Source: an uncultured Victivallales bacterium (GTDB lineage: Bacteria > Verrucomicrobiota > Lentisphaeria > Victivallales > UBA1829). From it: a stretch of DNA of 64,000 bases. Shown piece after piece: positions 1-64,000 of this stretch (within the stretch, counting starts at the first letter, position 1; each line of letters begins with the position of its first letter). A program made the translations under genes and the position numbers. Where the stretch lies: NCBI GenBank assembly GCA_944390795.1, contig CALXRI010000001.1, positions 1 to 64,000 of the forward strand, written 5' to 3'. The notes beneath the pieces were generated by a model. The model ran no database searches. It was given only the letters and a program-made list of their open reading frames with translations, and was not told the DNA's origin.

Positions 1-400
1 TCTCCTTAATCAAATCTTCACACGCATGCGCGTACATATATGAAAAAGTTTTTCCGAAAAAGCGTCCGAAACGTCCGGGCAGCCTCAAAATACCGGATTT
101 CATCCGTCCGAAAGCCGTCCGGGAAACGTCCGGAACTGTCCGAAAGCGTCCGAGGGACCTCAAGACACGGGAGCAAGCAGAATAACCGTCAGGATAGAGT
201 TGTGAGGCTATCCTGGCGGGGACAAAGGAAACTTGAAAAAATTCAAGTTGAAGCTAGATTCAAAAAGTGGTGGACGTTCGGTAGACCTTCACGGTATTTT
301 GACACTCGAAAAGAAAGGAAAACATTCGGAAAACAATGAGAGACTAACGACAAGATATTAAATTTTATAAGTGGCTTGCAAAAAAGAACTTAGGCATAAA
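1..400. other. Intergenic stretch without a convincing gene
   Basis: No supportable gene is seen here. A 99-codon open frame (40-339) is extremely Lys/Arg-rich, has no ribosome binding site and no recognisable domain, so I do not call it. What stands out is seven GTCCG pentamers between 64 and 152 (listed separately) and a short inverted repeat GGATAG/CTATCC near 192-211. The stretch ends at the 3' side of a minus-strand tRNA-Arg. Confidence 0.5.
64..152. repeat. GTCCG pentamer array with helical spacing
   Basis: GTCCG occurs at 64, 73, 106, 117, 128, 138 and 148. Five of the six intervals are 9-11 bp, close to one helical turn, and several copies continue as GAAA or GGAA. This could be a cluster of protein-binding sites or a decayed coding repeat. 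Nothing else supports a function. Confidence 0.4.
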
Positions 401-406
401 ATAGAA

Positions 407-483
407 TGGTGCACCCGGCGAGACTTGAACTCACGACCTTCTACTCCGGAGGCAGACGCTCTATCCAACTGAGCTACGGGTGC
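407..483 (-). tRNA. tRNA-Arg (anticodon CCG)
   Basis: On the minus strand a 7-bp acceptor stem GCACCCG/CGGGTGC, a D-arm containing GCTCAGTTGGATAGAGC, an anticodon loop CTCCGGA (anticodon CCG, reading CGG) and a T-arm with GTTCAAGTC are all present. The CCA end is encoded at 407-409. A near-consensus promoter lies 20 bp upstream. Confidence 0.96.
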
Positions 484-501
484 ACTCTTGGAAAACCTGG
501 T

Positions 502-530
502 ATTATAATACCGCAATTGCCGTTATGCAA
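502..530 (-). promoter_or_regulatory. Promoter of tRNA-Arg
   Basis: Minus-strand -35 TTGCAT (525-530), 17-bp spacer and -10 TATAAT (502-507), about 19 bp upstream of the tRNA 5' end. Confidence 0.75.
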
Positions 531-644
531 TCGCATTTCTCAATAAAGAGTAAATTTTATTGAGCAGGGTAAAATGAAAATCCCGGAACACACTGCCGAC
601 AACAGAAACAGATCCCCGGCAGATCCCGGTCATGGCAAAAAAAA

Positions 645-721
645 TGGCGGAAGCGACGGGGCTCGAACCCGCAACATCCACCGTGACAGGGTGGCACTCT
701 AACCAATTGAGCTACGCCTCC
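645..721 (-). tRNA. tRNA-Asp (anticodon GTC)
   Basis: The minus strand folds into a standard cloverleaf. The acceptor stem is GGAGGCG/CGCTTCC with one G-T pair, the anticodon stem is CCACC/GGTGG, the loop CTGTCAC gives anticodon GTC, and the T-loop is GGTTCGAGCC. CCA is encoded at 645-647. Confidence 0.96.
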
Positions 722-741
722 GCAATTCCTGCGATTCGCAT

Positions 742-769
742 AATGTATGCTTGAATTTCAGAATTTCAA
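742..769 (-). promoter_or_regulatory. Probable promoter of tRNA-Asp
   Basis: Minus-strand -35 TTGAAA (764-769), 16-bp spacer and -10 TACATT (742-747), about 20 bp before the tRNA. Confidence 0.55.
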
Positions 770-828
770 GCAGGATTATTAAAAAAAATCGAATTTTCCT
801 TTTCGCTGAAAATATTCGGAATCCGGCA

Positions 829-857
829 TTGACTAAATTGAATTTCGAAACTAAAGT
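829..857 (+). promoter_or_regulatory. Probable promoter of the smr-mazG pair
   Basis: -35 TTGACT (829-834), 17-bp spacer and -10 TAAAGT (852-857), 21 bp upstream of the Smr start codon. Confidence 0.6.
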
Positions 858-878
858 TATGCTCCATGGAGATTCTCA

Positions 879-1172
879 ATGAACAGGCACAAACTCAGGC
901 AGCACAGGTCTCACGGCCCGCGGACCTTGTATGATGTCAAAATTGATCTGCACGGCATGTATTCCGAGGAAGCCATGCGTCTGGTGGAAAGAACGGTTGC
1001 TGCCAATCCGGGGTGCAGCATTCTTGTGATTCACGGACACGGGACCGGAGTGCTCCGCAACGCCGTCCGGACTGCCTTGCGCATGCATCGCATGCCTGCG
1101 GTCCGCGCCTATGTCTTCGGCGAAGACATCAATGCGCCGGGCCTGGACGGAGTCACGGTTGTGTACACTTGA
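879..1172 (+). CDS. Smr-domain protein
   Basis: This 97-residue protein is essentially one Smr (small MutS-related) domain. The sequence shows the two family hallmarks: a DLHG motif near residue 23, followed by a helix of the EAMRLVE type, and the HGHGTG loop near residues 51-56. Smr domains are nucleic-acid nucleases or binding modules; which activity applies to a stand-alone domain of this size is unknown. GGAG lies 7 nt before the ATG. mazG follows 52 bp downstream on the same strand, so the two are probably cotranscribed. The domain call is firm and the cellular role is open. Confidence 0.88.
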   Translation: MNRHKLRQHRSHGPRTLYDVKIDLHGMYSEEAMRLVERTVAANPGCSILVIHGHGTGVLRNAVRTALRMHRMPAVRAYVFGEDINAPGLDGVTVVYT

Positions 1173-1224
1173 TGCATCCTCTCCACCGCTGCAATCATAT
1201 TACTGTCAACGAAAGGAACAGACC

Positions 1225-2064
1225 ATGAACAACGATTCTTTATGCGCCAATATCCGGGAACTGGTCGATGTCATGAAAAAACTCCGCTCCCCCGACGGCT
1301 GCCCGTGGGACCGCAAACAGACACACGAATCGCTGATGCCCTATATCATGGAGGAATGCGCGGAATTTCTCGACGCGGTCGCGGAACAGGATGACGCCAA
1401 TATGCGCGAAGAGCTCGGAGACGTCCTGATGCACATCGTCCTGCATTCCGTCATGGCGGAGGAGCGCGGAGCATTCACCTTCACGGATGTCGTCCATGAC
1501 ATCGCCGCCAAAATGAAGCATCGCCATCCCCATGTGTTTTCCGATGAAAAAGTCACCGATGCCGAAGAAGTCGTCGGACTCTGGGAAAGAGTAAAAGCGG
1601 CGGAAAAGGAACACGCCCCGGAAAAACGCAGTTCCGCGCTGGACGGCGTCCCCATGCACTGCCCCGCGCTGATCCAGGCTGAAAAACTCCAGAAAAAAGC
1701 GGCGAAGCTCGGGTTCGACTGGTCGCGCCAGGAGGAAATCCTGGATAAAATCCAGGAGGAACTGGACGAACTCCGGGCGGCGATGAACGCCGGCGACGAT
1801 ACGCATGCGGACGAGGAGCTCGGCGATCTTCTTTTCGCCGTCTGCAATCTTTCCCGTTTCCGCAAACGCCGCTCGGGCGAACTCCTGCTCGCCGCGGCAA
1901 ACCGGAAATTCAAGAACCGTTTCATGTTCATGGAAAAAGAACTCGCGAGTCGGGGCAGAGACATGAAAGACTGCACGATTGACGAACTGGAAGAACTCTG
2001 GAAAAAGGCCAAGCGGCACGCAAAACCGGAAATGTCTGCCGCAAATCCGGCGGAAGGCGAATGA
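1225..2064 (+). CDS. mazG: Nucleoside triphosphate pyrophosphohydrolase MazG
   Basis: The 279-residue product has the two tandem MazG all-alpha NTP pyrophosphohydrolase domains of the classical enzyme. Each carries the metal-binding pattern: EECAEF...EELGDVL in the N-terminal half and EELDEL...EELGDLL in the C-terminal half. The CPWDRKQTH signature is near residue 26. The enzyme cleaves NTPs to NMP and pyrophosphate and is regarded as a house-cleaning and starvation-response enzyme. I start at the ATG at 1225, preceded by a GAAAGGA ribosome site; a longer frame from 1111 overlaps the smr gene and adds unrelated residues. Length is slightly above the usual 260. Confidence 0.95.
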   Translation: MNNDSLCANIRELVDVMKKLRSPDGCPWDRKQTHESLMPYIMEECAEFLDAVAEQDDANMREELGDVLMHIVLHSVMAEERGAFTFTDVVHDIAAKMKHRHPHVFSDEKVTDAEEVVGLWERVKAAEKEHAPEKRSSALDGVPMHCPALIQAEKLQKKAAKLGFDWSRQEEILDKIQEELDELRAAMNAGDDTHADEELGDLLFAVCNLSRFRKRRSGELLLAAANRKFKNRFMFMEKELASRGRDMKDCTIDELEELWKKAKRHAKPEMSAANPAEGE

Positions 2065-2134
2065 CAACCCCCTGAAACCGGAAGATTATTCCGCCGCCGG
2101 AATGAAAAATTGGAAAAATTTTCAGGTTTTGCGA

Positions 2135-2163
2135 TTTCGCTTTCCGGAAAACAGGTGTATATT
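2135..2163 (+). promoter_or_regulatory. Possible leuA promoter
   Basis: A TGTATATT element (-10 TATATT at 2158-2163) lies 70 bp before leuA. The -35 at 17-bp spacing (TTTCGC, 2135-2140) is weak. The -10 context matches the recurrent RTGTANAKT pattern seen at other promoters in this window. Confidence 0.4.
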
Positions 2164-2233
2164 ATTCTCCTTTGGAAAATTTGGACGGAAAGGCGCGGCC
2201 GTGAAACGCCCCGCCGGAAAAGAGGAAATTAAA

Positions 2234-3937
2234 ATGATGAAGTACCCGATCCCCGAAAAGATTCCGGTTCAGAACCGTGAATGGCTGAATCGCGAACTCA
2301 CAAAGGCGCCAATCTGGTGTTCCGTTGATCTGCGCGACGGCAATCAGGCGCTCCCGATGCCCATGAATCCGGAGAAAAAACTCGAGTACTTCCGGCTTCT
2401 CTGCGCGATCGGATTCAAGGAAATCGAGGTTTCATTCCCGTCCGCATCCCAGGATGATTTCGACTTCGTCCGCAATCTGATCGAAAAAAAGCTGATCCCG
2501 TCCGATGTGCGCATTTCCGTGCTGACGCAGGCGCGGGAACCGCTGATCCGGCGCACGGTCGAATCGCTGATCGGAGTGGACCGCGCGATTCTGCATCTGT
2601 ATGTGGCAACCTCCGACCTGCATGAGCGGATCGTCTTCGGAAAGACTCACGAGGAGACGCTGAACATGGCCGTTGAAGGCACGAAGCTGGTCCGGCGTTT
2701 TCTGAAGGAATACGGTCTGGAGGGGAAAATCGCCTATGAGTTCTCGCCGGAAGAGTTCACGGACAGCGATCTGGATTATGTCATTGACGTCTGCAAGGCC
2801 GTCAAGGAGGCGTGGGGGCCGTCCGCCAAGCACGACTTCATTGCGAATCTGCCGCAGACCGTGGAACGGCGTCCTCCGCACCACTACGCGGATATGATCG
2901 CCTATTTCATCGAGCATTATCCGTATATGAGCGAAACGACCGTCAGCGTCCATTCCCACAATGACCAGGGTTGCGCGGTCGCCTCGACGGAATTCACGAT
3001 CATGGCGGGAGCCGAACGCGTGGAAGGCACGCTGTTCGGACACGGGGAACGCACCGGCAATGTGGACATCTGCACGCTGGCGCTGAATCTCGCCTCCCGG
3101 AACATTCCGACGGGGCTGGATTTTTCCGACATGCCCCATATCGTCAAGGTTGTGGAAAATGCGACCGGCATCGACGTGCATGAGCGTCATCCCTATGCGG
3201 GGCAGCTTGCGTTCACAGCCTTCTCGGGTTCCCACCAGGATGCGATCCGCAAGGGAATCGACCGTCTGGAGGATGCGCGGAAACTGTTCCACGTTCAATG
3301 GAAAGTGCCCTATCTGCATATCGACCCTGCCGACGTCGGTCGGAAATATGAAAAACTGATCCGCATCAACAGTCAGTCCGGCAAGGGCGGTGTCGCCTAC
3401 GTTCTGGAACATGACTTCGACATCTACCCCCCCAAGGGAATGCATCCGGAGATCGGCTCCGCCGTGCAGAAGTATGCCGATGCAAAGGGAGACGAACTGG
3501 ACGCTTCCGAACTGCTCAAGGTCTTCAATGAAACCTTTGTCAACGTGAAAGGACCGTTCGAACTTCTCAAATTCTCCCGCATATCCAAAGGAGATGAACA
3601 TGACGAATCCAAGGAAGGCGCGCTTGTCGAGGTAAGCCTGAATCTGAAATTCGACAACGAGACCAGGGAGATCCGCGGTGTCGGGAACGGCCCGATCTCC
3701 GCAACGGTGCACGCAATCCGCAACGAAGCGAAGCTGTATTACTTCATTCTGGAGGACTTTTCGGAAAAAACGCTCGGCACAAACGCCGATGCGGAGGCAA
3801 TCGCATTCGTCGGCATCCGCCGGAAAAGCGACAACCGTCTCTTCTACGGCGTCGGAGAACACCAGAACATAGATCTGGCGGCAATCTTCGCACTCTTCTC
3901 CGCACTGAACAGGGCAATCCTCAACGAACGGGAATGA
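2234..3937 (+). CDS. leuA: 2-isopropylmalate synthase (LeuA type 2)
   Basis: Catalyses the first committed step of leucine synthesis, condensing acetyl-CoA with 2-oxoisovalerate. The 567-residue protein has the HMG-CoA-lyase-like TIM barrel with the DLRDGNQAL active-site segment near residue 37, the metal-binding VHSHND motif near residue 240 and a GTLFGHGERTGN segment. It is followed by the C-terminal leucine-sensing regulatory domain. Length and signatures fit the longer type-2 LeuA of actinobacteria and PVC members. The ATG at 2234 (a second ATG is at 2237) follows AGAGGAAAT; upstream extension would run into mazG. dacA starts 6 bp after the stop, so they share a transcript. No other leu genes are nearby. 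Confidence 0.95.
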   Translation: MMKYPIPEKIPVQNREWLNRELTKAPIWCSVDLRDGNQALPMPMNPEKKLEYFRLLCAIGFKEIEVSFPSASQDDFDFVRNLIEKKLIPSDVRISVLTQAREPLIRRTVESLIGVDRAILHLYVATSDLHERIVFGKTHEETLNMAVEGTKLVRRFLKEYGLEGKIAYEFSPEEFTDSDLDYVIDVCKAVKEAWGPSAKHDFIANLPQTVERRPPHHYADMIAYFIEHYPYMSETTVSVHSHNDQGCAVASTEFTIMAGAERVEGTLFGHGERTGNVDICTLALNLASRNIPTGLDFSDMPHIVKVVENATGIDVHERHPYAGQLAFTAFSGSHQDAIRKGIDRLEDARKLFHVQWKVPYLHIDPADVGRKYEKLIRINSQSGKGGVAYVLEHDFDIYPPKGMHPEIGSAVQKYADAKGDELDASELLKVFNETFVNVKGPFELLKFSRISKGDEHDESKEGALVEVSLNLKFDNETREIRGVGNGPISATVHAIRNEAKLYYFILEDFSEKTLGTNADAEAIAFVGIRRKSDNRLFYGVGEHQNIDLAAIFALFSALNRAILNERE

Positions 3938-3943
3938 CGGGGA

Positions 3944-5152
3944 ATGAAATTCCGGTATATTCTGCTGATTGTTCTGATCATCATCGCGCTGCATCTTGCG
4001 GCGGTCTGGTTTTTCATGCGCGGAACCGGAACCTCCCCGGCGACCGCGTCCGGCGCCACGGAACAGAGCATCGCCGCAGCCATCGCCGAAGCCAAGGCGA
4101 ATGCCAGTCTGAAAGATACATTGCAGGGGAAAAACGCTCCCGGAAATCAGGCGCAGTCCTCCGCGCCTGCGGCAGCGCGGCCCCTGCGGAGCAATCCGGG
4201 CATTCACACGCCTTACGATTACCGCTATGCGGTGCGCGGCAACATTCCGGGGCTGCCTTCCAGCAGGAACGCGACCTCCGGCATTCTGGTCGACGCCGAC
4301 AAGCGGATTGTTCTCTGGGCGAAGAATCCGGACCGCCCCTTTCCCATCGCCTCCATGACCAAGGTGATGACACTGTTTCTCGCATATGAAGACATTGAGG
4401 CGGGGAAGGTGACTCTGGACACTCCGATCCGGGTGACAAACGCGGCGGCGAAAATCGGCGGAAGCCAGGTCTGGCTGGATCCGAGGGAGACGTTCCCGCT
4501 TCAGGATCTTCTTATGGCCGTTTCTCTGAAAAGCGCGAATGACGCCGCTTATCTGGTCGCGGAATACCTGGGCGGAGGGGATGTTGCCGCCTTCGTGGCG
4601 CGCATGAACCGCCGCGCGAAGGAACTGGGCATGACCCGCACGCGCTATTACAATCCTCACGGGCTTCCCGGCGCTACGAGACGCACTGACAATGCGAGTT
4701 CCCCGGCGGACATGGTGACACTCGCGGAATATTTCATGGAACATCCCCTTCTGATGGAATGGGTCTCCGCCCGGCGCGCCGGATTCCGGAAACCCGGAAC
4801 CAGGGGATACCTTCAGCTGATGAACCACAACAATCTGCTTCCCGGCGGCAAGTATGCCAGCCCGGGCGTCGACGGGATCAAAACCGGATTCATCGCGCGC
4901 GCCGGCTACTGCGTTACCGTCACCTGTCTGCGCAACGGCAAGCGCATGATCGCCATGGTAACCGGTTTTCCGACCGCCAGGGAACGCGATCTGTTTCTCC
5001 GGAAACTCCTGAACTGGGGATATGCCCGGGCGGACGATCCGGCCGCGGCTCTTGCGGAAACCCGTGTTCAGGCGGTGAAGGCGGCCGCGCCCGCACCAAA
5101 GAAAAAAGTTTCCCGGAAAACCACCGTGCAGAAAAAAACGGGAAATCGCTGA
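3944..5152 (+). CDS. dacA: D-alanyl-D-alanine carboxypeptidase (DacA-like, PBP5 family)
   Basis: A membrane-anchored serine peptidase of the S11 family that trims pentapeptide stems of peptidoglycan outside the inner membrane. An N-terminal hydrophobic segment (residues 5-25) is followed by a low-complexity Ala/Ser-rich linker to about residue 90. The three catalytic motifs are present and well spaced: SMTK (137-140), SAN (197-199) and KTG (313-315). The C-terminus ends in a Lys-rich tail rather than a clear amphipathic anchor, so anchoring is probably by the uncleaved N-terminal helix. It lies 6 bp after leuA and is convergent with the metF-like gene. Confidence 0.92.
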   Translation: MKFRYILLIVLIIIALHLAAVWFFMRGTGTSPATASGATEQSIAAAIAEAKANASLKDTLQGKNAPGNQAQSSAPAAARPLRSNPGIHTPYDYRYAVRGNIPGLPSSRNATSGILVDADKRIVLWAKNPDRPFPIASMTKVMTLFLAYEDIEAGKVTLDTPIRVTNAAAKIGGSQVWLDPRETFPLQDLLMAVSLKSANDAAYLVAEYLGGGDVAAFVARMNRRAKELGMTRTRYYNPHGLPGATRRTDNASSPADMVTLAEYFMEHPLLMEWVSARRAGFRKPGTRGYLQLMNHNNLLPGGKYASPGVDGIKTGFIARAGYCVTVTCLRNGKRMIAMVTGFPTARERDLFLRKLLNWGYARADDPAAALAETRVQAVKAAAPAPKKKVSRKTTVQKKTGNR

Positions 5153-5176
5153 ATCCGCCCTTCCTCCGCATCCGGT

Positions 5177-6622
5177 TCAAATGCGCCTTCTGCGCTCCAG
5201 AGGCTTGACGCAGGTCTCCTCCAGAGAGACATAGTCGTTGTCCTGTGCGGCAATTCTCATGCGCTTGGAATAAATGCACTCTTTTGAGGTGTGTTCGCAT
5301 TCCCCGCCGGCTTTCGAGGCGCCGCACGGACCGTTCGCCATTCCCTTCGGACAGGTTTCCGGACAGACAAAGGCGGTCTGAGGAAGGCGGCATGACGGGC
5401 AGGCACGGCAGGAAACCAGGAGTTTTTTGGTAAGATACCGTTCTCCCGCCGGCAGTTTGTCCGCGTTTGCAAAAAGCTTTTTCGCCAGATTCAGACGGAA
5501 TTTCTCTCCCCCCTCCAGGGGAGGAATCTCCGCATACGCCATCCGCGGCATATCCGAGGGATGCGCTTTCGAAAACAAATCCTCAAATTCATAGAAACGA
5601 TAGGGATAGGGCGCCATGTCAAGCCGCGCATAATATTCCAGATAGGCGCTTCTCCACTCTTCAAATCCGGTGAACTCATGCAATGCCTCTCCGATCCGGT
5701 TGAGCATGATGTTGATCTGGCCCGGCCGGTCCAGACCGGCGATCTGGATTCCGCTGTATCCGAGAAAACGCGCTCCCGCGGCATGAATCTGGATTCTGCG
5801 CCACTGCGCCGCTTCGAACTGCGCCATGGAGTGCATGGTTTCCCGCCGGAGCATTGCCTGAAAGTCCGGTGAAATATGAACGCCGGGCAGTTTGCCCGAG
5901 CAGATTTCCTCCGCCTTGTCCGGAGTCAGCACCAGAAAACGCGCAATCGACGGAATGTGAAGCGAACGCCGGAACAGCGACCAGCGCAGTTCCTGAAGCT
6001 TCAGCATATCCCAGCCGAACTGCGTGACAATGAAGGAAGCGCCGAAGTTGATCTTCTTCATCAATTTGAAGTACTGCGGAAAGCAGGTGCACGGCGTATA
6101 TTTGTAGGGATTCACGGCACACCCGGCGAACAGGGATGCGCTGAACTTCTCCCGGACGCTCCTGAGCGTATGGACGCTTTCCGTAAAGAGACGCGACTGC
6201 ACCTGTTTCAGAGTATCGCCCTTCACGCTTTCCCCTGAAACGGCGATGATGTTTTTGAATCCTTCTCCGGCCGCATGTCCCAGCAGTTTTTCAATCTCGG
6301 AAAGCGTGCGGTCCCGTCCGCTGACGCAGAGCAGATGGCGGTCGCGGTCGGTGCGGCAGAGCGCGGCGGCAAACTGAACATTGTCCAGCGAATCCGGATA
6401 GGCATAGCGGTCGGTGAATGCAAGAGCCGCATTGATCTCCCGTTTCGCGGAGACCAGGTACTCGATCTCGGAAAAACGTGCAACTGCATCCGCAAGATCG
6501 GTTTCCGACGGCGGTGCGTTGACTTCTACAAGCACCTGAAAGTCACCGTTGTCCAGTTTTTCCTTGAAGCGGTTTCCCATCGCTCCGTCGAAATTCATTT
6601 CCAGCTGTATTCCGTTAGCCAT
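5177..6622 (-). CDS. metF: Methylenetetrahydrofolate reductase fused to a MetV-like Cys-rich domain
   Basis: Residues about 20-330 form a MetF-type flavin barrel that reduces 5,10-methylene-THF to 5-methyl-THF. The C-terminal part (about 390-470) is a cysteine-rich MTHFR_C domain, with CRACPSC, a CPETCPKG segment, a GPCGAS segment and further Cys residues able to bind a metal or Fe-S centre. In acetogens this domain is a separate subunit, MetV, that works with MetF; here both are one 481-residue chain. The gene is the second of a two-gene minus-strand unit, starting 10 bp after the alpha/beta-hydrolase stop. The electron donor (NADH or ferredoxin) cannot be told from sequence. Confidence 0.88.
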   Translation of the reverse strand: MANGIQLEMNFDGAMGNRFKEKLDNGDFQVLVEVNAPPSETDLADAVARFSEIEYLVSAKREINAALAFTDRYAYPDSLDNVQFAAALCRTDRDRHLLCVSGRDRTLSEIEKLLGHAAGEGFKNIIAVSGESVKGDTLKQVQSRLFTESVHTLRSVREKFSASLFAGCAVNPYKYTPCTCFPQYFKLMKKINFGASFIVTQFGWDMLKLQELRWSLFRRSLHIPSIARFLVLTPDKAEEICSGKLPGVHISPDFQAMLRRETMHSMAQFEAAQWRRIQIHAAGARFLGYSGIQIAGLDRPGQINIMLNRIGEALHEFTGFEEWRSAYLEYYARLDMAPYPYRFYEFEDLFSKAHPSDMPRMAYAEIPPLEGGEKFRLNLAKKLFANADKLPAGERYLTKKLLVSCRACPSCRLPQTAFVCPETCPKGMANGPCGASKAGGECEHTSKECIYSKRMRIAAQDNDYVSLEETCVKPLERRRRI

Positions 6623-6632
6623 CTTCCGTCTG

Positions 6633-7487
6633 TCACAGTTTGTTTTCCGCGAGAAATTCCCGCATGATTGCGTTTACCTTTTCCGGAGCGTCCTCCTGAA
6701 TATATCTTCCCGCGTCCGGAAGCAGATGCACGGAAGCGTTCGGCAGACAGCGTTCCCAGCGTTTCAGGGATTTCACATTGTAAAGCCAGTCGCGCATCGC
6801 CCAGATGATGCAGGACGGCTTGTTGTTGAACATCCAGAGTCTGGTTTCAATTGTCAGAATGGTCTGTGCGGATTCCGCTTCCGGGGTCACGGGAATATCC
6901 TCAATGAAGCGGAGCAGCGGAATCCTGCTCTCCTTGCTCCGGAACGGATAGCGGTAGGCCTCGGCAATCTCATGCGGCAGTTTATTCACGCCGAACTGGA
7001 GCATTTTCAGGTCGAGGATGATCTTGGCTCCGAGCCACGGCGCCCGGCACGGATACAGCCGCCACGGAAGGGGAAAATCGGAAAACGCCATCGAATTCAG
7101 CACGACCAGTCCGGAAATCAGGTTCGGATGCCGCACGGCAAAGCCCATTCCGATCGTGCCGCCCCAGCCATGCATGACCAGTGTAATGTCCTTCAAGTCC
7201 ATTGCCCCGATCAGACTCTCAGTCAGATTGATGTGACCCGTCAGCGTGTAGTCGAAGTCATGCGGCTTGTCGGAAAGTCCGAACCCGAGCATATCAAATG
7301 CAATGACACGGTGGTCTCTGGAAAACTCGGCAATCTGGCTGCGGTAGGCAAAGGACCACATCGGACATGCATGAAACAGGACAAGGGTGCGTCCCTCTCC
7401 CTCGTCAACGTAGTGAATCCTGTTCTGGCCGACTGTGATGTAACGGTGTTTGAACGGGAATAAGTGTTCCAGCTCCTGATAATCCAT
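6633..7487 (-). CDS. Alpha/beta-hydrolase-fold protein without a catalytic nucleophile
   Basis: The 284-residue protein resembles haloalkane dehalogenases and OleB-like hydrolases: an oxyanion-region HACPMWSF, FDMLGFGLSDKP, the nucleophile-elbow segment and a lid domain. The elbow reads VMHGWGGTIG, so the residue that should be Asp or Ser is Gly (near residue 105). The terminal catalytic His is Arg (AGRYIQE, near residue 260). Both changes are read directly from the DNA, and the fold is otherwise intact. It may therefore be a binding or scaffolding pseudoenzyme. I start at 7487 because GGAGG lies 6 nt upstream; a GTG start at 7544 is less likely. It shares a transcript with metF. Confidence 0.82.
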   Translation of the reverse strand: MDYQELEHLFPFKHRYITVGQNRIHYVDEGEGRTLVLFHACPMWSFAYRSQIAEFSRDHRVIAFDMLGFGLSDKPHDFDYTLTGHINLTESLIGAMDLKDITLVMHGWGGTIGMGFAVRHPNLISGLVVLNSMAFSDFPLPWRLYPCRAPWLGAKIILDLKMLQFGVNKLPHEIAEAYRYPFRSKESRIPLLRFIEDIPVTPEAESAQTILTIETRLWMFNNKPSCIIWAMRDWLYNVKSLKRWERCLPNASVHLLPDAGRYIQEDAPEKVNAIMREFLAENKL

Positions 7488-7651
7488 TTCCGCCTCCGGG
7501 CATTCTGGCGCCGGGAACCTCTCCGGCGGACAGTAACTTAGCACGGCTCTTCTTTTTCATCAAGTCGCATTCAGGGAATATCGCCCGGCAATTAATTTTA
7601 TTTTTAAATTATTTTATTCCTATAATTTTCCTGTTTTTTCTCAAATTACAC

Positions 7652-7680
7652 TTTACATCCTGTTATTTCGGATGTATATT
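7652..7680 (+). promoter_or_regulatory. Promoter of the V-ATPase operon
   Basis: -35 TTTACA (7652-7657), 17-bp spacer and -10 TATATT (7675-7680) within GGATGTATATT. It lies in the A+T-rich divergent gap 72 bp upstream of the subunit E gene. Confidence 0.75.
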
Positions 7681-7752
7681 CACTCTCTGATTTGAAGTTT
7701 ATGATACCCGGAAAATGCAGCTGCATTTCCACTAACGACGGAGAAGACGACC

Positions 7753-8358
7753 ATGGCGGAAGATTTACAGGGACTGCTGAACAAAATTCATACGGACGGA
7801 ATTCAAAAGGCCGAGGAGGAAAAGGCCGCGATTCTGGCGGACGCGAAGAAAGAGGCCGCGAAAATCATCGCCGAAGCGAAGACGCAGGCGGAATCCGATA
7901 TGGAAAAGGCCAAAGCGTTCGCCGCCGCGGAACAGGACAAGGCAGTCAAGGCGATTCAGCAGGCCGCACGTGATGCCGTGATCGCCTTGAAGGCAGACCT
8001 TCTGGCAAGACTCAACGCCGTCGCCCGTGACTGTGCGGGCAGAGCGATGACGCCTGAGCTTATGGGACAGATCATCCTGGAAATGGCAAAGGCCTACGGG
8101 AAAAACCCCTCCGCTGAAGCAAGCATCGAGCTCCTGCTCCCGCAGAAGGAACAGGCGGAAGCCGAAGCCCTGCTCAAGTCCGCGCTTCTTGCGGATCTCA
8201 AGGCGAAACCGAAGATCAACCTGACCAGCGAATTCGGAGCCGGACTCCAGATTTCCTTTGCCAATGACGAGGTGTTCTTCGATTTCAGCGACGAGGCGCT
8301 TGCCGACATTCTCTGCAAATTCGTGGGTCCCAAACTTGCGGCTGTCATCAAGGGCTGA
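7753..8358 (+). CDS. atpE: V-type ATPase subunit E
   Basis: Peripheral stalk subunit of a V/A-type ATPase, linking the A3B3 head to the membrane part. The 201-residue protein has a long Ala/Lys/Glu-rich N-terminal helix (about 15-90), with heptad-like spacing typical of the stalk, followed by a globular alpha/beta domain ending in a short helix. The identification rests on this architecture and on its place as first gene of an unmistakable V-ATPase operon. ATG at 7753 follows a GGAGAAGACG ribosome site. The next gene starts 33 bp downstream. Confidence 0.9.
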   Translation: MAEDLQGLLNKIHTDGIQKAEEEKAAILADAKKEAAKIIAEAKTQAESDMEKAKAFAAAEQDKAVKAIQQAARDAVIALKADLLARLNAVARDCAGRAMTPELMGQIILEMAKAYGKNPSAEASIELLLPQKEQAEAEALLKSALLADLKAKPKINLTSEFGAGLQISFANDEVFFDFSDEALADILCKFVGPKLAAVIKG

Positions 8359-8391
8359 CCGTTCCGGCAGGGATAGGAGTGGTTTCTGACC

Positions 8392-8961
8392 ATGAGGAAA
8401 AATTATTATGCACTGAAGGCTTCGCTGCCTCTGCTTCTCTTCGACGGCCCTCCGCCGTTCTCCCGGGAGACGTTTCTGGAATACTGTTCGGCATATCTTC
8501 CGGAAAAACAAATGGAGATTCTGCGGGCCCTGAAAGCGGCTCCGCACAATCTGCCGGACGGCATCGGACCGGATTCCCCGACCGGCGAATACATACTCTG
8601 GGAAATCTGCCTGCGCAACACCCTCGGCGCACTGCGTGCGGGAAAGCTCGGCATGGACGCGGAACCCTATCTTGTAAAATTCGCCGCGTTCGAAAGCGAC
8701 GCATTCCGCGTTGCGAACGAGGCGTATTCGGCACAGACAAATCCTTTCGAGCGCGAACGGGCGCTTGACGCAGCACGCTGGTACAAGCTGGACTCCGTGG
8801 AAGGAAGGCACACCTTCGACTTCGACGCCTTCTGCCTTTACCTTCTGCGCCTGATGATTCTGGAAAAATGGGCGGCTCGGAACCCGAAGGCGGCGCCGGG
8901 AAATCTGGAAAAAGCCGCCGACCGCGCGGAACATGCGGAAAAAGAGTTGAAACAATCATAA
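8392..8961 (+). CDS. DUF2764 protein, probable V-ATPase subunit C equivalent
   Basis: The 189-residue product begins with the MRKNYYALKASLP type of opening and contains the FEREREAL-like central helix region seen in DUF2764 proteins. These occur between the E and A subunit genes of V-ATPase operons in Chlamydiae, spirochaetes and relatives. No canonical subunit C gene is found in this operon, so DUF2764 may fill the role of the C subunit that joins rotor and head; that is inference from position and from the missing gene. It is soluble, with no membrane segment. A gap of 24 bp separates it from atpA. Confidence 0.82.
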   Translation: MRKNYYALKASLPLLLFDGPPPFSRETFLEYCSAYLPEKQMEILRALKAAPHNLPDGIGPDSPTGEYILWEICLRNTLGALRAGKLGMDAEPYLVKFAAFESDAFRVANEAYSAQTNPFERERALDAARWYKLDSVEGRHTFDFDAFCLYLLRLMILEKWAARNPKAAPGNLEKAADRAEHAEKELKQS

Positions 8962-8985
8962 TATATTAACAGCAGGAGTGTTTTC

Positions 8986-10722
8986 ATGCTTGAAAACAAC
9001 ACAGGACGCATCGTCGGCGTCAACGGCAACATGCTGACGGTCGAGTTCGAGACCGCCGTCACGCAGAACGAGGTGGCATTCGCGGTGCTTGGCGACATCC
9101 GGCTCAAAGCCGAGGTCATTCGCGTAAGGGGCAACCGGGCCGACCTTCAGGTTTACGAGAATACCGCAGGTCTCAGGATCGGCGACACCGTCGAGTTCAC
9201 CAACGACCTTCTCAGCGTCGAACTCGGTCCCGGGCTTCTCACCCAGGTTTACGACGGACTTCAGAATCCCCTGAACAAACTTGCGGAAAAATCCGGATTC
9301 TTCCTGCAGCGCGGCGTCTACATGCATGCGCTGGACTACGAGCGCGAATGGGAGTTCACGCCACTGGCGAAAGTCGGCGACCGGCTTTCGGCGGGAAGCT
9401 ACATCGGGTATGTGCCGGAAGGCATCTTCAAACACTACATCATGCTGCCGTTCCTGTTCCGCGGCACCTGGGAGCTGACCGATGTCGCCGCGCCGGGTCC
9501 GCACAAACTGCTCGACTGCGTCGCAAAGGCGAAAAACGAAAAGGGCGAGATCCGCGAAATCACGATGGTGCAGAAGTGGCCGGTCAAGATTCCGATCTCC
9601 TGCTACAAGGAAAAACTCATGCCGGTCAATCCGCTCACAACCCAGCAGCGGATCATCGACACCTTCTTCCCGGTCGCCCAGGGCGGCACCTTCTGCACCC
9701 CGGGACCGTTCGGCGCGGGCAAGACGGTTCTGCAGCACGCGATCAGCCAGCACGCGGAGGCGGACGTCGTCATCATCGCGGCGTGCGGCGAGCGCGCGGG
9801 CGAGGTGGTGGAAATCCTCCGCGAGTTCCCGCATCTGGAGGATCCGCGGACCGGAAAAAGCCTCATGGACCGTTCGATCATCATCTGCAACACCAGTTCG
9901 ATGCCGGTCGCCGCGCGCGAAGCCTCCGTTTACACGGCGGTCACTCTTGCGGAATATTACCGCCAGATGGGACTCAACTGCCTGTTGCTGGCGGACTCGA
10001 CCTCCCGCTGGGCGCAGGCGCTCCGCGAAATGTCCGGCCGTCTGGAGGAAATTCCCGGCGAGGAAGCCTTCCCCGCCTATCTCGAGTCGCTGATTGCAAG
10101 CTTCTATGAACGCGCCGGTCTTGTCCGGCTCAATGACGGCGGACAGGGCTCCATCACGATCGGCGGTTCGGTCAGTCCCGCGGGCGGCAACTTCGAGGAG
10201 CCTGTGACACAGGCGACGCTGAAGGTTGTCGGCGCGTTCCTCGGACTCTCCCGTGAACGCTCTTCGGCGCGGCGCTTCCCCGCGATTCATCCGCTTGACA
10301 GCTGGAGCAAATACAAAAGCATCGTGGAACCGGAGAAACTCGCTTATGCCAAGCACATTCTCCGCCGCGGCAACGAGGTCAACCAGATGATGAAGGTCGT
10401 CGGCGAGGAAGGCACCCACATCGACGACTTTGTCATCTATCTCAAGAGCGAATTCATCGACTTTGTCTATCTGCAGCAGAACACCTTCGACAAGGTGGAC
10501 GGCGCGACCAGCCGTGAACGCCAGGTCTACATGTTCGACAAAGTGATCCACGTTCTGAAATCGACATTCAAATTCGAGGACAAAGAAGTCGCCCGCCGTT
10601 ACTTCCTTGAACTCCGTCTCGCCTTCACCAACCTGAACTATGCCGAATTCCAGTCCGCCAGGTTCAGGGAACTGGAAAAGGCCGTGGATGAAAAAATCAG
10701 CGAAAGGAAGGAAAATGCGTAA
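8986..10722 (+). CDS. atpA: V-type ATPase catalytic subunit A
   Basis: Nucleotide-hydrolysing or -synthesising subunit of the V/A-type ATPase head. The 578-residue chain carries the beta-barrel N-terminus, the A-type non-homologous insertion, the Walker A sequence GPFGAGKT near residue 240, and a Walker B region ending in [15 protein letters not shown]. Length matches bacterial V-ATPase A subunits. A GCAGGAG ribosome site precedes the ATG at 8986. The stop overlaps the start of atpB by 8 nt, indicating translational coupling. Confidence 0.97.
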
Positions 10723-12016
10723 GGTTTATCACAAAATCATTCAGATTGCCGGCAACGTCATCACGGTGGAAGCCGACAATGTCGGATACAATGACCTTGC
10801 GGAAGTCACCGGCGCGCGCGGCACGTCGCTGGCGCAGGTGATCCGCCTTCAGGACGGCAAGGTGTTCCTTCAGGTTTTCACAGGCTCCCGCGGCGTCAGC
10901 ACCGGCGACGAAGTCCGCTTCCTCGGGCATCCGATGCGCGTTTCGGCCTCGGAAAATCTGCTGGGAAGAATCTTCACCGGAGCGGGGCGCCCACGTGACG
11001 GCCGTCCCGCGATCAATGACGACATGATCGACATCGGGGGGCCTTCCGTGAATCCCGCCAAACGCATTATTCCGCGCAAAATGATCCGTACGGGCATCCC
11101 GATGATCGATGTCTTCAACACGCTGGTCGAATCGCAGAAGCTTCCGATTTTCTCCGTCGCCGGAGAACCCTACAATGAACTGCTCTCGCGAATTGCGATG
11201 CAGGCGGAAGTCGACGTCATCATCCTCGGCGGAATGGGACTCAAATACGACGACTACCTGGCATTCCGCAACACGCTGGACGAGCACGGCGCGCTTTCGC
11301 GTTCGGTTCTCTTCATCCATACCGCGTCCGACCCGATCGTGGAGTGCATGCTTGTGCCCGACATGTGCCTTGCGGTCGCGGAGCAGTATGCGCTGCAGAA
11401 CAAGCGCGTGCTCGTGCTGCTGACCGACATGACGAACTTTGCCGACGCGATGAAGGAGATTGCGATCACGATGGAACAGATCCCGTCGAACCGCGGCTAT
11501 CCCGGCGACCTCTACAGCCAGCTTGCCGCCCGTTACGAGAAGGCGGTTGACTTCGACGGCGCGGGATCGATCACCATTCTCGCCGTCACTACAATGCCCG
11601 GCGACGACGTGACGCACCCTGTTCCCGACAACACGGGCTACATCACCGAAGGCCAGTTCTACCTGAAAAACGGCCGCATCGAACCGTTCGGCTCCCTGAG
11701 CCGTCTGAAACAGCAGGTCAACGGCAGGACCCGCGCCGACCACCGCGCCATCATGGATACGATGATCCGCTTCTACGCGGACTACAAGGAGACCATTGAA
11801 AAACAGTCGATGGGCTTCCAGATGAGTGCATGGGACCGGAAGCTGCTGAAGTACGGACGGCTGTTTGAAGAGAAGATGATGGATCTTTCGGTCAACATCC
11901 CGCTTGAAGAAGCGCTTGACCTCGGATGGAAAATTCTTGCGGAGTGTTTCGACAAGACCGAAACCGGCATCAAGTCGGATATGATTGACGAATTCTGGCC
12001 GAAAGACGCGAACTGA
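10715..12016 (+). CDS. atpB: V-type ATPase subunit B
   Basis: Non-catalytic partner of subunit A in the hexameric head. The 433-residue protein starts MRKVYHK and has the typical [14 protein letters not shown]-like segment. In place of a P-loop it has [13 protein letters not shown], as expected for B subunits. The downstream [14 protein letters not shown] block is diagnostic. The start at 10715 is chosen over an upstream in-frame ATG because AAGGAAGGAA lies directly before it and the longer version would overlap most of the atpA end. Subunit D follows after 17 bp. Confidence 0.97.
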
Positions 12017-12033
12017 TTCGAGAGGCACTCGAC

Positions 12034-12642
12034 ATGGCAAAAGTCAAACTGACAAAAACGGCATTGAAACAGCAGCGGGACGACTTGAAACAGTTCCAGC
12101 GCTTCCTGCCGACGCTTCAGCTCAAGAAGCAGCAGCTCCAGATGGAAATGCGGTCCTGTCAGGAGCGCATCCGGAACAACGAGGAGCGGGAAAGGGAGAG
12201 CAAGGAGCAGCTCTCCTCATGGCTGGTTCTTTTCGGTGCGGAGCCCGATGCGATGCGTGTCGCGGACACCGTGCGCGTGGAACGCGTCGAAACGGACATG
12301 CTGAATATCGCCGGCGTGGACGTGCCCCGCTTCCAGGGGGTTGTGTTTGAAAAGCATGACTATGACGTTTTTACGGAAGAACCCTGGTTCGACGACGCTG
12401 TCGCGGCGCTCCGGAAAATCGTGGAGCTCCGTGCGGAACGCGAAATCATCCGGAAACAATATGAACTCATTGAAAACGAACTGCGGGTGACGACGCAGCG
12501 GGTCAATCTTTTCGAAAAGGTGAAGATTCCCGAATGCAAGGAAAACATCCGCATGATTCAGATCTATCTCGGCGACATGGACACCAGCGCCGTCGCGCGC
12601 TCGAAAATCGCCAAGAAGAAACTGCAGGAGACGGCGGCATGA
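12034..12642 (+). CDS. atpD: V-type ATPase subunit D
   Basis: Central shaft (rotor) subunit. The 202-residue protein starts MAKVKLTKTALKQQRDDLKQ, the classical D-subunit opening, and is predicted to be two long antiparallel helices (about 5-75 and 125-195) with a short globular part between. Its stop codon overlaps the atpI start (ATGA), so translation is probably coupled. No separate F subunit gene is seen in the operon. Confidence 0.95.
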   Translation: MAKVKLTKTALKQQRDDLKQFQRFLPTLQLKKQQLQMEMRSCQERIRNNEERERESKEQLSSWLVLFGAEPDAMRVADTVRVERVETDMLNIAGVDVPRFQGVVFEKHDYDVFTEEPWFDDAVAALRKIVELRAEREIIRKQYELIENELRVTTQRVNLFEKVKIPECKENIRMIQIYLGDMDTSAVARSKIAKKKLQETAA

Positions 12643-14489
12643 TAGTGAAAATGAAAGATGTGACGCTGCTCTGTCTGGAGCGTGACAGGAACGGGGCGCT
12701 TGAGGCGCTGCGCGATCTCGGCGTCATGCATGTGAAACAGCTCGGGCGCGTCGACTCTCCCGATGTCGCCGATCTGACCGCGAAAGTGGCAAACACGGTA
12801 AAAGTCCACAACATTCTGAGCGGACGGAACGCCTCCGGAACTCCCGAAAGCACGGTCGAACCGGAAAAACTCGTCACGGACGCGCTGCGTTATCTGGACG
12901 AGGAGGCAACTGTTGCAAAACAGCGTGAGAATCTTCTCAAGGAGGTGGAGAAACTCGAACCATGGGGCGATTTCGAACCGGAACTGCTTCGGAAACTTCG
13001 TGCCTCCGGTCTGCATGTGTGCCTTTGTTCCGCATTCAGAAGCGATTTTCCGAAAATGAGGTTTCCCGAAGGCGCATCCGTCACGGAGATCAGCCGGAAG
13101 GGGAATGACGTCTATTTTGCAGTCGTATCGCGGACGGAACCCGATCCGGGCTCGCTGCACCCGGTCTCGCTTCCCGACATCCCGCTCTCGAAACTGCGGG
13201 AACAGGTCGGCGAATGCGACAGGCGTCTTTCAGAAATTGGAAAACGCCTGGATACGCTCGCGCTGTCGATTTCCTGTCTCCGCGCTTACAAGAAGGAAAC
13301 GGAACAGGACCTTGAGTTTGCGCAGAACCGCGACGGAATGGTAAAAGAGGGAGAAATCGCCTATCTTCAGGGATATGTTCCCGTTCCCGCCGTGGAAAAG
13401 CTCCGCGCGGAGGCTCTGAAACAGGGCTGGGCGCTCCGGATCGAGGATCCGGCGGAGGACGACATCAAAGTCCCGACCTTCATTCGCAAACCGAAATGGA
13501 TGAACATCATCGATCCGCTCTTCGACTTTATCGGCATTGCGCCGGGATATCGGGAAAACGACGTATCCCTTTTCTTCCTGATCGCCTTTCCGATCTTCTT
13601 TGGAATGCTGATCGGCGATTTCGCCTACGGCGTCATGTTCATGGCGACGGCGTTTCTCTGCAAGTATCTCTTCCGCAAAAAGGAAGAAGCGCGTCTGCCG
13701 CTGAATCTCCTGATTCTGCTGTCGGCGTTTTCGATTGTGTTCGGACTGCTCCAGGGTTCCTGCCTCGGACTGCCCCGCGAGATTCTGCCCGGCCCTCTGA
13801 AGGGACTTGACTTCCTCGCCGATCCGGCAAAGAGTCCGGCGGCGTGCCGTCTCGCCGAAAAGCTGGATATCGCCAACCCGATGGATCTGAAGGACAAGTT
13901 CATCCAGTGGTTCTGCTTCCTGCTTGCGGCGCTTCATCTCTCCTCGGCGCGGATTTTCAAGACGATCACGGAAATCCGGAACTGGCGGAGCTGGGGCAAT
14001 CTCGGCTGGGCGTTCCTGATCTGGGGGAACTTCTTCACCGCCGTGAATCTCATCGTGTTCCCGGGAACATTTCCGCTCTATTTCGCGGGAACGCTCTACG
14101 GTGTCGGACTGCTTCTGATCGTCATAACAATCAGCGGGGAGGCCGCACTGAACCTGCCCTTTTCTGTCATCGGCAGTTTCGTTGACGTGCTCTCCTATAT
14201 CCGTCTGTTTGCCGTGGGGCTCTCCGGTGTCTATGTCGGAACATGCTTCAACAACATGGGAATGATGGTGCTGGACTCCCTTCCGCGTCAGCTGACGGTG
14301 CTGGGTGTCGCAGGCCTGATTCTGGTCGCAGTCTGCGGACACGCGCTGAACATCCTTCTTGGAATCATGGGAGTTCTGGTGCATGCGATCCGTCTGAACA
14401 CGCTGGAGTTTTCCAACCACGTGGAGATGCAGTGGACGGGAATCCGCTACCGTCCGTTCGCCAGAGGAAATAAAACGGAAATTCAATAA
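12639..14489 (+). CDS. atpI: V-type ATPase membrane subunit I (a-subunit homologue)
   Basis: Membrane stator forming the ion half-channels next to the K ring. The 616-residue protein has a cytosolic N-terminal half (to about 290) with coiled-coil segments, then a membrane half with about seven hydrophobic helices. The conserved block around SYIRLFAVGLSG contains the family's essential channel Arg. Start ATG at 12639 overlaps the atpD stop. A long spacer of 32 bp with AAAAAGGAG leads to atpK. Confidence 0.95.
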   Translation: MIVKMKDVTLLCLERDRNGALEALRDLGVMHVKQLGRVDSPDVADLTAKVANTVKVHNILSGRNASGTPESTVEPEKLVTDALRYLDEEATVAKQRENLLKEVEKLEPWGDFEPELLRKLRASGLHVCLCSAFRSDFPKMRFPEGASVTEISRKGNDVYFAVVSRTEPDPGSLHPVSLPDIPLSKLREQVGECDRRLSEIGKRLDTLALSISCLRAYKKETEQDLEFAQNRDGMVKEGEIAYLQGYVPVPAVEKLRAEALKQGWALRIEDPAEDDIKVPTFIRKPKWMNIIDPLFDFIGIAPGYRENDVSLFFLIAFPIFFGMLIGDFAYGVMFMATAFLCKYLFRKKEEARLPLNLLILLSAFSIVFGLLQGSCLGLPREILPGPLKGLDFLADPAKSPAACRLAEKLDIANPMDLKDKFIQWFCFLLAALHLSSARIFKTITEIRNWRSWGNLGWAFLIWGNFFTAVNLIVFPGTFPLYFAGTLYGVGLLLIVITISGEAALNLPFSVIGSFVDVLSYIRLFAVGLSGVYVGTCFNNMGMMVLDSLPRQLTVLGVAGLILVAVCGHALNILLGIMGVLVHAIRLNTLEFSNHVEMQWTGIRYRPFARGNKTEIQ

Positions 14490-14521
14490 ACACAATCAAA
14501 TAGAAAAAGGAGAATGTCAAG

Positions 14522-15067
14522 ATGTTTCTTGAACTCGCAGCAGATGCAACGGCGGCGGCAGCCGCGACGACGGGCCTGAACGAACAGGCAAAGTTTACCG
14601 TGCAGCACCTTCGGTATCTGTTCCAGGCATTGACCTATGCCGGAGCGTTCTCGGCAATCGGTTTTGCCGCGATCGGATCCGCTTACGGATGCGGAACCGC
14701 GTGTTCCGCCGCGGTCGGCGCATGGAAGAAATGCTACTCTCAGAACAAACCCGCGCCGTTCCAGCTTCTTGTGTTTGCCGGAGCGCCGCTTTCGCAGGTG
14801 ATCTACGGCATGATCATCATGTTCGTCATCATGGGAAAACCGGATGTGACGCAGGCTGCGTGGGTGGTCTATCTGCTGGTAGGCGTCATCAGCGGCGTTG
14901 CGATGGGCATTTCCGCGGCCTGGCAGGGAATCGCCGGAGCGGCGGCATGCGACGCGTTCGCGGAGAACGGGAAAGGTTTCACAAACCAGCTGATGGTGCT
15001 GGGTATCGTCGAGACCGTCGCAATCTTCGTGATGGCGTTTGCGATCGTGCTGCTCGGCAAGATCTGA
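14522..15067 (+). CDS. atpK: V-type ATPase rotor subunit K, Na+-type ligand set
   Basis: A 181-residue four-helix proteolipid that forms the membrane rotor ring. The ion-binding carboxylate is the Glu of GIVETVAIF in the last helix. Aligned by eye to Enterococcus hirae NtpK, the other Na+ ligands also appear: Ser and Gln of PLSQVIYG (for Thr64 and Gln65), the following Tyr (Tyr68) and Gln of AAWQGIAG (Gln110). This suggests Na+ rather than H+ coupling, which fits an NhaC antiporter elsewhere in the window. The first hairpin has no carboxylate, as in NtpK. It is the last gene before a strong terminator. Confidence 0.93.
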   Translation: MFLELAADATAAAAATTGLNEQAKFTVQHLRYLFQALTYAGAFSAIGFAAIGSAYGCGTACSAAVGAWKKCYSQNKPAPFQLLVFAGAPLSQVIYGMIIMFVIMGKPDVTQAAWVVYLLVGVISGVAMGISAAWQGIAGAAACDAFAENGKGFTNQLMVLGIVETVAIFVMAFAIVLLGKI

Positions 15068-15082
15068 GAACTGTTTTCCCCA

Positions 15083-15117
15083 ACCGCCGCATCCTTCAGG
15101 AGACGGCGGTCTTTTTT
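15083..15117 (+). terminator. Terminator of the V-ATPase operon
   Basis: Perfect stem ACCGCCG/CGGCGGT (15083-15089 and 15104-15110) followed by a run of six T, 16 bp after the atpK stop. Confidence 0.9.
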
Positions 15118-15148
15118 CTCTCAAGACTAATATGCACGAGGAGTTACC

Positions 15149-16072
15149 ATGAAGATCATCGTTTTCGGAGGCACCGGCTGGCTGGGGCACAATGTCGTGC
15201 TGGATCTGATGAGGGGCGGTTATGATGTCACCATCTGCTCACGCGGACAGAAAGCGACATTTCTGAAGGAAGTCACCGGTGTGAACGCCATCTCCGCCGA
15301 CAAGAGCAGCGAAACGGCAATGCAGTCGATTTTTGCAGAACGTTACGACGTGGTGATCGACACGGTTCCGAACACCAGGTCGATCGAACTCGTGCACAAA
15401 TATGCCGCGGGACTCAAACACTACATTCACTGCTCCTCGACCGGCGGCTATGCGCCGCTCCCGTTTGTTCCCTGCGATGAGACTGCGCCCTATCTCGGAT
15501 TTGACGGCAGTTCCGGATGGAAAGCGAAAGCCGATTATGACCATGCCGCCCTCTCGCTGTTCACAAGCGCGGGTTTCCCCGCAACGGTGATCCGCCCCTG
15601 CTATATCACGGGACCGGGAATGCTGCCGCTGGACAACCTGGGAGGACGACGGACGGATTTCATTCCTGACATCCTTGCGGAGAAAACGCTGGATCTGCCG
15701 GACAACGGACTTGCGCTGCTCCAGCCGGTTCATGTGAAGGATCTTGCGCACTCGTTCCGCCTTGCCGTGGAAAACCGCCGGAGCGTCGGACAGATCTACA
15801 ACATCTGCCTTTCGCACGCGGTTACGCTGAACCGTTATCTGGAGATCACGGCGGCCGCACTCGGGAAGAAAGCATATATCAGTCACCTGCCGCTGGAAGA
15901 GATGCTCGCCAAATACGGCGACACGATCCATGCGACCGGGTTGCGCTTCCTTGCCACACACATGTGCTTTACGATCGAAAAAGCGCGGCGCGATCTCGGC
16001 TATGTGCCGCACTGCACGCCGGAAGAGGCGATTGAGGAGACTGCCGTCTGGGCGGCGGAGCAGAAGGCCTGA
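15149..16072 (+). CDS. NAD-dependent epimerase/dehydratase family protein
   Basis: An extended-type SDR of 307 residues. The Rossmann motif GGTGWLG is at residues 7-13. The active-site region has a CSSTGGYAP segment (Ser) and later a K-containing stretch GWKAKADYDH in place of the usual YxxxK, so the catalytic Tyr/Lys pair is not classical. It resembles the isoflavone-reductase/epimerase-like SDRs annotated in PVC bacteria; substrate unknown. A GAGGAG ribosome site precedes the ATG. It lies just after the V-ATPase terminator and no good separate promoter is visible, so low-level read-through or a weak promoter is likely. Confidence 0.85.
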   Translation: MKIIVFGGTGWLGHNVVLDLMRGGYDVTICSRGQKATFLKEVTGVNAISADKSSETAMQSIFAERYDVVIDTVPNTRSIELVHKYAAGLKHYIHCSSTGGYAPLPFVPCDETAPYLGFDGSSGWKAKADYDHAALSLFTSAGFPATVIRPCYITGPGMLPLDNLGGRRTDFIPDILAEKTLDLPDNGLALLQPVHVKDLAHSFRLAVENRRSVGQIYNICLSHAVTLNRYLEITAAALGKKAYISHLPLEEMLAKYGDTIHATGLRFLATHMCFTIEKARRDLGYVPHCTPEEAIEETAVWAAEQKA

Positions 16073-16107
16073 GCGGGTTTTTCCGGAAACAGCCGGGAAA
16101 AGCGATT

Positions 16108-16885
16108 TCAGCGGTCAAGCGTATCGTCTTCCAGAATCCGCCGGTAATTCACGGCGTTCAGCTTGCAGCCGAGTTTCCGGAAGGACTTGGCGCCGGAAGT
16201 GCGCCGCCCGGAAAGTTCCGGATTCAGGATCATTGTCGCATGATTCAAATGATCCATATAGCGTGAGAGTTCCGCCACAGGCAGGAATTCAAGTTCATAC
16301 CCGGCATTCAGAAGATGTCTGTGGATGGAGCTTCCCGCGCATTCGCCGTCGCCGAATCCTTTCGTATATTTCTTCAGGAGATCGGTCCGGTAAAGCGCGC
16401 AATGACTCCTGAGAAACCGGAACTCATGATGCTTTCTGCCGATCAGAGTTTTGAATCCGTCCTCCACCGCCTTTCCAATGGATTTCCAGAGAGGAACCGT
16501 TTCCAGCTTCCAGCTTCCAGCTCCCGACTCCGGCAATTTTCTCAGACCGGGTGATATGTTTCATCAGGTAGTCCAGCCATTCCGGATGATGCACAATGGT
16601 GTCCGTATGCATGGAAATCACATACGGAGCATCCACCTCCCGCAAAGCCAGATCCAATGCGGAGGAATGCATCAGCGCCGGAGACATTCCATGAATCTCG
16701 GATTCGGAACGTTCAATAAGCCGGATCCAGGAGAGGGAACGCAGATAAGCAAGGGATTCATCACCGGAGGCATTGTCGACGGCAATAACCCGGATTCTGC
16801 CGCAGTCGGTATATTTGCGGAGAGAACGCAGGCACAGTTTCGTCAGTTCCGGGGTTTTATAATTGGGCAGCAGAATTGCAAGCAT
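16108..16885 (-). pseudogene. Family 2 glycosyltransferase, frameshifted at a heptanucleotide repeat
   Basis: The gene begins at 16885 (AGGGGAG upstream). Its first part encodes a GT2 fold: MLAILLPNYKTPELTKLCL, the VDNASGDES metal/nucleotide site, and an MHTDT acceptor motif near residue 90. At the sequence (GCTGGAA)3 (16501-16521) the frame shifts: the first frame stops soon after, while the rest of the enzyme continues in another frame to 16108. With two copies of the heptamer the two parts join exactly in frame (GVGSWKLE then TVPLWKS). It is therefore an off-state of a slippage-prone gene, a plain mutation or a sequencing error. It lies downstream of secG. Confidence 0.82.
16501..16521. 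repeat. Three tandem heptanucleotides TTCCAGC
   Basis: TTCCAGC occurs three times without interruption. Because 7 is not a multiple of 3, each gain or loss of a copy changes the reading frame of the glycosyltransferase that contains it. Confidence 0.95.
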
Positions 16886-17075
16886 GGTGTTCTCCCCTTG
16901 TTGTCTTTCTCCCTGCACGGATATTACTCCGGCTGGAAAATGCATTTGCAAATCATTTCCGACTGTCCGGAAACATGCACCGGGAAATCAGAAAATGAAG
17001 GCTTCGGATGCGGAAACGGCAAGGCGGCGCAAGCGCTTCCGGATGGACCGCAAACCGTCCGACGGGAGTGAAACT

Positions 17076-17516
17076 TTATTTCTTTTCCGCCGTCTTTGCC
17101 GCGGGAAGCGCCGGTTCGGCTTTTTTCTCAGGCGTCTTCACCGGAGCCGCAGCAGCCTGTTTCGCGGAAGCGGCAGCCGTTTCCCCTGCCTGTTCCGCGG
17201 AAGCTGCGGCATCCTTACCGGGCACAGCAGGCGCCTCTGCAACGGAAGTTTCCTTCGAAATCAGGGACTTGGAAGCGGCCTTGTGACCAGTCAGCACAGC
17301 AAGGGCAAGAGTCAAAACAAAGAAGAGGGCCAGGAGAACAATCGTCAGCTTGGAAAGCTGTCCCATTGCCTGGGCGCCGAAGACACTTTCTCCGACGCCT
17401 CCGAATGCGGAACCGAATCCGCCGCCTTTGGACGGCTGGACAAGCACTAACACGATAAGAAGAACCGCAATTAAAACAACCGCCGCATAAATGATCGCAC
17501 TGATGACAGTCAACAT
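17076..17516 (-). CDS. secG: Preprotein translocase subunit SecG
   Basis: Small inner-membrane subunit of SecYEG that assists protein export. Two membrane helices (about 5-27 and 55-76) flank the conserved VQPSKGGGFGSAFGG segment. The 146-residue length exceeds the usual 75-110 because of a charged, Ala/Lys/Pro-rich C-terminal tail (about 85-146), which would lie on the periplasmic or cytoplasmic face depending on topology; such tails are common in PVC and Bacteroidota SecG. GAGGA lies 9 nt before the ATG. Confidence 0.93.
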   Translation of the reverse strand: MLTVISAIIYAAVVLIAVLLIVLVLVQPSKGGGFGSAFGGVGESVFGAQAMGQLSKLTIVLLALFFVLTLALAVLTGHKAASKSLISKETSVAEAPAVPGKDAAASAEQAGETAAASAKQAAAAPVKTPEKKAEPALPAAKTAEKK

Positions 17517-17724
17517 GTTTGAAAATCCTCAATCAAGTTAAAAAACGCAAACCGGAATCCGGAAATCACAAGATTCATAAGATAACACAGCCACATGGAT
17601 TTTTCAATCCCCTTCGCGCAGATTTCCGGAAAGTTTCAGAAAGGCGGCGGGCGCCGCGGAAACGGGAGAGGGCGGCAGGACGCGCGTATGCATGTATTTT
17701 TTCCACACCGGATTCCGCAGAGTT

Positions 17725-19950
17725 TTACAGAGACAGAATGGCGGACAGATCCGATTTGATGCTGTCGAATTCCAAGCCGCCCTTCAGGACTTCCAGAGCA
17801 TTTTCATAAAGCTTTCGGGCCTCCGCACGCTTTTCCGGAAGCATGTATTTCATTGTTCTGGCCGTCTTCTGAGCATAGAGCCGGATCATTGCACTGATTT
17901 CGAGATCGGTCGGATTCGCCGTCTGAGCAGCGCCGAGCCTGCCTTTCAGAAGTTCCAGCCCCGCACGGACCTCTCTCTCCCTCGCGGAGAAAAAGGGATT
18001 TCCGGAGAGAATCTGCCATGCGGCATCCGCCGGAAGCTGATCCCATCTGATCTGGCGCACACGGTTGTCCTGATCCTGATAATCAATGAACCCGCTGGAG
18101 ATCATGATGATCTTTCCCAGGCCGGGCAGCTCCTTCGCGGAATACTGTGTGCCGCTCTCCGCAATCTCCGCCAGAATCCGCATCAGAAGGACATTTTCCT
18201 GTTCCAGCGTGTTCAGCCATTCCGCACGGCGCGGATACTGGACGGATTCCACGGCGAGCAGCGCGCTGATTTCCCGCAGACGCTGCTGAGGCCGGAGTTT
18301 CATGATTTCCATGCGGATGCCGTCGCGCCAGTTCTCCTCCAGCGTAAGTTCCAGAGAGGAAATCCGCTGCTGAAGCGCATTCCGCTCCCGTTCCAGAGAC
18401 TGGATTGCGGTATTCAAGTTACCGATTTTTTTCAGATTCTCCTCATACAGTTTTTTCGTTCTGGCGGTTTCCTCCGCCGCAACGGCTTTGTTCTCGGCTT
18501 CTTTCATTCTGACGGACAACCTTTCGCCTTCCGCCTTGAGCACGGCATTGTCCCTGCGGGCATTCCGCAGAGCGTTCAGAAGGTTTTTGTTTTCCAGAAC
18601 GGAACGTTTATAGGCGGCATCGGTCATGATCGCACGAATGTTGTCCAGCATCAGGCGCTGTGCACGGTTGCGCGGCTTGCCGAATTCCGCAAGAATTTTT
18701 TCCCCTTCCTCCTGTATCACCTTCAGAGGCAGGCTGCCGTCATCGGCAAAGCGCCTGAAGTAGGCGGTCTTCTGTGCGATGCGCATTTCCACGGAAGTGT
18801 TGATCGGCGTGTTGCCGTACCAGTAAAGTGTCACGATAATGCCGAGAATCAAAGCCACGGGAATCAAGGCCAGCAGAATTCTGAGATACTTCCGCCGTTC
18901 CCGAATCTCATCCTCCAGTTTCAGGACGTTTTTCTTCGCTTCGGTGGTTTCATGCTGCATGCCGTAGTCCAGGCGTTTCATGGAAATCGTGTGAATCTCC
19001 GGAACCAGAGAGCGGTCGGGAGCCGTCTTCTGGCGGATTTTCCAGATGTCGTTCAGCAGCTCCTCCATATTGCGATAGCGGTCATCCGGATTTTTCTCCA
19101 TCATTTTCTGGACCAGGCGGGCAACCGGAAGCGGAACGGAGGAATCCACCTTGTTCAGCGGAACGGCCTCTTCCTCAAAGTGCTGGTGCGCCACGCTGCG
19201 CACGGTTTCCGCATCAAACGGAAGTTTTCCGGCAATCATCTGGTAAAGCGTGATCCCGAGTGAATAGATGTCGCTGCGGGTATCCAGCGGATCGCCGGCA
19301 AACTGCTCCGGACTCATGTAGGAGGGGCTTCCGGAAATATCCATGTCCTTGCGCCATTCGCTGGTTTGCATGGCAAGCCCGAGATCCGTCAGCTTTACGA
19401 TTCCGTCTTCGGTGATCATGATGTTGTCCGGCTTCACGTCCCGGTGAATCAGGCGGCTTTCCTCCCAGGCGTAATAAAGAGCCTCCGCCACCTGCTGAAT
19501 GATATGGAGCGACTCATCGACAGGAATCCTGCCTTCCCGGAGAATCCGTTTCCGGAGCGTCTCGCCGGTGACATAGGTCATTGCCATATAACAGATATTG
19601 TCCTCCTCGCCGATGGCGAAGGACTGCACCAGATTGATGTGGCTCAGCTTGGCTGCGGCGCGCGCCTCGTTCAGGAAATCATTGATTCCTTTCCGCGTGC
19701 TGTATTCAGGGGAAAGTATCTTGAGCGCAACCTGGCGTTCCAGAGAAAGCTGCGTAGCCAGATAAACCGCGCCGATGGAGCCTTCTCCGATTTTCGACTT
19801 GATCAGAAAATCGCCGATGATGCAGCCGTTTTCAAAGCGTCCGACAGGGACCTTGACGGTTTTTGCGCAGCTCGGACAGGTCATGCTGTAACCGCGCGCC
19901 GACTCGTCCGCATTGATGGCATAAAAGCAGAATGGGCACCTGAACCGCAT
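17725..19950 (-). CDS. Zinc-ribbon Hanks-type serine/threonine protein kinase with C-terminal coiled coil
   Basis: A 741-residue membrane kinase. Residues 1-35 form a CPxC...CPxC zinc ribbon. The kinase domain (about 45-310) has the glycine loop GEGSIGAVYLA, the ATP-binding Lys in VALKIL, the catalytic HRDVKPDN and an SPEQFAG activation-end motif. The metal-binding triad is DLG instead of DFG, common in bacterial kinases. A single membrane helix (about 352-372) is followed by a long coiled coil (about 450-540) and an alpha-rich C-terminal region without a recognised domain. GGAGG precedes the ATG. Zinc-ribbon kinases of this build are frequent in Lentisphaerota and Planctomycetota; substrate unknown. 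Confidence 0.9.
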   Translation of the reverse strand: MRFRCPFCFYAINADESARGYSMTCPSCAKTVKVPVGRFENGCIIGDFLIKSKIGEGSIGAVYLATQLSLERQVALKILSPEYSTRKGINDFLNEARAAAKLSHINLVQSFAIGEEDNICYMAMTYVTGETLRKRILREGRIPVDESLHIIQQVAEALYYAWEESRLIHRDVKPDNIMITEDGIVKLTDLGLAMQTSEWRKDMDISGSPSYMSPEQFAGDPLDTRSDIYSLGITLYQMIAGKLPFDAETVRSVAHQHFEEEAVPLNKVDSSVPLPVARLVQKMMEKNPDDRYRNMEELLNDIWKIRQKTAPDRSLVPEIHTISMKRLDYGMQHETTEAKKNVLKLEDEIRERRKYLRILLALIPVALILGIIVTLYWYGNTPINTSVEMRIAQKTAYFRRFADDGSLPLKVIQEEGEKILAEFGKPRNRAQRLMLDNIRAIMTDAAYKRSVLENKNLLNALRNARRDNAVLKAEGERLSVRMKEAENKAVAAEETARTKKLYEENLKKIGNLNTAIQSLERERNALQQRISSLELTLEENWRDGIRMEIMKLRPQQRLREISALLAVESVQYPRRAEWLNTLEQENVLLMRILAEIAESGTQYSAKELPGLGKIIMISSGFIDYQDQDNRVRQIRWDQLPADAAWQILSGNPFFSAREREVRAGLELLKGRLGAAQTANPTDLEISAMIRLYAQKTARTMKYMLPEKRAEARKLYENALEVLKGGLEFDSIKSDLSAILSL

Positions 19951-20129
19951 GAAAACCTCCGGTTGAAACGAGCTGTTTCAAGTGAAAACGAATCCATGGT
20001 AATATTCACTCGTCCGCCCTTTTTTTCAAGGCTGCTTCTTTTTTTAAAACAATTTTCCCTCTGCGCCGCTCCGGAACGCTGTTTCCCGTGAGACCGAAAG
20101 AAAAAAGATCAAAAATTTCCGATTTCGAT

Positions 20130-20157
20130 TTGAAAAAAAATAAAAACTGAATAAATT
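20130..20157 (+). promoter_or_regulatory. Probable promoter of tRNA-Gln
   Basis: -35 TTGAAA (20130-20135), 16-bp spacer and -10 TAAATT (20152-20157), 20 bp before the tRNA, in a very A+T-rich stretch. Confidence 0.55.
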
Positions 20158-20177
20158 AAGTGCATCGTTGAAACTTC

Positions 20178-20251
20178 TGCCCGATGGTGTAATGGTAGCA
20201 CAACTGATTCTGGTTCAGTTTGTCTTGGTTCGAGTCCAGGTCGGGCAGCCA
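20178..20251 (+). tRNA. tRNA-Gln (anticodon CTG)
   Basis: Acceptor stem TGCCCGA/TCGGGCA, D-arm GGTGTAATGGTAGCAC, anticodon stem ACTGA/TCAGT with loop TTCTGGT (anticodon CTG), and T-loop GGTTCGAGTCC. CCA is encoded and is followed at once by a run of eight T that probably ends transcription. Confidence 0.95.
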
Positions 20252-20297
20252 TTTTTTTTAAAAGCCGATTCCGGTCTTTGACGGCGCGGGAAAAAAT

Positions 20298-20735
20298 TTA
20301 CAGGCCCGCACTTCTTTCAGCCGGACCGGAAAATGATTCCGGACTGGCCTCCAGGAAGAACAGTTCCACATGCCGTGTGCGCGGACCGTCGAATTCGCAG
20401 AAATACACCCCCTGCCAGACTCCGAGATGAAGGCGTCCGTTTACCACCGGCAATGTCAGGCTTACTCCCGTGAGGGTGGATTTCAGATGCGCGGCACTGT
20501 TGCCTTCTCCGTGGAGGTAATAACTTTCGTGATGGGGTATCAGCGCATCCATCTTTGCAAGAAGATCATGCTTCACATCCGGATCGGCATTTTCATTCAC
20601 GGTCAGTCCCGCGGTCGTGTGCGGGCAGTGAACCAGACAGATCCCGCATTGCAGACTGCGCGGAAGCGCACGGTTGATCTGCGCCGTGATATCAATCATC
20701 TCATTTCTTCTGCCGGTCTCAATCACAAGTTCCAT
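20298..20735 (-). CDS. YjbQ-family protein (secondary thiamine-phosphate synthase-like)
   Basis: A 145-residue UPF0047/YjbQ protein. Signatures are the HCPHTTAGLTVNENAD block and the C-terminal GPRTRHVELFF region; members form beta-rich trimers. Some members show weak thiamine-phosphate synthase activity, but the true role is unsettled. I start at 20735 because AAGGAG sits 8 nt upstream; an extension to 20777 would run through the ppdK terminator hairpin. It lies 102 bp downstream of ppdK, beyond that terminator. Confidence 0.9.
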   Translation of the reverse strand: MELVIETGRRNEMIDITAQINRALPRSLQCGICLVHCPHTTAGLTVNENADPDVKHDLLAKMDALIPHHESYYLHGEGNSAAHLKSTLTGVSLTLPVVNGRLHLGVWQGVYFCEFDGPRTRHVELFFLEASPESFSGPAERSAGL

Positions 20736-20777
20736 TTGAAAAGCTCCTTTTTGAAAAGTTCCATCCTGCCGGTACAT

Positions 20778-20815
20778 GAAAATACCCTCCGTGCATCGCT
20801 GCCGTGAGGGTATTT
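20778..20815 (-). terminator. Terminator after ppdK
   Basis: Perfect 10-bp inverted repeat AAATACCCTC/GAGGGTATTT (20780-20789 and 20806-20815). On the minus strand it ends in ATTTTC, consistent with intrinsic termination of the ppdK transcript just upstream of the yjbQ start. Confidence 0.8.
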
Positions 20816-20837
20816 CCGCATCGCGGAAGAAGCCGTC

Positions 20838-23594
20838 TTACTTCTTCGCCGCAATTGCCGCCTGCGCGGCCGCAAGGCGCGCGATCGGCACGCGGAACGG
20901 ACTGCACGAGACGTAGTTCAGGCCGACAGCATGGCAGAACGCCACGGATTTCGGCTCACCGCCCTGTTCGCCGCAGATGCCGACCTTGAGGTTTTTCCGG
21001 GTCGACCGTCCGCCGTTCACAGCGCACTTGATCAGAGAACCGACGCCTTCGGTATCGATGGTCTGGAAGGGATCGCTTGCAAGGATCTTCTTATCCAGAT
21101 AATCACCGAGGAAGGAACCGATGTCGTCACGGCTGAACCCGAAGGTCATCTGGGTGAGGTCGTTGGTCCCGAAGGAGAAGAACTCCGCCTCTTCCGCCAT
21201 CTTGTCGGCAAGCAGGGCGGCGCGCGGAATCTCAATCATGGTTCCGACCATGTATTCGAGCGTTTTGAGCTTGAATTTCTTTTTGACCTCTTCGGCCACT
21301 TTCGCAACGATCGCCTTCTGATTCCGGAGCTCGTTCGGATCGCAGGTGACCGGGATCATGATCTCGGGCTTGCAGGCCTTCTTCGCCGCGATCAGTTCGG
21401 CGGCGCTTTCAAGAATCGCACGGATCTGCATCTCGGTCACCTCGGGATAGGTTACGCCGAGACGGACGCCGCGGTGCCCCATCATCGGATTGCTCTCCTT
21501 GAGGGATTCGGCACGTTTGACGAACTCGTCATGGGAAATCTTCAGCGCTTTGGAAATCTCCTGCTGCTGGTCGCGGCTGTGCGGAATGAACTCATGCAGC
21601 GGCGGATCGAGCAGACGGATCGTCACCGGGAGCCCGGCCATGGATTCCAGCGTGGCCTTGATGTCCTTCTTGACGAACGGGAAGAGCTCGTCAACGGCTT
21701 TTTTGCGTTCCGCAGGGGTGCCGCTCAAAATCATCTTGCGAAGTGCGAACAGCGGCTTTTCCGCTCCTTTGCCGTAGAACATGTGCTCCGTGCGGAAGAG
21801 TCCGATGCCTTCCGCGCCGAACTCTCTTGCGCGCTGTGCGTCCGCCGGGGTATCGGCATTCGCGCGAACGCCGAGCTTGCGGAAAGAATCCGCGATCTTC
21901 ATGAACTTCTGGAAGCGGGGGTTCTCGCTGGAATCCATTGTCTTAACCTCACCCGCATAGGCGTAGCCCTTTGTGCCGTTGAGGCTGATGACATCCCCTT
22001 CCTTGAAGGAATATTTCCCGACCTTGAAGATGCCTTTGGCCTCATCGATCTTCATGTCGCCCGCACCGACGATGCAGCACTTCCCCCAGCCGCGGCAGAC
22101 AAGCGCCGCATGGCTGGTCATGCCGCCGCGCGCGGTCAGGATGCCGTCCGCGGCACGCATGCCCTCGACGTCCTCGGGATTGGTCTCTTCGCGGACGAGA
22201 ATTGATTTGACGCCCTTTGCGGCAAGCGCAACGGCCCTTTCCGAGGAGAAAACGATTTTCCCGACAGCTCCGCCGGGACCCGCGGGAAGTCCCTTGGTGA
22301 TGATTTCGGCTTTCTTTTCGGCCTTGGGATCGAGAATCGGATGGAGCAGTTCGTCGAGCTGGTTCGGGGAGATTCTGGTGACGGCGGTCGCCTTGTCGAT
22401 CAGTTTCTCCTCCAGCATGTCCATGGCCATGTTGAGCGCGGCGGTTCCGGTTCTCTTGCCGACGCGGCACTGAAGCATGTAAAGAACGCCTTCCTGGATC
22501 GTGAATTCGATGTCGAGCATGTCCCTGTAGTGCTTTTCCAGCTTGGCGCGGATGGAAGCAAGTTCCTTGTAGGTCTTCGGAAGAAGTTCCTGCATGGACT
22601 TGAGATTCTTGTTCTGCTCGTTTTTGGTGTCGTCGTTCAGCGGATTCGGGGTGCGGGTTCCGGCCACGACGTCCTCGCCCTGCGCATTGACAAGCCACTC
22701 CCCGTAGAATTTGTTGTCGCCGGTGGCGGGATCGCGGGTGAACGCCACGCCGGTGGCGGAATTGTCGCCCATGTTGCCGAAGACCATGCTCTGCACGTTG
22801 ACGGCGGTGCCCCAGTCGTCCGGAATGCCCTCAATGCGGCGGTAGGAAACGGCCTTCCGCCCGTTCCAGCTCTTGAACACGGCGCCGATGCCGCCCCAGA
22901 GCTGTTTCTCCGCATCGTCCGGAAATTCCGCCTTGAGGACCTTCCTGATCGTTTTCTTGAAATCCTCGCAGAGTTTCTTGAGATCCGCAACGGTAAGATC
23001 AGTGTCGGATGCGTATTTTTTCGCCTTCTTGAGTTTTTCAAGCTGGTCGTCGAGCTGCTTTCGGATTCCCTTGCCTTCGGCCGGTTCAATGCCCTCGGCT
23101 TTTTCCATCACAACGTCGGAATACATCATGATGAGGCGGCGGTAGGCATCATAGACGAAACGTTCGTTCTTCGTTTTCCTGACAAGGCCGGGAATGGTTT
23201 TGGAGGAGAGTCCGACGTTGAGAACGGTCTCCATCATGCCGGGCATGGAGCTGCGCGCGCCGGAACGGCAGGAGACCAGAAGCGGATTCGCCGGATCACC
23301 GAACTTCATTCCCATCGCCTTTTCGACTTTTGCAAGAGCCTCCTTCACCTGTTTCTCGAGGATGGACGGATACCGCATTCCGGATTTGAAAAAGTCGACG
23401 CAGCATTCGGTCGTGATCGTGAAACCGGCGGGAACGGGAAGATTCAGTTTCGCCATTTCGGCAAGGTTGGCTCCCTTTCCGCCGAGAAGTTCCTTCATGG
23501 ACGCATTTCCATCGGACATCCCTTTTCCAAAGAGATACACATACTTCTTCGCAGCAGATGCCTGTTTCCGCTTGTTCGAGGCCGTTTTAGCCAT
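20838..23594 (-). CDS. ppdK: Pyruvate, phosphate dikinase
   Basis: Interconverts pyruvate, ATP and phosphate with PEP, AMP and pyrophosphate, and is typical of anaerobes with PPi-linked glycolysis. The 918-residue chain has the N-terminal ATP-grasp domain (GGKGANLAEM near residue 40, and a SGARSSMPGMMETVLN segment), the swivelling phosphohistidine domain with GGMTSHAAL (His near 494) and the C-terminal PEP/pyruvate TIM barrel, including FGTNDLTQM. Full family length (about 880) plus a short Lys-rich N-terminal extension. AGAAAGGAAAAG precedes the ATG. It lies 69 bp downstream of the lipoprotein gene. Confidence 0.97.
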   Translation of the reverse strand: MAKTASNKRKQASAAKKYVYLFGKGMSDGNASMKELLGGKGANLAEMAKLNLPVPAGFTITTECCVDFFKSGMRYPSILEKQVKEALAKVEKAMGMKFGDPANPLLVSCRSGARSSMPGMMETVLNVGLSSKTIPGLVRKTKNERFVYDAYRRLIMMYSDVVMEKAEGIEPAEGKGIRKQLDDQLEKLKKAKKYASDTDLTVADLKKLCEDFKKTIRKVLKAEFPDDAEKQLWGGIGAVFKSWNGRKAVSYRRIEGIPDDWGTAVNVQSMVFGNMGDNSATGVAFTRDPATGDNKFYGEWLVNAQGEDVVAGTRTPNPLNDDTKNEQNKNLKSMQELLPKTYKELASIRAKLEKHYRDMLDIEFTIQEGVLYMLQCRVGKRTGTAALNMAMDMLEEKLIDKATAVTRISPNQLDELLHPILDPKAEKKAEIITKGLPAGPGGAVGKIVFSSERAVALAAKGVKSILVREETNPEDVEGMRAADGILTARGGMTSHAALVCRGWGKCCIVGAGDMKIDEAKGIFKVGKYSFKEGDVISLNGTKGYAYAGEVKTMDSSENPRFQKFMKIADSFRKLGVRANADTPADAQRAREFGAEGIGLFRTEHMFYGKGAEKPLFALRKMILSGTPAERKKAVDELFPFVKKDIKATLESMAGLPVTIRLLDPPLHEFIPHSRDQQQEISKALKISHDEFVKRAESLKESNPMMGHRGVRLGVTYPEVTEMQIRAILESAAELIAAKKACKPEIMIPVTCDPNELRNQKAIVAKVAEEVKKKFKLKTLEYMVGTMIEIPRAALLADKMAEEAEFFSFGTNDLTQMTFGFSRDDIGSFLGDYLDKKILASDPFQTIDTEGVGSLIKCAVNGGRSTRKNLKVGICGEQGGEPKSVAFCHAVGLNYVSCSPFRVPIARLAAAQAAIAAKK

Positions 23595-23663
23595 GTCTTT
23601 TCCTTTCTTTTCTGGTTGATAGACGGATTGATAATTTGCAGCAATATATATTTTTCCGAAAAC

Positions 23664-24056
23664 TTAAAAACTCCGGAACGCCTTGATCAATTCCTTCTTC
23701 TTGAGATTCGTGGCGTGGTCAATCATCACAAATGAGCCGTTCACTTCCGCTTCAAACGGAATGCCGCTGATGTAAAGTATGCCTGTCTTCCTGATATGCT
23801 CCAGCTTCCGCCGCTGTCTGGAGAAATTCAGGTCATATTTGTAAAACGCCACCTCGCGTCCTTCAATCATCATGGAAACTCCTTCGCTTGCGCGGACAGG
23901 ATCCGGCAGCATCAGGGCATTGACGTTTCCGCCGACATGCCGGGCAATGTGCATGACAAGATCCGAAAGCGGACGGTCGTTGTTTTCCGTGGCGCAGGAG
24001 GGAAAAAACAGGACGGCGGCAAAACACAGAAGAAGGGAGAGGACTGTTTTCGTCAT
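23664..24056 (-). CDS. Putative lipoprotein of unknown function
   Basis: The 130-residue product has a signal peptide of about 20 residues ending in a lipobox-like FFPSC, so the mature N-terminal Cys is probably lipidated. The rest has one weakly hydrophobic strand-rich region and a Lys-rich C-terminus. I do not recognise a domain. A segment reading VNALMLPDPVRASEGVSM suggests a small periplasmic alpha/beta domain. Its promoter is back to back with that of the SGNH hydrolase gene. ppdK follows on the same strand and may be cotranscribed. Confidence 0.7.
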   Translation of the reverse strand: MTKTVLSLLLCFAAVLFFPSCATENNDRPLSDLVMHIARHVGGNVNALMLPDPVRASEGVSMMIEGREVAFYKYDLNFSRQRRKLEHIRKTGILYISGIPFEAEVNGSFVMIDHATNLKKKELIKAFRSF

Positions 24057-24137
24057 TGCAAGATTCTTTGCGATTTGAATTCATGTTCCGGCACGCGCCT
24101 GTACGTTTGTCGGGACTCCCCGACCGGACCGAGCCAT

Positions 24138-24166
24138 AATCTAACCTTCTTTTCATAAAAAATCAA
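24138..24166 (-). promoter_or_regulatory. Promoter of the lipoprotein gene
   Basis: Minus-strand -35 TTGATT (24161-24166), 17-bp spacer and -10 TAGATT (24138-24143). Its -35 is one base pair away from the -35 of the divergent SGNH promoter. Confidence 0.65.
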
Positions 24167-24167
24167 G

Positions 24168-24196
24168 TTGAATCTCAGGCATTTGTGAAATATATT
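24168..24196 (+). promoter_or_regulatory. Promoter of the SGNH hydrolase-trmL unit
   Basis: -35 TTGAAT (24168-24173), 17-bp spacer and -10 TATATT (24191-24196), 100 bp before the chosen start codon. Confidence 0.6.
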
Positions 24197-24295
24197 GACG
24201 GATTGCGGCGTTTTCGCGGACAGCGGAAACGGAGGCCCGATCCGCCGCATGCCGAAACGCCGCATGAAACCTTGCGGAAACCGGGAGTCCCGAAG

Positions 24296-24955
24296 ATGAA
24301 AAGCGAAGTCATACACGCCGGCTATCCCGGCGACAACACATCGGCAATGCGCAGACGTATGAGACGCGACGTGCTTGCGCACGCCCCCACATGCGTCACG
24401 ATTCTCTGCGGAACCAACGACGCGGTCAATCCGCGCGCCCTCGTGCCGCGTGCGGAGTTTCTCGCCAATCTCGAAGCCATGACTGCGGCGATCCGCGAGA
24501 CGGACGCGGACGTACTTCTGATCGCACCGCCTCCCGTCTTTGCCCGGGAAGTGATCGAACGCTACGGTTTCGACCTGCCGCCGGATGCCGAACTCAACCC
24601 GCAGATTGCCGCTTATGCCTCTGGAATGCGCTCTCTGGCCGCGCGTCTTGCCGTCCCGTTTCTGGATCTGTTTCATATTTTCACCGAAACCGGCATGGTC
24701 GGAGCCGACAGACGCAGCCTCATCCGGAACGAAGCCAATTCCGGAACGAAGGACGGCGCGCATCCGACCGAGGACGGGTACCGCTTCATCGCCGCTCTGG
24801 CATATCTGGCGCTGCGCGACAACCGCTTCGACTGCTCGCGCCTGGTCTGCTTCGGAGACAGCATCACGCACGGCTACCCGTATCCCGGCATGGGCACGCT
24901 TGAAGGACCCAATTTTCCCGCACTGCTTTCCAAACTGCTCAATACGGAGTCATGA
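24296..24955 (+). CDS. SGNH/GDSL hydrolase with circularly permuted motif order
   Basis: The 219-residue protein has all SGNH esterase motifs but in rotated order: block II (HAGYPGDNT, residues 7-15), block III (GTND, 39-42), block V (DGAHPTEDGY, Asp near 153 and His near 156) and last block I with the nucleophile (GDSITHG, Ser near 189). In normal enzymes block I is first. The C-terminus FPALLSKLLNTES would run smoothly into the N-terminal KSEVIHAGYPGD, so the break lies in the loop after the first helix. No remnant of block I lies upstream. Start 24296 has GGGAG 8 nt upstream. No signal peptide; substrate unknown. trmL follows 9 bp later. Confidence 0.85.
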   Translation: MKSEVIHAGYPGDNTSAMRRRMRRDVLAHAPTCVTILCGTNDAVNPRALVPRAEFLANLEAMTAAIRETDADVLLIAPPPVFAREVIERYGFDLPPDAELNPQIAAYASGMRSLAARLAVPFLDLFHIFTETGMVGADRRSLIRNEANSGTKDGAHPTEDGYRFIAALAYLALRDNRFDCSRLVCFGDSITHGYPYPGMGTLEGPNFPALLSKLLNTES

Positions 24956-24964
24956 ACGGAACTC

Positions 24965-25444
24965 ATGAAAGATTTCTTTTTCCACGTCGTTCTCGTCGCG
25001 CCGGAGATCCCGCAGAACACCGGCAACATCGGAAGAATCTGCTCGTGCGCGCGATGCCGTCTCCATCTCGTGAAGCCGATCGCCTTCTCTCTGGACGACC
25101 GGCATGTGAAGCGCTCCGGCATGGATTACTGGCGCCATGTGGAATACACGGTCCACGAGTCGTGGGAGGAGTTTACGCGGGCAATGAACGGCGCGCCGAT
25201 GTATTTCTACTCCACAAAAGGAAAAAAGGAATACTGGGACTGCCCGATGGAGGACGGGGCCTGTCTGGTTTTCGGCAGCGAAGGCTCCGGACTTCCCGCC
25301 GCCATTCATGAAGCCTATCCGGAACAGTTCTATACAATCCCGATGCCGGGACATTTTTCCCGCAGTCTGAATCTGGCGAACTCCGTCGCCGTCGCCGTAT
25401 ACGAAGGACTCCGCAGAAGAAGGGATGTTTTCGCCGGGATGTGA
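24965..25444 (+). CDS. trmL: tRNA (cytidine/uridine-34-2'-O)-methyltransferase TrmL
   Basis: A minimal SPOUT methyltransferase of 159 residues that methylates the wobble ribose of tRNA-Leu. Signatures: PEIPQNTGNIGRICSC near residue 13, VFGSEGSGLP near residue 100 and the knot-forming segment around SRSLNLANSVAVAVYE at the C-terminus. Length equals that of the family. The start overlaps nothing but lies only 9 bp after the SGNH hydrolase stop, so the two are cotranscribed. It is convergent with the membrane-protein gene at 25479. Confidence 0.95.
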   Translation: MKDFFFHVVLVAPEIPQNTGNIGRICSCARCRLHLVKPIAFSLDDRHVKRSGMDYWRHVEYTVHESWEEFTRAMNGAPMYFYSTKGKKEYWDCPMEDGACLVFGSEGSGLPAAIHEAYPEQFYTIPMPGHFSRSLNLANSVAVAVYEGLRRRRDVFAGM

Positions 25445-25478
25445 GAAAGTCCCGCGCGCCGGAATCCGCATCGCCGTG

Positions 25479-26363
25479 CTAGGCCTTCTTCCGCATGAGA
25501 CGGATCAGGCGAACCGCAAGCAGAAGCAGGAGCCCGGCGGAAAGAACGGCAAACAAAAGCAGATTCAGGCAGGAAAACAGCCGCAACAGCACACGCGGTG
25601 AATCCCCGGGAGAAAGGTCCGCAAGCAGACCGGCGGGACACGGAGGAGTCCTTCCCAGCAGCCATGCCTTCCAGATGGCAACGGAAACAAGCGCAAGGAG
25701 AAACTCAGCGGGAATCAGCGCAAACACCCTTCTGAGCATGGTGCGGAGCCGCCCCTCCGCTTTCCGCTCGCCGTAAAAGAACAACAGGGTCTGAACCTGC
25801 GCGAGAAGCAGGAAGAACAGTGCGGCGATGCCGCGGATCACGACGGAAGACGCCGTCTCGGAGGAATCGGGAAAACAGAGCGTCGCGGATAATCCGGAAT
25901 ATGCGGGAAGCGCAGGAGCCATTTCCAGGGTCACGCTGTTTTGCCCTCTGCGGTAATCCAGCTCCGTCTCCGCGAGCACGCAGTTGCGGGAATGCTGCGC
26001 AAGGGCCCTCATCTCCGCATAGGGCTCATACAGCTCTCCCATGGAAAGAGTGCGCTCCTCCGTATTGACGCGAATCCGGATCGTATGGGATTCCAGCACC
26101 TTGCGGAGCGCAGCGCCATCCGGCATGCTGAACAGGACTCGGACGCGTCCCCGGTGATAACGCCACTTGCAGAAATCCATATCGACCGATGCGGCGAACA
26201 GCGTGACGCCGTTCCGCACCGCGGGCTCGCAAGGAATGCGGACAGTCCGGCGGGCCTCTCCGAGCTCGATATGCGCGCACAGCCAGGACACCGTGGAGGC
26301 GATCGCCGCCCCCCAGCAGCAGACCGCTGCGAAAAACAGCAGAATCCTGCGGACCACGGACAT
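25479..26363 (-). CDS. Membrane protein of unknown function
   Basis: The 294-residue protein has one N-terminal membrane helix (about 7-29), an extracytoplasmic stretch of about 140 residues with several Cys and beta-like strands, and three C-terminal hydrophobic segments (about 172-193, 213-232 and 262-287), ending in a positively charged tail. No domain is recognised. Its ATG overlaps the trpS stop by one base (TGATG), so it is translated from the ileS-trpS transcript by coupling. Confidence 0.7.
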   Translation of the reverse strand: MSVVRRILLFFAAVCCWGAAIASTVSWLCAHIELGEARRTVRIPCEPAVRNGVTLFAASVDMDFCKWRYHRGRVRVLFSMPDGAALRKVLESHTIRIRVNTEERTLSMGELYEPYAEMRALAQHSRNCVLAETELDYRRGQNSVTLEMAPALPAYSGLSATLCFPDSSETASSVVIRGIAALFFLLLAQVQTLLFFYGERKAEGRLRTMLRRVFALIPAEFLLALVSVAIWKAWLLGRTPPCPAGLLADLSPGDSPRVLLRLFSCLNLLLFAVLSAGLLLLLAVRLIRLMRKKA

Positions 26364-27337
26364 CAGCGCAGGCCCACCGCTCGGCAGACCTCCTCCATCG
26401 TCACAGCGGCAACGGCATTTGCCTTTTCCGCTCCCTTGCGGAGCACTTCGTCGATGTATCCCGGCTCCTTCTCCAGTTCTTCGCGGCGGCGGCGCATCGG
26501 CGCGAAATAATCCATATAGGCCTCGAAGAGCGCCTGTTTTGCATGGCCGTAGCCGAAATTCCCCGCGCGGTATTTCGCGGCAAGCGCGGCAATTTCATCC
26601 TCATCGGAAAACAGTTTGAAGAGCGCAAAGATATTGCACTTTTCGGGATCCTTCGGCGCTTCAAGCGGAGTCGAGTCGGTCGGAATGGACATGATCTTCT
26701 TCCGGATCGCCTTCTCCTCGCCGAAGAGTTCGATGGTGTTGTTGTAGCTCTTGGACATCTTCTGCCCGTCGGTTCCGGGTATCACGGCGACGGACTCGCT
26801 GATGATCGGTTCCGGAATCACGAAGACATCGCCGTACATCTGATTGAACCGGATTGCAATGTCACGCGTGATCTCCAGATGCTGCTTCTGATCCTTGCCG
26901 ACGGGTACCGCGTTGGATTTGTAAAGCAGGATGTCCGCCGCCATCAGAACCGGATAGGAGAAAAGTCCGTTGTTCGGGACAAAGCCTTTGGCGATCTTGT
27001 CCTTGTAGCTGTGCGCGCGCTCAAGAAGCCCGAGCCCGGTGATCGTGTTCAGGATCCACGTGAGTTCGCAGACGCCGCGGATGTCGGACTGCCGGAAGAA
27101 CGCGGTCTTTTCGGGATCCAGCCCGCATGCGAGATAGTCGAGCGCAAGACGCCGGACGCGCATGCGCAGGTCGTCCGGCTTCGGGTTAACCGTCAGCGAA
27201 TGCAGATCCGCGATGAACAGATACGTATCCCCGGGATTCTGGTTCTGGAGCTCGATCGAGGCTTTCATCGCCCCGAAATAGTTGCCGATGTGCAGAATGC
27301 CGGACGGCTGGATGCCGGTGAGAATCCGTTTTCCCAT
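26363..27337 (-). CDS. trpS: Tryptophanyl-tRNA synthetase
   Basis: Class I synthetase of 324 residues that charges tRNA-Trp. The HIGH-like motif is HIGN in PSGILHIGNYFGA (near residue 13), and the KMSKS motif is intact (near 195). Start 27337 is preferred because GTGAGGTGCGGC lies before it and MGKRILTGIQPSG is the family's usual opening; the longer frame to 27373 overlaps the ileS end. It starts 8 bp after the ileS stop. Confidence 0.96.
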   Translation of the reverse strand: MGKRILTGIQPSGILHIGNYFGAMKASIELQNQNPGDTYLFIADLHSLTVNPKPDDLRMRVRRLALDYLACGLDPEKTAFFRQSDIRGVCELTWILNTITGLGLLERAHSYKDKIAKGFVPNNGLFSYPVLMAADILLYKSNAVPVGKDQKQHLEITRDIAIRFNQMYGDVFVIPEPIISESVAVIPGTDGQKMSKSYNNTIELFGEEKAIRKKIMSIPTDSTPLEAPKDPEKCNIFALFKLFSDEDEIAALAAKYRAGNFGYGHAKQALFEAYMDYFAPMRRRREELEKEPGYIDEVLRKGAEKANAVAAVTMEEVCRAVGLR

Positions 27338-27345
27338 GCCGCACC

Positions 27346-30300
27346 TCACGCCTTTCTCACTGCGAGTGCGCACGGATGACCGTTGAGGTCGGATTCCGGT
27401 GCGTCGACTGTGTCTGAAGGTTCAATGGAAACGGCAAGCGTCTCGTTCGCGACGTAGTCATGGAACGCCTTGACGGCATCGGCGACCTCCGGAGTCGAAC
27501 GGAAAGTCACGGCGATCCGGTCGGACACGTCGAGATCCATCTCCTTGCGGAGGTTCTGCACCTTGCTGACGAATTCGCGGGCGAACCCTTCCTGCATCAG
27601 CGCCGTGTCCAGTTCCGTGTCGAGCGCGATCGTGACACCCTCGCCGGTTGCGACGGGAAGCCCCGCCTTCTCCTCGCGCTGAATGCTCAGATCATCCCTG
27701 CCGAGTGGGACAACCGTGCCGGATTTGAGCGTGATCGAAACGGTCTCGCCGCGCAGGACGGAAGCAATCTGTCCGGAAGGCAGCGCCTGAATCAGCGCGG
27801 CGGCCTCCTTCATCTGCGGACCGAGCTGGCGCCCGAGCGTCTTGAAGTTCGCCTTGGCGGAGAGCTCGACAAGCTCCTCCTCGTCGGCGCGGACGTCGAT
27901 TGCCTTCACATTAAGTTCTTCCGCTATGATCTCTTCGGTTTCCGTCAGCATCCTGCGGATCTCCGGATCGGAGGAGACGAGGATCGCCCGCTTGAGCGGC
28001 TGGCGGACCTTGAGATTGCGCTGGGTGCGGAGGAAACGGCCCAGTGAAACCGCCTTCATCGCCGCGTCCATCTGTTTTTCCAGATACGCGTCGCGCCGCC
28101 AGGTTTCCGCCTCGGGATAGTCGCAGAGATGGACGGATTCCGGCATCGACTCCGTGCGCAGCGTGCGGTAGATCTCCTCGGTGATGAACGGGATGAACGG
28201 CGCGGCGCATTTGGTGAAGGTGAGAAGCGCATAATAGAGCGTGGCATACGCCTCGTTCTTGTCGCTGTCGTTCTGGCTCTTCCAGAAACGGCGGCGGCTC
28301 CGGCGGATGTACCAGTTCGTGAGGTTCTCCACAAACTTTTCGAAACTGTTCGCCGCCTTCTGAAGATGGAAGGTGTCCATCGCGCCGCGGATCTCCTCGA
28401 CCATGTCGGCGAGCGACGCGAGAATCCAGCGGTCGAGCGGATTGGAAAGATTGCCCGGCGCCTTTCCGTCGGAAGAGGGCACCCAGCCGTCGACGTTCGC
28501 ATAGGTCGTGAAGAAGCTGAACGAGTTCCAGATCGGCAGAATCACCGCACGCATGACCTCCTTGACGCCGTTTTCGGAAAACTTGAGGTCCTCCGCGCGG
28601 ACAACCGGCGATCCGAGCAGGAAAAGCCGCAGAGCATCCGCCCCGTAGGTCTCGACGATGTACATCGGGTCGGGATAATTCTTGAGACGCTTGGACATCT
28701 TCTGCCCGTTTTCGGCCAGAATCATGCCGTTGACGATCACATTGCGCGCGGCGGGCTTGTTGAAGAGCGCGGACGCAAGAACCGTCAGCGTGTAGAACCA
28801 TCCGCGGGTCTGGTCCTGCCCCTCCGCGATGAAGTCGGCGGGGAAGTTCTTTTCAAAGCGCTCCTTGTTTTCAAACGGATAGTGATTCTGGGCGTAGGGC
28901 ATCGAACCGCTCTCGAACCAGCAGTCGAGAACCTCGGGAACGCGCGTCAGGACCGTGCCGTCACGCCCTTTGAGCTTGATCGGATCGACGAAATGCTTGT
29001 GAATGTCGCTGATTTTCTGTCCGGAGAGCTGTTCGAGTTCCGCGACGGAGCCGACGCAGACCGTCTCCCCCGTTTCGCGGTTGCGCCAGATCGGCAGCGG
29101 GCATCCCCAGTAACGGTTCCGGCTGATCGCCCAGTCGCGCGCGTTCTCAAGCCATTTGCCGAAGCGTCCTTCCTTGATGTGCGACGGAACCCAGGACATC
29201 TGCTCGTTTGCCGCAAGCATCCTGTCCTTGATCCGGTCGATGCGGACGAACCAGGTCGAAACCGCCTTGTAGATGAGCGGGGAGTCGTCGCGCCAGCAGT
29301 GCGGATAGTTGTGATTGATCGTGCCGCGGTGGACAAGCTTTCCCTCCTCCTTGAGGCGGCGCATGATCTCCTTGTCCGCGTCCTTGACGTAGATGCCCGC
29401 GTAGTCGGGCACCGCGTTCGTGAAGCGGCACTCCTCGTCGATCGGGCAGACGTCGGGAATGCCGTTGGCTTTTCCGGCGGCCGCGTCGTCCTCGCCGAAT
29501 CCCGGCGCGGTGTGCACGATGCCCGTGCCGTCCTCGGTGCTGACGAAGTCGGCGCAGATCATCCGGAACGCGCCTTTTTCCCGCAGACCGGCGAAATAGG
29601 GGAACAGAGGTTCATATTCCATTCCCTTGAGTTCGCTTCCCTTCATCCTCGCGACGATTTCGGGCATTGCGTCCTTCTTGTAATAGGCGGAGAGCCGCGC
29701 CTCGGCGAGATAATAGAATTCCTCCCCGTCGCGGACCTTCACGTAATCAATGTCCGGACCGGCGGTGAGCGCCATGTTGGAAGGCAGCGTCCACGGCGTC
29801 GTCGTCCATGCGAGGAAATAACTGTTTTCCTCCCCGCACACCTTGAAGCGGATCGTGATCGCCGGATCGGTCACTTCCTGATATCCCTGGTTCGCCTCGA
29901 AGTTGGACAGCGGCGTCGAGCAGCGCGGACAGTAGGGGAGAATCTTGTATCCCTCGTAGATCAGCCCTTCGTCCCAGAGGCGCTTGAACACGTTCCAGAT
30001 GGACTCCATGTATTTGGTGTCCATGGTGCGGTAGCCGTTGCGGAAATCGACCCAGCGGCCCATGCGCGTGACGACGGTCTCCCATTCGGCGGTGTAGCGC
30101 AGAACAATTCCCCGGCATGCCTCGTTGAACTTGCCGATTCCGTAGTTTTCAATTTCCTTCTTGCCGGAGAGCTTGAGCTCCTTCTCCATTTCATATTCCA
30201 CGGGAAGACCGTGACAGTCCCACCCGAAGGTGCGCTCGCAGTATTTTCCGCGCATCGTCTGATAGCGGGGCACGACATCCTTGATGGTTCCCGCCAGAAG

Positions 30301-30474
30301 ATGTCCGTAGTGCGGAAGACCCGTTGCGAACGGAGGTCCGTCGTAGAAAACGAATTCATCGCACCCTTTGCGGTTCTCCAGTGACTTCTGAAAGACATTC
30401 CCCTCTTTCCAGTAATGAAGCACGTCGCGCTCCATTGCCGGAAAGTCCGCCTGCCCCGATCTTGTTTTGAACAT
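27346..30474 (-). CDS. ileS: Isoleucyl-tRNA synthetase, type 2 (eukaryote/archaeon-like)
   Basis: A 1042-residue class I synthetase. The HIGH motif appears as HYGH in GLPHYGHLLAG (near residue 57) and KMSKR near 595; an editing CP1 domain lies between (WTTTPWTLPSN). The FYDGPPFATGLPHYGH context and the C-terminal extension place it in the IleS2 group that many PVC and Bacteroidota members carry, which is known to be less sensitive to mupirocin. The C-terminal tRNA-binding part lacks the zinc-binding Cys cluster of type 1. It has its own promoter at 30524-30552 and is followed by trpS. Confidence 0.95.
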   Translation of the reverse strand: MFKTRSGQADFPAMERDVLHYWKEGNVFQKSLENRKGCDEFVFYDGPPFATGLPHYGHLLAGTIKDVVPRYQTMRGKYCERTFGWDCHGLPVEYEMEKELKLSGKKEIENYGIGKFNEACRGIVLRYTAEWETVVTRMGRWVDFRNGYRTMDTKYMESIWNVFKRLWDEGLIYEGYKILPYCPRCSTPLSNFEANQGYQEVTDPAITIRFKVCGEENSYFLAWTTTPWTLPSNMALTAGPDIDYVKVRDGEEFYYLAEARLSAYYKKDAMPEIVARMKGSELKGMEYEPLFPYFAGLREKGAFRMICADFVSTEDGTGIVHTAPGFGEDDAAAGKANGIPDVCPIDEECRFTNAVPDYAGIYVKDADKEIMRRLKEEGKLVHRGTINHNYPHCWRDDSPLIYKAVSTWFVRIDRIKDRMLAANEQMSWVPSHIKEGRFGKWLENARDWAISRNRYWGCPLPIWRNRETGETVCVGSVAELEQLSGQKISDIHKHFVDPIKLKGRDGTVLTRVPEVLDCWFESGSMPYAQNHYPFENKERFEKNFPADFIAEGQDQTRGWFYTLTVLASALFNKPAARNVIVNGMILAENGQKMSKRLKNYPDPMYIVETYGADALRLFLLGSPVVRAEDLKFSENGVKEVMRAVILPIWNSFSFFTTYANVDGWVPSSDGKAPGNLSNPLDRWILASLADMVEEIRGAMDTFHLQKAANSFEKFVENLTNWYIRRSRRRFWKSQNDSDKNEAYATLYYALLTFTKCAAPFIPFITEEIYRTLRTESMPESVHLCDYPEAETWRRDAYLEKQMDAAMKAVSLGRFLRTQRNLKVRQPLKRAILVSSDPEIRRMLTETEEIIAEELNVKAIDVRADEEELVELSAKANFKTLGRQLGPQMKEAAALIQALPSGQIASVLRGETVSITLKSGTVVPLGRDDLSIQREEKAGLPVATGEGVTIALDTELDTALMQEGFAREFVSKVQNLRKEMDLDVSDRIAVTFRSTPEVADAVKAFHDYVANETLAVSIEPSDTVDAPESDLNGHPCALAVRKA

Positions 30475-30523
30475 GGCCTTTTCCCTGTATTGACAAAAGT
30501 GATTATTTTTCCTGAAACTGAAT

Positions 30524-30552
30524 ACTATACACCGGTTTATGCAAATTTCGAA
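30524..30552 (-). promoter_or_regulatory. Probable promoter of ileS
   Basis: Minus-strand -10 TATAGT (30524-30529) in a GGTGTATAGT context, 17-bp spacer and a weak -35 TTCGAA (30547-30552), 50 bp upstream of ileS. Confidence 0.5.
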
Positions 30553-30616
30553 TTCCGGTCCGGATGTTTTTCAAAAAAAGCCGCATCCCGGCGGGAGTGC
30601 GGAATGTTTCCGGAAT

Positions 30617-31768
30617 TCAGCGGCCCGCAATCCGGCGGACGGCTTCAAGAAGACGCTCCACATCCGCGTCGGTATGGGCGGCGTTCAGCGACAGGCGGAT
30701 GCGGGCGGTGCCGCGCGGCACCGTCGGCGGGCGGATGGCAACCCCGAGAATCCCCTCCTCCTGAAGGCGCATCGAAAACTCCGTGGTCCGTTCCGTCTCC
30801 CCGATCAGAAGCGGCACGATCATCGTTTCGGATTTTCCGGTGTCGAATCCCAGTTCGCGGAGCCCATTCCGGAGAAAATCCGCGCGGCGGAAGAGCGCGG
30901 CCCGCGCCTGTTCCATCTCATCCGTCCGCAGCAGATCGATCGCGGCGTCGACCGCACCGAGCACGGCGGGCGGCAATGCCGTGCTGAAAATGAAGGAAGC
31001 GCAATGGTTCACCAGATACTCCTTCATCGCACGGGAGCAGCAGACGCAGGAACCGAACGAACCGAGCGCCTTGCTGAAAGTGGAAAGCGCGACATCGCAG
31101 AGTGCGGGCGTTGCGAGACCGTGGCCGTGTTCTCCGAGAACGCCGCTCCCGTGCGCGTCGTCCAGATAAAGAAGGGCATGATGGCGCTCTGCGGTTTCAC
31201 GGAGCCGTGCGAGATCGGCGATGTCGCCGTCCATGCTGAACACCGTGTCGCTGACAATGAGTTTGTCTCCCTCCCCTGCATTGGCAAGCATCCGCTCCAG
31301 GCGATCCCAGTCGCAGTGCGCGTAACGCTTGAATTCCCCGCCGGAAAGCAGGCAGCCCTGATTGAGGCTGGCATGATTGAGCTTGTTCGCGAAAATCGTG
31401 CGGGAACGGCCTGAAAGCGCGGCAATTGCGCCGACGTTTCCGGCATATCCGGAAGAGAGAATAATTGCCGCTTCGAACCCTTTCCACGCCGCAAGTTTCT
31501 CTTCCAGAAGCAGGCACGCCTCCGTAGTGCCGGAAATCAGGCGGGAGGCTGCCGAACCGGCGCCGAACCGGCGCGTCCATTCGCATGCGCGTTCTATCAG
31601 CTCGCCCCGCATGGAAAGCGCCATGTAGTCGTTGGAGGAAAAGTCAATCAGGCGTCGTCCGCCGATCACGATTTCACGCGGAGAACGCCGCTCCGCGGCG
31701 CGGAGCGTGCGCTTCAGCCCGAGCGATTCGACGTCCTCCATGGCTTTGACAATGAAATCCGGCAGCAT
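30617..31768 (-). CDS. bioF: 8-amino-7-oxononanoate synthase
   Basis: PLP enzyme of the alpha-oxoamine synthase family. It condenses pimeloyl thioester with alanine in biotin synthesis. The 383-residue sequence shows SSNDYMALS near residue 44, GSAASRLISGT near 92, LDDAHGSGVLG (Asp and His that hold the cofactor) and the Schiff-base Lys in TFSKALGSFG near 235. 2-amino-3-ketobutyrate CoA ligase is the main alternative and cannot be excluded from sequence alone, but the length and motifs favour BioF. It starts 6 bp after ilvB; no other bio genes are present. Confidence 0.85.
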   Translation of the reverse strand: MLPDFIVKAMEDVESLGLKRTLRAAERRSPREIVIGGRRLIDFSSNDYMALSMRGELIERACEWTRRFGAGSAASRLISGTTEACLLLEEKLAAWKGFEAAIILSSGYAGNVGAIAALSGRSRTIFANKLNHASLNQGCLLSGGEFKRYAHCDWDRLERMLANAGEGDKLIVSDTVFSMDGDIADLARLRETAERHHALLYLDDAHGSGVLGEHGHGLATPALCDVALSTFSKALGSFGSCVCCSRAMKEYLVNHCASFIFSTALPPAVLGAVDAAIDLLRTDEMEQARAALFRRADFLRNGLRELGFDTGKSETMIVPLLIGETERTTEFSMRLQEEGILGVAIRPPTVPRGTARIRLSLNAAHTDADVERLLEAVRRIAGR

Positions 31769-31774
31769 GGCTTG

Positions 31775-33496
31775 TCACTTCAGGATCATATCCTTGTAGC
31801 ATTTTCCCGGCGCGATCATCGGGAGCACGTGCTCCTGATAGCCCGTGTGACAGTCGATCAGGAACGGCCCTTTCGACGCGAGCATCTCGCGGATGGCATC
31901 CTCGACCTCCTCGCGCTCGTGAATGACGCGTCCCGGAATCTTGTAGCCGCGTGCAATCGTCACGAAATCGGGATAGTACTGCTTGTCGCGGTCTTCGAGA
32001 ATCGTGTTGCAGTGGAAACTTCCGTAGAAACGGTCCTCCCACTGGGCGACCATGCCGAGATGCTGGTTGTTGAGGATGATCATCTTGACGTCGATCTCCT
32101 CGGCGTAGAGCGTGCCGAGCTCCTGGATGTTCATCTGGAAGGAACCGTCGCCGTCGATGTTGATGACCAGCTTGTCCGGACAGGCGACTTTCGCACCCAT
32201 CGCGGCAGGCAGCCCGAATCCCATGGAGCCGAGTCCGCCGGAAGTGAGGAACTGACGCGGATATTTGTACTTGTAGAACTGTGCCGACCACATCTGATGC
32301 TGCCCGACGCCGGGAACGATCACAGCGTTTCCGCCGGTCAGCTCATACAGTTTTTCAATCACATACTGCGGCTGCGGCGGCGTATGCGGCTTCGATTTCA
32401 CATAGGAGAGCGGATGCTCCTTCTTCCATTCGCCGATCCGGTTCAGCCACTCGGTGTAATCCTTGCGGACCGGTTTCCGGTTGAGTTCGGCAAGAACCTC
32501 CCGGACATCCGCGATCACGCCGAGATCGACACGCTTGTTCTTGTTGATCTCGGAAACATCGATGTCGACATGAATGATGTAGGCGTCCTGCGCAAACGTG
32601 TCGACGGGCCCGGTGACGCGGTCGTCAAAACGGGCGCCGAGCGCGATCAGAAGGTCGCATTCATTCGCCGCGTAGTTCGCATAGTAGGTCCCGTGCATGC
32701 CGAGCCAGCGGAGGGAGAGCGGATCGTCCTCGGGAAACGCGCCGAGCGCCATCAATGTGGTTGTCACGGGAATATTGTAGGAATGCGCGAACGTGCGCAG
32801 TTCTTCGGACGCGCCGGAGGAAATAATCCCCCCGCCGGCGTAAATGCAGGGACGCTGCGCTTTGCGGATCGCCTTGCGGATCGCCTCGATGTCGGAGGGC
32901 TTTACGGTGAGATCCGCAGTGAGGGACTTGACTTTGACCTCTTCCGGAAACACGGGAACGGCGAGCGCCTGCTGAACGTTCTTCGGAATATCCACGACGA
33001 CAGGCCCCGGACGTCCCTCTGAAGCGAGCTTGAACGCCTCGCAGAGCGTGCGCGGAATGTCATTGACGTTCAGAACAAGATAGCTGTGCTTGACGACGGG
33101 GCGCGTGACGCCGATGATGTCCGTCTCCTGAAACGCGTTTTTCCCGATGAACTGCGCCCCGACCTGCCCGGTTATGAAAACGACCGGAATCGAGTCCATG
33201 TACGCGTCTGCGATGCCGGTGATGAGGTTCGTTGCGCCGGGGCCGCTGGTCGCCATGCAGACGCCGGTTCTGCCGGAGATGCGCGCGAAACCGTCCGCCG
33301 CGAACGCTCCGCCCTGTTCATGACGAGGAAGAATCACCCGGAGACTGGATTTCCCGAGCGCCTGGTGAAGCTCAATGGACTGCCCGCCGGGATATGCGAA
33401 AATGGTTTCGACGCCGAGACGCTCCAGGGTTTTAATCACGATTTCAGCGCCTTTGATCGGCTGCTGCGGTTCTTTTGCTGTGTTTTTCATCATCAT
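31775..33496 (-). CDS. ilvB: Acetolactate synthase, large (catalytic) subunit
   Basis: ThDP- and FAD-dependent enzyme that makes acetolactate or acetohydroxybutyrate for valine, leucine and isoleucine synthesis. The 573-residue chain has the N-terminal PYR domain with the catalytic Glu region (YPGGQSIELHQAL), the central FAD domain, and the C-terminal ThDP motif GDGSFQMNIQELGT. Three successive ATGs (33496, 33493, 33490) begin the gene and the ribosome site is weak. A strong promoter 190 bp upstream leaves a long leader with a GC-rich hairpin. The small regulatory subunit is not adjacent. bioF follows. Confidence 0.95.
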   Translation of the reverse strand: MMMKNTAKEPQQPIKGAEIVIKTLERLGVETIFAYPGGQSIELHQALGKSSLRVILPRHEQGGAFAADGFARISGRTGVCMATSGPGATNLITGIADAYMDSIPVVFITGQVGAQFIGKNAFQETDIIGVTRPVVKHSYLVLNVNDIPRTLCEAFKLASEGRPGPVVVDIPKNVQQALAVPVFPEEVKVKSLTADLTVKPSDIEAIRKAIRKAQRPCIYAGGGIISSGASEELRTFAHSYNIPVTTTLMALGAFPEDDPLSLRWLGMHGTYYANYAANECDLLIALGARFDDRVTGPVDTFAQDAYIIHVDIDVSEINKNKRVDLGVIADVREVLAELNRKPVRKDYTEWLNRIGEWKKEHPLSYVKSKPHTPPQPQYVIEKLYELTGGNAVIVPGVGQHQMWSAQFYKYKYPRQFLTSGGLGSMGFGLPAAMGAKVACPDKLVINIDGDGSFQMNIQELGTLYAEEIDVKMIILNNQHLGMVAQWEDRFYGSFHCNTILEDRDKQYYPDFVTIARGYKIPGRVIHEREEVEDAIREMLASKGPFLIDCHTGYQEHVLPMIAPGKCYKDMILK

Positions 33497-33570
33497 GTCA
33501 CTGATCCGGAATTAAAATTTTTATGCTGGAAACAAGGATTGCGCGAAAATGCGCTCAGACTGGCGAATCT

Positions 33571-33605
33571 GGACCCGGCCGGGGTGCCACCGACACGGCC
33601 GGGCC
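33571..33605 (-). promoter_or_regulatory. GC-rich hairpin in the ilvB leader
   Basis: Complementary arms around 33572-33581 and 33596-33605 (CCCGGCCG pairing with CGGCCGGG) form a very stable stem in the 5' leader of ilvB, 75 bp before the start. There is no U-tract, so it is not a simple terminator. A role in attenuation or mRNA stability is inference. Confidence 0.5.
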
Positions 33606-33683
33606 GCGTACGACGACATGTCTGCCCTCTGGAAATATTCCTGTTTCCATATTTGAAAAACCTCATTTGTAAAAGAAGTTTAA

Positions 33684-33712
33684 AATATACACGCAATTCG
33701 GAAAAGTGTCAA
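33684..33712 (-). promoter_or_regulatory. Strong promoter of ilvB-bioF
   Basis: Minus-strand -35 TTGACA (33707-33712), 17-bp spacer and -10 TATATT (33684-33689) in a GTGTATATT context. It is one of the two closest matches to consensus in the window. Confidence 0.85.
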
Positions 33713-33753
33713 GCCCGGACCGGAAAAGAAGCGCGAAACGGGAAATCGTCCGT

Positions 33754-34716
33754 TCAGTCGAAATGCGCCTGCGCAAAAGCGATCTTTTCCGCCGCGGAAG
33801 GCATTGCGGACGGAGGAAGGCTTTCAATCAGCTCCAGACGGGAACGCAGTCCGGCATGATTGGCGATCTGGATCCCGAGCCCGGGCCGGGCGTTGAGTTC
33901 CAGCAGAAGCGGCCCTTTCTCACGGTCGTTGACAATGTCCGCGCCGAAGTAGCCCAGTTTAATCATCTCCGCACAGCGCGCGGCAAGTTCGAGATGCCTG
34001 TCCCAGTCCGGTACAACCAGTTCGGAGAGCATCCGGCCGGTATCCGGGTGACGCGTGACCGGCTGGTCGAGCATGACAGCCTTGCGCGGTTTGCCGTTCC
34101 GGATGCTCAGACCGACACCCACCGCGCCCTGGTGCAGGTTCGCGCGCCCGTCTGAACGTCTGGTGGCCAACCGCATCATCGCCATGACGGGATATCCCCG
34201 GAACACGATGATCCGAATGTCCGGAACACCCTGGAAGCTGAAGTCCGAAAAAATCTCCGAAAAAGAGATGCACTCTTCAAAGAGCGCATAATCCACCTGT
34301 CCGCCCAGACTGTAAAGCCCGCTCAGAATGTTCGTGATATGCGAATAAATCTGCTGAAAACCGATGACGGAACCGTCCGCCTTCCGGAATTCCCCTCCGT
34401 CATGGCTCCTGATTACAAGAATGCCGCGCCCCCCGCTTCCATGTCCGGGCTTGATGACGAACCCGGGACTGTCCTGCGTCAGGCGCATGAAATTTTTCGC
34501 CTCATGCTGAAAACGAATCGCGCCGATCAGACCGGCGGTGGGGACGCCGGCCTTCAATGCCAGTTCCTTGGTGACAAGCTTGTCGTCGACCATCGGATAG
34601 TAGCGGCGCCTGTTATATGCGGCGATATAGTCGTGATTGCGCCGGTTCATGCCGAGAACACCCGCATTCCGCAGCGCGGCAGGCGAGGCGAAAGCGCTCA
34701 GGAGTGATCCGAACAT
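33754..34716 (-). CDS. ATP-grasp alpha-L-glutamate ligase-like protein
   Basis: The 320-residue protein belongs to the RimK-related ATP-grasp family that sits with a retropepsin-like protein and an inactive-transglutaminase membrane protein (sometimes annotated RloC or TIGR02291). Visible are the glycine-rich ATP loop in VIKPGHGSGGRGIL (near residue 90), the DIRIIVF strand and the metal-binding LLELNARPGLGIQ near 290. It probably ligates an amino acid to a peptide or metabolite; substrate unknown. The start at 34716 lies inside the end of the upstream gene (19-nt overlap), indicating coupling. Confidence 0.87.
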   Translation of the reverse strand: MFGSLLSAFASPAALRNAGVLGMNRRNHDYIAAYNRRRYYPMVDDKLVTKELALKAGVPTAGLIGAIRFQHEAKNFMRLTQDSPGFVIKPGHGSGGRGILVIRSHDGGEFRKADGSVIGFQQIYSHITNILSGLYSLGGQVDYALFEECISFSEIFSDFSFQGVPDIRIIVFRGYPVMAMMRLATRRSDGRANLHQGAVGVGLSIRNGKPRKAVMLDQPVTRHPDTGRMLSELVVPDWDRHLELAARCAEMIKLGYFGADIVNDREKGPLLLELNARPGLGIQIANHAGLRSRLELIESLPPSAMPSAAEKIAFAQAHFD

Positions 34717-36248
34717 GAAGACACCAGCGGTTTGAAGCGTTTCAATTCCGTCAGACGGTAGCCCGTATAGGTTCCGATCAGCAGAATCAATGCGAGAATC
34801 ACCAGATTGAACTCCTGGAACGTGAAAAAGAGATACTGAAGATAATCGTTGTTCAGAATGAAATAACAGGGAATGCACGCGGCCAGACTGACTGCAAGCT
34901 GCCGGAACATGGCGCCGGGACCGTCCTCCTCCCACACCATCGAGGCACGCTCAATTGTCCATGCCAGGATAATCAGCGGAAAAAACGTGATCGACTGTCC
35001 CTGTGTGAAACCGAATGCGTAGGAAAGCACGCTGATCGCCTTCATCAGCAGAATCACAATCACCACAACGGCGGAAATGCGCGGCACCATCAGGAGATTC
35101 ATATGCGTCAGCAGCGCACGCGCCGAAAGACCGACTGCCAGAATCAGGAGAAAGGCGATCAGACCCGCAGTCAGACCTGTTTCCAGAAACGCCAGCGCAA
35201 TCAGAACCGGCATGAACGTCCCCATGGACTGCAGCCCGATGATGTTGCGCACCACCACAATCAGAAGCACCGCCAGTGGAAGAAGCGCAAGGCGCTTGAA
35301 CACGTTCTGTTCCGAAATCGGCAGCTCATAACCGATGATGTCCATCAGCCACGAATGCTCAATGAAACTTCCCCGCAGACGGTTCAGGCCGGCCGCGCTG
35401 ATGTTGGTCTTCAAAGCGGAAAAGCGCAGTTTCGCCTGCCGCCCTCCGGAGAGCGCAAACAGCGGTTCATCGCCGCGCCGCAGCGGGATGAAATCCTTCT
35501 GCGTGCCGAGCGTGCCGGAAACCGGATCATACCTGTGATAGGTCCCGTCATAATAAACCTCCAGCATGAAACTTGGCGACTGGCGGCGGCGTTTGTCCGT
35601 CAGAAAAACCCCTTCCGCCTCCCGGGAGGCGATTTTTCTCATTGCCAGCAGATTCCGGACAACCTGAAGGAAAGGCGTCCCCTGACGCTTGTCCGCAAAC
35701 AGCACGGACACCGCCGGATTGTCCCCTTTCCGGATCTGTTTGAAAAGAGCGCTGACAAACTGCGGAATGGAAAGTTTTCCTTCAGGATCCACGCTCCGCA
35801 GCAGCTGTTCGGCGAACTGTTTCTGCCCGGATGGCCAGCGGGGACGTTCCGGCGCCTCCGGTTTCTCTTCGGCGGCCGTTCCCGCACCGCCGTCCGGAAT
35901 GAAGGATATCTGGCAGGAAAGCGACTGCGGACCGCTGCGTTCCGCACCCTCCCAGACGGAAAGAGTCCGTCCCCCATGTTCCTGAACGGAAAACGCATAT
36001 CCCGGCGTCTGACTTGTCACAACAAGGTAATATCCCGGAATTTCATAAGGCAGCGAAAGCCTTGCCGCAACAGGACCGCCGTTCGCCATGAAACGAACCC
36101 TGCATTCCATAACCCAGAGCTCCGCATTGACGGAACGCGAAAAGGAATAATGCAGCACGCAGATCTTGAATGCCGCAATCGCAGCGGCCAGCAGCACCAG
36201 AAGACCGGCAATCATGCAGATGCTCTTTCCCGGACGCGACATCATCAT
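34698..36248 (-). CDS. Inactive-transglutaminase/7TM membrane protein (RloB-like)
   Basis: The 516-residue protein has an N-terminal membrane anchor (about 10-30), a periplasmic region that includes a transglutaminase-like domain described in the family as inactive (about 160-300), and a C-terminal block of about seven membrane helices (about 318-500). This build matches the 7TM_transglut family. Homologues form a three-gene set with the ATP-grasp and retropepsin-like proteins, linked in some proteobacteria to osmotic stress tolerance. Start and stop overlap its neighbours, so the three genes form one tightly coupled operon. Confidence 0.85.
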   Translation of the reverse strand: MMMSRPGKSICMIAGLLVLLAAAIAAFKICVLHYSFSRSVNAELWVMECRVRFMANGGPVAARLSLPYEIPGYYLVVTSQTPGYAFSVQEHGGRTLSVWEGAERSGPQSLSCQISFIPDGGAGTAAEEKPEAPERPRWPSGQKQFAEQLLRSVDPEGKLSIPQFVSALFKQIRKGDNPAVSVLFADKRQGTPFLQVVRNLLAMRKIASREAEGVFLTDKRRRQSPSFMLEVYYDGTYHRYDPVSGTLGTQKDFIPLRRGDEPLFALSGGRQAKLRFSALKTNISAAGLNRLRGSFIEHSWLMDIIGYELPISEQNVFKRLALLPLAVLLIVVVRNIIGLQSMGTFMPVLIALAFLETGLTAGLIAFLLILAVGLSARALLTHMNLLMVPRISAVVVIVILLMKAISVLSYAFGFTQGQSITFFPLIILAWTIERASMVWEEDGPGAMFRQLAVSLAACIPCYFILNNDYLQYLFFTFQEFNLVILALILLIGTYTGYRLTELKRFKPLVSSCSDHS

Positions 36249-36754
36249 AACGCACCTGTCTGATTCCGCCGGGAGGGATCGACGGCCGCCATGCCGGAAA
36301 TGATGTTTCTGCCGATCAGAACCTGATAGCTGAAGTTTTTCCGGTTTGCCAGCGAAAACTCGCGTTCCATGGTCAGAGATCCGATCCGGACTGTCAGCAT
36401 GACAATATACCGCGTCTGCGATTTGCCGCCATGCCGGACAATGGAAGTCCGGCGTTTCAGCGGAAGTTCGTAGGAGTGTTCCTCGCCCGTGCCCCGCTGG
36501 CGGATCCTGAACGATACGAATTTCCCGCCGTCGCGCTGAATCAGGCGGATCCCCTCCGCATCAATGGACGAGGTATCCGCGCCGGTGTCGATCTTTGCGG
36601 GAAACGGCGACGCAAAAGGTGTCACAAATACAGGCTCCTCGATTCCGACAATTCCCAACGGAAGACTCCGAAGCGGATCCTCCGCACTGTGACAGGAGCA
36701 AAGAAGAAACGCGGAAACCGCACAGACCGGAATCAATAAGGAAAAAACTCTCAT
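36245..36754 (-). CDS. Retropepsin-like aspartic protease lipoprotein (Zn_protease/RloA-like family)
   Basis: A 169-residue exported protein with a signal peptide and lipobox ending LLCSC near residue 20. The catalytic motif DTGADTSS near residue 51 is the aspartic retropepsin signature; the family was formerly called ATP-dependent zinc protease. A second conserved GRNIISG motif near the C-terminus marks the family. Start 36754 is chosen because GGGGGGA lies upstream and it gives a proper signal peptide. It overlaps the 7TM gene by 4 nt (ATGA). Confidence 0.87.
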   Translation of the reverse strand: MRVFSLLIPVCAVSAFLLCSCHSAEDPLRSLPLGIVGIEEPVFVTPFASPFPAKIDTGADTSSIDAEGIRLIQRDGGKFVSFRIRQRGTGEEHSYELPLKRRTSIVRHGGKSQTRYIVMLTVRIGSLTMEREFSLANRKNFSYQVLIGRNIISGMAAVDPSRRNQTGAL

Positions 36755-36835
36755 CCCTGATCCCCCCTTTCCGAATGAATGATGTTTGAAAGTCAGCACT
36801 GCGATGCAGGACTCCGGAAGTCAGACAGACCTCCG

Positions 36836-37618
36836 TCAATCCGCCGCCTTTTCTCCCAGAGCCGAGGTGCCCGGATTCCATTCGAACTTGCAATCTTCGA
36901 TTTTCATTCTGCAGGTCAGAGGATGAATTGCGAATGTCTTTGCAATCAGGTAAGTCTTCGATCCCTCCGTAAAAACACTGGTCGGCATGGCCCTGACATC
37001 TGAACCGCTTTTGATGACCGTTCCTTCAATCAGCCGGAACCGCAGCTGTTCGCCCACATCCACATCCGCCAGCTGTCCGTTCGGCTTGAAAATGATGGCC
37101 CGGCAGACCTCCCGCGGTTCATCGTCATCCGATTCCGATATATTCTTAAGCGGACCGAGAGGAACATTGCTGATACTTTTCACAGCCTGTGTCGTTCCGC
37201 CGCTCCAGAGATTTTCCTCCCGGGCGAATTCCGGATCCGTCGTTCCGGAGGTGTGGGGAATCATGGCAATTCCCTTGTGCAGAACACTCCATTGCTCCCC
37301 GTCAATCCAGGTGTCGAAAAACCAGTCTCCGTTCGCATCCCTGTAAACAAGACACGGGCGGTAGACGCACGAATTCATGGAAAGGCGGATGCCGTTCCAG
37401 TCCTTTTCCGTCGGAAACACCACCGCGACGTAAGAATTGTTCGTCACGGCATAGGAGCGGGCGGCCTTGATTTTTGCGGCAAGCTCACGGGTGGAGCTTG
37501 TCATGGCGCCCCCCTTCATCATGACGGAGAACGCGGGAGTCGCAATCCCCAGAATGACGGCGGCAATCGCCACAACGACCAGGAGTTCCACTAAGGTGTA
37601 GCGATGAATTCTTCTCAT
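36836..37618 (-). CDS. Type II secretion/type IV pilin-like pseudopilin (GspH-like)
   Basis: The 260-residue protein has a prepilin leader with the processing region RYTLVELLVVVAIAAVILGI. The usual Gly before Phe is a Tyr-Thr pair here, a form common in Lentisphaerota. The long hydrophobic helix is followed by a beta-rich globular domain with four Cys. Such TLVELLVV pseudopilins are massively expanded in Victivallis and relatives, where their role is not known. GGAGAGGAG precedes the ATG. It has a strong promoter of its own and lies 81 bp upstream of the retropepsin gene. Confidence 0.87.
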   Translation of the reverse strand: MRRIHRYTLVELLVVVAIAAVILGIATPAFSVMMKGGAMTSSTRELAAKIKAARSYAVTNNSYVAVVFPTEKDWNGIRLSMNSCVYRPCLVYRDANGDWFFDTWIDGEQWSVLHKGIAMIPHTSGTTDPEFAREENLWSGGTTQAVKSISNVPLGPLKNISESDDDEPREVCRAIIFKPNGQLADVDVGEQLRFRLIEGTVIKSGSDVRAMPTSVFTEGSKTYLIAKTFAIHPLTCRMKIEDCKFEWNPGTSALGEKAAD

Positions 37619-37674
37619 AATTTCTCCTCTCCGGTTGTCCGGAAGCGGACAGATTCCCGTTCAAACTTCTCCGA

Positions 37675-37703
37675 ACAATACTATTGGGAATGCGCTTTGT
37701 CAA
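37675..37703 (-). promoter_or_regulatory. Promoter of the pseudopilin gene
   Basis: Minus-strand -35 TTGACA (37698-37703), 17-bp spacer and -10 TATTGT (37675-37680). It starts about 10 bp after the U-tract of the importer terminator. Confidence 0.75.
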
Positions 37704-37713
37704 GTTCCCAAAC

Positions 37714-37750
37714 AAAAAAAGCGGTCTCTCCGGGATGCGGAGAAACCGCT
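37714..37750 (-). terminator. Terminator of the sugar importer operon
   Basis: Minus-strand stem AGCGGTTTCTCC pairing with GGAGAGACCGCT, followed by a run of seven T, 26 bp after the MalG-type permease stop. Confidence 0.9.
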
Positions 37751-37775
37751 GAAAAGGCATCTTAACAGAACAAGG

Positions 37776-40100
37776 TCACTTTTCCGTCGGGACAACAATG
37801 CCCTTGATAATGATGTTCTGGCAGAAGACAAACACCAGAAGAGTCGGAATCGCGGCAATGATCAGCGCGGCGAACCCCACTGCCTGGCTCGAGCGGATCT
37901 GCAGCTGATACAGATGCACCATCATGGTCCACATGGATTTGTCCTGGCAGAGCAGAAACGCCATCATGAAGTTGCCGTATGCCAGCGTGAAGGTGTTCAG
38001 CGCAAGAACGGAAAGGATCGGCGTGGAAAGCCCCATGGCAATCTGCCAGAAGACCGTCCATTCACTTGCACCGTCAATTGCCGCGGATTCAAAAAGCTCC
38101 TTCGGCAGACTGTCGAAGAATCCTTTCAGAAGAAAGATCATGTAACCGTTCGCCATCGTCGGCAGAATCAGAGCTCCGAACGTGTTCAGAAGATTCAGAT
38201 TCTTGATCAGAAGGAACTGCGGAATTCCAAGCACCATCGGTGGAAATGCCATCGGAAGCATCAGAAACAGCAGGATCTTGTATGCGGGCGCCATTTTGTA
38301 GCGGGAGAGCGCATAAGCGCACAGCGGATTCACGATCAGCGCCGCAAGCACTGCAAGCGCACAGTAAATCAGCGTGTTCTTCGCGGCATTGCCGTTGGTG
38401 ATGATCGTATCAACCACCATGACATAATTCCGCTTCAGATATTCCTTTACAAGGTCCCACTTATGATCCAGAACGGAAAACCATTCATATTCCCGGATGG
38501 GAGGAGCGATTCTGTCCCAGGTCGTGTAGACCGTCCCCCAGGCATTGTTGACTGCGGCGACATCCTTGTATTTGTTTTTCAGGAACTTGTGCCAGAGCGG
38601 CTGCATTTTCGCAACATCCGCAATAAGACGGAGGTTGGCATGGGCGGGATCCTTCACAAATTCCTGGTAATGCTCCTTCACACTCATGCTGATGTCCGGA
38701 GACGCCGGATATTTGGAATGGAACGGAATCTCAAGTTTGCTCCTGATCGTGCTCTTGTAATCCATGGACATCTTCTTGTAATCCACGCTCTTGTCCGGCA
38801 GCATATATTTGCTTTCGATGAAATCACGGTAATCGGAAATAGCGGTTCGGACAAGGGAGATTTCCTCAGCGCCCATCGTATTGACGAATTCAGTCCAGTC
38901 TTTCGCCAGTGCCAGATTCTCCGCAGGATGCTCCTCGGGAAGCGGAATGGAATCAATGGACTTGTAACCCATGTCATACACATCGTTCAGGCGGGCAATC
39001 GTGCCGTATTTCTTTTTCAGCCAGTCACGGTATTCGCCTGCAAGTGTGTCAAGATGAATGTATTGCGGCGGAAGCACGAGAGAGACAAATTCGTTCCAGT
39101 CGGTCTTGAGCTGCCCGCTTTCCGGCTCCCTTGCCGGCAGTTTGATATCATCAAAAGTCTTGGCATTGCTTTCGTGAAGGGCATTGACCTCTTTGATGTC
39201 TTTATATTTCTCCCTGAGAAATTTGATCCAAAGCGGGGTGGCGGCAGAATCCAGACGCAGGAAAGCGTAGTTCACATCCTCACGGACATACTTGCTCCAC
39301 AGTTTGGTAAATTCACCCTTCCCTTTCGGATAGCTTCTGGGCAGGGCGATGTCAAGCCAGGAGTTGTATTTTGTCCCGAGCTTCCTGTTCAGATCGGTGA
39401 GATCCCGCGCAACATTCTTGCGCAGGCTGTCTACGAAAAATCCGTCAAGATCCACCCAGTATGTGTGAAGCCCGCTGATCTGGGTATTTTTGAATTCAAG
39501 AATTTCCTTGAGAATTCCCTTGCTGTAATCCGTTGAAATCTTCCTGGTATGAAAGCGTTCCACCGGAAGTCCGACGGCATCCCAGGAGGTGTAATCCGTG
39601 TCGCATGCCTCATTCAGCTTTTTGATCCCCTCTTCACCCTTGCCGTATTTTTTGGAGAGCCAGGTACGGAAATCGCGAAGCACCATTGGATAAACTCCGG
39701 TTTCGTTCGCCATGCCGATCCCGCGCCAGTAATGCGGTTTCCGCTCCTTCATCTCCGCAAGAAACGCCTTGTAGTCGTCAAATCTCACACGGGACGGGTT
39801 CTCGGGCTTCCGCACATTGTTCACGGCTCCGACTGGCTCCCGGAACGCGTTGAAAAACAGATTGTTCTGACCGTTGAATTTCGTTGCAAGATGTTTCTGA
39901 AACAGGAGTTCATGATTGTAAATGAACTCGGGCAGCAGGGAAAACTCCGAAAAGTCAACCTCGCTCTTGAAGGATCCGGAAACCATCAGGAGAAGCGGAT
40001 AAACCATCGTGACCGCTCCCAGAAGAAGCAGCACGTGAATTGAAATATTCAGAATCTTGACTTTCAGACTCTTTTTTTCTACTTTGCCGATAATAGCCAT
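37776..40100 (-). CDS. MalG-type ABC permease with a 515-residue repeat-bearing extracytoplasmic insertion
   Basis: The 774-residue protein is nearly three times the usual permease length. One membrane helix (about 20-42) is followed by a soluble region (about 50-565) in the loop between helices 1 and 2, where about 50 residues are normal. The rest is a normal MalG core with the EAA loop (ESAAIDGASEWTVFW near 680). The insertion holds six repeats of 65-80 residues starting near 143, 223, 290, 355, 422 and 501; most read FLxxKYxxIxxxN...YxSxDxIxLP. The motif resembles one found in GH42 beta-galactosidases. GGGGAAAT precedes the ATG; the previous gene ends 2 bp upstream. Confidence 0.9.
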   Translation of the reverse strand: MAIIGKVEKKSLKVKILNISIHVLLLLGAVTMVYPLLLMVSGSFKSEVDFSEFSLLPEFIYNHELLFQKHLATKFNGQNNLFFNAFREPVGAVNNVRKPENPSRVRFDDYKAFLAEMKERKPHYWRGIGMANETGVYPMVLRDFRTWLSKKYGKGEEGIKKLNEACDTDYTSWDAVGLPVERFHTRKISTDYSKGILKEILEFKNTQISGLHTYWVDLDGFFVDSLRKNVARDLTDLNRKLGTKYNSWLDIALPRSYPKGKGEFTKLWSKYVREDVNYAFLRLDSAATPLWIKFLREKYKDIKEVNALHESNAKTFDDIKLPAREPESGQLKTDWNEFVSLVLPPQYIHLDTLAGEYRDWLKKKYGTIARLNDVYDMGYKSIDSIPLPEEHPAENLALAKDWTEFVNTMGAEEISLVRTAISDYRDFIESKYMLPDKSVDYKKMSMDYKSTIRSKLEIPFHSKYPASPDISMSVKEHYQEFVKDPAHANLRLIADVAKMQPLWHKFLKNKYKDVAAVNNAWGTVYTTWDRIAPPIREYEWFSVLDHKWDLVKEYLKRNYVMVVDTIITNGNAAKNTLIYCALAVLAALIVNPLCAYALSRYKMAPAYKILLFLMLPMAFPPMVLGIPQFLLIKNLNLLNTFGALILPTMANGYMIFLLKGFFDSLPKELFESAAIDGASEWTVFWQIAMGLSTPILSVLALNTFTLAYGNFMMAFLLCQDKSMWTMMVHLYQLQIRSSQAVGFAALIIAAIPTLLVFVFCQNIIIKGIVVPTEK

Positions 40101-40102
40101 AA

Positions 40103-42682
40103 TTATTTCCCCGTAGTCTTGAATTCCATCTTGGAAAGTCTCTTGAGATTGTAAATGGTGAACAGCAGCGTCATCATTCCAAGCACCCACGCCATGGAAA
40201 TGGCGCTTCCGAACTGCAGATTCGTATAGGCTTCTTTGAAGATATGCAGCTCGGCCACTTCGGTATTCGCGCGCCCGAACGTCATAATAAGGATCATGCC
40301 TCCGGACTGCGCCGACGCAATAAAGGCTCCGACAAAGTTGATGATAATCAGGGCTTTCAGGGTCGGAAGCGTCACATGCCAGATTTTCTGGAAGAAGTTC
40401 GCCCCGTCGATCTCAGCCGCCTCGTAGGTCTCATCCGGGACACCCTTCAGCGCGGCCAGATAGATCAGACATCCGGGACCCGCGCCCGCCCAGATTGTCG
40501 GCAGCACGCATGCCATCATGGCCCATTTCGCATCGTTCAGCCAGTCCTGCGGCGTGAATTCCAGACCGATCAGTCCGGCAAGACTGTTGAGAGTCTGATT
40601 GAGGATTCCCGAAGATCCCGCCTGATAAAACAGCTTCCACATGAAAATCACGACAAGACCGCTCATCACCGCCGGCAGATAATAAAGCGTCCGGTAAACG
40701 ATTTTGCCGTGGGAAACCTCCTGAAGCAGAATCGCCAGAATAATCGGAGCGAGAAAACCTATGGTCAGAATGAACATCATATAGCGGAACGTATTCCAGA
40801 TTGCAGACCACCACTCATCGCTGAACAGAACCCCGGCAAGATTGTCAAATCCCACCCAGCGGCTGTCGCCTACCACGCGGTATTCCTGGAAAAACAGCTG
40901 CGAACCCGTTATCATGGGATAATATGTCCAGATCAGGATGCTTGCCAGTGCGGGGATCATGATCAGATACCCGGGCCAGTTCCGCCGGAAATCCCACCCG
41001 CGCTTTTTGCCTGAATAGGAATCCTTCGGCGAAAAGACCTTCCAGATATTGTAAATCACAAAACAGAAGAGACAGGCGATCAGAATCGCCACAACAACGG
41101 CAACCGTCGTGCGTTTCTGCTGTTCCTGCGGGGAAATATACCCGATCATCCGTTCATTGGTGCGGTTTTCCGCCTTCTTCAGAATATCCTGAAGGATCTG
41201 AATGCGTTTCTCCTTGATCTCGGGAGAATCGCCTTCCGGAAGTTTTCCGTCGCGGAAAAGCTGCATGGCCTCGTCCAGCGGCTGGGTCAGATAGATATAC
41301 ACCATCTGGCAGTTCCGTCCGTACGGTTCGGGCTTTCCATCCTTCAGCGCCTGATTGAACGCCTGCTCCCAGGACGGCGGAAAATATTTCAGGTATTCCG
41401 TATAGCCGAACTCCCGGAGATAAACCGGCGACAGGGAGCGTCCCTGACCGAGATTGACCATGGTTTCCGCGTAAATCTTACGCGCGGCCTTGGAATTCAT
41501 GAAACTGATGTATGCCCAGGCGGCATCCCGGATTTTCTCCGCCGGAACATATTTGCCCTCCGAATTGCTTCTGCCTGCAATGCCGGCAAAGATTCCGCTG
41601 AGCGTTGCATTGATCTCAGAGGCGCCCTTCCCCGAAGGACCGGCCGGAAACGGAGCAATGCCCACAAGCGCGGGATCGATATCCCCGCCCATCCGGTCGT
41701 CGCCCAGATACTGGGAATACATGCCGAGTTTTCCTGCCTGCTGGGCAAGTTTGACGGAACGTTCATCTGAATTCAACGTGGAATAGCCGTGCTGAATCGT
41801 GCCGTCGGAATCCTGCCAGCGCTCCGTTGCAAGACGCATGTAGAAATCCAGTGCCGTTGCCGCTTCCCGGGAACCGAACGCAGCCTTCCACTGCCCGGTT
41901 TTCGGATCCTTCACCACCGCATCCCCGCCGGCGCTCCAGAGATAAGACATGAAATCCCATGAGGAGGAAGCGCCGCTCGCCATGCTGATTCCGTATTTAT
42001 TGCGGGCCGGGTCGGAAATCCTCCGCGCGCATTCCAGAAGCTCGTCCCAGGTTCTCGGCGGCTTCTCCGGATCAAGCCCCGCATCCTGAAAGATGTCCTT
42101 CCGCCAGAACAGCGCCCGGACCAGAATTTTGCTTCCCACCGCCCAGACATGTTTTCCCGCCTGAAAACCGCCCACTGCGGGGCCGTCGCGGTAAACGATC
42201 GGACGAATTGCTGCTGGAAGACTCTTCAGAAAGTTGTCAATGCTTTTCAGCTCGGGGTCGTTTTCAATATATTTGTCGAGCGGCCAGAGGAAGTTCTGCT
42301 GAATATAGGTGTCAGACATGCGGAAGTTCACATTGATCACATCCGGAGCCGCACCGCCCGCGATCGCCAGCATCAGCCGGGACTCCATTCCGATATTCTG
42401 AATCTCAATTCCGCTGAACGGAGAAAGTTCAATATTCGGATGCAGTCTGCGGAATTCTCGAAGGATTTCCAGCTGGACTTTGGTATTGGGGTCCGTCGAC
42501 TTCGGGTCGGGAAGCGACATGACCCTCAGCGGTATCTTCAGAATCTTGCCTGGCGATGCGACCTTTGCGGAAGCCGGAGCGGCTTCCTTTTCGTCGGCGG
42601 CATTCAAGTCTGGAACAAACAGAAGGGATGCGGTTGCAGCAATCCCCGACAGCAGCGTTGCGAAAAAGACTCTGCGTTTCAT
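40103..42682 (-). CDS. Sugar-binding protein fused to MalF-type ABC permease
   Basis: One 859-residue chain combines two importer parts. A signal peptide (about 1-27) leads into a family-1 solute-binding domain (about 50-500, with RDGPAVGGFQ and AFWRKDIFQDAGLDPEKPP-like segments). Next come an extra membrane helix near 525-548 and then a MalF-type permease (about 570-859) with six helices and the EAA loop YEAAEIDGANFFQKI. The extra helix brings the chain back to the cytoplasm, so the topology is consistent. The binding protein is thus tethered to its own channel. No ATPase gene is nearby, so a shared MsmX-like one is presumed. Start 42682 gives a clean signal peptide; longer starts exist to 42763. 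Confidence 0.9.
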   Translation of the reverse strand: MKRRVFFATLLSGIAATASLLFVPDLNAADEKEAAPASAKVASPGKILKIPLRVMSLPDPKSTDPNTKVQLEILREFRRLHPNIELSPFSGIEIQNIGMESRLMLAIAGGAAPDVINVNFRMSDTYIQQNFLWPLDKYIENDPELKSIDNFLKSLPAAIRPIVYRDGPAVGGFQAGKHVWAVGSKILVRALFWRKDIFQDAGLDPEKPPRTWDELLECARRISDPARNKYGISMASGASSSWDFMSYLWSAGGDAVVKDPKTGQWKAAFGSREAATALDFYMRLATERWQDSDGTIQHGYSTLNSDERSVKLAQQAGKLGMYSQYLGDDRMGGDIDPALVGIAPFPAGPSGKGASEINATLSGIFAGIAGRSNSEGKYVPAEKIRDAAWAYISFMNSKAARKIYAETMVNLGQGRSLSPVYLREFGYTEYLKYFPPSWEQAFNQALKDGKPEPYGRNCQMVYIYLTQPLDEAMQLFRDGKLPEGDSPEIKEKRIQILQDILKKAENRTNERMIGYISPQEQQKRTTVAVVVAILIACLFCFVIYNIWKVFSPKDSYSGKKRGWDFRRNWPGYLIMIPALASILIWTYYPMITGSQLFFQEYRVVGDSRWVGFDNLAGVLFSDEWWSAIWNTFRYMMFILTIGFLAPIILAILLQEVSHGKIVYRTLYYLPAVMSGLVVIFMWKLFYQAGSSGILNQTLNSLAGLIGLEFTPQDWLNDAKWAMMACVLPTIWAGAGPGCLIYLAALKGVPDETYEAAEIDGANFFQKIWHVTLPTLKALIIINFVGAFIASAQSGGMILIMTFGRANTEVAELHIFKEAYTNLQFGSAISMAWVLGMMTLLFTIYNLKRLSKMEFKTTGK

Positions 42683-42934
42683 TTTATTGCCGGTCCCCAT
42701 GAACAATGGGGAATCTTGCCCCCGTACTGTTGCCCGCTGCAACTTTTCCGGAAGCCGTTTCATGTTGATTTTACGACAGGAGCAGCCAACTCCTCACCCA
42801 CCGGCCATGCGGAGAATACATAGCCTGAAAAGTTAAAAATAATACGGGTTCGGCATTTTACAAGCTTTTTCGTACCGGGAATCATGAAAAATACTGAAAA
42901 AACAAAGTATTTGGAGACAGAAAAATACAGAATA

Positions 42935-43609
42935 TCACATTTCCGGCATGAAAGACGGATTTTTCGGATCCAGTTTTTGAAAGACGGAGAGATAAGCCGC
43001 ATAAGCCTTCTCATATCGTTCCATTTCAGATTTTGTAAGAAGTTTGCGCGTCTGCGTCCGGGATGCCTGAACCGTGGCTTCCGCGTCGTCCAGCATTCCG
43101 ATCAGCAAGTTGTAAATTCCGATTTCGCTGTTGGAAAACGTTCCGTCCGATATTTTGAAATTGCCGATGAGCCTGTTCCCGAAAAAGGCGGCCATTCCAT
43201 CCACCGAATGGTCAATGGAATACTGATAATCCGCAAGATCCCCCAGCGTCCCCAGAAGACTCTTCACTAGAGTGACAAACCGGATCATCTCCGGATACTC
43301 CAGAACACGACGCTCGTTCCGGGCGGCTTTGTAAATGCGCTCCGCTTTTTCAAGGGAAATCCCGATCAGGGCTTCCGCAAGGGAGTAGATATCCCGCCGC
43401 TCCTCGTCGGAATGGGAAAAGAGATTGACTCTCAGCAGTTTCAGGGCACAGCAGTATGCGGCGTCGCGCTGTGCCATTTCAGGCGGAAAATTGATGGATG
43501 CCAGGGAGCCGGATCTTCTGGCTCCTCCGAATTCAAACGGTGAGGTCATACGCAGAAAACTGCGCCTGACCCGGTCAATCATTCCCGTCTTGTTTTTCTG
43601 ATACTTCAT
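42935..43609 (-). CDS. Protein of unknown function upstream of the sugar importer
   Basis: The 224-residue product (from the ATG at 43609; an in-frame GTG at 43642 also exists) is predicted to be alpha-helical and soluble, with a central segment LRVNLFSHSDEERRDIYSLAEALIG and no signal peptide or known motif. The promoter at 43657-43684 would start the transcript only a few bases before 43642, which favours 43609. A weak AT-rich hairpin (about 42889-42913) follows the stop, so it may be transcribed separately from the importer. Confidence 0.6.
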   Translation of the reverse strand: MKYQKNKTGMIDRVRRSFLRMTSPFEFGGARRSGSLASINFPPEMAQRDAAYCCALKLLRVNLFSHSDEERRDIYSLAEALIGISLEKAERIYKAARNERRVLEYPEMIRFVTLVKSLLGTLGDLADYQYSIDHSVDGMAAFFGNRLIGNFKISDGTFSNSEIGIYNLLIGMLDDAEATVQASRTQTRKLLTKSEMERYEKAYAAYLSVFQKLDPKNPSFMPEM

Positions 43610-43656
43610 AATTCGTATCGCATCCCGCTTCGTTTGCACCACAGCATGATACTGTC

Positions 43657-43684
43657 AATTTACTGCAGAATCCTGAATTTTCAA
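43657..43684 (-). promoter_or_regulatory. Probable promoter of the unknown gene at 42935
   Basis: Minus-strand -35 TTGAAA (43679-43684), 16-bp spacer and -10 TAAATT (43657-43662). Confidence 0.5.
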
Positions 43685-43820
43685 CAAAATACCCGAAGGG
43701 CGGCGGACTTTCCCGGGCCTTGTCCGGAACGGCTTGCACAAGGCAGATGCGCGGATTCGCGGAGAACGGTGCGCCGCCGGGGACATGGATCCGTCCCGCC
43801 GGAACGGATACGGAAAAAAC

Positions 43821-44045
43821 TTATTCGTTCAGGGCGTTTTCCAGTTTCTTGTTGTAATCGGAGCTTGTCCGGTCAAGCTTCCGCGCCATTTTCCGGCCCT
43901 GTTCGACAGACTTGTTCCCGCTCAGATAATCCGCCGTCTTATCTGCACTTTTCATCGCTTCCGACTGGTCGCTCTCGCCGCATGCGGACAACAGCGCCGC
44001 GGTTCCGGCACAGAGAAGAAGCAGTGCAAGCCATCTTTTCATCAT
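43821..44045 (-). CDS. Small lipoprotein of unknown function
   Basis: A 74-residue protein with a typical lipoprotein signal peptide ending in LLSAC (Cys near 22). The mature part is about 50 residues, charged and probably helical, rich in Ser, Lys and Asp. GGAGG stands 4 nt before the first ATG and 7 nt before the second (44042), so the second may be the real start. No homologue is recognised. It stands alone, about 100 bp downstream of nhaC on the same strand. Confidence 0.65.
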   Translation of the reverse strand: MMKRWLALLLLCAGTAALLSACGESDQSEAMKSADKTADYLSGNKSVEQGRKMARKLDRTSSDYNKKLENALNE

Positions 44046-44147
44046 GAAACCTCCATTCTTTCAGTTCCGCTGGGATTCACATTTTTCCCCGCAGGTTAAA
44101 AATAACCGTCAAAAGACAAAAAAGCAAGCAGCTTCGCCGGAAAAGAA

Positions 44148-45479
44148 TCAGGAAGTTCCGCAGGAACAGCTTCTGTTTCCGCGGAAAAACAGGATGGAGA
44201 CAGACAGGCAAAGCGCCAGCGCATAGGGATAGCAGAGAAATTTCATCACTTCCGAGGCGCTCACAGCGGCGGCGCCTGCAAGTCCGACGGCGGACAGAAT
44301 CTGCGCTCCGTAGGGAATCATCCCCTGCACGATGCATGACGTCGTGTCCAGAATGCTTGCGGAACGCGCCGGAGTCACATCGAAGCGTTTCGCCAGATCC
44401 TTTGCAATCGGGCCGGCAATCACGATCGCCACAGTGTTGTTCGCGGTGAAGACGTTCACGACTCCCACAAGAAGCGCGATCCCGAATTCGCAGCTCCGCC
44501 GCCCGCGGACCAGACGCTCAATCTTCCGCATCAGATATTCGATGCCGCCGTTATAACGGATCACCTTCAGCAGTCCGCCCGCCAGAAGCGCGACGATCAG
44601 CGTATCCGCCATGCTCCTTGCCCCCACTCCCGCGGCGGCGAGAAACTCCCAGAAACTGAACGAACCGTTCACGATCCCGATCACTCCGGCAAGCAGCGTG
44701 CCGAGCATCAGCAGCGCCATGACGTTCAGTCCGGTCAGCGCCAGCACAAGAACGCAGAGATACGGAATCACGTCGAGAACCATTTTCAGAGTCAGGGGCT
44801 TCGCTGTGACCGCGGCTCCCGCATGACTCAGAATCAGATACAGAATCACGGTTACGACCGCAGCCGGAGCCGCAATATGAAGATTCGCGGTGAATTTCTC
44901 CCGCATCTCAATGCCCTGCGTCCGGGTCGCGGCGATGGTGGTGTCCGAAATCATGGACAGATTGTCGCCGAACATGGATCCGCCCACCACAGCGCCGAGA
45001 CAGAGCCCCCCGGAAATGCCCAGTGTCTGCGTCACGCCGAGCGCAATCGGCGTCAGCGCCACAATCGTCCCGACCGACGTTCCGATCGAAAGGGAAATGA
45101 AACAGGCGACAACGAACAGGCCGCACAGCATCAGGTCGGGAGGAACGAACGAGAGCGCAATCTGAATGGTGGAATCCACGGCCCCCATCCGCCGCGCGGT
45201 TTCGGCAAACGCTCCGGCCAGGACAAAGATCAGGCACATCGTCATGATGTTGATGTCGCCCATGCCGTGTGCGAAAAGGTCGATTTTGCTCCGCAGCGAA
45301 GCCTTGTGGTTCAGCACCAGCGCGGAAGCCGAGGCGACGAGAAACGCAACCGTCATCGGCACCCGGTAGAAATCGCCCGAGACAATCGAAAGCCCCATGT
45401 AAAACACGAGGAACACGCCGAAGGGGATCAAGGCCCTCAGACGAGGCCCGCGGTTCGCGGAAAAATCTTCAATATCCAT
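44148..45479 (-). CDS. nhaC: Na+/H+ antiporter, NhaC family
   Basis: The 443-residue membrane protein has about eleven hydrophobic helices and the NhaC motifs: SIGTSVGTIVALTPIA near residue 130, GGSMFGDNLSMISDTT near 165 (membrane Asp residues for ion binding) and a related TANNTVAIVIAGP repeat near 345. It exchanges Na+ for H+, or acts as a related amino-acid or malate exchanger; the family contains both. With a V-ATPase predicted to move Na+, it would contribute to the sodium circuit. No partner gene is linked. Confidence 0.88.
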   Translation of the reverse strand: MDIEDFSANRGPRLRALIPFGVFLVFYMGLSIVSGDFYRVPMTVAFLVASASALVLNHKASLRSKIDLFAHGMGDINIMTMCLIFVLAGAFAETARRMGAVDSTIQIALSFVPPDLMLCGLFVVACFISLSIGTSVGTIVALTPIALGVTQTLGISGGLCLGAVVGGSMFGDNLSMISDTTIAATRTQGIEMREKFTANLHIAAPAAVVTVILYLILSHAGAAVTAKPLTLKMVLDVIPYLCVLVLALTGLNVMALLMLGTLLAGVIGIVNGSFSFWEFLAAAGVGARSMADTLIVALLAGGLLKVIRYNGGIEYLMRKIERLVRGRRSCEFGIALLVGVVNVFTANNTVAIVIAGPIAKDLAKRFDVTPARSASILDTTSCIVQGMIPYGAQILSAVGLAGAAAVSASEVMKFLCYPYALALCLSVSILFFRGNRSCSCGTS

Positions 45480-45538
45480 TGAATCATCCTTTTTTCATCC
45501 CGGCATTCACTCCCGTCAGCGCATTCGCGGAAGAAACG

Positions 45539-45566
45539 GCGGAAGCGGAAACTGTTCCGCTTCCGC
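45539..45566 (-). terminator. Perfect hairpin after pheT
   Basis: Exact 12-bp inverted repeat GCGGAAGCGGAA/TTCCGCTTCCGC with a 4-nt loop, 18 bp past the pheT stop. The U-tract is poor (GTTTCTT), so it may stabilise mRNA or act as a weak terminator. Confidence 0.7.
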
Positions 45567-45584
45567 GTGCGTGGAAAAGCCGTT

Positions 45585-47993
45585 TCAGCGCAGTTCGACG
45601 CCGAGGCCGGAAACCAGTTTCGCGCGCAGTTTTTCATGCGCCTCGTTGACCTCCTGGTCGGTCAGCGTCCGCTCGTCGGAACGGAACGTGAGCGTGTAGG
45701 CCATGCTCCTCGTTCCCTCTTTCAGCGGCGCGCCCTTGAAGAGGTCGAAGATTTCGACGCTGACCAGATTCGGCACCCGGGCGTTCCGGATGAAGTCGAT
45801 CACGGTGCTGTTCTCCATCTCCGCGGGAGCGAGAAAGGCGACGTCGCGCGTCACCGGGGGGAACTGGGAGAGCGGGACGTAGAGACCGGATTTCTCCTTC
45901 GCGTTCAGCAGCTGATCCACCTGGAGCACCGCGCCGTAGAGATCGTGCTGAAGACGCATGCCATGAGTCATCTTGTCGTTCAGCTTGCCGAGCACGCCGG
46001 CAGCCTTGCCGTCGATCATGAGCTGTGCGCAGACGCCGTCCGTGAAGCGCGGATCCTTCGCCGCGACAAATTTATAATCCGCCGTCCGGCGCGTTTCCAG
46101 AACGGACTCCAGCACTCCCTTTATGTCGTAGAAGTCATACATGACGGCGCGTTCCGCCGAGTAGCGTTCGGGGTGCGCCCGTCCGGTCATGAGGATGGCG
46201 AGCTCGTCGCGCTCTTCCGGATATTTCGCAGGGTTCTTGCAGAAGACGCGTCCGATTTCGAAAAGCGCCAGATCACTGTTCTTGCGCGAGACATTCCGCT
46301 TGACCGTCGCCAGCATCCCCGGCAGCAGGGAGGGACGCAGGATCGCGAGATCCAGACTGATCGGATTGTTGACGGCGAGCAGGTCGTCCTTTTCAAAGAT
46401 CAGGTCGCCGAGCGCCGCCTTTTCATCAATCAGGCTGGTGTTCACGCATTCGTAAAGTCCCGCGGAAACGAACTGATTGCGGAGACGCTCCAGCGCGGCA
46501 TAGGCGTCGGTGCGGAACGAAGCGGTCCGCTTGGCATTGACCGGAATGCGCGGCAGTTTGTCCAGGCCGTGAATGCGGGCGACCTCCTCGGCGAGATCGG
46601 CGGTCTCGCGGATGTCCGCGCGGAACGAAGGAATCGTGACAAGACAGGTGTCGTCCGTGATGTCGGAAACGCCGAGCCCGAGCGCACGGAAAATCTCCAC
46701 CATGCGCATGTTCGGAACCTCCATCCCCAGAAGACTCGTGATTTTCGAGAAATGGCAGAGAATGCGCGGATGCTCCTCCTTGAGTGTCGCAACCTTCACC
46801 AGCGGGCTGACCAGTTTTCCGCCCGCCAGTTCCAGAATCAGCGATACGGCCCTGGCGCTGGCATTCTCCAGCATGTCGCGGTCCACGCCGCGCTCGAAGC
46901 GGTAGGAGGAATCGCTCGAAAGCCCGAGCTTGCGCGAGGTCATGCGGATGCTCGTCGGATTGAAATAGGCGCTCTCGATCAGGACCTCGGTCGTGTCCGG
47001 AAGCACGCCGCTGTATTCGCCGCCCATGACGCCGGCGATTGCGACCGGCTTTTTCGCGTCGGCAATCACCAGCATGCTGCTGTCAAGCTCATATTCCTTT
47101 CCGTCAAGCGCAACGATCCTCTCCTTGTCCGCTGCACGGCGGACAACGATTTTCTTCCCCTCCAGAAAACGCGTGTCGAATGCGTGAAGCGGTTCGCCGA
47201 GCTCCATCATGACGAAGTTGGTGATGTCGACGATATTGTTGATCGCCCGGATGCCGACGGCTTCCAGACGGTCCTTGAGCCACTGCGGGCTCTCCCTGAC
47301 CGTGACTCCCCGGACGACGCGCGCCGTGTATTCCGGGCAGAGATCCTGCGCTTCGACCGTGACAAGATTGCTCCAGTCTTCGAATCCCTCCGGAGAGGGC
47401 AGACTCATGTGCGGGAAGGAACGCCTTCCGCCGCAGAGCGCCGCAATGTCGCGCGCGACGCCCCAGTGGGAAAGCCAGTCCGGACGGTTCGGTGTGATCT
47501 CCACCGTATAGACGGTGTCCTTCTCGATCAGGTCGTTGAGCGGCGTTCCGGGAACATAGTCCGCGGGCAGAATCATCAGTCCGCCGTGCTCATCGCTGAT
47601 TCCGAGTTCGCGTTCGCTGCACATCATGCCGAAGGATTCGACGCCGCGCAGTCTGCATTTGTTGATCACGAAGTCCTTTCCCCCCTCCGGATCGGGGAAA
47701 ACGGTGCCGATGGTCGCCAGCGGCACCACATTGCCCGCATCGCAGTTCGGAGCGCCGCAGACGATCTGAAGGATGTTCCCGCCGCCCGCATCGACCTGGC
47801 AGACGGACAGATGGTCGGAATTCGGGTGTCTTTCGCGGCTGACGATTTTCGCGACAACTACGCCCGCGGGAATCATGCCGCGGGTTGTGATCTCTTCCAC
47901 TTCAAGTCCGGTCATCGTCAGCGTGTTCGCCAGTTCCTCGGGCGTGGACTTCAGTTCGATATAATTTTTCAGCCAGTTCAGTGATACTTTCAT
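45585..47993 (-). CDS. pheT: Phenylalanyl-tRNA synthetase beta subunit
   Basis: The 802-residue subunit of the (alpha-beta)2 enzyme, with the EMAP-like tRNA-binding domain (about 40-150), the editing B3/B4 region and the C-terminal anticodon-binding fold (about 705-800, ending LVSGLGVELR). Full length; all expected segments, such as SHWGVARDIAAL and FERGVDRDM, are present. AAGGAG lies before the ATG. It starts 16 bp after pheS and the pair is translated from one message. Confidence 0.96.
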   Translation of the reverse strand: MKVSLNWLKNYIELKSTPEELANTLTMTGLEVEEITTRGMIPAGVVVAKIVSRERHPNSDHLSVCQVDAGGGNILQIVCGAPNCDAGNVVPLATIGTVFPDPEGGKDFVINKCRLRGVESFGMMCSERELGISDEHGGLMILPADYVPGTPLNDLIEKDTVYTVEITPNRPDWLSHWGVARDIAALCGGRRSFPHMSLPSPEGFEDWSNLVTVEAQDLCPEYTARVVRGVTVRESPQWLKDRLEAVGIRAINNIVDITNFVMMELGEPLHAFDTRFLEGKKIVVRRAADKERIVALDGKEYELDSSMLVIADAKKPVAIAGVMGGEYSGVLPDTTEVLIESAYFNPTSIRMTSRKLGLSSDSSYRFERGVDRDMLENASARAVSLILELAGGKLVSPLVKVATLKEEHPRILCHFSKITSLLGMEVPNMRMVEIFRALGLGVSDITDDTCLVTIPSFRADIRETADLAEEVARIHGLDKLPRIPVNAKRTASFRTDAYAALERLRNQFVSAGLYECVNTSLIDEKAALGDLIFEKDDLLAVNNPISLDLAILRPSLLPGMLATVKRNVSRKNSDLALFEIGRVFCKNPAKYPEERDELAILMTGRAHPERYSAERAVMYDFYDIKGVLESVLETRRTADYKFVAAKDPRFTDGVCAQLMIDGKAAGVLGKLNDKMTHGMRLQHDLYGAVLQVDQLLNAKEKSGLYVPLSQFPPVTRDVAFLAPAEMENSTVIDFIRNARVPNLVSVEIFDLFKGAPLKEGTRSMAYTLTFRSDERTLTDQEVNEAHEKLRAKLVSGLGVELR

Positions 47994-48009
47994 CTGGAAT
48001 CGCTCCTTC

Positions 48010-49029
48010 TTAGAACTGTTTGAGGAAACGCAGATCGTTCTCGGAGAAGAGTCTCAGATCGCCGATCCTGTGTTTGAGCATTGTCAGGCGTTCAATTCCC
48101 ATGCCGAACGCGAATCCCTGCCATTTTTCGGGATTGATCCCGACGTTGCGCAGCACATTCGGATTCACCATGCCGCAGCCGAGAATCTCCAGCCAGCCGG
48201 AATTCTTGCAGACGCGGCAGCCCTTCCCCCCGCACATGACGCAGGAGAAATCGCACTCGACACTGGGCTCCGTGAACGGGAAGAAATGCGGGCGCATCCG
48301 GATGGCGACCGAATCGCCGAAAAATTCCGTCGCAAAGGCCTCCAGCGTGCTCTTGAGGTCGGCAAGGGATACGTCATGGTCGATGTAAAGTCCCTCAATC
48401 TGGTGGAAGTGCACGCCGTGCGTGGCGTCCGGGGTGTCGCGCCGGAAGCACCGTCCCGGCGAAACAATCCGGATCGGCGGCTTCTGGGCAAGCATTGTGC
48501 GGATCTGCACGGTGGAGGTCTGTGTCCGGAGCAGTCTCCCGTCGTCGAAGTAGAAAGTGTCCTTCGGATCGCGCGACGGATGGTCGACCGGAGCGTTCAG
48601 CGCATCGAAGCAGTTCTTCACCGTCTCGATTTCAGGACCTTCCGCAACGACAAACCCCATTCTGCGGAAAATCGCGCAGCACTCGTCTATGGTCTGGCTG
48701 ACCGGATGTTTGCGCCCGATCGGCCATCTGCGTCCGGGGAGCGTCACGTCAATGGCCTCGGCGGAAACTTTAGATGAGCCGAGGCGTTCGCGCGCCGCCT
48801 CAATCATTCCCTGAACAGTGTTCTTCGCTTCGTTGAAGGCCTTTCCCGCGGTCGGCTTGTCCTCTTTCGCGATTTTGCCCATCATCGGAGCGAGCGCAGT
48901 AAGGGCGCCGTTCCGTCCGGTCAGTTTGTTTTTGGCGTTTTCGACGTCCGCGGCAGTTTTCGCATCGGCGAGAAGCGTTTTCGCCTCGGCTGTGACGGCG
49001 TCGAGTTTTGCAAGCAGTTCATTGAGCAT
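48010..49029 (-). CDS. pheS: Phenylalanyl-tRNA synthetase alpha subunit
   Basis: Catalytic class II subunit of 339 residues, with an N-terminal coiled-coil arm (about 1-85) and the class II motifs: motif 2 around RRDTPDATHGVHFHQIEG and motif 3 in GFAFGMGIERLTML. Start 49029 has AGGAAAGAG upstream; the longer frame to 49092 would start inside the leader hairpin. An intrinsic terminator stands 22 bp before the ATG, so pheST is probably controlled by read-through. Confidence 0.95.
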   Translation of the reverse strand: MLNELLAKLDAVTAEAKTLLADAKTAADVENAKNKLTGRNGALTALAPMMGKIAKEDKPTAGKAFNEAKNTVQGMIEAARERLGSSKVSAEAIDVTLPGRRWPIGRKHPVSQTIDECCAIFRRMGFVVAEGPEIETVKNCFDALNAPVDHPSRDPKDTFYFDDGRLLRTQTSTVQIRTMLAQKPPIRIVSPGRCFRRDTPDATHGVHFHQIEGLYIDHDVSLADLKSTLEAFATEFFGDSVAIRMRPHFFPFTEPSVECDFSCVMCGGKGCRVCKNSGWLEILGCGMVNPNVLRNVGINPEKWQGFAFGMGIERLTMLKHRIGDLRLFSENDLRFLKQF

Positions 49030-49050
49030 GGTCGTGTCTCTTTCCTGTGT

Positions 49051-49093
49051 AAAATAAAAAATGCGGGCCCACCGTCTGCCGGCAGCCCGCATT
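49051..49093 (-). terminator. Terminator/attenuator in the pheS leader
   Basis: Minus-strand stem AATGCGGGC/GCCCGCATT (9 bp, perfect) with an inner palindrome CTGCCGGCAG, followed by a U-rich ATTTTTTATTTT. It lies between the rplT stop (49119) and the pheS start. No promoter fits in the 21 bp after it, so RNA polymerase must read through. Confidence 0.85.
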
Positions 49094-49118
49094 GATTAGA
49101 ATACTTTTTGAAATATGG

Positions 49119-49469
49119 TCAGCAGGCGGCCTTGGCTTTTTCGACCAGGGCTTTAAACGCTTCCATATCATTGACCGCGAGATCGGCGATCACTTTTCTG
49201 TTGATGTTGATATTTGCTTTCTTGAGACCGTTCATCAGCTTGCTGTAGGTGAAATCCATCATTCTGCAGGCGGCGTTGATGCGGACGGTCCAGAGTCTTC
49301 TGTACTGGCGCTTCTTCTGCTTCCTGCCGACATAAGCATGAGCATCGGCCTTGTCAATCGCGTCATATACGGTGCGGATTCTCTTGCTGCTCGCACCGTA
49401 AAAACCTTTGGCTCTTTCAATTGCGCGTCTGCGGCGCTTTCTGGAAGGAACTGCGGCTGTAACTCTCAT
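49119..49469 (-). CDS. rplT: 50S ribosomal protein L20
   Basis: The 116-residue protein has the basic N-terminal extension with SRKRRRRAIERAKGFYG and the globular domain with GLKKANININRKVIADLAVND, diagnostic for L20. L20 binds 23S rRNA early in assembly and, in many bacteria, its own mRNA. Position in infC-rpmI-rplT is canonical. It starts 32 bp after rpmI. Confidence 0.97.
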   Translation of the reverse strand: MRVTAAVPSRKRRRRAIERAKGFYGASSKRIRTVYDAIDKADAHAYVGRKQKKRQYRRLWTVRINAACRMMDFTYSKLMNGLKKANININRKVIADLAVNDMEAFKALVEKAKAAC

Positions 49470-49501
49470 TTCAACTTGTCTCCGGTGTTAAGGGGTTTGC
49501 G

Positions 49502-49699
49502 TCAGCCGTAAGGCAGAGCCTTGGCGATGCGTTTCATTTCGCTGGCCTGAAGAATGCCGTCTCTTCTCAGATGACGTTTTCTCTTGCCGCCCTTACCGGT
49601 CATCAGGTGTCTGCGTCCGGCCTTGTAGTACTTGAACTTGCCGGTTCCCGTGCGTTTCACGCGCTTGGAAATGCACTTCCTCGTCTTCATCTTAGGCAT
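49502..49699 (-). CDS. rpmI: 50S ribosomal protein L35
   Basis: A 65-residue, strongly basic protein beginning MPKMKTRKCISKRVKRTG, with HLMTGKGGKRKRHLRR in the middle, the L35 signature. AAGAAGGAG precedes the ATG. Between infC and rplT as in most bacteria. Confidence 0.96.
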   Translation of the reverse strand: MPKMKTRKCISKRVKRTGTGKFKYYKAGRRHLMTGKGGKRKRHLRRDGILQASEMKRIAKALPYG

Positions 49700-49764
49700 C
49701 GTTTTTCTCCTTCTTGCTTGATAGAGTTTTCTCTTCTGAGACGGCAGATGCCGCTCGGCCTGTC

Positions 49765-50280
49765 TCAGTGGCCCTTCGGATTGAAGGACATGTTGATATT
49801 CTTACCCAGAAGCTTCGGCGCGCCTTCGACGACGCCCGCGTCTTTCAGGTCTTCGGCGATTCTGTTCGCGAGATCGAAACCGATCTCAGGATGCGCCATT
49901 TCCCTGCCCTTGAAGGTGATCGTGACTTTCAGCTTGCAGCCGTCGCCAAGGAATTCCAAACCCTGGTCGATCTTGTGCCCGTAGTCGTGATCCGCGATAT
50001 TCAGGCGGAACTTGATCTCCTTGACCTTCTGGGCCTGCTGATTGCGTTTCTGATCCTTGAGCTTCTTCTTCTGCTCGTAGCAGAGCTTTCCGAAGTTCAT
50101 GATCCGGCATACGGGCGGATCGCTGGCCTCCGCGACCAGAACAAGATCCAGACCGGCATCCTTCGCCGCCTGACACGCCGGAATGAGTTTCATCAGACCG
50201 AGTTGCTCCCCCTTCGGGCCGATGACCAGCAGATTTTTGTCCGCATACGCCCGACTATCCGTTTTCAGCAGCTTACTAAT
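49765..50280 (-). CDS. infC: Translation initiation factor IF-3 with an AUU start codon
   Basis: IF-3 proofreads start codons and keeps ribosomal subunits apart. The frame gives a full 171-residue IF-3 (N domain with VIGPKGEQLGLM, linker with DPPVCRIMNFGK, C domain ending NMSFNPKGH) only if it starts at ATT at 50280, with GGAGG 8 nt upstream; TAA lies six codons before in the same frame. AUU is the known autoregulatory start of infC in E. coli. Starting at the first in-frame ATG (50193) would delete 29 conserved N-domain residues. An out-of-frame ATG just before the ATT makes a six-codon frame. Confidence 0.9.
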   Translation of the reverse strand: MSKLLKTDSRAYADKNLLVIGPKGEQLGLMKLIPACQAAKDAGLDLVLVAEASDPPVCRIMNFGKLCYEQKKKLKDQKRNQQAQKVKEIKFRLNIADHDYGHKIDQGLEFLGDGCKLKVTITFKGREMAHPEIGFDLANRIAEDLKDAGVVEGAPKLLGKNINMSFNPKGH

Positions 50281-50346
50281 GGCATGACCCTCCAGTTAGA
50301 GTTCTTTATTCCAGAAAATGGCTCACAAACCTTTAAAATAGCACGC

Positions 50347-52077
50347 TTACAGTTTGTTTTCAACGTCGTTCCGCAATTTTTTTACAAAAGTTGCAAGATC
50401 CATCGCACCGAGCTGATCCTCGCGCCGCGACCGGATGGAGAAGGTGTTCTCCTGCATCTCACGGTCGCCGACAACCGCCATGAACGGCACGCGCATGTTC
50501 CGGGCGTCCTTGATTTTCGCGCCCATGCTCTCCTTGCGGGTGTCGCACTCGACGCGGAATCCGGCCTTTTTCAGTTCCTTCGCGGCGTTCAGACAGTATT
50601 CATGCTGCCGTTCCGTGATCGGAATCAACCGCACCTGCTCCGGCGCGAGCCATGCGGGGAAGGCTCCGGCGTAATGTTCGATCAGGATGCCGAAGAAGCG
50701 TTCAAGCGATCCGAAGAGCGCCCGGTGCACCATGTACGGCTGATGGCGCTGTCCGTCCTCGCCGATATAGTGAATCTGGAAGCGTTCCGGAAGATTGAAG
50801 TCGAACTGAATGGTGGAGGTCTGCCATTCGCGCCCGATGGCGTCCTTCACCTTGAGATCGATCTTGGGACCGTAGAACGCGCCGCCGCCCTCGTCCACCT
50901 CGTAGGCGAGTCCGCTCTTCTCAATGGCGTTGACCAGCGACTTCTGCGCCTGCTCCCAGCGGGCGGGATCGCCGACCGCCTTTTCCGGACGGGTCGAGAG
51001 ATACGCCTTGATCTCCTTGAACTGGAAGGTTTTCCATATGTGGAGGCAGAAGCGGAGCACCTCCTCGATTTCGGATTCGATCTGCTCCGGCGTGCAGATG
51101 ATGTGCGCATCGTCCTGCGTGAATCCCCGCACGCGCATCAGTCCGTGGAGCACGCCGCTCTTTTCGTAGCGGTAGACGGTTCCGAGCTCCGCCCAGCGGC
51201 AGGGAAGCTCGCGGTAGGAGCGGACGCGCGACTTGTAGATTTCAATATGGAACGGGCAGTTCATCGGCTTCACGAAATAGTCGACGTCGTCGATGTCCAT
51301 CGGCGAATACATGCTGTCCTTGTAGAAGCCGAGGTGTCCGCTGGTCTCCCAGAGGTTGGCGCGCCCGATGTGCGGCGTATACAGAAGATCATAGCCGTTG
51401 GCCATGTGCTCGCCGCGCCAGAAAGTCTCGATGATGTTGCGGATCAGCGCGCCGCGCGGATGCCAGAGGACAAGGCCGGGGCCGACGGTTTCGGAAACGC
51501 TGAAGAGATCCAGCTCCTTTCCGATTTTCCGGTGGTCGCGCTTCTTCGCCTCCTCGATTTTCCGCAGATGCTCCCGGAGCTCCTTCGGATCGGCGAAGGC
51601 GGTTCCGTAAATGCGCGTCAGCATCGGATTGGATTCCTTGCCGCGGTAATAGGAACCCGCAATGCCGGTCAGTTTAAACGCGCCGATGTCGCCGGTGCTG
51701 TCCACGTGCGGGCCGCGGCAGAGATCGACGAAATCACCGAGCTGGTAGAAAGAGATCGCTTCGCCTTCGGGAATGTCCGCAAGGCGTTCGAGCTTGAAGT
51801 TCTGCTTTTTCTCCGTCAGGAGCGCGACGGCTTCCGCACGGGAGCGTTCAAAACGGATGAACGGCAGTTTCCTTGCCGCGAGTTCGGTCATTTTCTCTTC
51901 GATTTTCACAAGATCATCAGGCGTCAGCTTGCATGTTCCGAAATCGAAATCATAGTAAAAACCGTCTTCCGTGCTCGGCCCGATATCAAACTTGACGTCG
52001 GGATACAGTTCCAGGACCGCCGCCGCCATCAGGTGCGACGCGCTGTGCCTTATGGTTTCAAGAGGAAACTTAGCCAT
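50347..52077 (-). CDS. thrS: Threonyl-tRNA synthetase lacking the TGS domain
   Basis: A 576-residue class II synthetase. It has the editing domain with the zinc-type HSASHL near residue 11, the catalytic core with motif 2 and the zinc-binding Cys in PMNCPFH (near 270), and the anticodon-binding domain at the C-terminus. The N-terminal TGS domain (about 60 residues) of the usual 640-residue enzyme is missing: the chain opens directly at MAKFPLETIRHSASHL, with a ribosome site AAGGAATAGGG before it. First gene of thrS-infC-rpmI-rplT. Confidence 0.95.
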   Translation of the reverse strand: MAKFPLETIRHSASHLMAAAVLELYPDVKFDIGPSTEDGFYYDFDFGTCKLTPDDLVKIEEKMTELAARKLPFIRFERSRAEAVALLTEKKQNFKLERLADIPEGEAISFYQLGDFVDLCRGPHVDSTGDIGAFKLTGIAGSYYRGKESNPMLTRIYGTAFADPKELREHLRKIEEAKKRDHRKIGKELDLFSVSETVGPGLVLWHPRGALIRNIIETFWRGEHMANGYDLLYTPHIGRANLWETSGHLGFYKDSMYSPMDIDDVDYFVKPMNCPFHIEIYKSRVRSYRELPCRWAELGTVYRYEKSGVLHGLMRVRGFTQDDAHIICTPEQIESEIEEVLRFCLHIWKTFQFKEIKAYLSTRPEKAVGDPARWEQAQKSLVNAIEKSGLAYEVDEGGGAFYGPKIDLKVKDAIGREWQTSTIQFDFNLPERFQIHYIGEDGQRHQPYMVHRALFGSLERFFGILIEHYAGAFPAWLAPEQVRLIPITERQHEYCLNAAKELKKAGFRVECDTRKESMGAKIKDARNMRVPFMAVVGDREMQENTFSIRSRREDQLGAMDLATFVKKLRNDVENKL

Positions 52078-52118
52078 TTTACCCTATTCCTTGTTAAAAA
52101 TAATGAAATCCGGCTTTT

Positions 52119-52146
52119 AATGTACATCCGTTCCGCGAAGTATCAA
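52119..52146 (-). promoter_or_regulatory. Promoter of the thrS operon
   Basis: Minus-strand -35 TTGATA (52141-52146), 16-bp spacer and -10 TACATT (52119-52124) in a GGATGTACATT context, 42 bp before thrS. Confidence 0.65.
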
Positions 52147-52272
52147 GCGCAAAAGCGGATTTTTACGCGCTTTATGACTCCCTGGCATTTTCCCCCGCCG
52201 GACATCCCGGCATTTGATCCGGAGACAAAGGGGGCAGAAGACCGCCGGAAAGAGAGTGCAGAGCGAAAGGTC

Positions 52273-52301
52273 TTGACACCTGCCGGAAAACGGTGTAGAG
52301 T
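52273..52301 (+). promoter_or_regulatory. Promoter of the flavin oxidoreductase gene
   Basis: -35 TTGACA (52273-52278), 17-bp spacer and -10 TAGAGT (52296-52301), 35 bp before the start codon. Confidence 0.8.
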
Positions 52302-52336
52302 ATTCCGGTCGGATTCAACAGAGAGGAGCGTCAGCC

Positions 52337-53428
52337 ATGGAGAATAAACTGTTCACACCGGTCCGCATCGGCGGGCTTTCCATCCGCAACCGTTTCGTCC
52401 GTTCCGCGACCCATGAGGGACTCGCGGATGAAAACGGGTTTTACACGGAAAGACTTTCCGGTGTTCTGACTCTGCTTGCCGAACATGAAGTCGGGCTGAT
52501 CATTTCCGGGCACGCCTTTGTGTCTCCGGAGGGACGCGCCTCGGCTCTTCAGGCCTCCGCCGCGACGGACGACGCGATTCCAGGCTGGCGCGAAACGGTC
52601 GAACGCGTCCATGCGCGCGGAGCGAAGATCGCACTCCAGCTCGCGCATGCGGGCGGCAATACCGCAGTTCCGGGCGCGGCGGGGCCTTCCGCATTTGCGC
52701 AGGCGCCGGGGAAAAAGGAATGCCGCGCGTTGACTCCGGACGAAATCCGCAATCTGAAAACCGCGTTCGCCGCAGCCGCATGCCGCGCAAGACGCGCCGG
52801 GTTCGACGCCGTCCAGATTCATGCCGCGCACGGCTATCTTCTGAGCCAGTTCCTTTCTCCGTATTACAACCGCCGCACGGACGATTACGGGGGAACGCTC
52901 TCCGGCCGGGCACGCATGGTCTATGAAGTGTATGACGCGGTCCGGAACGCGGTCGGTGAAGACTATCCCGTCCTGATCAAGATCAACTCGGAGGACTTTG
53001 TCCCGGATGGATTCTCGCAGGAAGAGTGCAGGGAAGTCTGCCGGGAACTGGAAAGGCGCGGACTGAACGGAGTCGAGCTTTCCGGGGGAATTCCCCCGGC
53101 CGGGGCCGCGCTGTCTCCGGTCCGGGTGCAGGACACCGCGGACGGGGACAAGGTCTATTACGAAGACGCAGCGCGGCAACTGAAAGCCGTTCTGCGGATC
53201 CCCGTGGTTCTGGTCGGCGGCGTACGCCATCCGGCCAAGGCGCTTTCCCTGATCGAATCCGGAACGTGCGACATGATCTCGCTCTCGCGTCCGCTGATCC
53301 GCGAACCGGGACTTCTCAGCCGCTGGCTTGCAGGCGACGGAACACGCGCGGCATGCGTCTCATGCAACGCCTGTTTCCGGCCGATTGTGACGGGCCGCGG
53401 ATTCTCCTGTCCCCGGGAGCGGAAATGA
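52337..53428 (+). CDS. NADH:flavin oxidoreductase (Old Yellow Enzyme family)
   Basis: A 363-residue FMN TIM-barrel protein. Family motifs: RNRFVRSATHEG near residue 18, ALQLAHAGG near 98, and HAAHGYLLSQFLSPYYNRR near 156 (catalytic His pair). A short C-terminal Cys cluster (CVSCNAC and one more Cys) suggests a remnant or functional iron-sulphur site, as in 2,4-dienoyl-CoA reductase-like members, but the NAD(P)-binding domain of those is absent. Probable role: reduction of alpha,beta-unsaturated compounds. It is convergent with the GH2 gene and transcribed towards the tandem repeats. Confidence 0.9.
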   Translation: MENKLFTPVRIGGLSIRNRFVRSATHEGLADENGFYTERLSGVLTLLAEHEVGLIISGHAFVSPEGRASALQASAATDDAIPGWRETVERVHARGAKIALQLAHAGGNTAVPGAAGPSAFAQAPGKKECRALTPDEIRNLKTAFAAAACRARRAGFDAVQIHAAHGYLLSQFLSPYYNRRTDDYGGTLSGRARMVYEVYDAVRNAVGEDYPVLIKINSEDFVPDGFSQEECREVCRELERRGLNGVELSGGIPPAGAALSPVRVQDTADGDKVYYEDAARQLKAVLRIPVVLVGGVRHPAKALSLIESGTCDMISLSRPLIREPGLLSRWLAGDGTRAACVSCNACFRPIVTGRGFSCPRERK

Positions 53429-53462
53429 TCCGCTCCGGTGCGAAGCACATGGGGGATCATCG

Positions 53463-53882
53463 GGAATTTCGCCTCCGGCGGCCGGCTTGCGCAGCTGGAA
53501 CGCGGCAGGACTGGAAGTCCTGCACGAAGCTGTTTTTGGCGATGCGGAGCATCGCACCGTTAACCTGATTTTTTTGAATAAATTACCGCGATGCAAGCAT
53601 GCGCGGTATTAGGAATTTCGCCTCCGGCGGCCGGCTTGCGCAGCTGGAACGCGGCAGGACTGAGAGTCCTGCACGAAGCTGTTTTTGGCGATGCGGAGCA
53701 TCGCACCGTTAACCTGATTTTTTTGAATAAATTACCGCGATGCAAGCATGCGCGGTATTAGGAATTTCGCCTCCGGCGGCCGGCTTGCGCAGCTGGACCG
53801 CGGCAGGACTGAGAGTCCTGCGCGAAGCAATTTTTGGCGATGCAGAGCATCGCGGTATTAACCTAAATTTTTTTGAATAAAT
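53463..53882. repeat. 149-bp tandem repeat (2.8 copies) with nested hairpins
   Basis: Units start at 53463, 53612 and 53761. In the middle unit three hairpins are visible: GCAGGACT/AGTCCTGC (53654-53672), GCGATGC/GCATCGC (53688-53704) and TACCGCG-ATGC/GCAT-CGCGGTA (53733-53757). Copies differ by few bases; within the first two hairpins all changes fall in the 3-nt loops. The array fills the space between two convergent genes. The unit length is not a multiple of 3, so it does not code. The third copy lacks the last hairpin. Confidence 0.9.
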
Positions 53883-53913
53883 CCCCCCGGGGCAATCAGC
53901 GCTCCCGCAGGGA

Positions 53914-55614
53914 TCAGATTTCCGCAAACAGTTTCCGGACTGTTTCCGCGGCAAGTTTCGGACGTCTGTACTGATCGAACACACCGGCCAGATTCTGTGC
54001 CAGCGGCTTGCAGCGGATGTTGCCGCCCGTCCGGCAGTAGCTTTTCGCATCGTTGAACTGCCAGATCGAAAGGCCGCAGAGTTCCGGCGATTCAAAGACC
54101 CGGCGGATCACCTCCTCCAGATACTCCGCCTGAAATTCCTCGGACCATTGCGCGCCGCCGCGGTCATGCTGTCCATACAGACCGCAGCAGCCCATTTCGC
54201 TGACCAGAATCGGCTTGTCCGGAGGATTGTAAGTGCGGAAGCGGGCGATGATCGTATCACGGTTTTCCCGGATATACGACGGAGGGTCCTCCGCCGCATC
54301 ATCGGTAATCCAGCCGGGATAGGTGTTGTAGGCAATGATGTCCATGAGATCCGTGCAGATGTCGTTTCTCACATAGCTGCATGCGAAAGTGACAAGACGG
54401 CTCGCATCCTCCTCCCGGATCGCATCGGACAATCTCGTGCAGATCGCCCGTCCTTCCTTCGAGAAGGACTGGAACTCGTTCAGAAACGCCCAGATGATGA
54501 CGCTCGGATGGTTGATGCTGTTCCGCACCATCAGACGGGTCTGCCGTTCCTGGAGATCCTGGAATTCCGCATCCGCCATCTGTTCGGCGGTATTGCCCCA
54601 GCCGAGGCTCTCCTCCCAGACCAGGAATCCCATCCGGTCGCAGAGGTCGAGAAAACGCTGATCCTGCGGATAATGGCAGCCGCGGATGAAGTTGCAGTTC
54701 AGCCTGCGCAGATTCTGCAGGTCCTCGATCATGACCTGTACCGGGGTCGCAGGGCCGAATTCCGGATGCGACTCATGCCGGTTGAACCCTTTCAGCCGGA
54801 CCGGCGCACCGTTCAGCAGAATCCGATTCTTATCCGCGCGGATCTCCCGGATGCCGAACGATTCGACAATATGGTCTCCCGCAGCCTTCGCTTCAAGACT
54901 GTGGAGATGAGGCGCATCCGTGGACCAGAGCCGGAAATACGGCACCGACGCATCCAGGGAGGCGGCGCCGTTCCGGACCGTCAGAGAGACCGCGTCGAAC
55001 GCGGACTGCGTGTCAAAACGGATTTGCGCGGCAAGTGTTTCAGGAACATCCCCTTTGAAGAGAAAGCGCAGATTGACCTTTCCCGTCCGGCAATCGAGCG
55101 TGCGCACCTGAACGCGGTCGATCCGGAAGGCCTCCGGCAGAAGATGCAGCGAAACGCTACGGTAGAATCCGCCGAACGCGTAAAAATCGTAATACGGGAG
55201 AAACAGCTTCATCTTTTCCGGATCGAAGCGGTTGTCAAGGGCGGCGGAAAGCGTATGTTTTCCAGCGGAAAGTCTTCCCGTTTCCAGTTCGACGCCGGAG
55301 TAGGGGAGTTTCACGAATCCGATTTCCCGGCCGTCGATCCAGAGACGGGCGCGAAGGCCGAGACCGCCGAGCTTCAAGAGCGCATTCGGCATTTCGTTTT
55401 CCAGTGTGAATTCCGTCCGGTAGAGCGCCACGCCGCGTTTGCCGTAACAGTCCGGCGAACAGTCGAATGCGCCCGGCACGCACATGACGTCGCTGAAACG
55501 GAATCCGCCGGGGTCCAGCTGCTCAAGCTCCGTGTCGCCGACGAAACAGAAATCCCAGACACCATCCAGATTCAGAATGCTGCGGGAGGGATAAAGAGGA
55601 TAGTTTTTTATCAT
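53914..55614 (-). CDS. Glycoside hydrolase family 2 protein (beta-galactosidase/beta-glucuronidase-like)
   Basis: A 566-residue enzyme with the sugar-binding domain (about 5-165), an Ig-like domain (about 170-260) and a TIM barrel (about 262-560). The GFNRHESHPEFG segment is near residue 275, the acid/base Glu in FLNEFQ near 379 and the nucleophile Glu in LVSEMGCCG near 472. It lacks the extra C-terminal domains of LacZ, as in beta-glucuronidases. No signal peptide is seen, so it is cytoplasmic. Substrate not determinable. Confidence 0.92.
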   Translation of the reverse strand: MIKNYPLYPSRSILNLDGVWDFCFVGDTELEQLDPGGFRFSDVMCVPGAFDCSPDCYGKRGVALYRTEFTLENEMPNALLKLGGLGLRARLWIDGREIGFVKLPYSGVELETGRLSAGKHTLSAALDNRFDPEKMKLFLPYYDFYAFGGFYRSVSLHLLPEAFRIDRVQVRTLDCRTGKVNLRFLFKGDVPETLAAQIRFDTQSAFDAVSLTVRNGAASLDASVPYFRLWSTDAPHLHSLEAKAAGDHIVESFGIREIRADKNRILLNGAPVRLKGFNRHESHPEFGPATPVQVMIEDLQNLRRLNCNFIRGCHYPQDQRFLDLCDRMGFLVWEESLGWGNTAEQMADAEFQDLQERQTRLMVRNSINHPSVIIWAFLNEFQSFSKEGRAICTRLSDAIREEDASRLVTFACSYVRNDICTDLMDIIAYNTYPGWITDDAAEDPPSYIRENRDTIIARFRTYNPPDKPILVSEMGCCGLYGQHDRGGAQWSEEFQAEYLEEVIRRVFESPELCGLSIWQFNDAKSYCRTGGNIRCKPLAQNLAGVFDQYRRPKLAAETVRKLFAEI

Positions 55615-55732
55615 CGGGAAGCCCTTTCCTGTTGTTCTTCCGCTGTTACCATATCATTCCGCGGTACGGCGCGCAATCGGATTTTCGGCTGAAAAACCGG
55701 ACTTTTGAACCACTCTTCTCGGGGAACGGGGG

Positions 55733-55761
55733 TTGTAAAAACGCTTTTGAAATGCTAAAAT
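55733..55761 (+). promoter_or_regulatory. Promoter of the aminotransferase gene
   Basis: -35 TTGTAA (55733-55738), 17-bp spacer and extended -10 TGCTAAAAT (-10 hexamer 55756-55761). Confidence 0.7.
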
Positions 55762-55854
55762 ACCACCATGGCCGCCGTCGCTCATGGAGGATCTTCCCCT
55801 TTCACACCCCGCGCGGCTGATAAAACCATAGAACATCTTCAGGGAGAAACACTT

Positions 55855-57048
55855 ATGCAGACAGTTACAAATGAAATCAGGAATTTTCTGGCGAATTCCT
55901 CCGGAATCCGGAAAATGTTCGAGGCGGGAATCGAACTCCGGAAGAAATATGGCAACGGCAATGTTTATGATTTCAGTCTCGGCAATCCGGATCTTTCCCC
56001 TCCCCCGGAAGTCGGAACCGCCCTCGAAAAAATCGCCGTCCGTTCGAAGGAACCCTTCTCCATCGGCTACATGCCGAATGCCGGATACCCGGCGCTCCGG
56101 GAGAAACTCGGGGAACTGCTCACCGCCGAACAGGGTGTGAAGGTTCCCGCCTCCAGCGTGGTCGTGACATGCGGCGCGGCCGGCGGAATCAACGTGTTTT
56201 TCCGCGCGGTTCTTTCCGCGGGCGACGAAGTCATCACGCCGAGCCCGTATTTTGTGGAGTACGGTTTTTACGCCGGCAATTTCGGCGGACGCCTTGTTCC
56301 CGTGAAATCCGTGGACTTCACTTTTGAACTCGACATGGATGCGATCGGCGCGGCGGTCAATGAAAAAACGCGCGCAATCATTCTCAACTCCCCGCACAAC
56401 CCGACCGGACAGATTTACACGAGGAGTCAGCTCCAGACGCTGGCAAAGATCGTATGCGACGCCGAATCGCGGTACGGGCGCGCGATCTACATCGTCGCGG
56501 ACGAACCATACCGTTTTCTGAACTTCGACGACGCGGACATCCCCTCCGTGTTTGAATATTTCCCGCACAGCGTCGTGATCGGCTCGTTTTCCAAGAGTCT
56601 GTCGCTTGCGGGCGAACGAATCGGGTATCTCGCCGCGAATCCGGCGATGGAGGGAATCGGCGAACTGATGAACGGCCTGATTCTCTGCAACCGCATTCTC
56701 GGTTTTGTAAACGCTCCCGCGGTGGCCCAGCAGATCCTGCTGGAATGCGCCGGCGCACAGGTCGACCTGAACATCTACCGTGCGCGCCGCGCCGCAATGG
56801 CGGAAGTTCTCACGGATGCCGGAATCCGGTTCACCATGCCGAAAGGGGCGTTTTACTTTTTCCCGCAGTCTCCCGTTCCGGATGACAGAGTCTTTATCGA
56901 TGCGCTTGTAAAGGAACGCGTGCTTGCCGTTCCGGGAAGCGCATTCGGCGGTCCGGGCTACTTCCGGATGGCGTTCTGCGTGGATGAAAAAGTGATCCGC
57001 GCCGCGGCTCCGGGCATCCGGCGGGCGGTTGAAGCGGTACGGCAGTAG
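55855..57048 (+). CDS. PLP-dependent aminotransferase (class I/II)
   Basis: A 397-residue fold-type I aminotransferase. Visible: DFSLGNPDLSPP near residue 39, the NSPHNPTGQIYT loop near 180, the VADEPYRF PLP-binding Asp near 219, and the Schiff-base Lys in SFSKSLSLAGERIGY near 247. It resembles aspartate/tyrosine-type enzymes; the substrate is not determinable. AGGGAG precedes the ATG at 55855, chosen over a longer frame to 55768 that contains the promoter region. ugd follows 125 bp later. Confidence 0.9.
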   Translation: MQTVTNEIRNFLANSSGIRKMFEAGIELRKKYGNGNVYDFSLGNPDLSPPPEVGTALEKIAVRSKEPFSIGYMPNAGYPALREKLGELLTAEQGVKVPASSVVVTCGAAGGINVFFRAVLSAGDEVITPSPYFVEYGFYAGNFGGRLVPVKSVDFTFELDMDAIGAAVNEKTRAIILNSPHNPTGQIYTRSQLQTLAKIVCDAESRYGRAIYIVADEPYRFLNFDDADIPSVFEYFPHSVVIGSFSKSLSLAGERIGYLAANPAMEGIGELMNGLILCNRILGFVNAPAVAQQILLECAGAQVDLNIYRARRAAMAEVLTDAGIRFTMPKGAFYFFPQSPVPDDRVFIDALVKERVLAVPGSAFGGPGYFRMAFCVDEKVIRAAAPGIRRAVEAVRQ

Positions 57049-57173
57049 ACAGTTGAAACGCCGATTCGAAGAAACAGGGATTTTTTCCCGCCAGGCGTCT
57101 TTTTTCCGCTGGCATAACAGGATCAGGCAGGTTAGATTACCCGGGAAACGATTTTTACGGGAGACAGTGAAAC

Positions 57174-58553
57174 ATGATGGATCAGGACAAAACCATTCTC
57201 TGCATCGGCGCCGGATATGTCGGCGGCCCGACCATGGCGATGATCGCGGCGAAATGCCCGGAATACAAAGTCACCGTTGCGGACATCAACGCGGACCGCA
57301 TCGCACGCTGGAATTCAGACCGTCTTCCGATTTACGAACCCGGCCTGGAACAGCTTGTCGCGCAGTCCCGCGGACGCAATCTCTTTTTCACCACCGACGT
57401 GGAAAAGGGAATCCGGGAATCGAAAATCATCTTCGTCAGCGTCAACACCCCGACAAAGACCTTCGGATCCGGAGCGGGAAAAGCCGCCGACCTCCAGTTC
57501 TGGGAGAAATCCGCGCGTCTCATCATGGAGTGCGCGACGGAAGACAAGATCGTCGTGGAAAAAAGCACGCTTCCCGTACGTGCGGCGGAGGCGATTCACC
57601 GCATCCTGCAGTCCAATACGAAGGGATTGAACTTTTCCGTGCTTTCCAATCCGGAATTCCTGGCGGAGGGAACCGCCGTCGCCGACCTGGAACATCCGGA
57701 CCGCGTCCTGATCGGCTCCATGACCACGCCGGACGGACACGATTCCATGGAACGTCTTGTTGAAATCTATGCGCACTGGGTGCCGCGGGAGAAAATTCTC
57801 ACCACCAATGTCTGGAGCAGCGAAATGTCAAAGCTCGTCTCCAACGCCATGCTCGCCCAGAGGATCTCCTCCATCAACAGCATCTCGGCGCTCTGCGAAA
57901 AAACCGAAGCCGACATTCAGGAGGTCTCGCACGCCATCGGGATGGACTCCCGGATCGGCGGCAAATTCCTGCGCGCGGGCGTCGGATTCGGCGGCTCCTG
58001 TTTCAAGAAAGACATCCTGAATCTGGTCTATCTGTGCGAATGCTACAATCTTCCGGAAGTCGCAGCATACTGGGAACAGGTTGTCCGGATGAACGAATAT
58101 CAGGAGCGGCGTTTTGCCGAGCGCATCGTCAAGAACATGTTCAACACGGTTTCGAACAAACGGATCGCGCTCTTCGGCTTCGCGTTCAAGGCCGACACGG
58201 GAGACACACGGGAATCGCCGGCAATTCATATTTCAAATCTGCTGATCGGAGAACACGCGTCGCTTGCGATCTACGACCCGAAGGCGATGGACAACGCCCG
58301 CGCCGACCTTGCCGGAACGGATGGGAAAATTGAATACTTCGACGATCCCTATGAGGCTGTCAGGGGAGCTCATGCCATTGCCCTGATTACGGACTGGAAG
58401 GAATTCACGACCTATGATTACGGGAAAATCTTCACTCTGATGGAAAAACCCGCTTTCATTTTCGACGGACGGAACATTCTCGACCACAAAAGCCTTCATT
58501 CGATCGGATTCAACGTCTTTCCGCTCGGCAAGCCGGCGCTGACGCATTTCTGA
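57174..58553 (+). CDS. ugd: UDP-glucose 6-dehydrogenase
   Basis: Oxidises UDP-glucose to UDP-glucuronate with two NAD+, for polysaccharide synthesis. The 459-residue enzyme has the NAD motif GAGYVGGPT near residue 13, the catalytic Cys in [10 protein letters not shown] near 276, and the C-terminal UDP-binding domain with [14 protein letters not shown] near 345. These sequences are nearer to the animal/plant-type enzyme than to the shorter bacterial form. The gene starts with two ATGs (57174, 57177) after GGGAG. It is followed by the SanA-like gene. Confidence 0.95.
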
Positions 58554-58574
58554 ACATTCCGGAGCAGCGGATTC

Positions 58575-59300
58575 ATGGCGGATTTCAGGCACATCGCATT
58601 TTCTGACACGTTCCTCGTCCGGTATTTTCTGCGCTCAAAAACAGCTCGCGGTCTCGTCTTGGCATGCGCATTCTGCGCCCTCCTCGGAGGAGCGCTCCTG
58701 CTGATCGCCAATCTGACGGTGCTTTCGCACGGCAGACGGGTTTATCATTCCGTGGAGGAGATCCCGGAACGGCGCGTCGGGCTGCTGCTCGGAACCAATC
58801 CCCGAATCCGCAATCTGCCAAACCGGTATTTCACCGCACGGATTGAGGCGGCGGCCGCCCTTTACAGAAAGGGAAAGATCCGCAAGCTCATCGTTTCCGG
58901 AGACAACGGGCGCAGAGAATATGACGAGGCCACGGCAATGCGAAGCGCGCTGATTGAGAAGGGGGTCCGTCCCGATGACATCCATCCAGACTATGCCGGG
59001 TTCCGCACGCTGGATTCCGTCGTCCGTGCGAAAAAAGTTTTCCGGACCACCAGTCTGACCGTCATTTCCCAGGAATTTCACTGCAGGCGGGCGCTGTTCA
59101 TCGCGGCGGGGCACGGCATGGACGCCGTGGGCTTCGCGGCGGAGGATCCCGGCGCCGTATGGTTCTCCTACCGTCTGAAAATGGAACTGCGCGAAATTCT
59201 CGCCCGGACGCTGGCGTGGCTGGATGTGAAGATTCTTCACCGCAGTCCCCGTTTTCTTGGAGAGGAGATTGGCATTCCGGATGAGGCGGATGTTTCCTGA
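58575..59300 (+). CDS. SanA/ElyC/YdcF-family (DUF218) membrane protein
   Basis: A 241-residue protein with one N-terminal membrane helix (about 27-48) and a DUF218 domain. Markers: VGLLLGTNP near residue 69, YFTARIEAAAALYRKGKI and IVSGDNG near 112, and the FHCRRALFIA segment near 165. SanA-like proteins affect envelope integrity and vancomycin tolerance in enterobacteria; the biochemical reaction is unknown. Starts 21 bp after ugd, likely the same transcript. Confidence 0.88.
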   Translation: MADFRHIAFSDTFLVRYFLRSKTARGLVLACAFCALLGGALLLIANLTVLSHGRRVYHSVEEIPERRVGLLLGTNPRIRNLPNRYFTARIEAAAALYRKGKIRKLIVSGDNGRREYDEATAMRSALIEKGVRPDDIHPDYAGFRTLDSVVRAKKVFRTTSLTVISQEFHCRRALFIAAGHGMDAVGFAAEDPGAVWFSYRLKMELREILARTLAWLDVKILHRSPRFLGEEIGIPDEADVS

Positions 59301-59469
59301 CCGTCATTTTTCTGACGGGTCCGTCAATTTTGAAATTCCGCGGATTTTCTTCGGAAACCTGAAAAAATCCGGTGATTTTTCTTTTGCCGGGGTGGTTTTT
59401 CCGGAATTCCGGATGTAGATTACCCGGCAGGGCTGTTCCACTGACGACAAAGTATTTCTGCGAGGCTGT

Positions 59470-60186
59470 ATGACCATGATGGATCCTGGGGTGTTGACTT
59501 TTGCGCAATCAAGTCTCTACTATGCGTTCCGGAATTCCGACGGCATGGGGCAGGGGATCGTTGTTCTCCTGTTCGTGTTTTCGGTATTCACCTGGACGCT
59601 GATGCTGGAAAAGGGAATCGGGCTCCGGCGCGCGCATAACGACTGCGCATCCTTTCTCCGCCGGTTCCGGGAGCGGCGCAATCCGCTTTCGATGAACGAG
59701 GGAATCGCGGACGAACCGAGTCCGTCCGCACGGGTCTGCGAGGCGGGCTACGACCGGATCAGAATGCTGGACATTGAACTTCCCGGGGGAGGGCGGCGCG
59801 CCTTGAACGCAACGGAAATCGACGTCGTCAGAGCGTCTCTTGAACAGGCGGTCGCCGACCAGATTCTGGAACTGGAAAGGAAAATGATCTTTCTGGCCAC
59901 GGCCATCACAATCAGTCCGTTCCTCGGTCTTTTCGGAACGGTGTGGGGAATCATGCTTGCCTTCACGGATCTGGCAATCATGGGAAAGGCGGACATCCAG
60001 ACGCTTGCCCCCGGCGTCAGCGGCGCGCTGCTGACAACGGTGCTGGGACTGCTTGTCGCCATCCCGTCCGTCGTCGGCTACAACATCATCACAAGCCTGA
60101 TAAAAGCCACAATCGTCCAGATGGACAACTTTGTCGAGGAGTTCATCGTCAAACTCAAGATCGAACAGCTCAGCACTTCCCGCTGA
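59470..60186 (+). CDS. tolQ: TolQ/ExbB/MotA-family proton channel protein
   Basis: A 238-residue inner-membrane protein that, with TolR, uses the ion gradient to energise TolA. Three hydrophobic helices are predicted (about 25-45, 140-162 and 178-202), and the channel-lining motif SPFLGLFGTVWGIMLAF near 141 is typical. Start ambiguity among closely spaced ATGs at 59470, 59476 and 59479. The tolR gene starts 15 bp downstream. Confidence 0.92.
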   Translation: MTMMDPGVLTFAQSSLYYAFRNSDGMGQGIVVLLFVFSVFTWTLMLEKGIGLRRAHNDCASFLRRFRERRNPLSMNEGIADEPSPSARVCEAGYDRIRMLDIELPGGGRRALNATEIDVVRASLEQAVADQILELERKMIFLATAITISPFLGLFGTVWGIMLAFTDLAIMGKADIQTLAPGVSGALLTTVLGLLVAIPSVVGYNIITSLIKATIVQMDNFVEEFIVKLKIEQLSTSR

Positions 60187-60201
60187 CCGGAGGCGGAGGT
60201 C

Positions 60202-60609
60202 ATGCGCAGACGGTTCCAGTCGAAATCCTACGACGAGATCAACATCACGCCCCTGATGGACACGGTGTTTTTTCTGCTCATCATCTTCATGATCACCGCG
60301 CCGCTGCTGGAGTACAGCATTGACGTGTCGCCGCCGAAAATGAACGCCTCCGAAATGAAGCCGGATGAATTTTCGCGCGTCATCAATGTGAAGAAGAACG
60401 GCGACATTGAGTTTGAAAAGAAGATTCTGAGTCCGGCAAGACTGATCGCGCGCCTCAGGGAACTGAAGGCGTCTCCCGATGGAGCGAGGATCAAAGTCTT
60501 TCTGCGGGCGGACCGCGATCTTCTTTACGGGTCCGTCATTCAGGTGATGAAAGACGTCAAAAATGCCGGATTCACGGACATTTCCCTGATTACCGAGGTG
60601 GACAAATGA
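60202..60609 (+). CDS. tolR: TolR/ExbD-family protein
   Basis: A 135-residue single-span membrane protein with the family's membrane motif NITPLMDTVFFLLIIFMI, in which the Asp carries protons. The periplasmic domain (about 50-135) has the FLRADRD...V...MKDVKNAGF pattern. GGAGG is 2 nt before the ATG. It overlaps the next gene by 4 nt (ATGA). Confidence 0.93.
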   Translation: MRRRFQSKSYDEINITPLMDTVFFLLIIFMITAPLLEYSIDVSPPKMNASEMKPDEFSRVINVKKNGDIEFEKKILSPARLIARLRELKASPDGARIKVFLRADRDLLYGSVIQVMKDVKNAGFTDISLITEVDK

Positions 60610-61580
60610 CGGGACAATTTGACGGACGGCGTCACTGCATGGAACCGGGAGCCGCTCCCCTGCCTTATGTCGGAGGAGGAAAGAGAACGCTGATTTTCGG
60701 TTCCGTTTCCCTTTTTCATATCGGACTGATCCTGGTTCCTTTTCTTTTGTATTCCCTTTCAAGCCTGATTGATCCGCCGGTCAGCGTGACAAAAGTTTCG
60801 CTTGTGGACAGTCCCCCGAACGACAACGAGCGCCCGTCCAGATTTCCCGATCCGAAACGGGCGGATCCCGTCGGAACGCCCGACTACGGCGACCCGGGCC
60901 CGATCTCCGATATCCCGGACGTGCCCGATCCCGCTCCCGAACCGGAGCCCGCGCCGGCCAAGGCTGAACCGGTCAAAACGGAACCGGTTCCGGAGCCTGT
61001 CAAAACCGAACCGAAAGCTGTGCCGGAAGTAAAAGTTCCTCCGAAACCGAAGCCCGTCAAACCGAAACCGAAATGGAAATCCGCGGCGGAAATTCGGAAA
61101 AGCACGAAGTTCGTCCGCCGCGGAACGGGAAAACGTTCTCCGGCACGCCGGAGTTCCGACTCCCGCAGACAGGACATCCGGAACATTCTGAAAAACTGGG
61201 CATCGGAAACCGGCGGAACGGGAAGTCCGAATGCCAGCCGTTACGGAATGCGCGGCGGACGGGGACTCGCCGGAGGCGGAGGCGGTCCCGTCGGCGTGCT
61301 GGACCGGGATCTGATCGCCTACTACGACAAAGTCGCCGCCTATCTGAAGCGGCAGTGGAATCAGCCGAATCAGGCGGCGCTCGGCGGAACCATGCCGAAA
61401 GTGGAGATCCGTCTGAAAATCGACAGTGCGGGACGGGTGCTTTCCGCCGCCATCTTCCGCCGTTCGGGAAACCGCGCCATGGACGCGTCGGTGGAGGAGC
61501 TGATCGGAAAGCTGAAGGCGCTCCCGAATCCGCCCAAGGCGATGGAATTTGCAGTCACGATGGAAATCGATTCGCTCTAG
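60606..61580 (+). CDS. tolA: TolA/TonB-like energy transducer
   Basis: The 324-residue protein has one N-terminal membrane helix (about 28-52), a Pro/Glu/Lys-rich linker (about 70-155, with PEPEPAP and VPPKPKPVKPKPK), a Gly-rich stretch (GGRGLAGGGGGP near 220) and a C-terminal TolA/TonB-like domain (about 232-324) with YLKRQWNQP and VEIRLKIDSAGRVLSA. It completes a Tol-type system across the envelope. Pal and TolB are not adjacent. TonB function is an alternative. Confidence 0.88.
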   Translation: MTGQFDGRRHCMEPGAAPLPYVGGGKRTLIFGSVSLFHIGLILVPFLLYSLSSLIDPPVSVTKVSLVDSPPNDNERPSRFPDPKRADPVGTPDYGDPGPISDIPDVPDPAPEPEPAPAKAEPVKTEPVPEPVKTEPKAVPEVKVPPKPKPVKPKPKWKSAAEIRKSTKFVRRGTGKRSPARRSSDSRRQDIRNILKNWASETGGTGSPNASRYGMRGGRGLAGGGGGPVGVLDRDLIAYYDKVAAYLKRQWNQPNQAALGGTMPKVEIRLKIDSAGRVLSAAIFRRSGNRAMDASVEELIGKLKALPNPPKAMEFAVTMEIDSL

Positions 61581-61642
61581 GCCGTCACTTTTCCGTCATA
61601 CTTTGCAACACAATGATAATAAGCAGAAAGTGATTTTTTTAA

Positions 61643-62644
61643 ATGACGAGAAAGATTGGAAGACATCGCTTGTATCCCTTTCTGGGCGGCGCCCTGGCGG
61701 CCTCGGTGACGCTTTTGACGGTTTTCGGCTTCTACGGCAGGTCCGTCACAAAAAAGATCGAAGTGCATGAGCAGAAGGTGGTGCAGGACACCGCGCTTCT
61801 GAACAGTCTTTCCGAAACCATGCATTCCATGGCGGGGGCCTTCCGCTTCATCTCTCCCTCCGAGCTTCCGGACGGCTCTGACAAAGCGGAATACCGGATG
61901 GAAAAAGGCGCGTTTGACAAAAAGGAGTATATCGATAACCTGTTCCGGAAAGCCTTTCCCGGCGGTCCTTCCGGCGATCCCGCAAAAGACGCGAACGCCA
62001 TTTACTCCATGGCGCTGAACACCGTGGCCGATATGGAAATGACGGTGACTCTGACGGCATCCTCCGTCAATCATCGGAAAATGATCGACGGGGGGACCTC
62101 CCTGATTCTCGGCGAACTCTGCCGCAGGGCGGGATTCCCGATCTCCTCCACACTGGTCTGGGATCTGAAAAACAAGGCATTCTGGGTGGAAAACGAATTC
62201 CCCGCCGGTTCGGAAAAACCGCTCTCGGTCATCGCGGGGATGAAACCGGGAAGGGGAATCGATCCGCTTCAGCTGGTCCGGCAGTCTGGCGCCTGCACCG
62301 TCTCCTTTCCGTTCAAATTCGACCTGATGAGCTCCCGCGAGGTTTACCCGACCGGCAGAAACCAGGATATCCCCGTCGGCGGATATTACATCAATTTCTT
62401 TTCCGTTTATGCAAAAGGCTCCTGGATGCTCGAATACACCTTTCCGAAATCCGTCGATATCGACAGGGTGAATCTGAAGGCGTTTGCGATGAATCCGGGA
62501 GTGACGGTCGGAAAGACTTTTCCCGGCGGCAGCCGGATTGTGTTCGAAGTGAAACGCGCGGGCATGCGGGAAGACAATCTGATTGTGTTCGGCGATGCCG
62601 CGGCAGTGCCTCTTCTGGTTTCCGCCCGTCTTCTTCCGCGATGA
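61643..62644 (+). CDS. Membrane-anchored protein of unknown function
   Basis: A 333-residue protein with one N-terminal membrane helix (about 12-32), a short heptad-like region (about 36-60) and a large extracytoplasmic domain of beta character. I recognise no domain. It is not preceded by a clear ribosome site. It sits between the tol genes and the moxR-DUF58 pair, so a role in envelope assembly or energisation is possible but unproven. Confidence 0.65.
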   Translation: MTRKIGRHRLYPFLGGALAASVTLLTVFGFYGRSVTKKIEVHEQKVVQDTALLNSLSETMHSMAGAFRFISPSELPDGSDKAEYRMEKGAFDKKEYIDNLFRKAFPGGPSGDPAKDANAIYSMALNTVADMEMTVTLTASSVNHRKMIDGGTSLILGELCRRAGFPISSTLVWDLKNKAFWVENEFPAGSEKPLSVIAGMKPGRGIDPLQLVRQSGACTVSFPFKFDLMSSREVYPTGRNQDIPVGGYYINFFSVYAKGSWMLEYTFPKSVDIDRVNLKAFAMNPGVTVGKTFPGGSRIVFEVKRAGMREDNLIVFGDAAAVPLLVSARLLPR

Positions 62645-62786
62645 CGTGACATGCCGGATCTGACCTGCGGATGCCTTCTTCCTGAAAAGTTCATTTTTCC
62701 GCGAACTTTGCTTCCGCCGGGATGTCTATGGTCTAAGATTTGGAAACAGAAAACCGAAGCCTTAACGAAATGGGAGGGAAGCTCTT

Positions 62787-63809
62787 ATGAAACAGGATGA
62801 ACTGCAGGAACTGCAGGCCAATATCACGGAAGTTTCCGCATTCGCAAAAAACATCAGAACGGAAATGGGAAGAATTCTTTCCGGCCAGCAGAAACTTGTG
62901 GACCGCCTTCTGCTCGCGATGATTTCCGACGGACATGTGCTGCTCGAAGGCGTGCCGGGGCTGGCGAAAACGCTGGCGGTGAAAACCCTTGCGCAGACGC
63001 TCAACGGGGAATTCTCCCGGATTCAGTTCACGCCGGATCTGCTCCCGGCCGACGTCGTCGGAACCAATATCTACAATCCGCAGGAACACACGTTCTCCGT
63101 CAAGAAGGGGCCGGTTTTCGCAAACCTGATCCTCGCGGACGAAATCAACCGCGCTCCGGCGAAAGTCCAGAGCGCGCTTCTGGAGTGTATGCAGGAGCGT
63201 CAGGCGACCATTGCCGGAAACACCTATCCGATGCCGACACCGTTCCTGGTGCTCGCCACGCAGAACCCGATCGAACAGGAGGGAACTTATCCGCTTCCCG
63301 AGGCGCAGGTCGACCGTTTCATGTTCAAGCTGAAGGTCGATTATCCGAGCCGTGCCGAGGAGCGTGTCATTGTCGAACGCATGGCGCATCCCGAACTCCG
63401 TCTTCAGGCGCTGGCGGTCGCCACGCTCGAAGATGTTGCAAAGGCGCGCGAATGGGTTGACAAAGTCTACATGGACGAGAAAATTCTCGAATACATTCTT
63501 GACATTGTCTGCGCGACGCGTCCGAAACGGCGTTCGGAACTTTCCGCCCGCCAGAACGGCGTGAAGCTGGATTCGCTGGACAACCTGCTTCAGTTCGGCG
63601 CCTCTCCGCGCGCCGCGATATCCCTTGCGCTTGCCGCGAAGGGCGAAGCGTTCCTCGCCGGGCGCGCCTACGTGATCCCGCAGGACGTCAAGTCGCTTGC
63701 CCCGGACGTGCTCCGGCACCGTCTCCTGCTCAGCTATGAGGCGGAAGCCGAGGGACTGACGCCTGACGATGTCATCCGGACGATCCTGGACGAGCTGAAA
63801 ACGCCCTGA
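62787..63809 (+). CDS. MoxR-family AAA+ ATPase
   Basis: A 340-residue AAA+ chaperone-like ATPase. The glycine-rich Walker A is GVPGLAKT near residue 54, Walker B is LILADEINRAPAKVQSALLE near 115, and sensor 1 is ATQNPIEQEGTYPLPEAQ near 156. MoxR proteins act with DUF58 and von Willebrand A-domain partners, and a DUF58 gene starts 92 bp downstream, as is common. GGGAGGGAAG precedes the ATG. Confidence 0.95.
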   Translation: MKQDELQELQANITEVSAFAKNIRTEMGRILSGQQKLVDRLLLAMISDGHVLLEGVPGLAKTLAVKTLAQTLNGEFSRIQFTPDLLPADVVGTNIYNPQEHTFSVKKGPVFANLILADEINRAPAKVQSALLECMQERQATIAGNTYPMPTPFLVLATQNPIEQEGTYPLPEAQVDRFMFKLKVDYPSRAEERVIVERMAHPELRLQALAVATLEDVAKAREWVDKVYMDEKILEYILDIVCATRPKRRSELSARQNGVKLDSLDNLLQFGASPRAAISLALAAKGEAFLAGRAYVIPQDVKSLAPDVLRHRLLLSYEAEAEGLTPDDVIRTILDELKTP

Positions 63810-63901
63810 TTTCCGCACCGGAACAAATCACAGCATGCGCCGCCGGCGGAAAAGGGCGCGGCGGGGCGCATCTTCAATCACAGAAATGGGAGTTTGTCGC
63901 A

Positions 63902-64000
63902 ATGTCAGCCGGTGAACTGCTTTCAAAAGTGAAAAAAATAGAGATCAAGACCCGCCGTCTTGTCGACGAGATCACCGGGGGCGCGTATCACAGCGTGTTC
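63902..64000 (+). CDS. DUF58-domain protein, start only (cut by window end)
   Basis: The last 33 codons open with MSAGELLSKVKKIEIKTRR and continue to a GGAYHSVF segment, the typical N-terminus of DUF58 proteins that partner MoxR ATPases. GGGAG lies 9 nt before the ATG. The rest of the gene lies beyond the window. Confidence 0.85.
   Translation, partial: MSAGELLSKVKKIEIKTRRLVDEITGGAYHSVF

Follow-up and report, generated by a model that had tools for sequence, protein, structure and literature searches.

The window, a 64,000-nucleotide stretch from an uncultured Victivallales bacterium, holds a two-gene importer operon on its minus strand. The upstream gene encodes, in a single chain, a family-1-type binding protein, an extra transmembrane (TM) helix (residues 552–570) and a MalF-type permease. 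Its stop codon lies 2 bp from the start of the second gene, a MalG-type permease that opens with ATG at 40100 (MAIIGKVEKK...) and runs for 774 residues, so that the cognate MalF-type permease and a family-1-type binding protein are both encoded in the same operon. The features are as follows.

40103..42763, minus strand: binding protein fused to MalF-type permease, 886 aa (SBP_bac_1, 94 bits, plus BPD_transp_1)
41054..41110, minus strand: extra TM helix, residues 552–570, a tether before MalF TM1 (hydropathy 2.98)
37776..40100, minus strand: MalG-type permease with solenoid insertion, 774 aa (Pfam, AlphaFold2, fold match to MalG)
39972..40067, minus strand: TM1, residues 12–43 (AlphaFold2 helix, hydropathy)
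38388..39971, minus strand: predicted periplasmic insertion, residues 44–571 (AlphaFold2 model of residues 55–548)
39741..39917, minus strand: unit 0, residues 62–120, degenerate (hhalign 83–92% with units 3 and 6)
39525..39728, minus strand: unit 1, residues 125–192 (repeat HMM, hhalign, GH42 and GH14 structural match)
39291..39488, minus strand: unit 2, residues 205–270, weaker (repeat HMM, hhalign)
39090..39278, minus strand: unit 3, residues 275–337 (repeat HMM, hhalign, 6ptm structural match)
38889..39083, minus strand: unit 4, residues 340–404, the best GH42-like unit (Pfam, repeat HMM, hhalign)
38679..38888, minus strand: unit 5, residues 405–474, degenerate core (repeat HMM, hhalign)
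38451..38648, minus strand: unit 6, residues 485–550 (repeat HMM, hhalign)
37791..38387, minus strand: TM2–TM6 and coupling (EAA-type) loop ESAAIDGASEWTVF (BPD_transp_1, MalG fold)
37720..37750, minus strand: strong intrinsic terminator following the operon (13-bp stem, then T-run)

The two genes would form the membrane part of a CUT1-type importer, with carbohydrate as the putative substrate class. One OB_MalK match was found in the genome, on contig 14 and away from the pair. Since this single detected MalK-type ATPase is encoded elsewhere, the importer probably shares it. An in-frame TAG suspected in the MalF of three genomes proved, in the two that were read, to be just the terminal stop. 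Beyond the terminator, positions 36836–37618 (minus strand) of the window encode a pseudopilin-like protein with weak N_methyl and GspH matches, relatives of which also follow the importer in several related genomes; positions 33754–36799 (minus strand) encode a sugar-transfer-associated ATP-grasp protein, a 7TM inactive transglutaminase and a putative ATP-dependent zinc protease.

The first-pass annotation had described the second gene as a MalG-type permease whose first two membrane helices are separated by about 515 residues facing the periplasm, and each part of that description agrees with our results. Pfam places BPD_transp_1 at residues 607–767 (56 bits), and the protein superposes on E. 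coli MalG over 262 residues (VIA Z 20.2, RMSD 3.3 Å), with the six-TM MalG fold made up of TM1 from the N-terminus and TM2–6 from the part after the insertion. The closest equivalogs are MalG and UgpE, and the permease scores far below both cut-offs. In the AlphaFold2 model, TM1 spans residues ~12–43 and TM2 ~572–601, leaving ~528 residues in between (44–571). As the MalG topology has its N-terminus inside, the insertion would face the periplasm. An assembly join of two genes had been named as a possible source of the extra length; orthologues of identical length in independent genomes, with 96, 87 and 85% identity, rule this out.

The insertion is built from repeats. A repeat HMM, seeded with the units from the window and then iterated over relatives, detected six units in the permease and, in several relatives, a degenerate unit at residues ~67–110. 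Profile-profile comparison gave 94–99% probability for nearly all pairs among units 1–6 (residues ~125–550), as expected of a genuine repeat array, and 83–92% for unit 0 against units 3 and 6. The six modules initially proposed are thus all present, and only their count has to be revised, to include a degenerate seventh at the N-terminus. The second and fifth modules, already suspected to be degenerate, have the lowest HMM scores (37 and 22 bits, vs. 49–63 for the others).

AlphaFold2 predicted the whole permease with a mean pLDDT of 85.7 (29 homologues), and residues 55–548 alone with a mean pLDDT of 93.4 and a pTM of 0.87. The model is a regular α/β solenoid in which most units consist of a helix, a three-residue strand, two further helices and a loop, in keeping with the repeat fold expected from the sequence. 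A Foldseek search of the PDB with the insertion as a whole returned zero matches with E <0.001, a result that still leaves room for a missed fold. VIA matches with Z of at least 3 span one unit of the insertion or slightly more, and nearly all of those listed are glycoside hydrolases or a related glucosyltransferase. Single units match GH42 (6ptm, 5dfa, 3tts, 6y2k), GH14 β-amylase, GH50 and others, and superpose on 6ptm, 1ven, 5dfa and 3tts with Z of ~7–9; the match of unit 3 to the GH42 structure 6ptm covers 61 residues at 1.5 Å (Z 8.9). Middling VIA Z scores are common for helical repeats, and what gives these matches weight is that they share one enzyme class and agree with Pfam.

The resemblance to a helix-turn segment of GH42 β-galactosidases, noticed at first from the sequence alone, is borne out from three sides: by these single-unit matches, by Pfam, which finds Glyco_hydro_42 in four stretches of the insertion (82 bits against a cut-off of 21), and by profile alignment, in which units 1, 4 and 6 match the segment FREYLKRKF..LEAVNQAW in bona fide GH42 proteins from the same lineage with 86–89% probability. 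In GH42 and GH14 enzymes the matched segment directly follows strand 4 of the barrel, which carries the catalytic acid, and precedes strand 5. With such a Pfam score, one could read the insertion as an active glycosidase joined to the permease, and Glu133, close to the unit 1 strand, is conserved in the nearest relatives among the Lentisphaeria. The best stretch, however, covers only profile positions 144–253 of 376 and is present in repeated pieces, so that neither the Pfam coverage nor the AlphaFold2 solenoid contains a complete (β/α)8 barrel. The pair of catalytic glutamates on strands 4 and 7 is absent from the insertion, the model of which lacks the nucleophile strand and leaves Glu133 without a catalytic partner, and the PF08532 trimerisation domain, which a true GH42 control (L078) contains, is absent from the permease. 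Because barrel and nucleophile are both missing from the model, we take the insertion to be a non-enzyme, reject a working GH42 enzyme among the candidates and find the fused-glycosidase reading barely credible.

The homologue search in Lentisphaerota that had been suggested revealed a widespread family rather than a singleton, with the insertion found in 81 of 338 genomes and 60 of 172 genera of the phylum that contains Lentisphaeria. Orthologues from Cloacimonadota align over the full length at ~40% identity, and a tree built from the C-terminal domain places them as one group (98/91) beside Lentisphaeria lineages. The alignment register is common to both phyla, and the array is therefore old, which rules out a recent tandem duplication. 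Family members differ in length by steps of ~70 residues (lengths of ~636, 774 and 845 aa correspond to roughly 5, 7 and 8 units), so units are apparently gained or lost whole. In the shorter members the units are more degenerate, and the HMM detects 3–5 of them. In one relative (L016, G006), in-frame TAG codons break the repeat-permease frame, which may reflect a pseudogene, an assembly error or readthrough. Between phyla the insertion is only 25% identical, vs. 67% for the MalG TM domain, making it the fastest-evolving part. Such low identity and the variable unit number are what a neutral expansion with no specific role might leave behind, but the register conserved across two phyla, the high model confidence and the recurrence with fused binding proteins described below make such an origin very doubtful.

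We compared MalF/MalG pairs across loci of the Lentisphaeria-containing phylum and Cloacimonadota, using the length before MalG TM2 as the measure. Among 54 distinct fusions of binding protein and MalF whose MalG is adjacent, 53 pair with a MalG that has 309–644 residues before TM2. For unfused MalFs, the paired MalG has 60–175 residues there in 21 of 21 cases. The lone exception is L161, a fusion whose MalG has 167 residues before TM2. The Fisher p of 1e-17 for this association counts sequences, not evolutionary events. Fusions without an adjacent MalG have a match elsewhere in 10 of 11 genomes tested, nearly all of them long frames. BLAST divides the long inserts into two separate groups, 44 of a repeat kind and 9 of a repeat-less one. 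In a MalF tree, rooted for drawing only and with long branches that leave the deep order uncertain, the fusions make up about three lineages: the repeat kind forms one clade (100/99), a second lineage branches from within unfused systems (98/94), and the last is remote and contains L161. Pfam confirmed the fused binding proteins in members of each of the three.

The repeat-less MalG TM1–TM2 insert, of 260–350 residues, occurs at L066:6497-8248, L155-L158, L160, L162, L164 and L165, loci that are also paired with binding-protein–MalF fusions; those tested gave no Pfam match for this insert. Six unfused systems (L170, L172, L176, L178, L185 and L188) have a smaller MalG TM1–TM2 insert of ~110–125 residues, which BLAST divides into separate kinds. 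L067 and L068 are single proteins of ~680 aa, apparently with MalF- and MalG-type permeases in one chain.

Somewhat short of an even likelihood, in our estimation, is a convergent rule by which a MalG gains a large periplasmic TM1–TM2 arm once MalF has become a fusion with the binding protein. One lineage extends across the Lentisphaeria-containing phylum and Cloacimonadota, and its arm would be a multiplied post-acid segment of a glycosidase barrel, forming a solenoid with no whole-length PDB match.

What the arm does can be approached through the E. coli maltose importer. MalFGK2-E is likewise a CUT1-type importer with the MalG transmembrane fold, and one of its TM subunits bears a large periplasmic domain. 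There, however, the domain is the P2 loop of MalF, whereas here it lies in MalG between TM1 and TM2 and is a repeat solenoid of glycosidase-like units, and the binding protein is fused to MalF. The P2 loop interacts with MalE at all stages of its cycle, to judge from the entry for Daus 2009 in the reference list of PMC3328499. The partner MalF of the window lacks a P2 loop. Our preferred reading, which we hold to be about evenly balanced between right and wrong, is that the solenoid acts as an arm on which the tethered binding protein docks. This role differs from the candidate roles first suggested, namely binding polysaccharide, passing ligand to the channel or holding a degrading enzyme. 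With the binding protein covalently tethered to MalF through the extra TM helix, the solenoid would sit over the periplasmic mouth and hold or guide it, taking the role of the unrelated P2 loop, and the energy would come from the one MalK-type ATPase detected in the genome. We favor docking because inserts of two or more unrelated kinds recur with a tethered binding protein, and handling that protein is the simplest explanation. That the insertion folds confidently as a solenoid, with neither barrel nor catalytic pair, also argues for it. A further, suggestive point is that insertion distances correlate with binding-protein distances once the contribution of the TM domains is regressed out (partial Mantel, r=0.59), although phylogeny and rate effects are not fully removed and this makes it weak evidence. 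Docking is weakened by the association amounting to about three evolutionary events, with L161 as an exception, by a repeat number that ranges from ~5 to 8 while the binding protein is constant in size, and by unfused MalFs of the same phylum that have no P2 loop and manage without a long arm.

The main rival to docking of the tethered binding protein, and in our view an unlikely one, is a multivalent arm that binds glycans, capturing oligosaccharides and passing them to the tethered binding protein, and so offsets the lost pool of free binding protein. This would likewise account for the association with fusions, and it fits the likeness of the units to a segment near a glycosidase active site, the fast evolution of the insertion and the location of some paralogues near GH35, GH20, GH38 or GH42 genes. 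Most invariant residues, however, lie in the repeat core, not in an evident exposed site. The neighboring glycosidases are also inconsistent among loci, with none flanking the pair in the window or at the majority of Cloacimonadota loci, and we rejected a conserved glycosidase neighbor as a clue to the substrate. Solenoids commonly bind proteins, and the modular length of this one would also suit docking of some other protein of the periplasm or envelope, for instance a hydrolase or an outer-membrane porin, so that substrate is channeled; but across phyla the pair has no consistently conserved third gene as its neighbor, and the co-variation is with the binding protein, which leaves this third possibility improbable.

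Parts of this architecture have counterparts elsewhere. OpuA-type ABC importers with a fused binding domain likewise have a binding protein covalently tethered to a TM subunit, and a MalE–MalF fusion occurs in Bdellovibrio; we know of no description of a partner MalG arm for either. BceB/VraG-type ABC transporters also have a large extracytoplasmic insertion between TM helices, but belong to another transporter family with another role (peptide sensing and resistance). Among enzymes, the strand 4–5 segment of GH42 β-galactosidase and GH14 β-amylase superposes on single units, whereas here the segment occurs alone, in seven tandem copies, with no TIM barrel, catalytic pair or trimerisation domain.

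The transporter class itself is already known. The initial impression that no permease with such an insertion had been described held up in a literature search, which found no description of the MalG solenoid, of its likeness to a glycosidase segment or of the link to fused binding proteins; preprints and most subscription journals lay outside its scope. The operon represents a subclass of sugar importers, widespread and apparently undescribed, that combines a tethered binding protein with a modular permease arm, and the arm looks like a clear example of a repeat protein derived from a fragment of an enzyme barrel. The importer raises the question of how a binding protein tethered one-to-one operates without a free pool, and that question is now testable.
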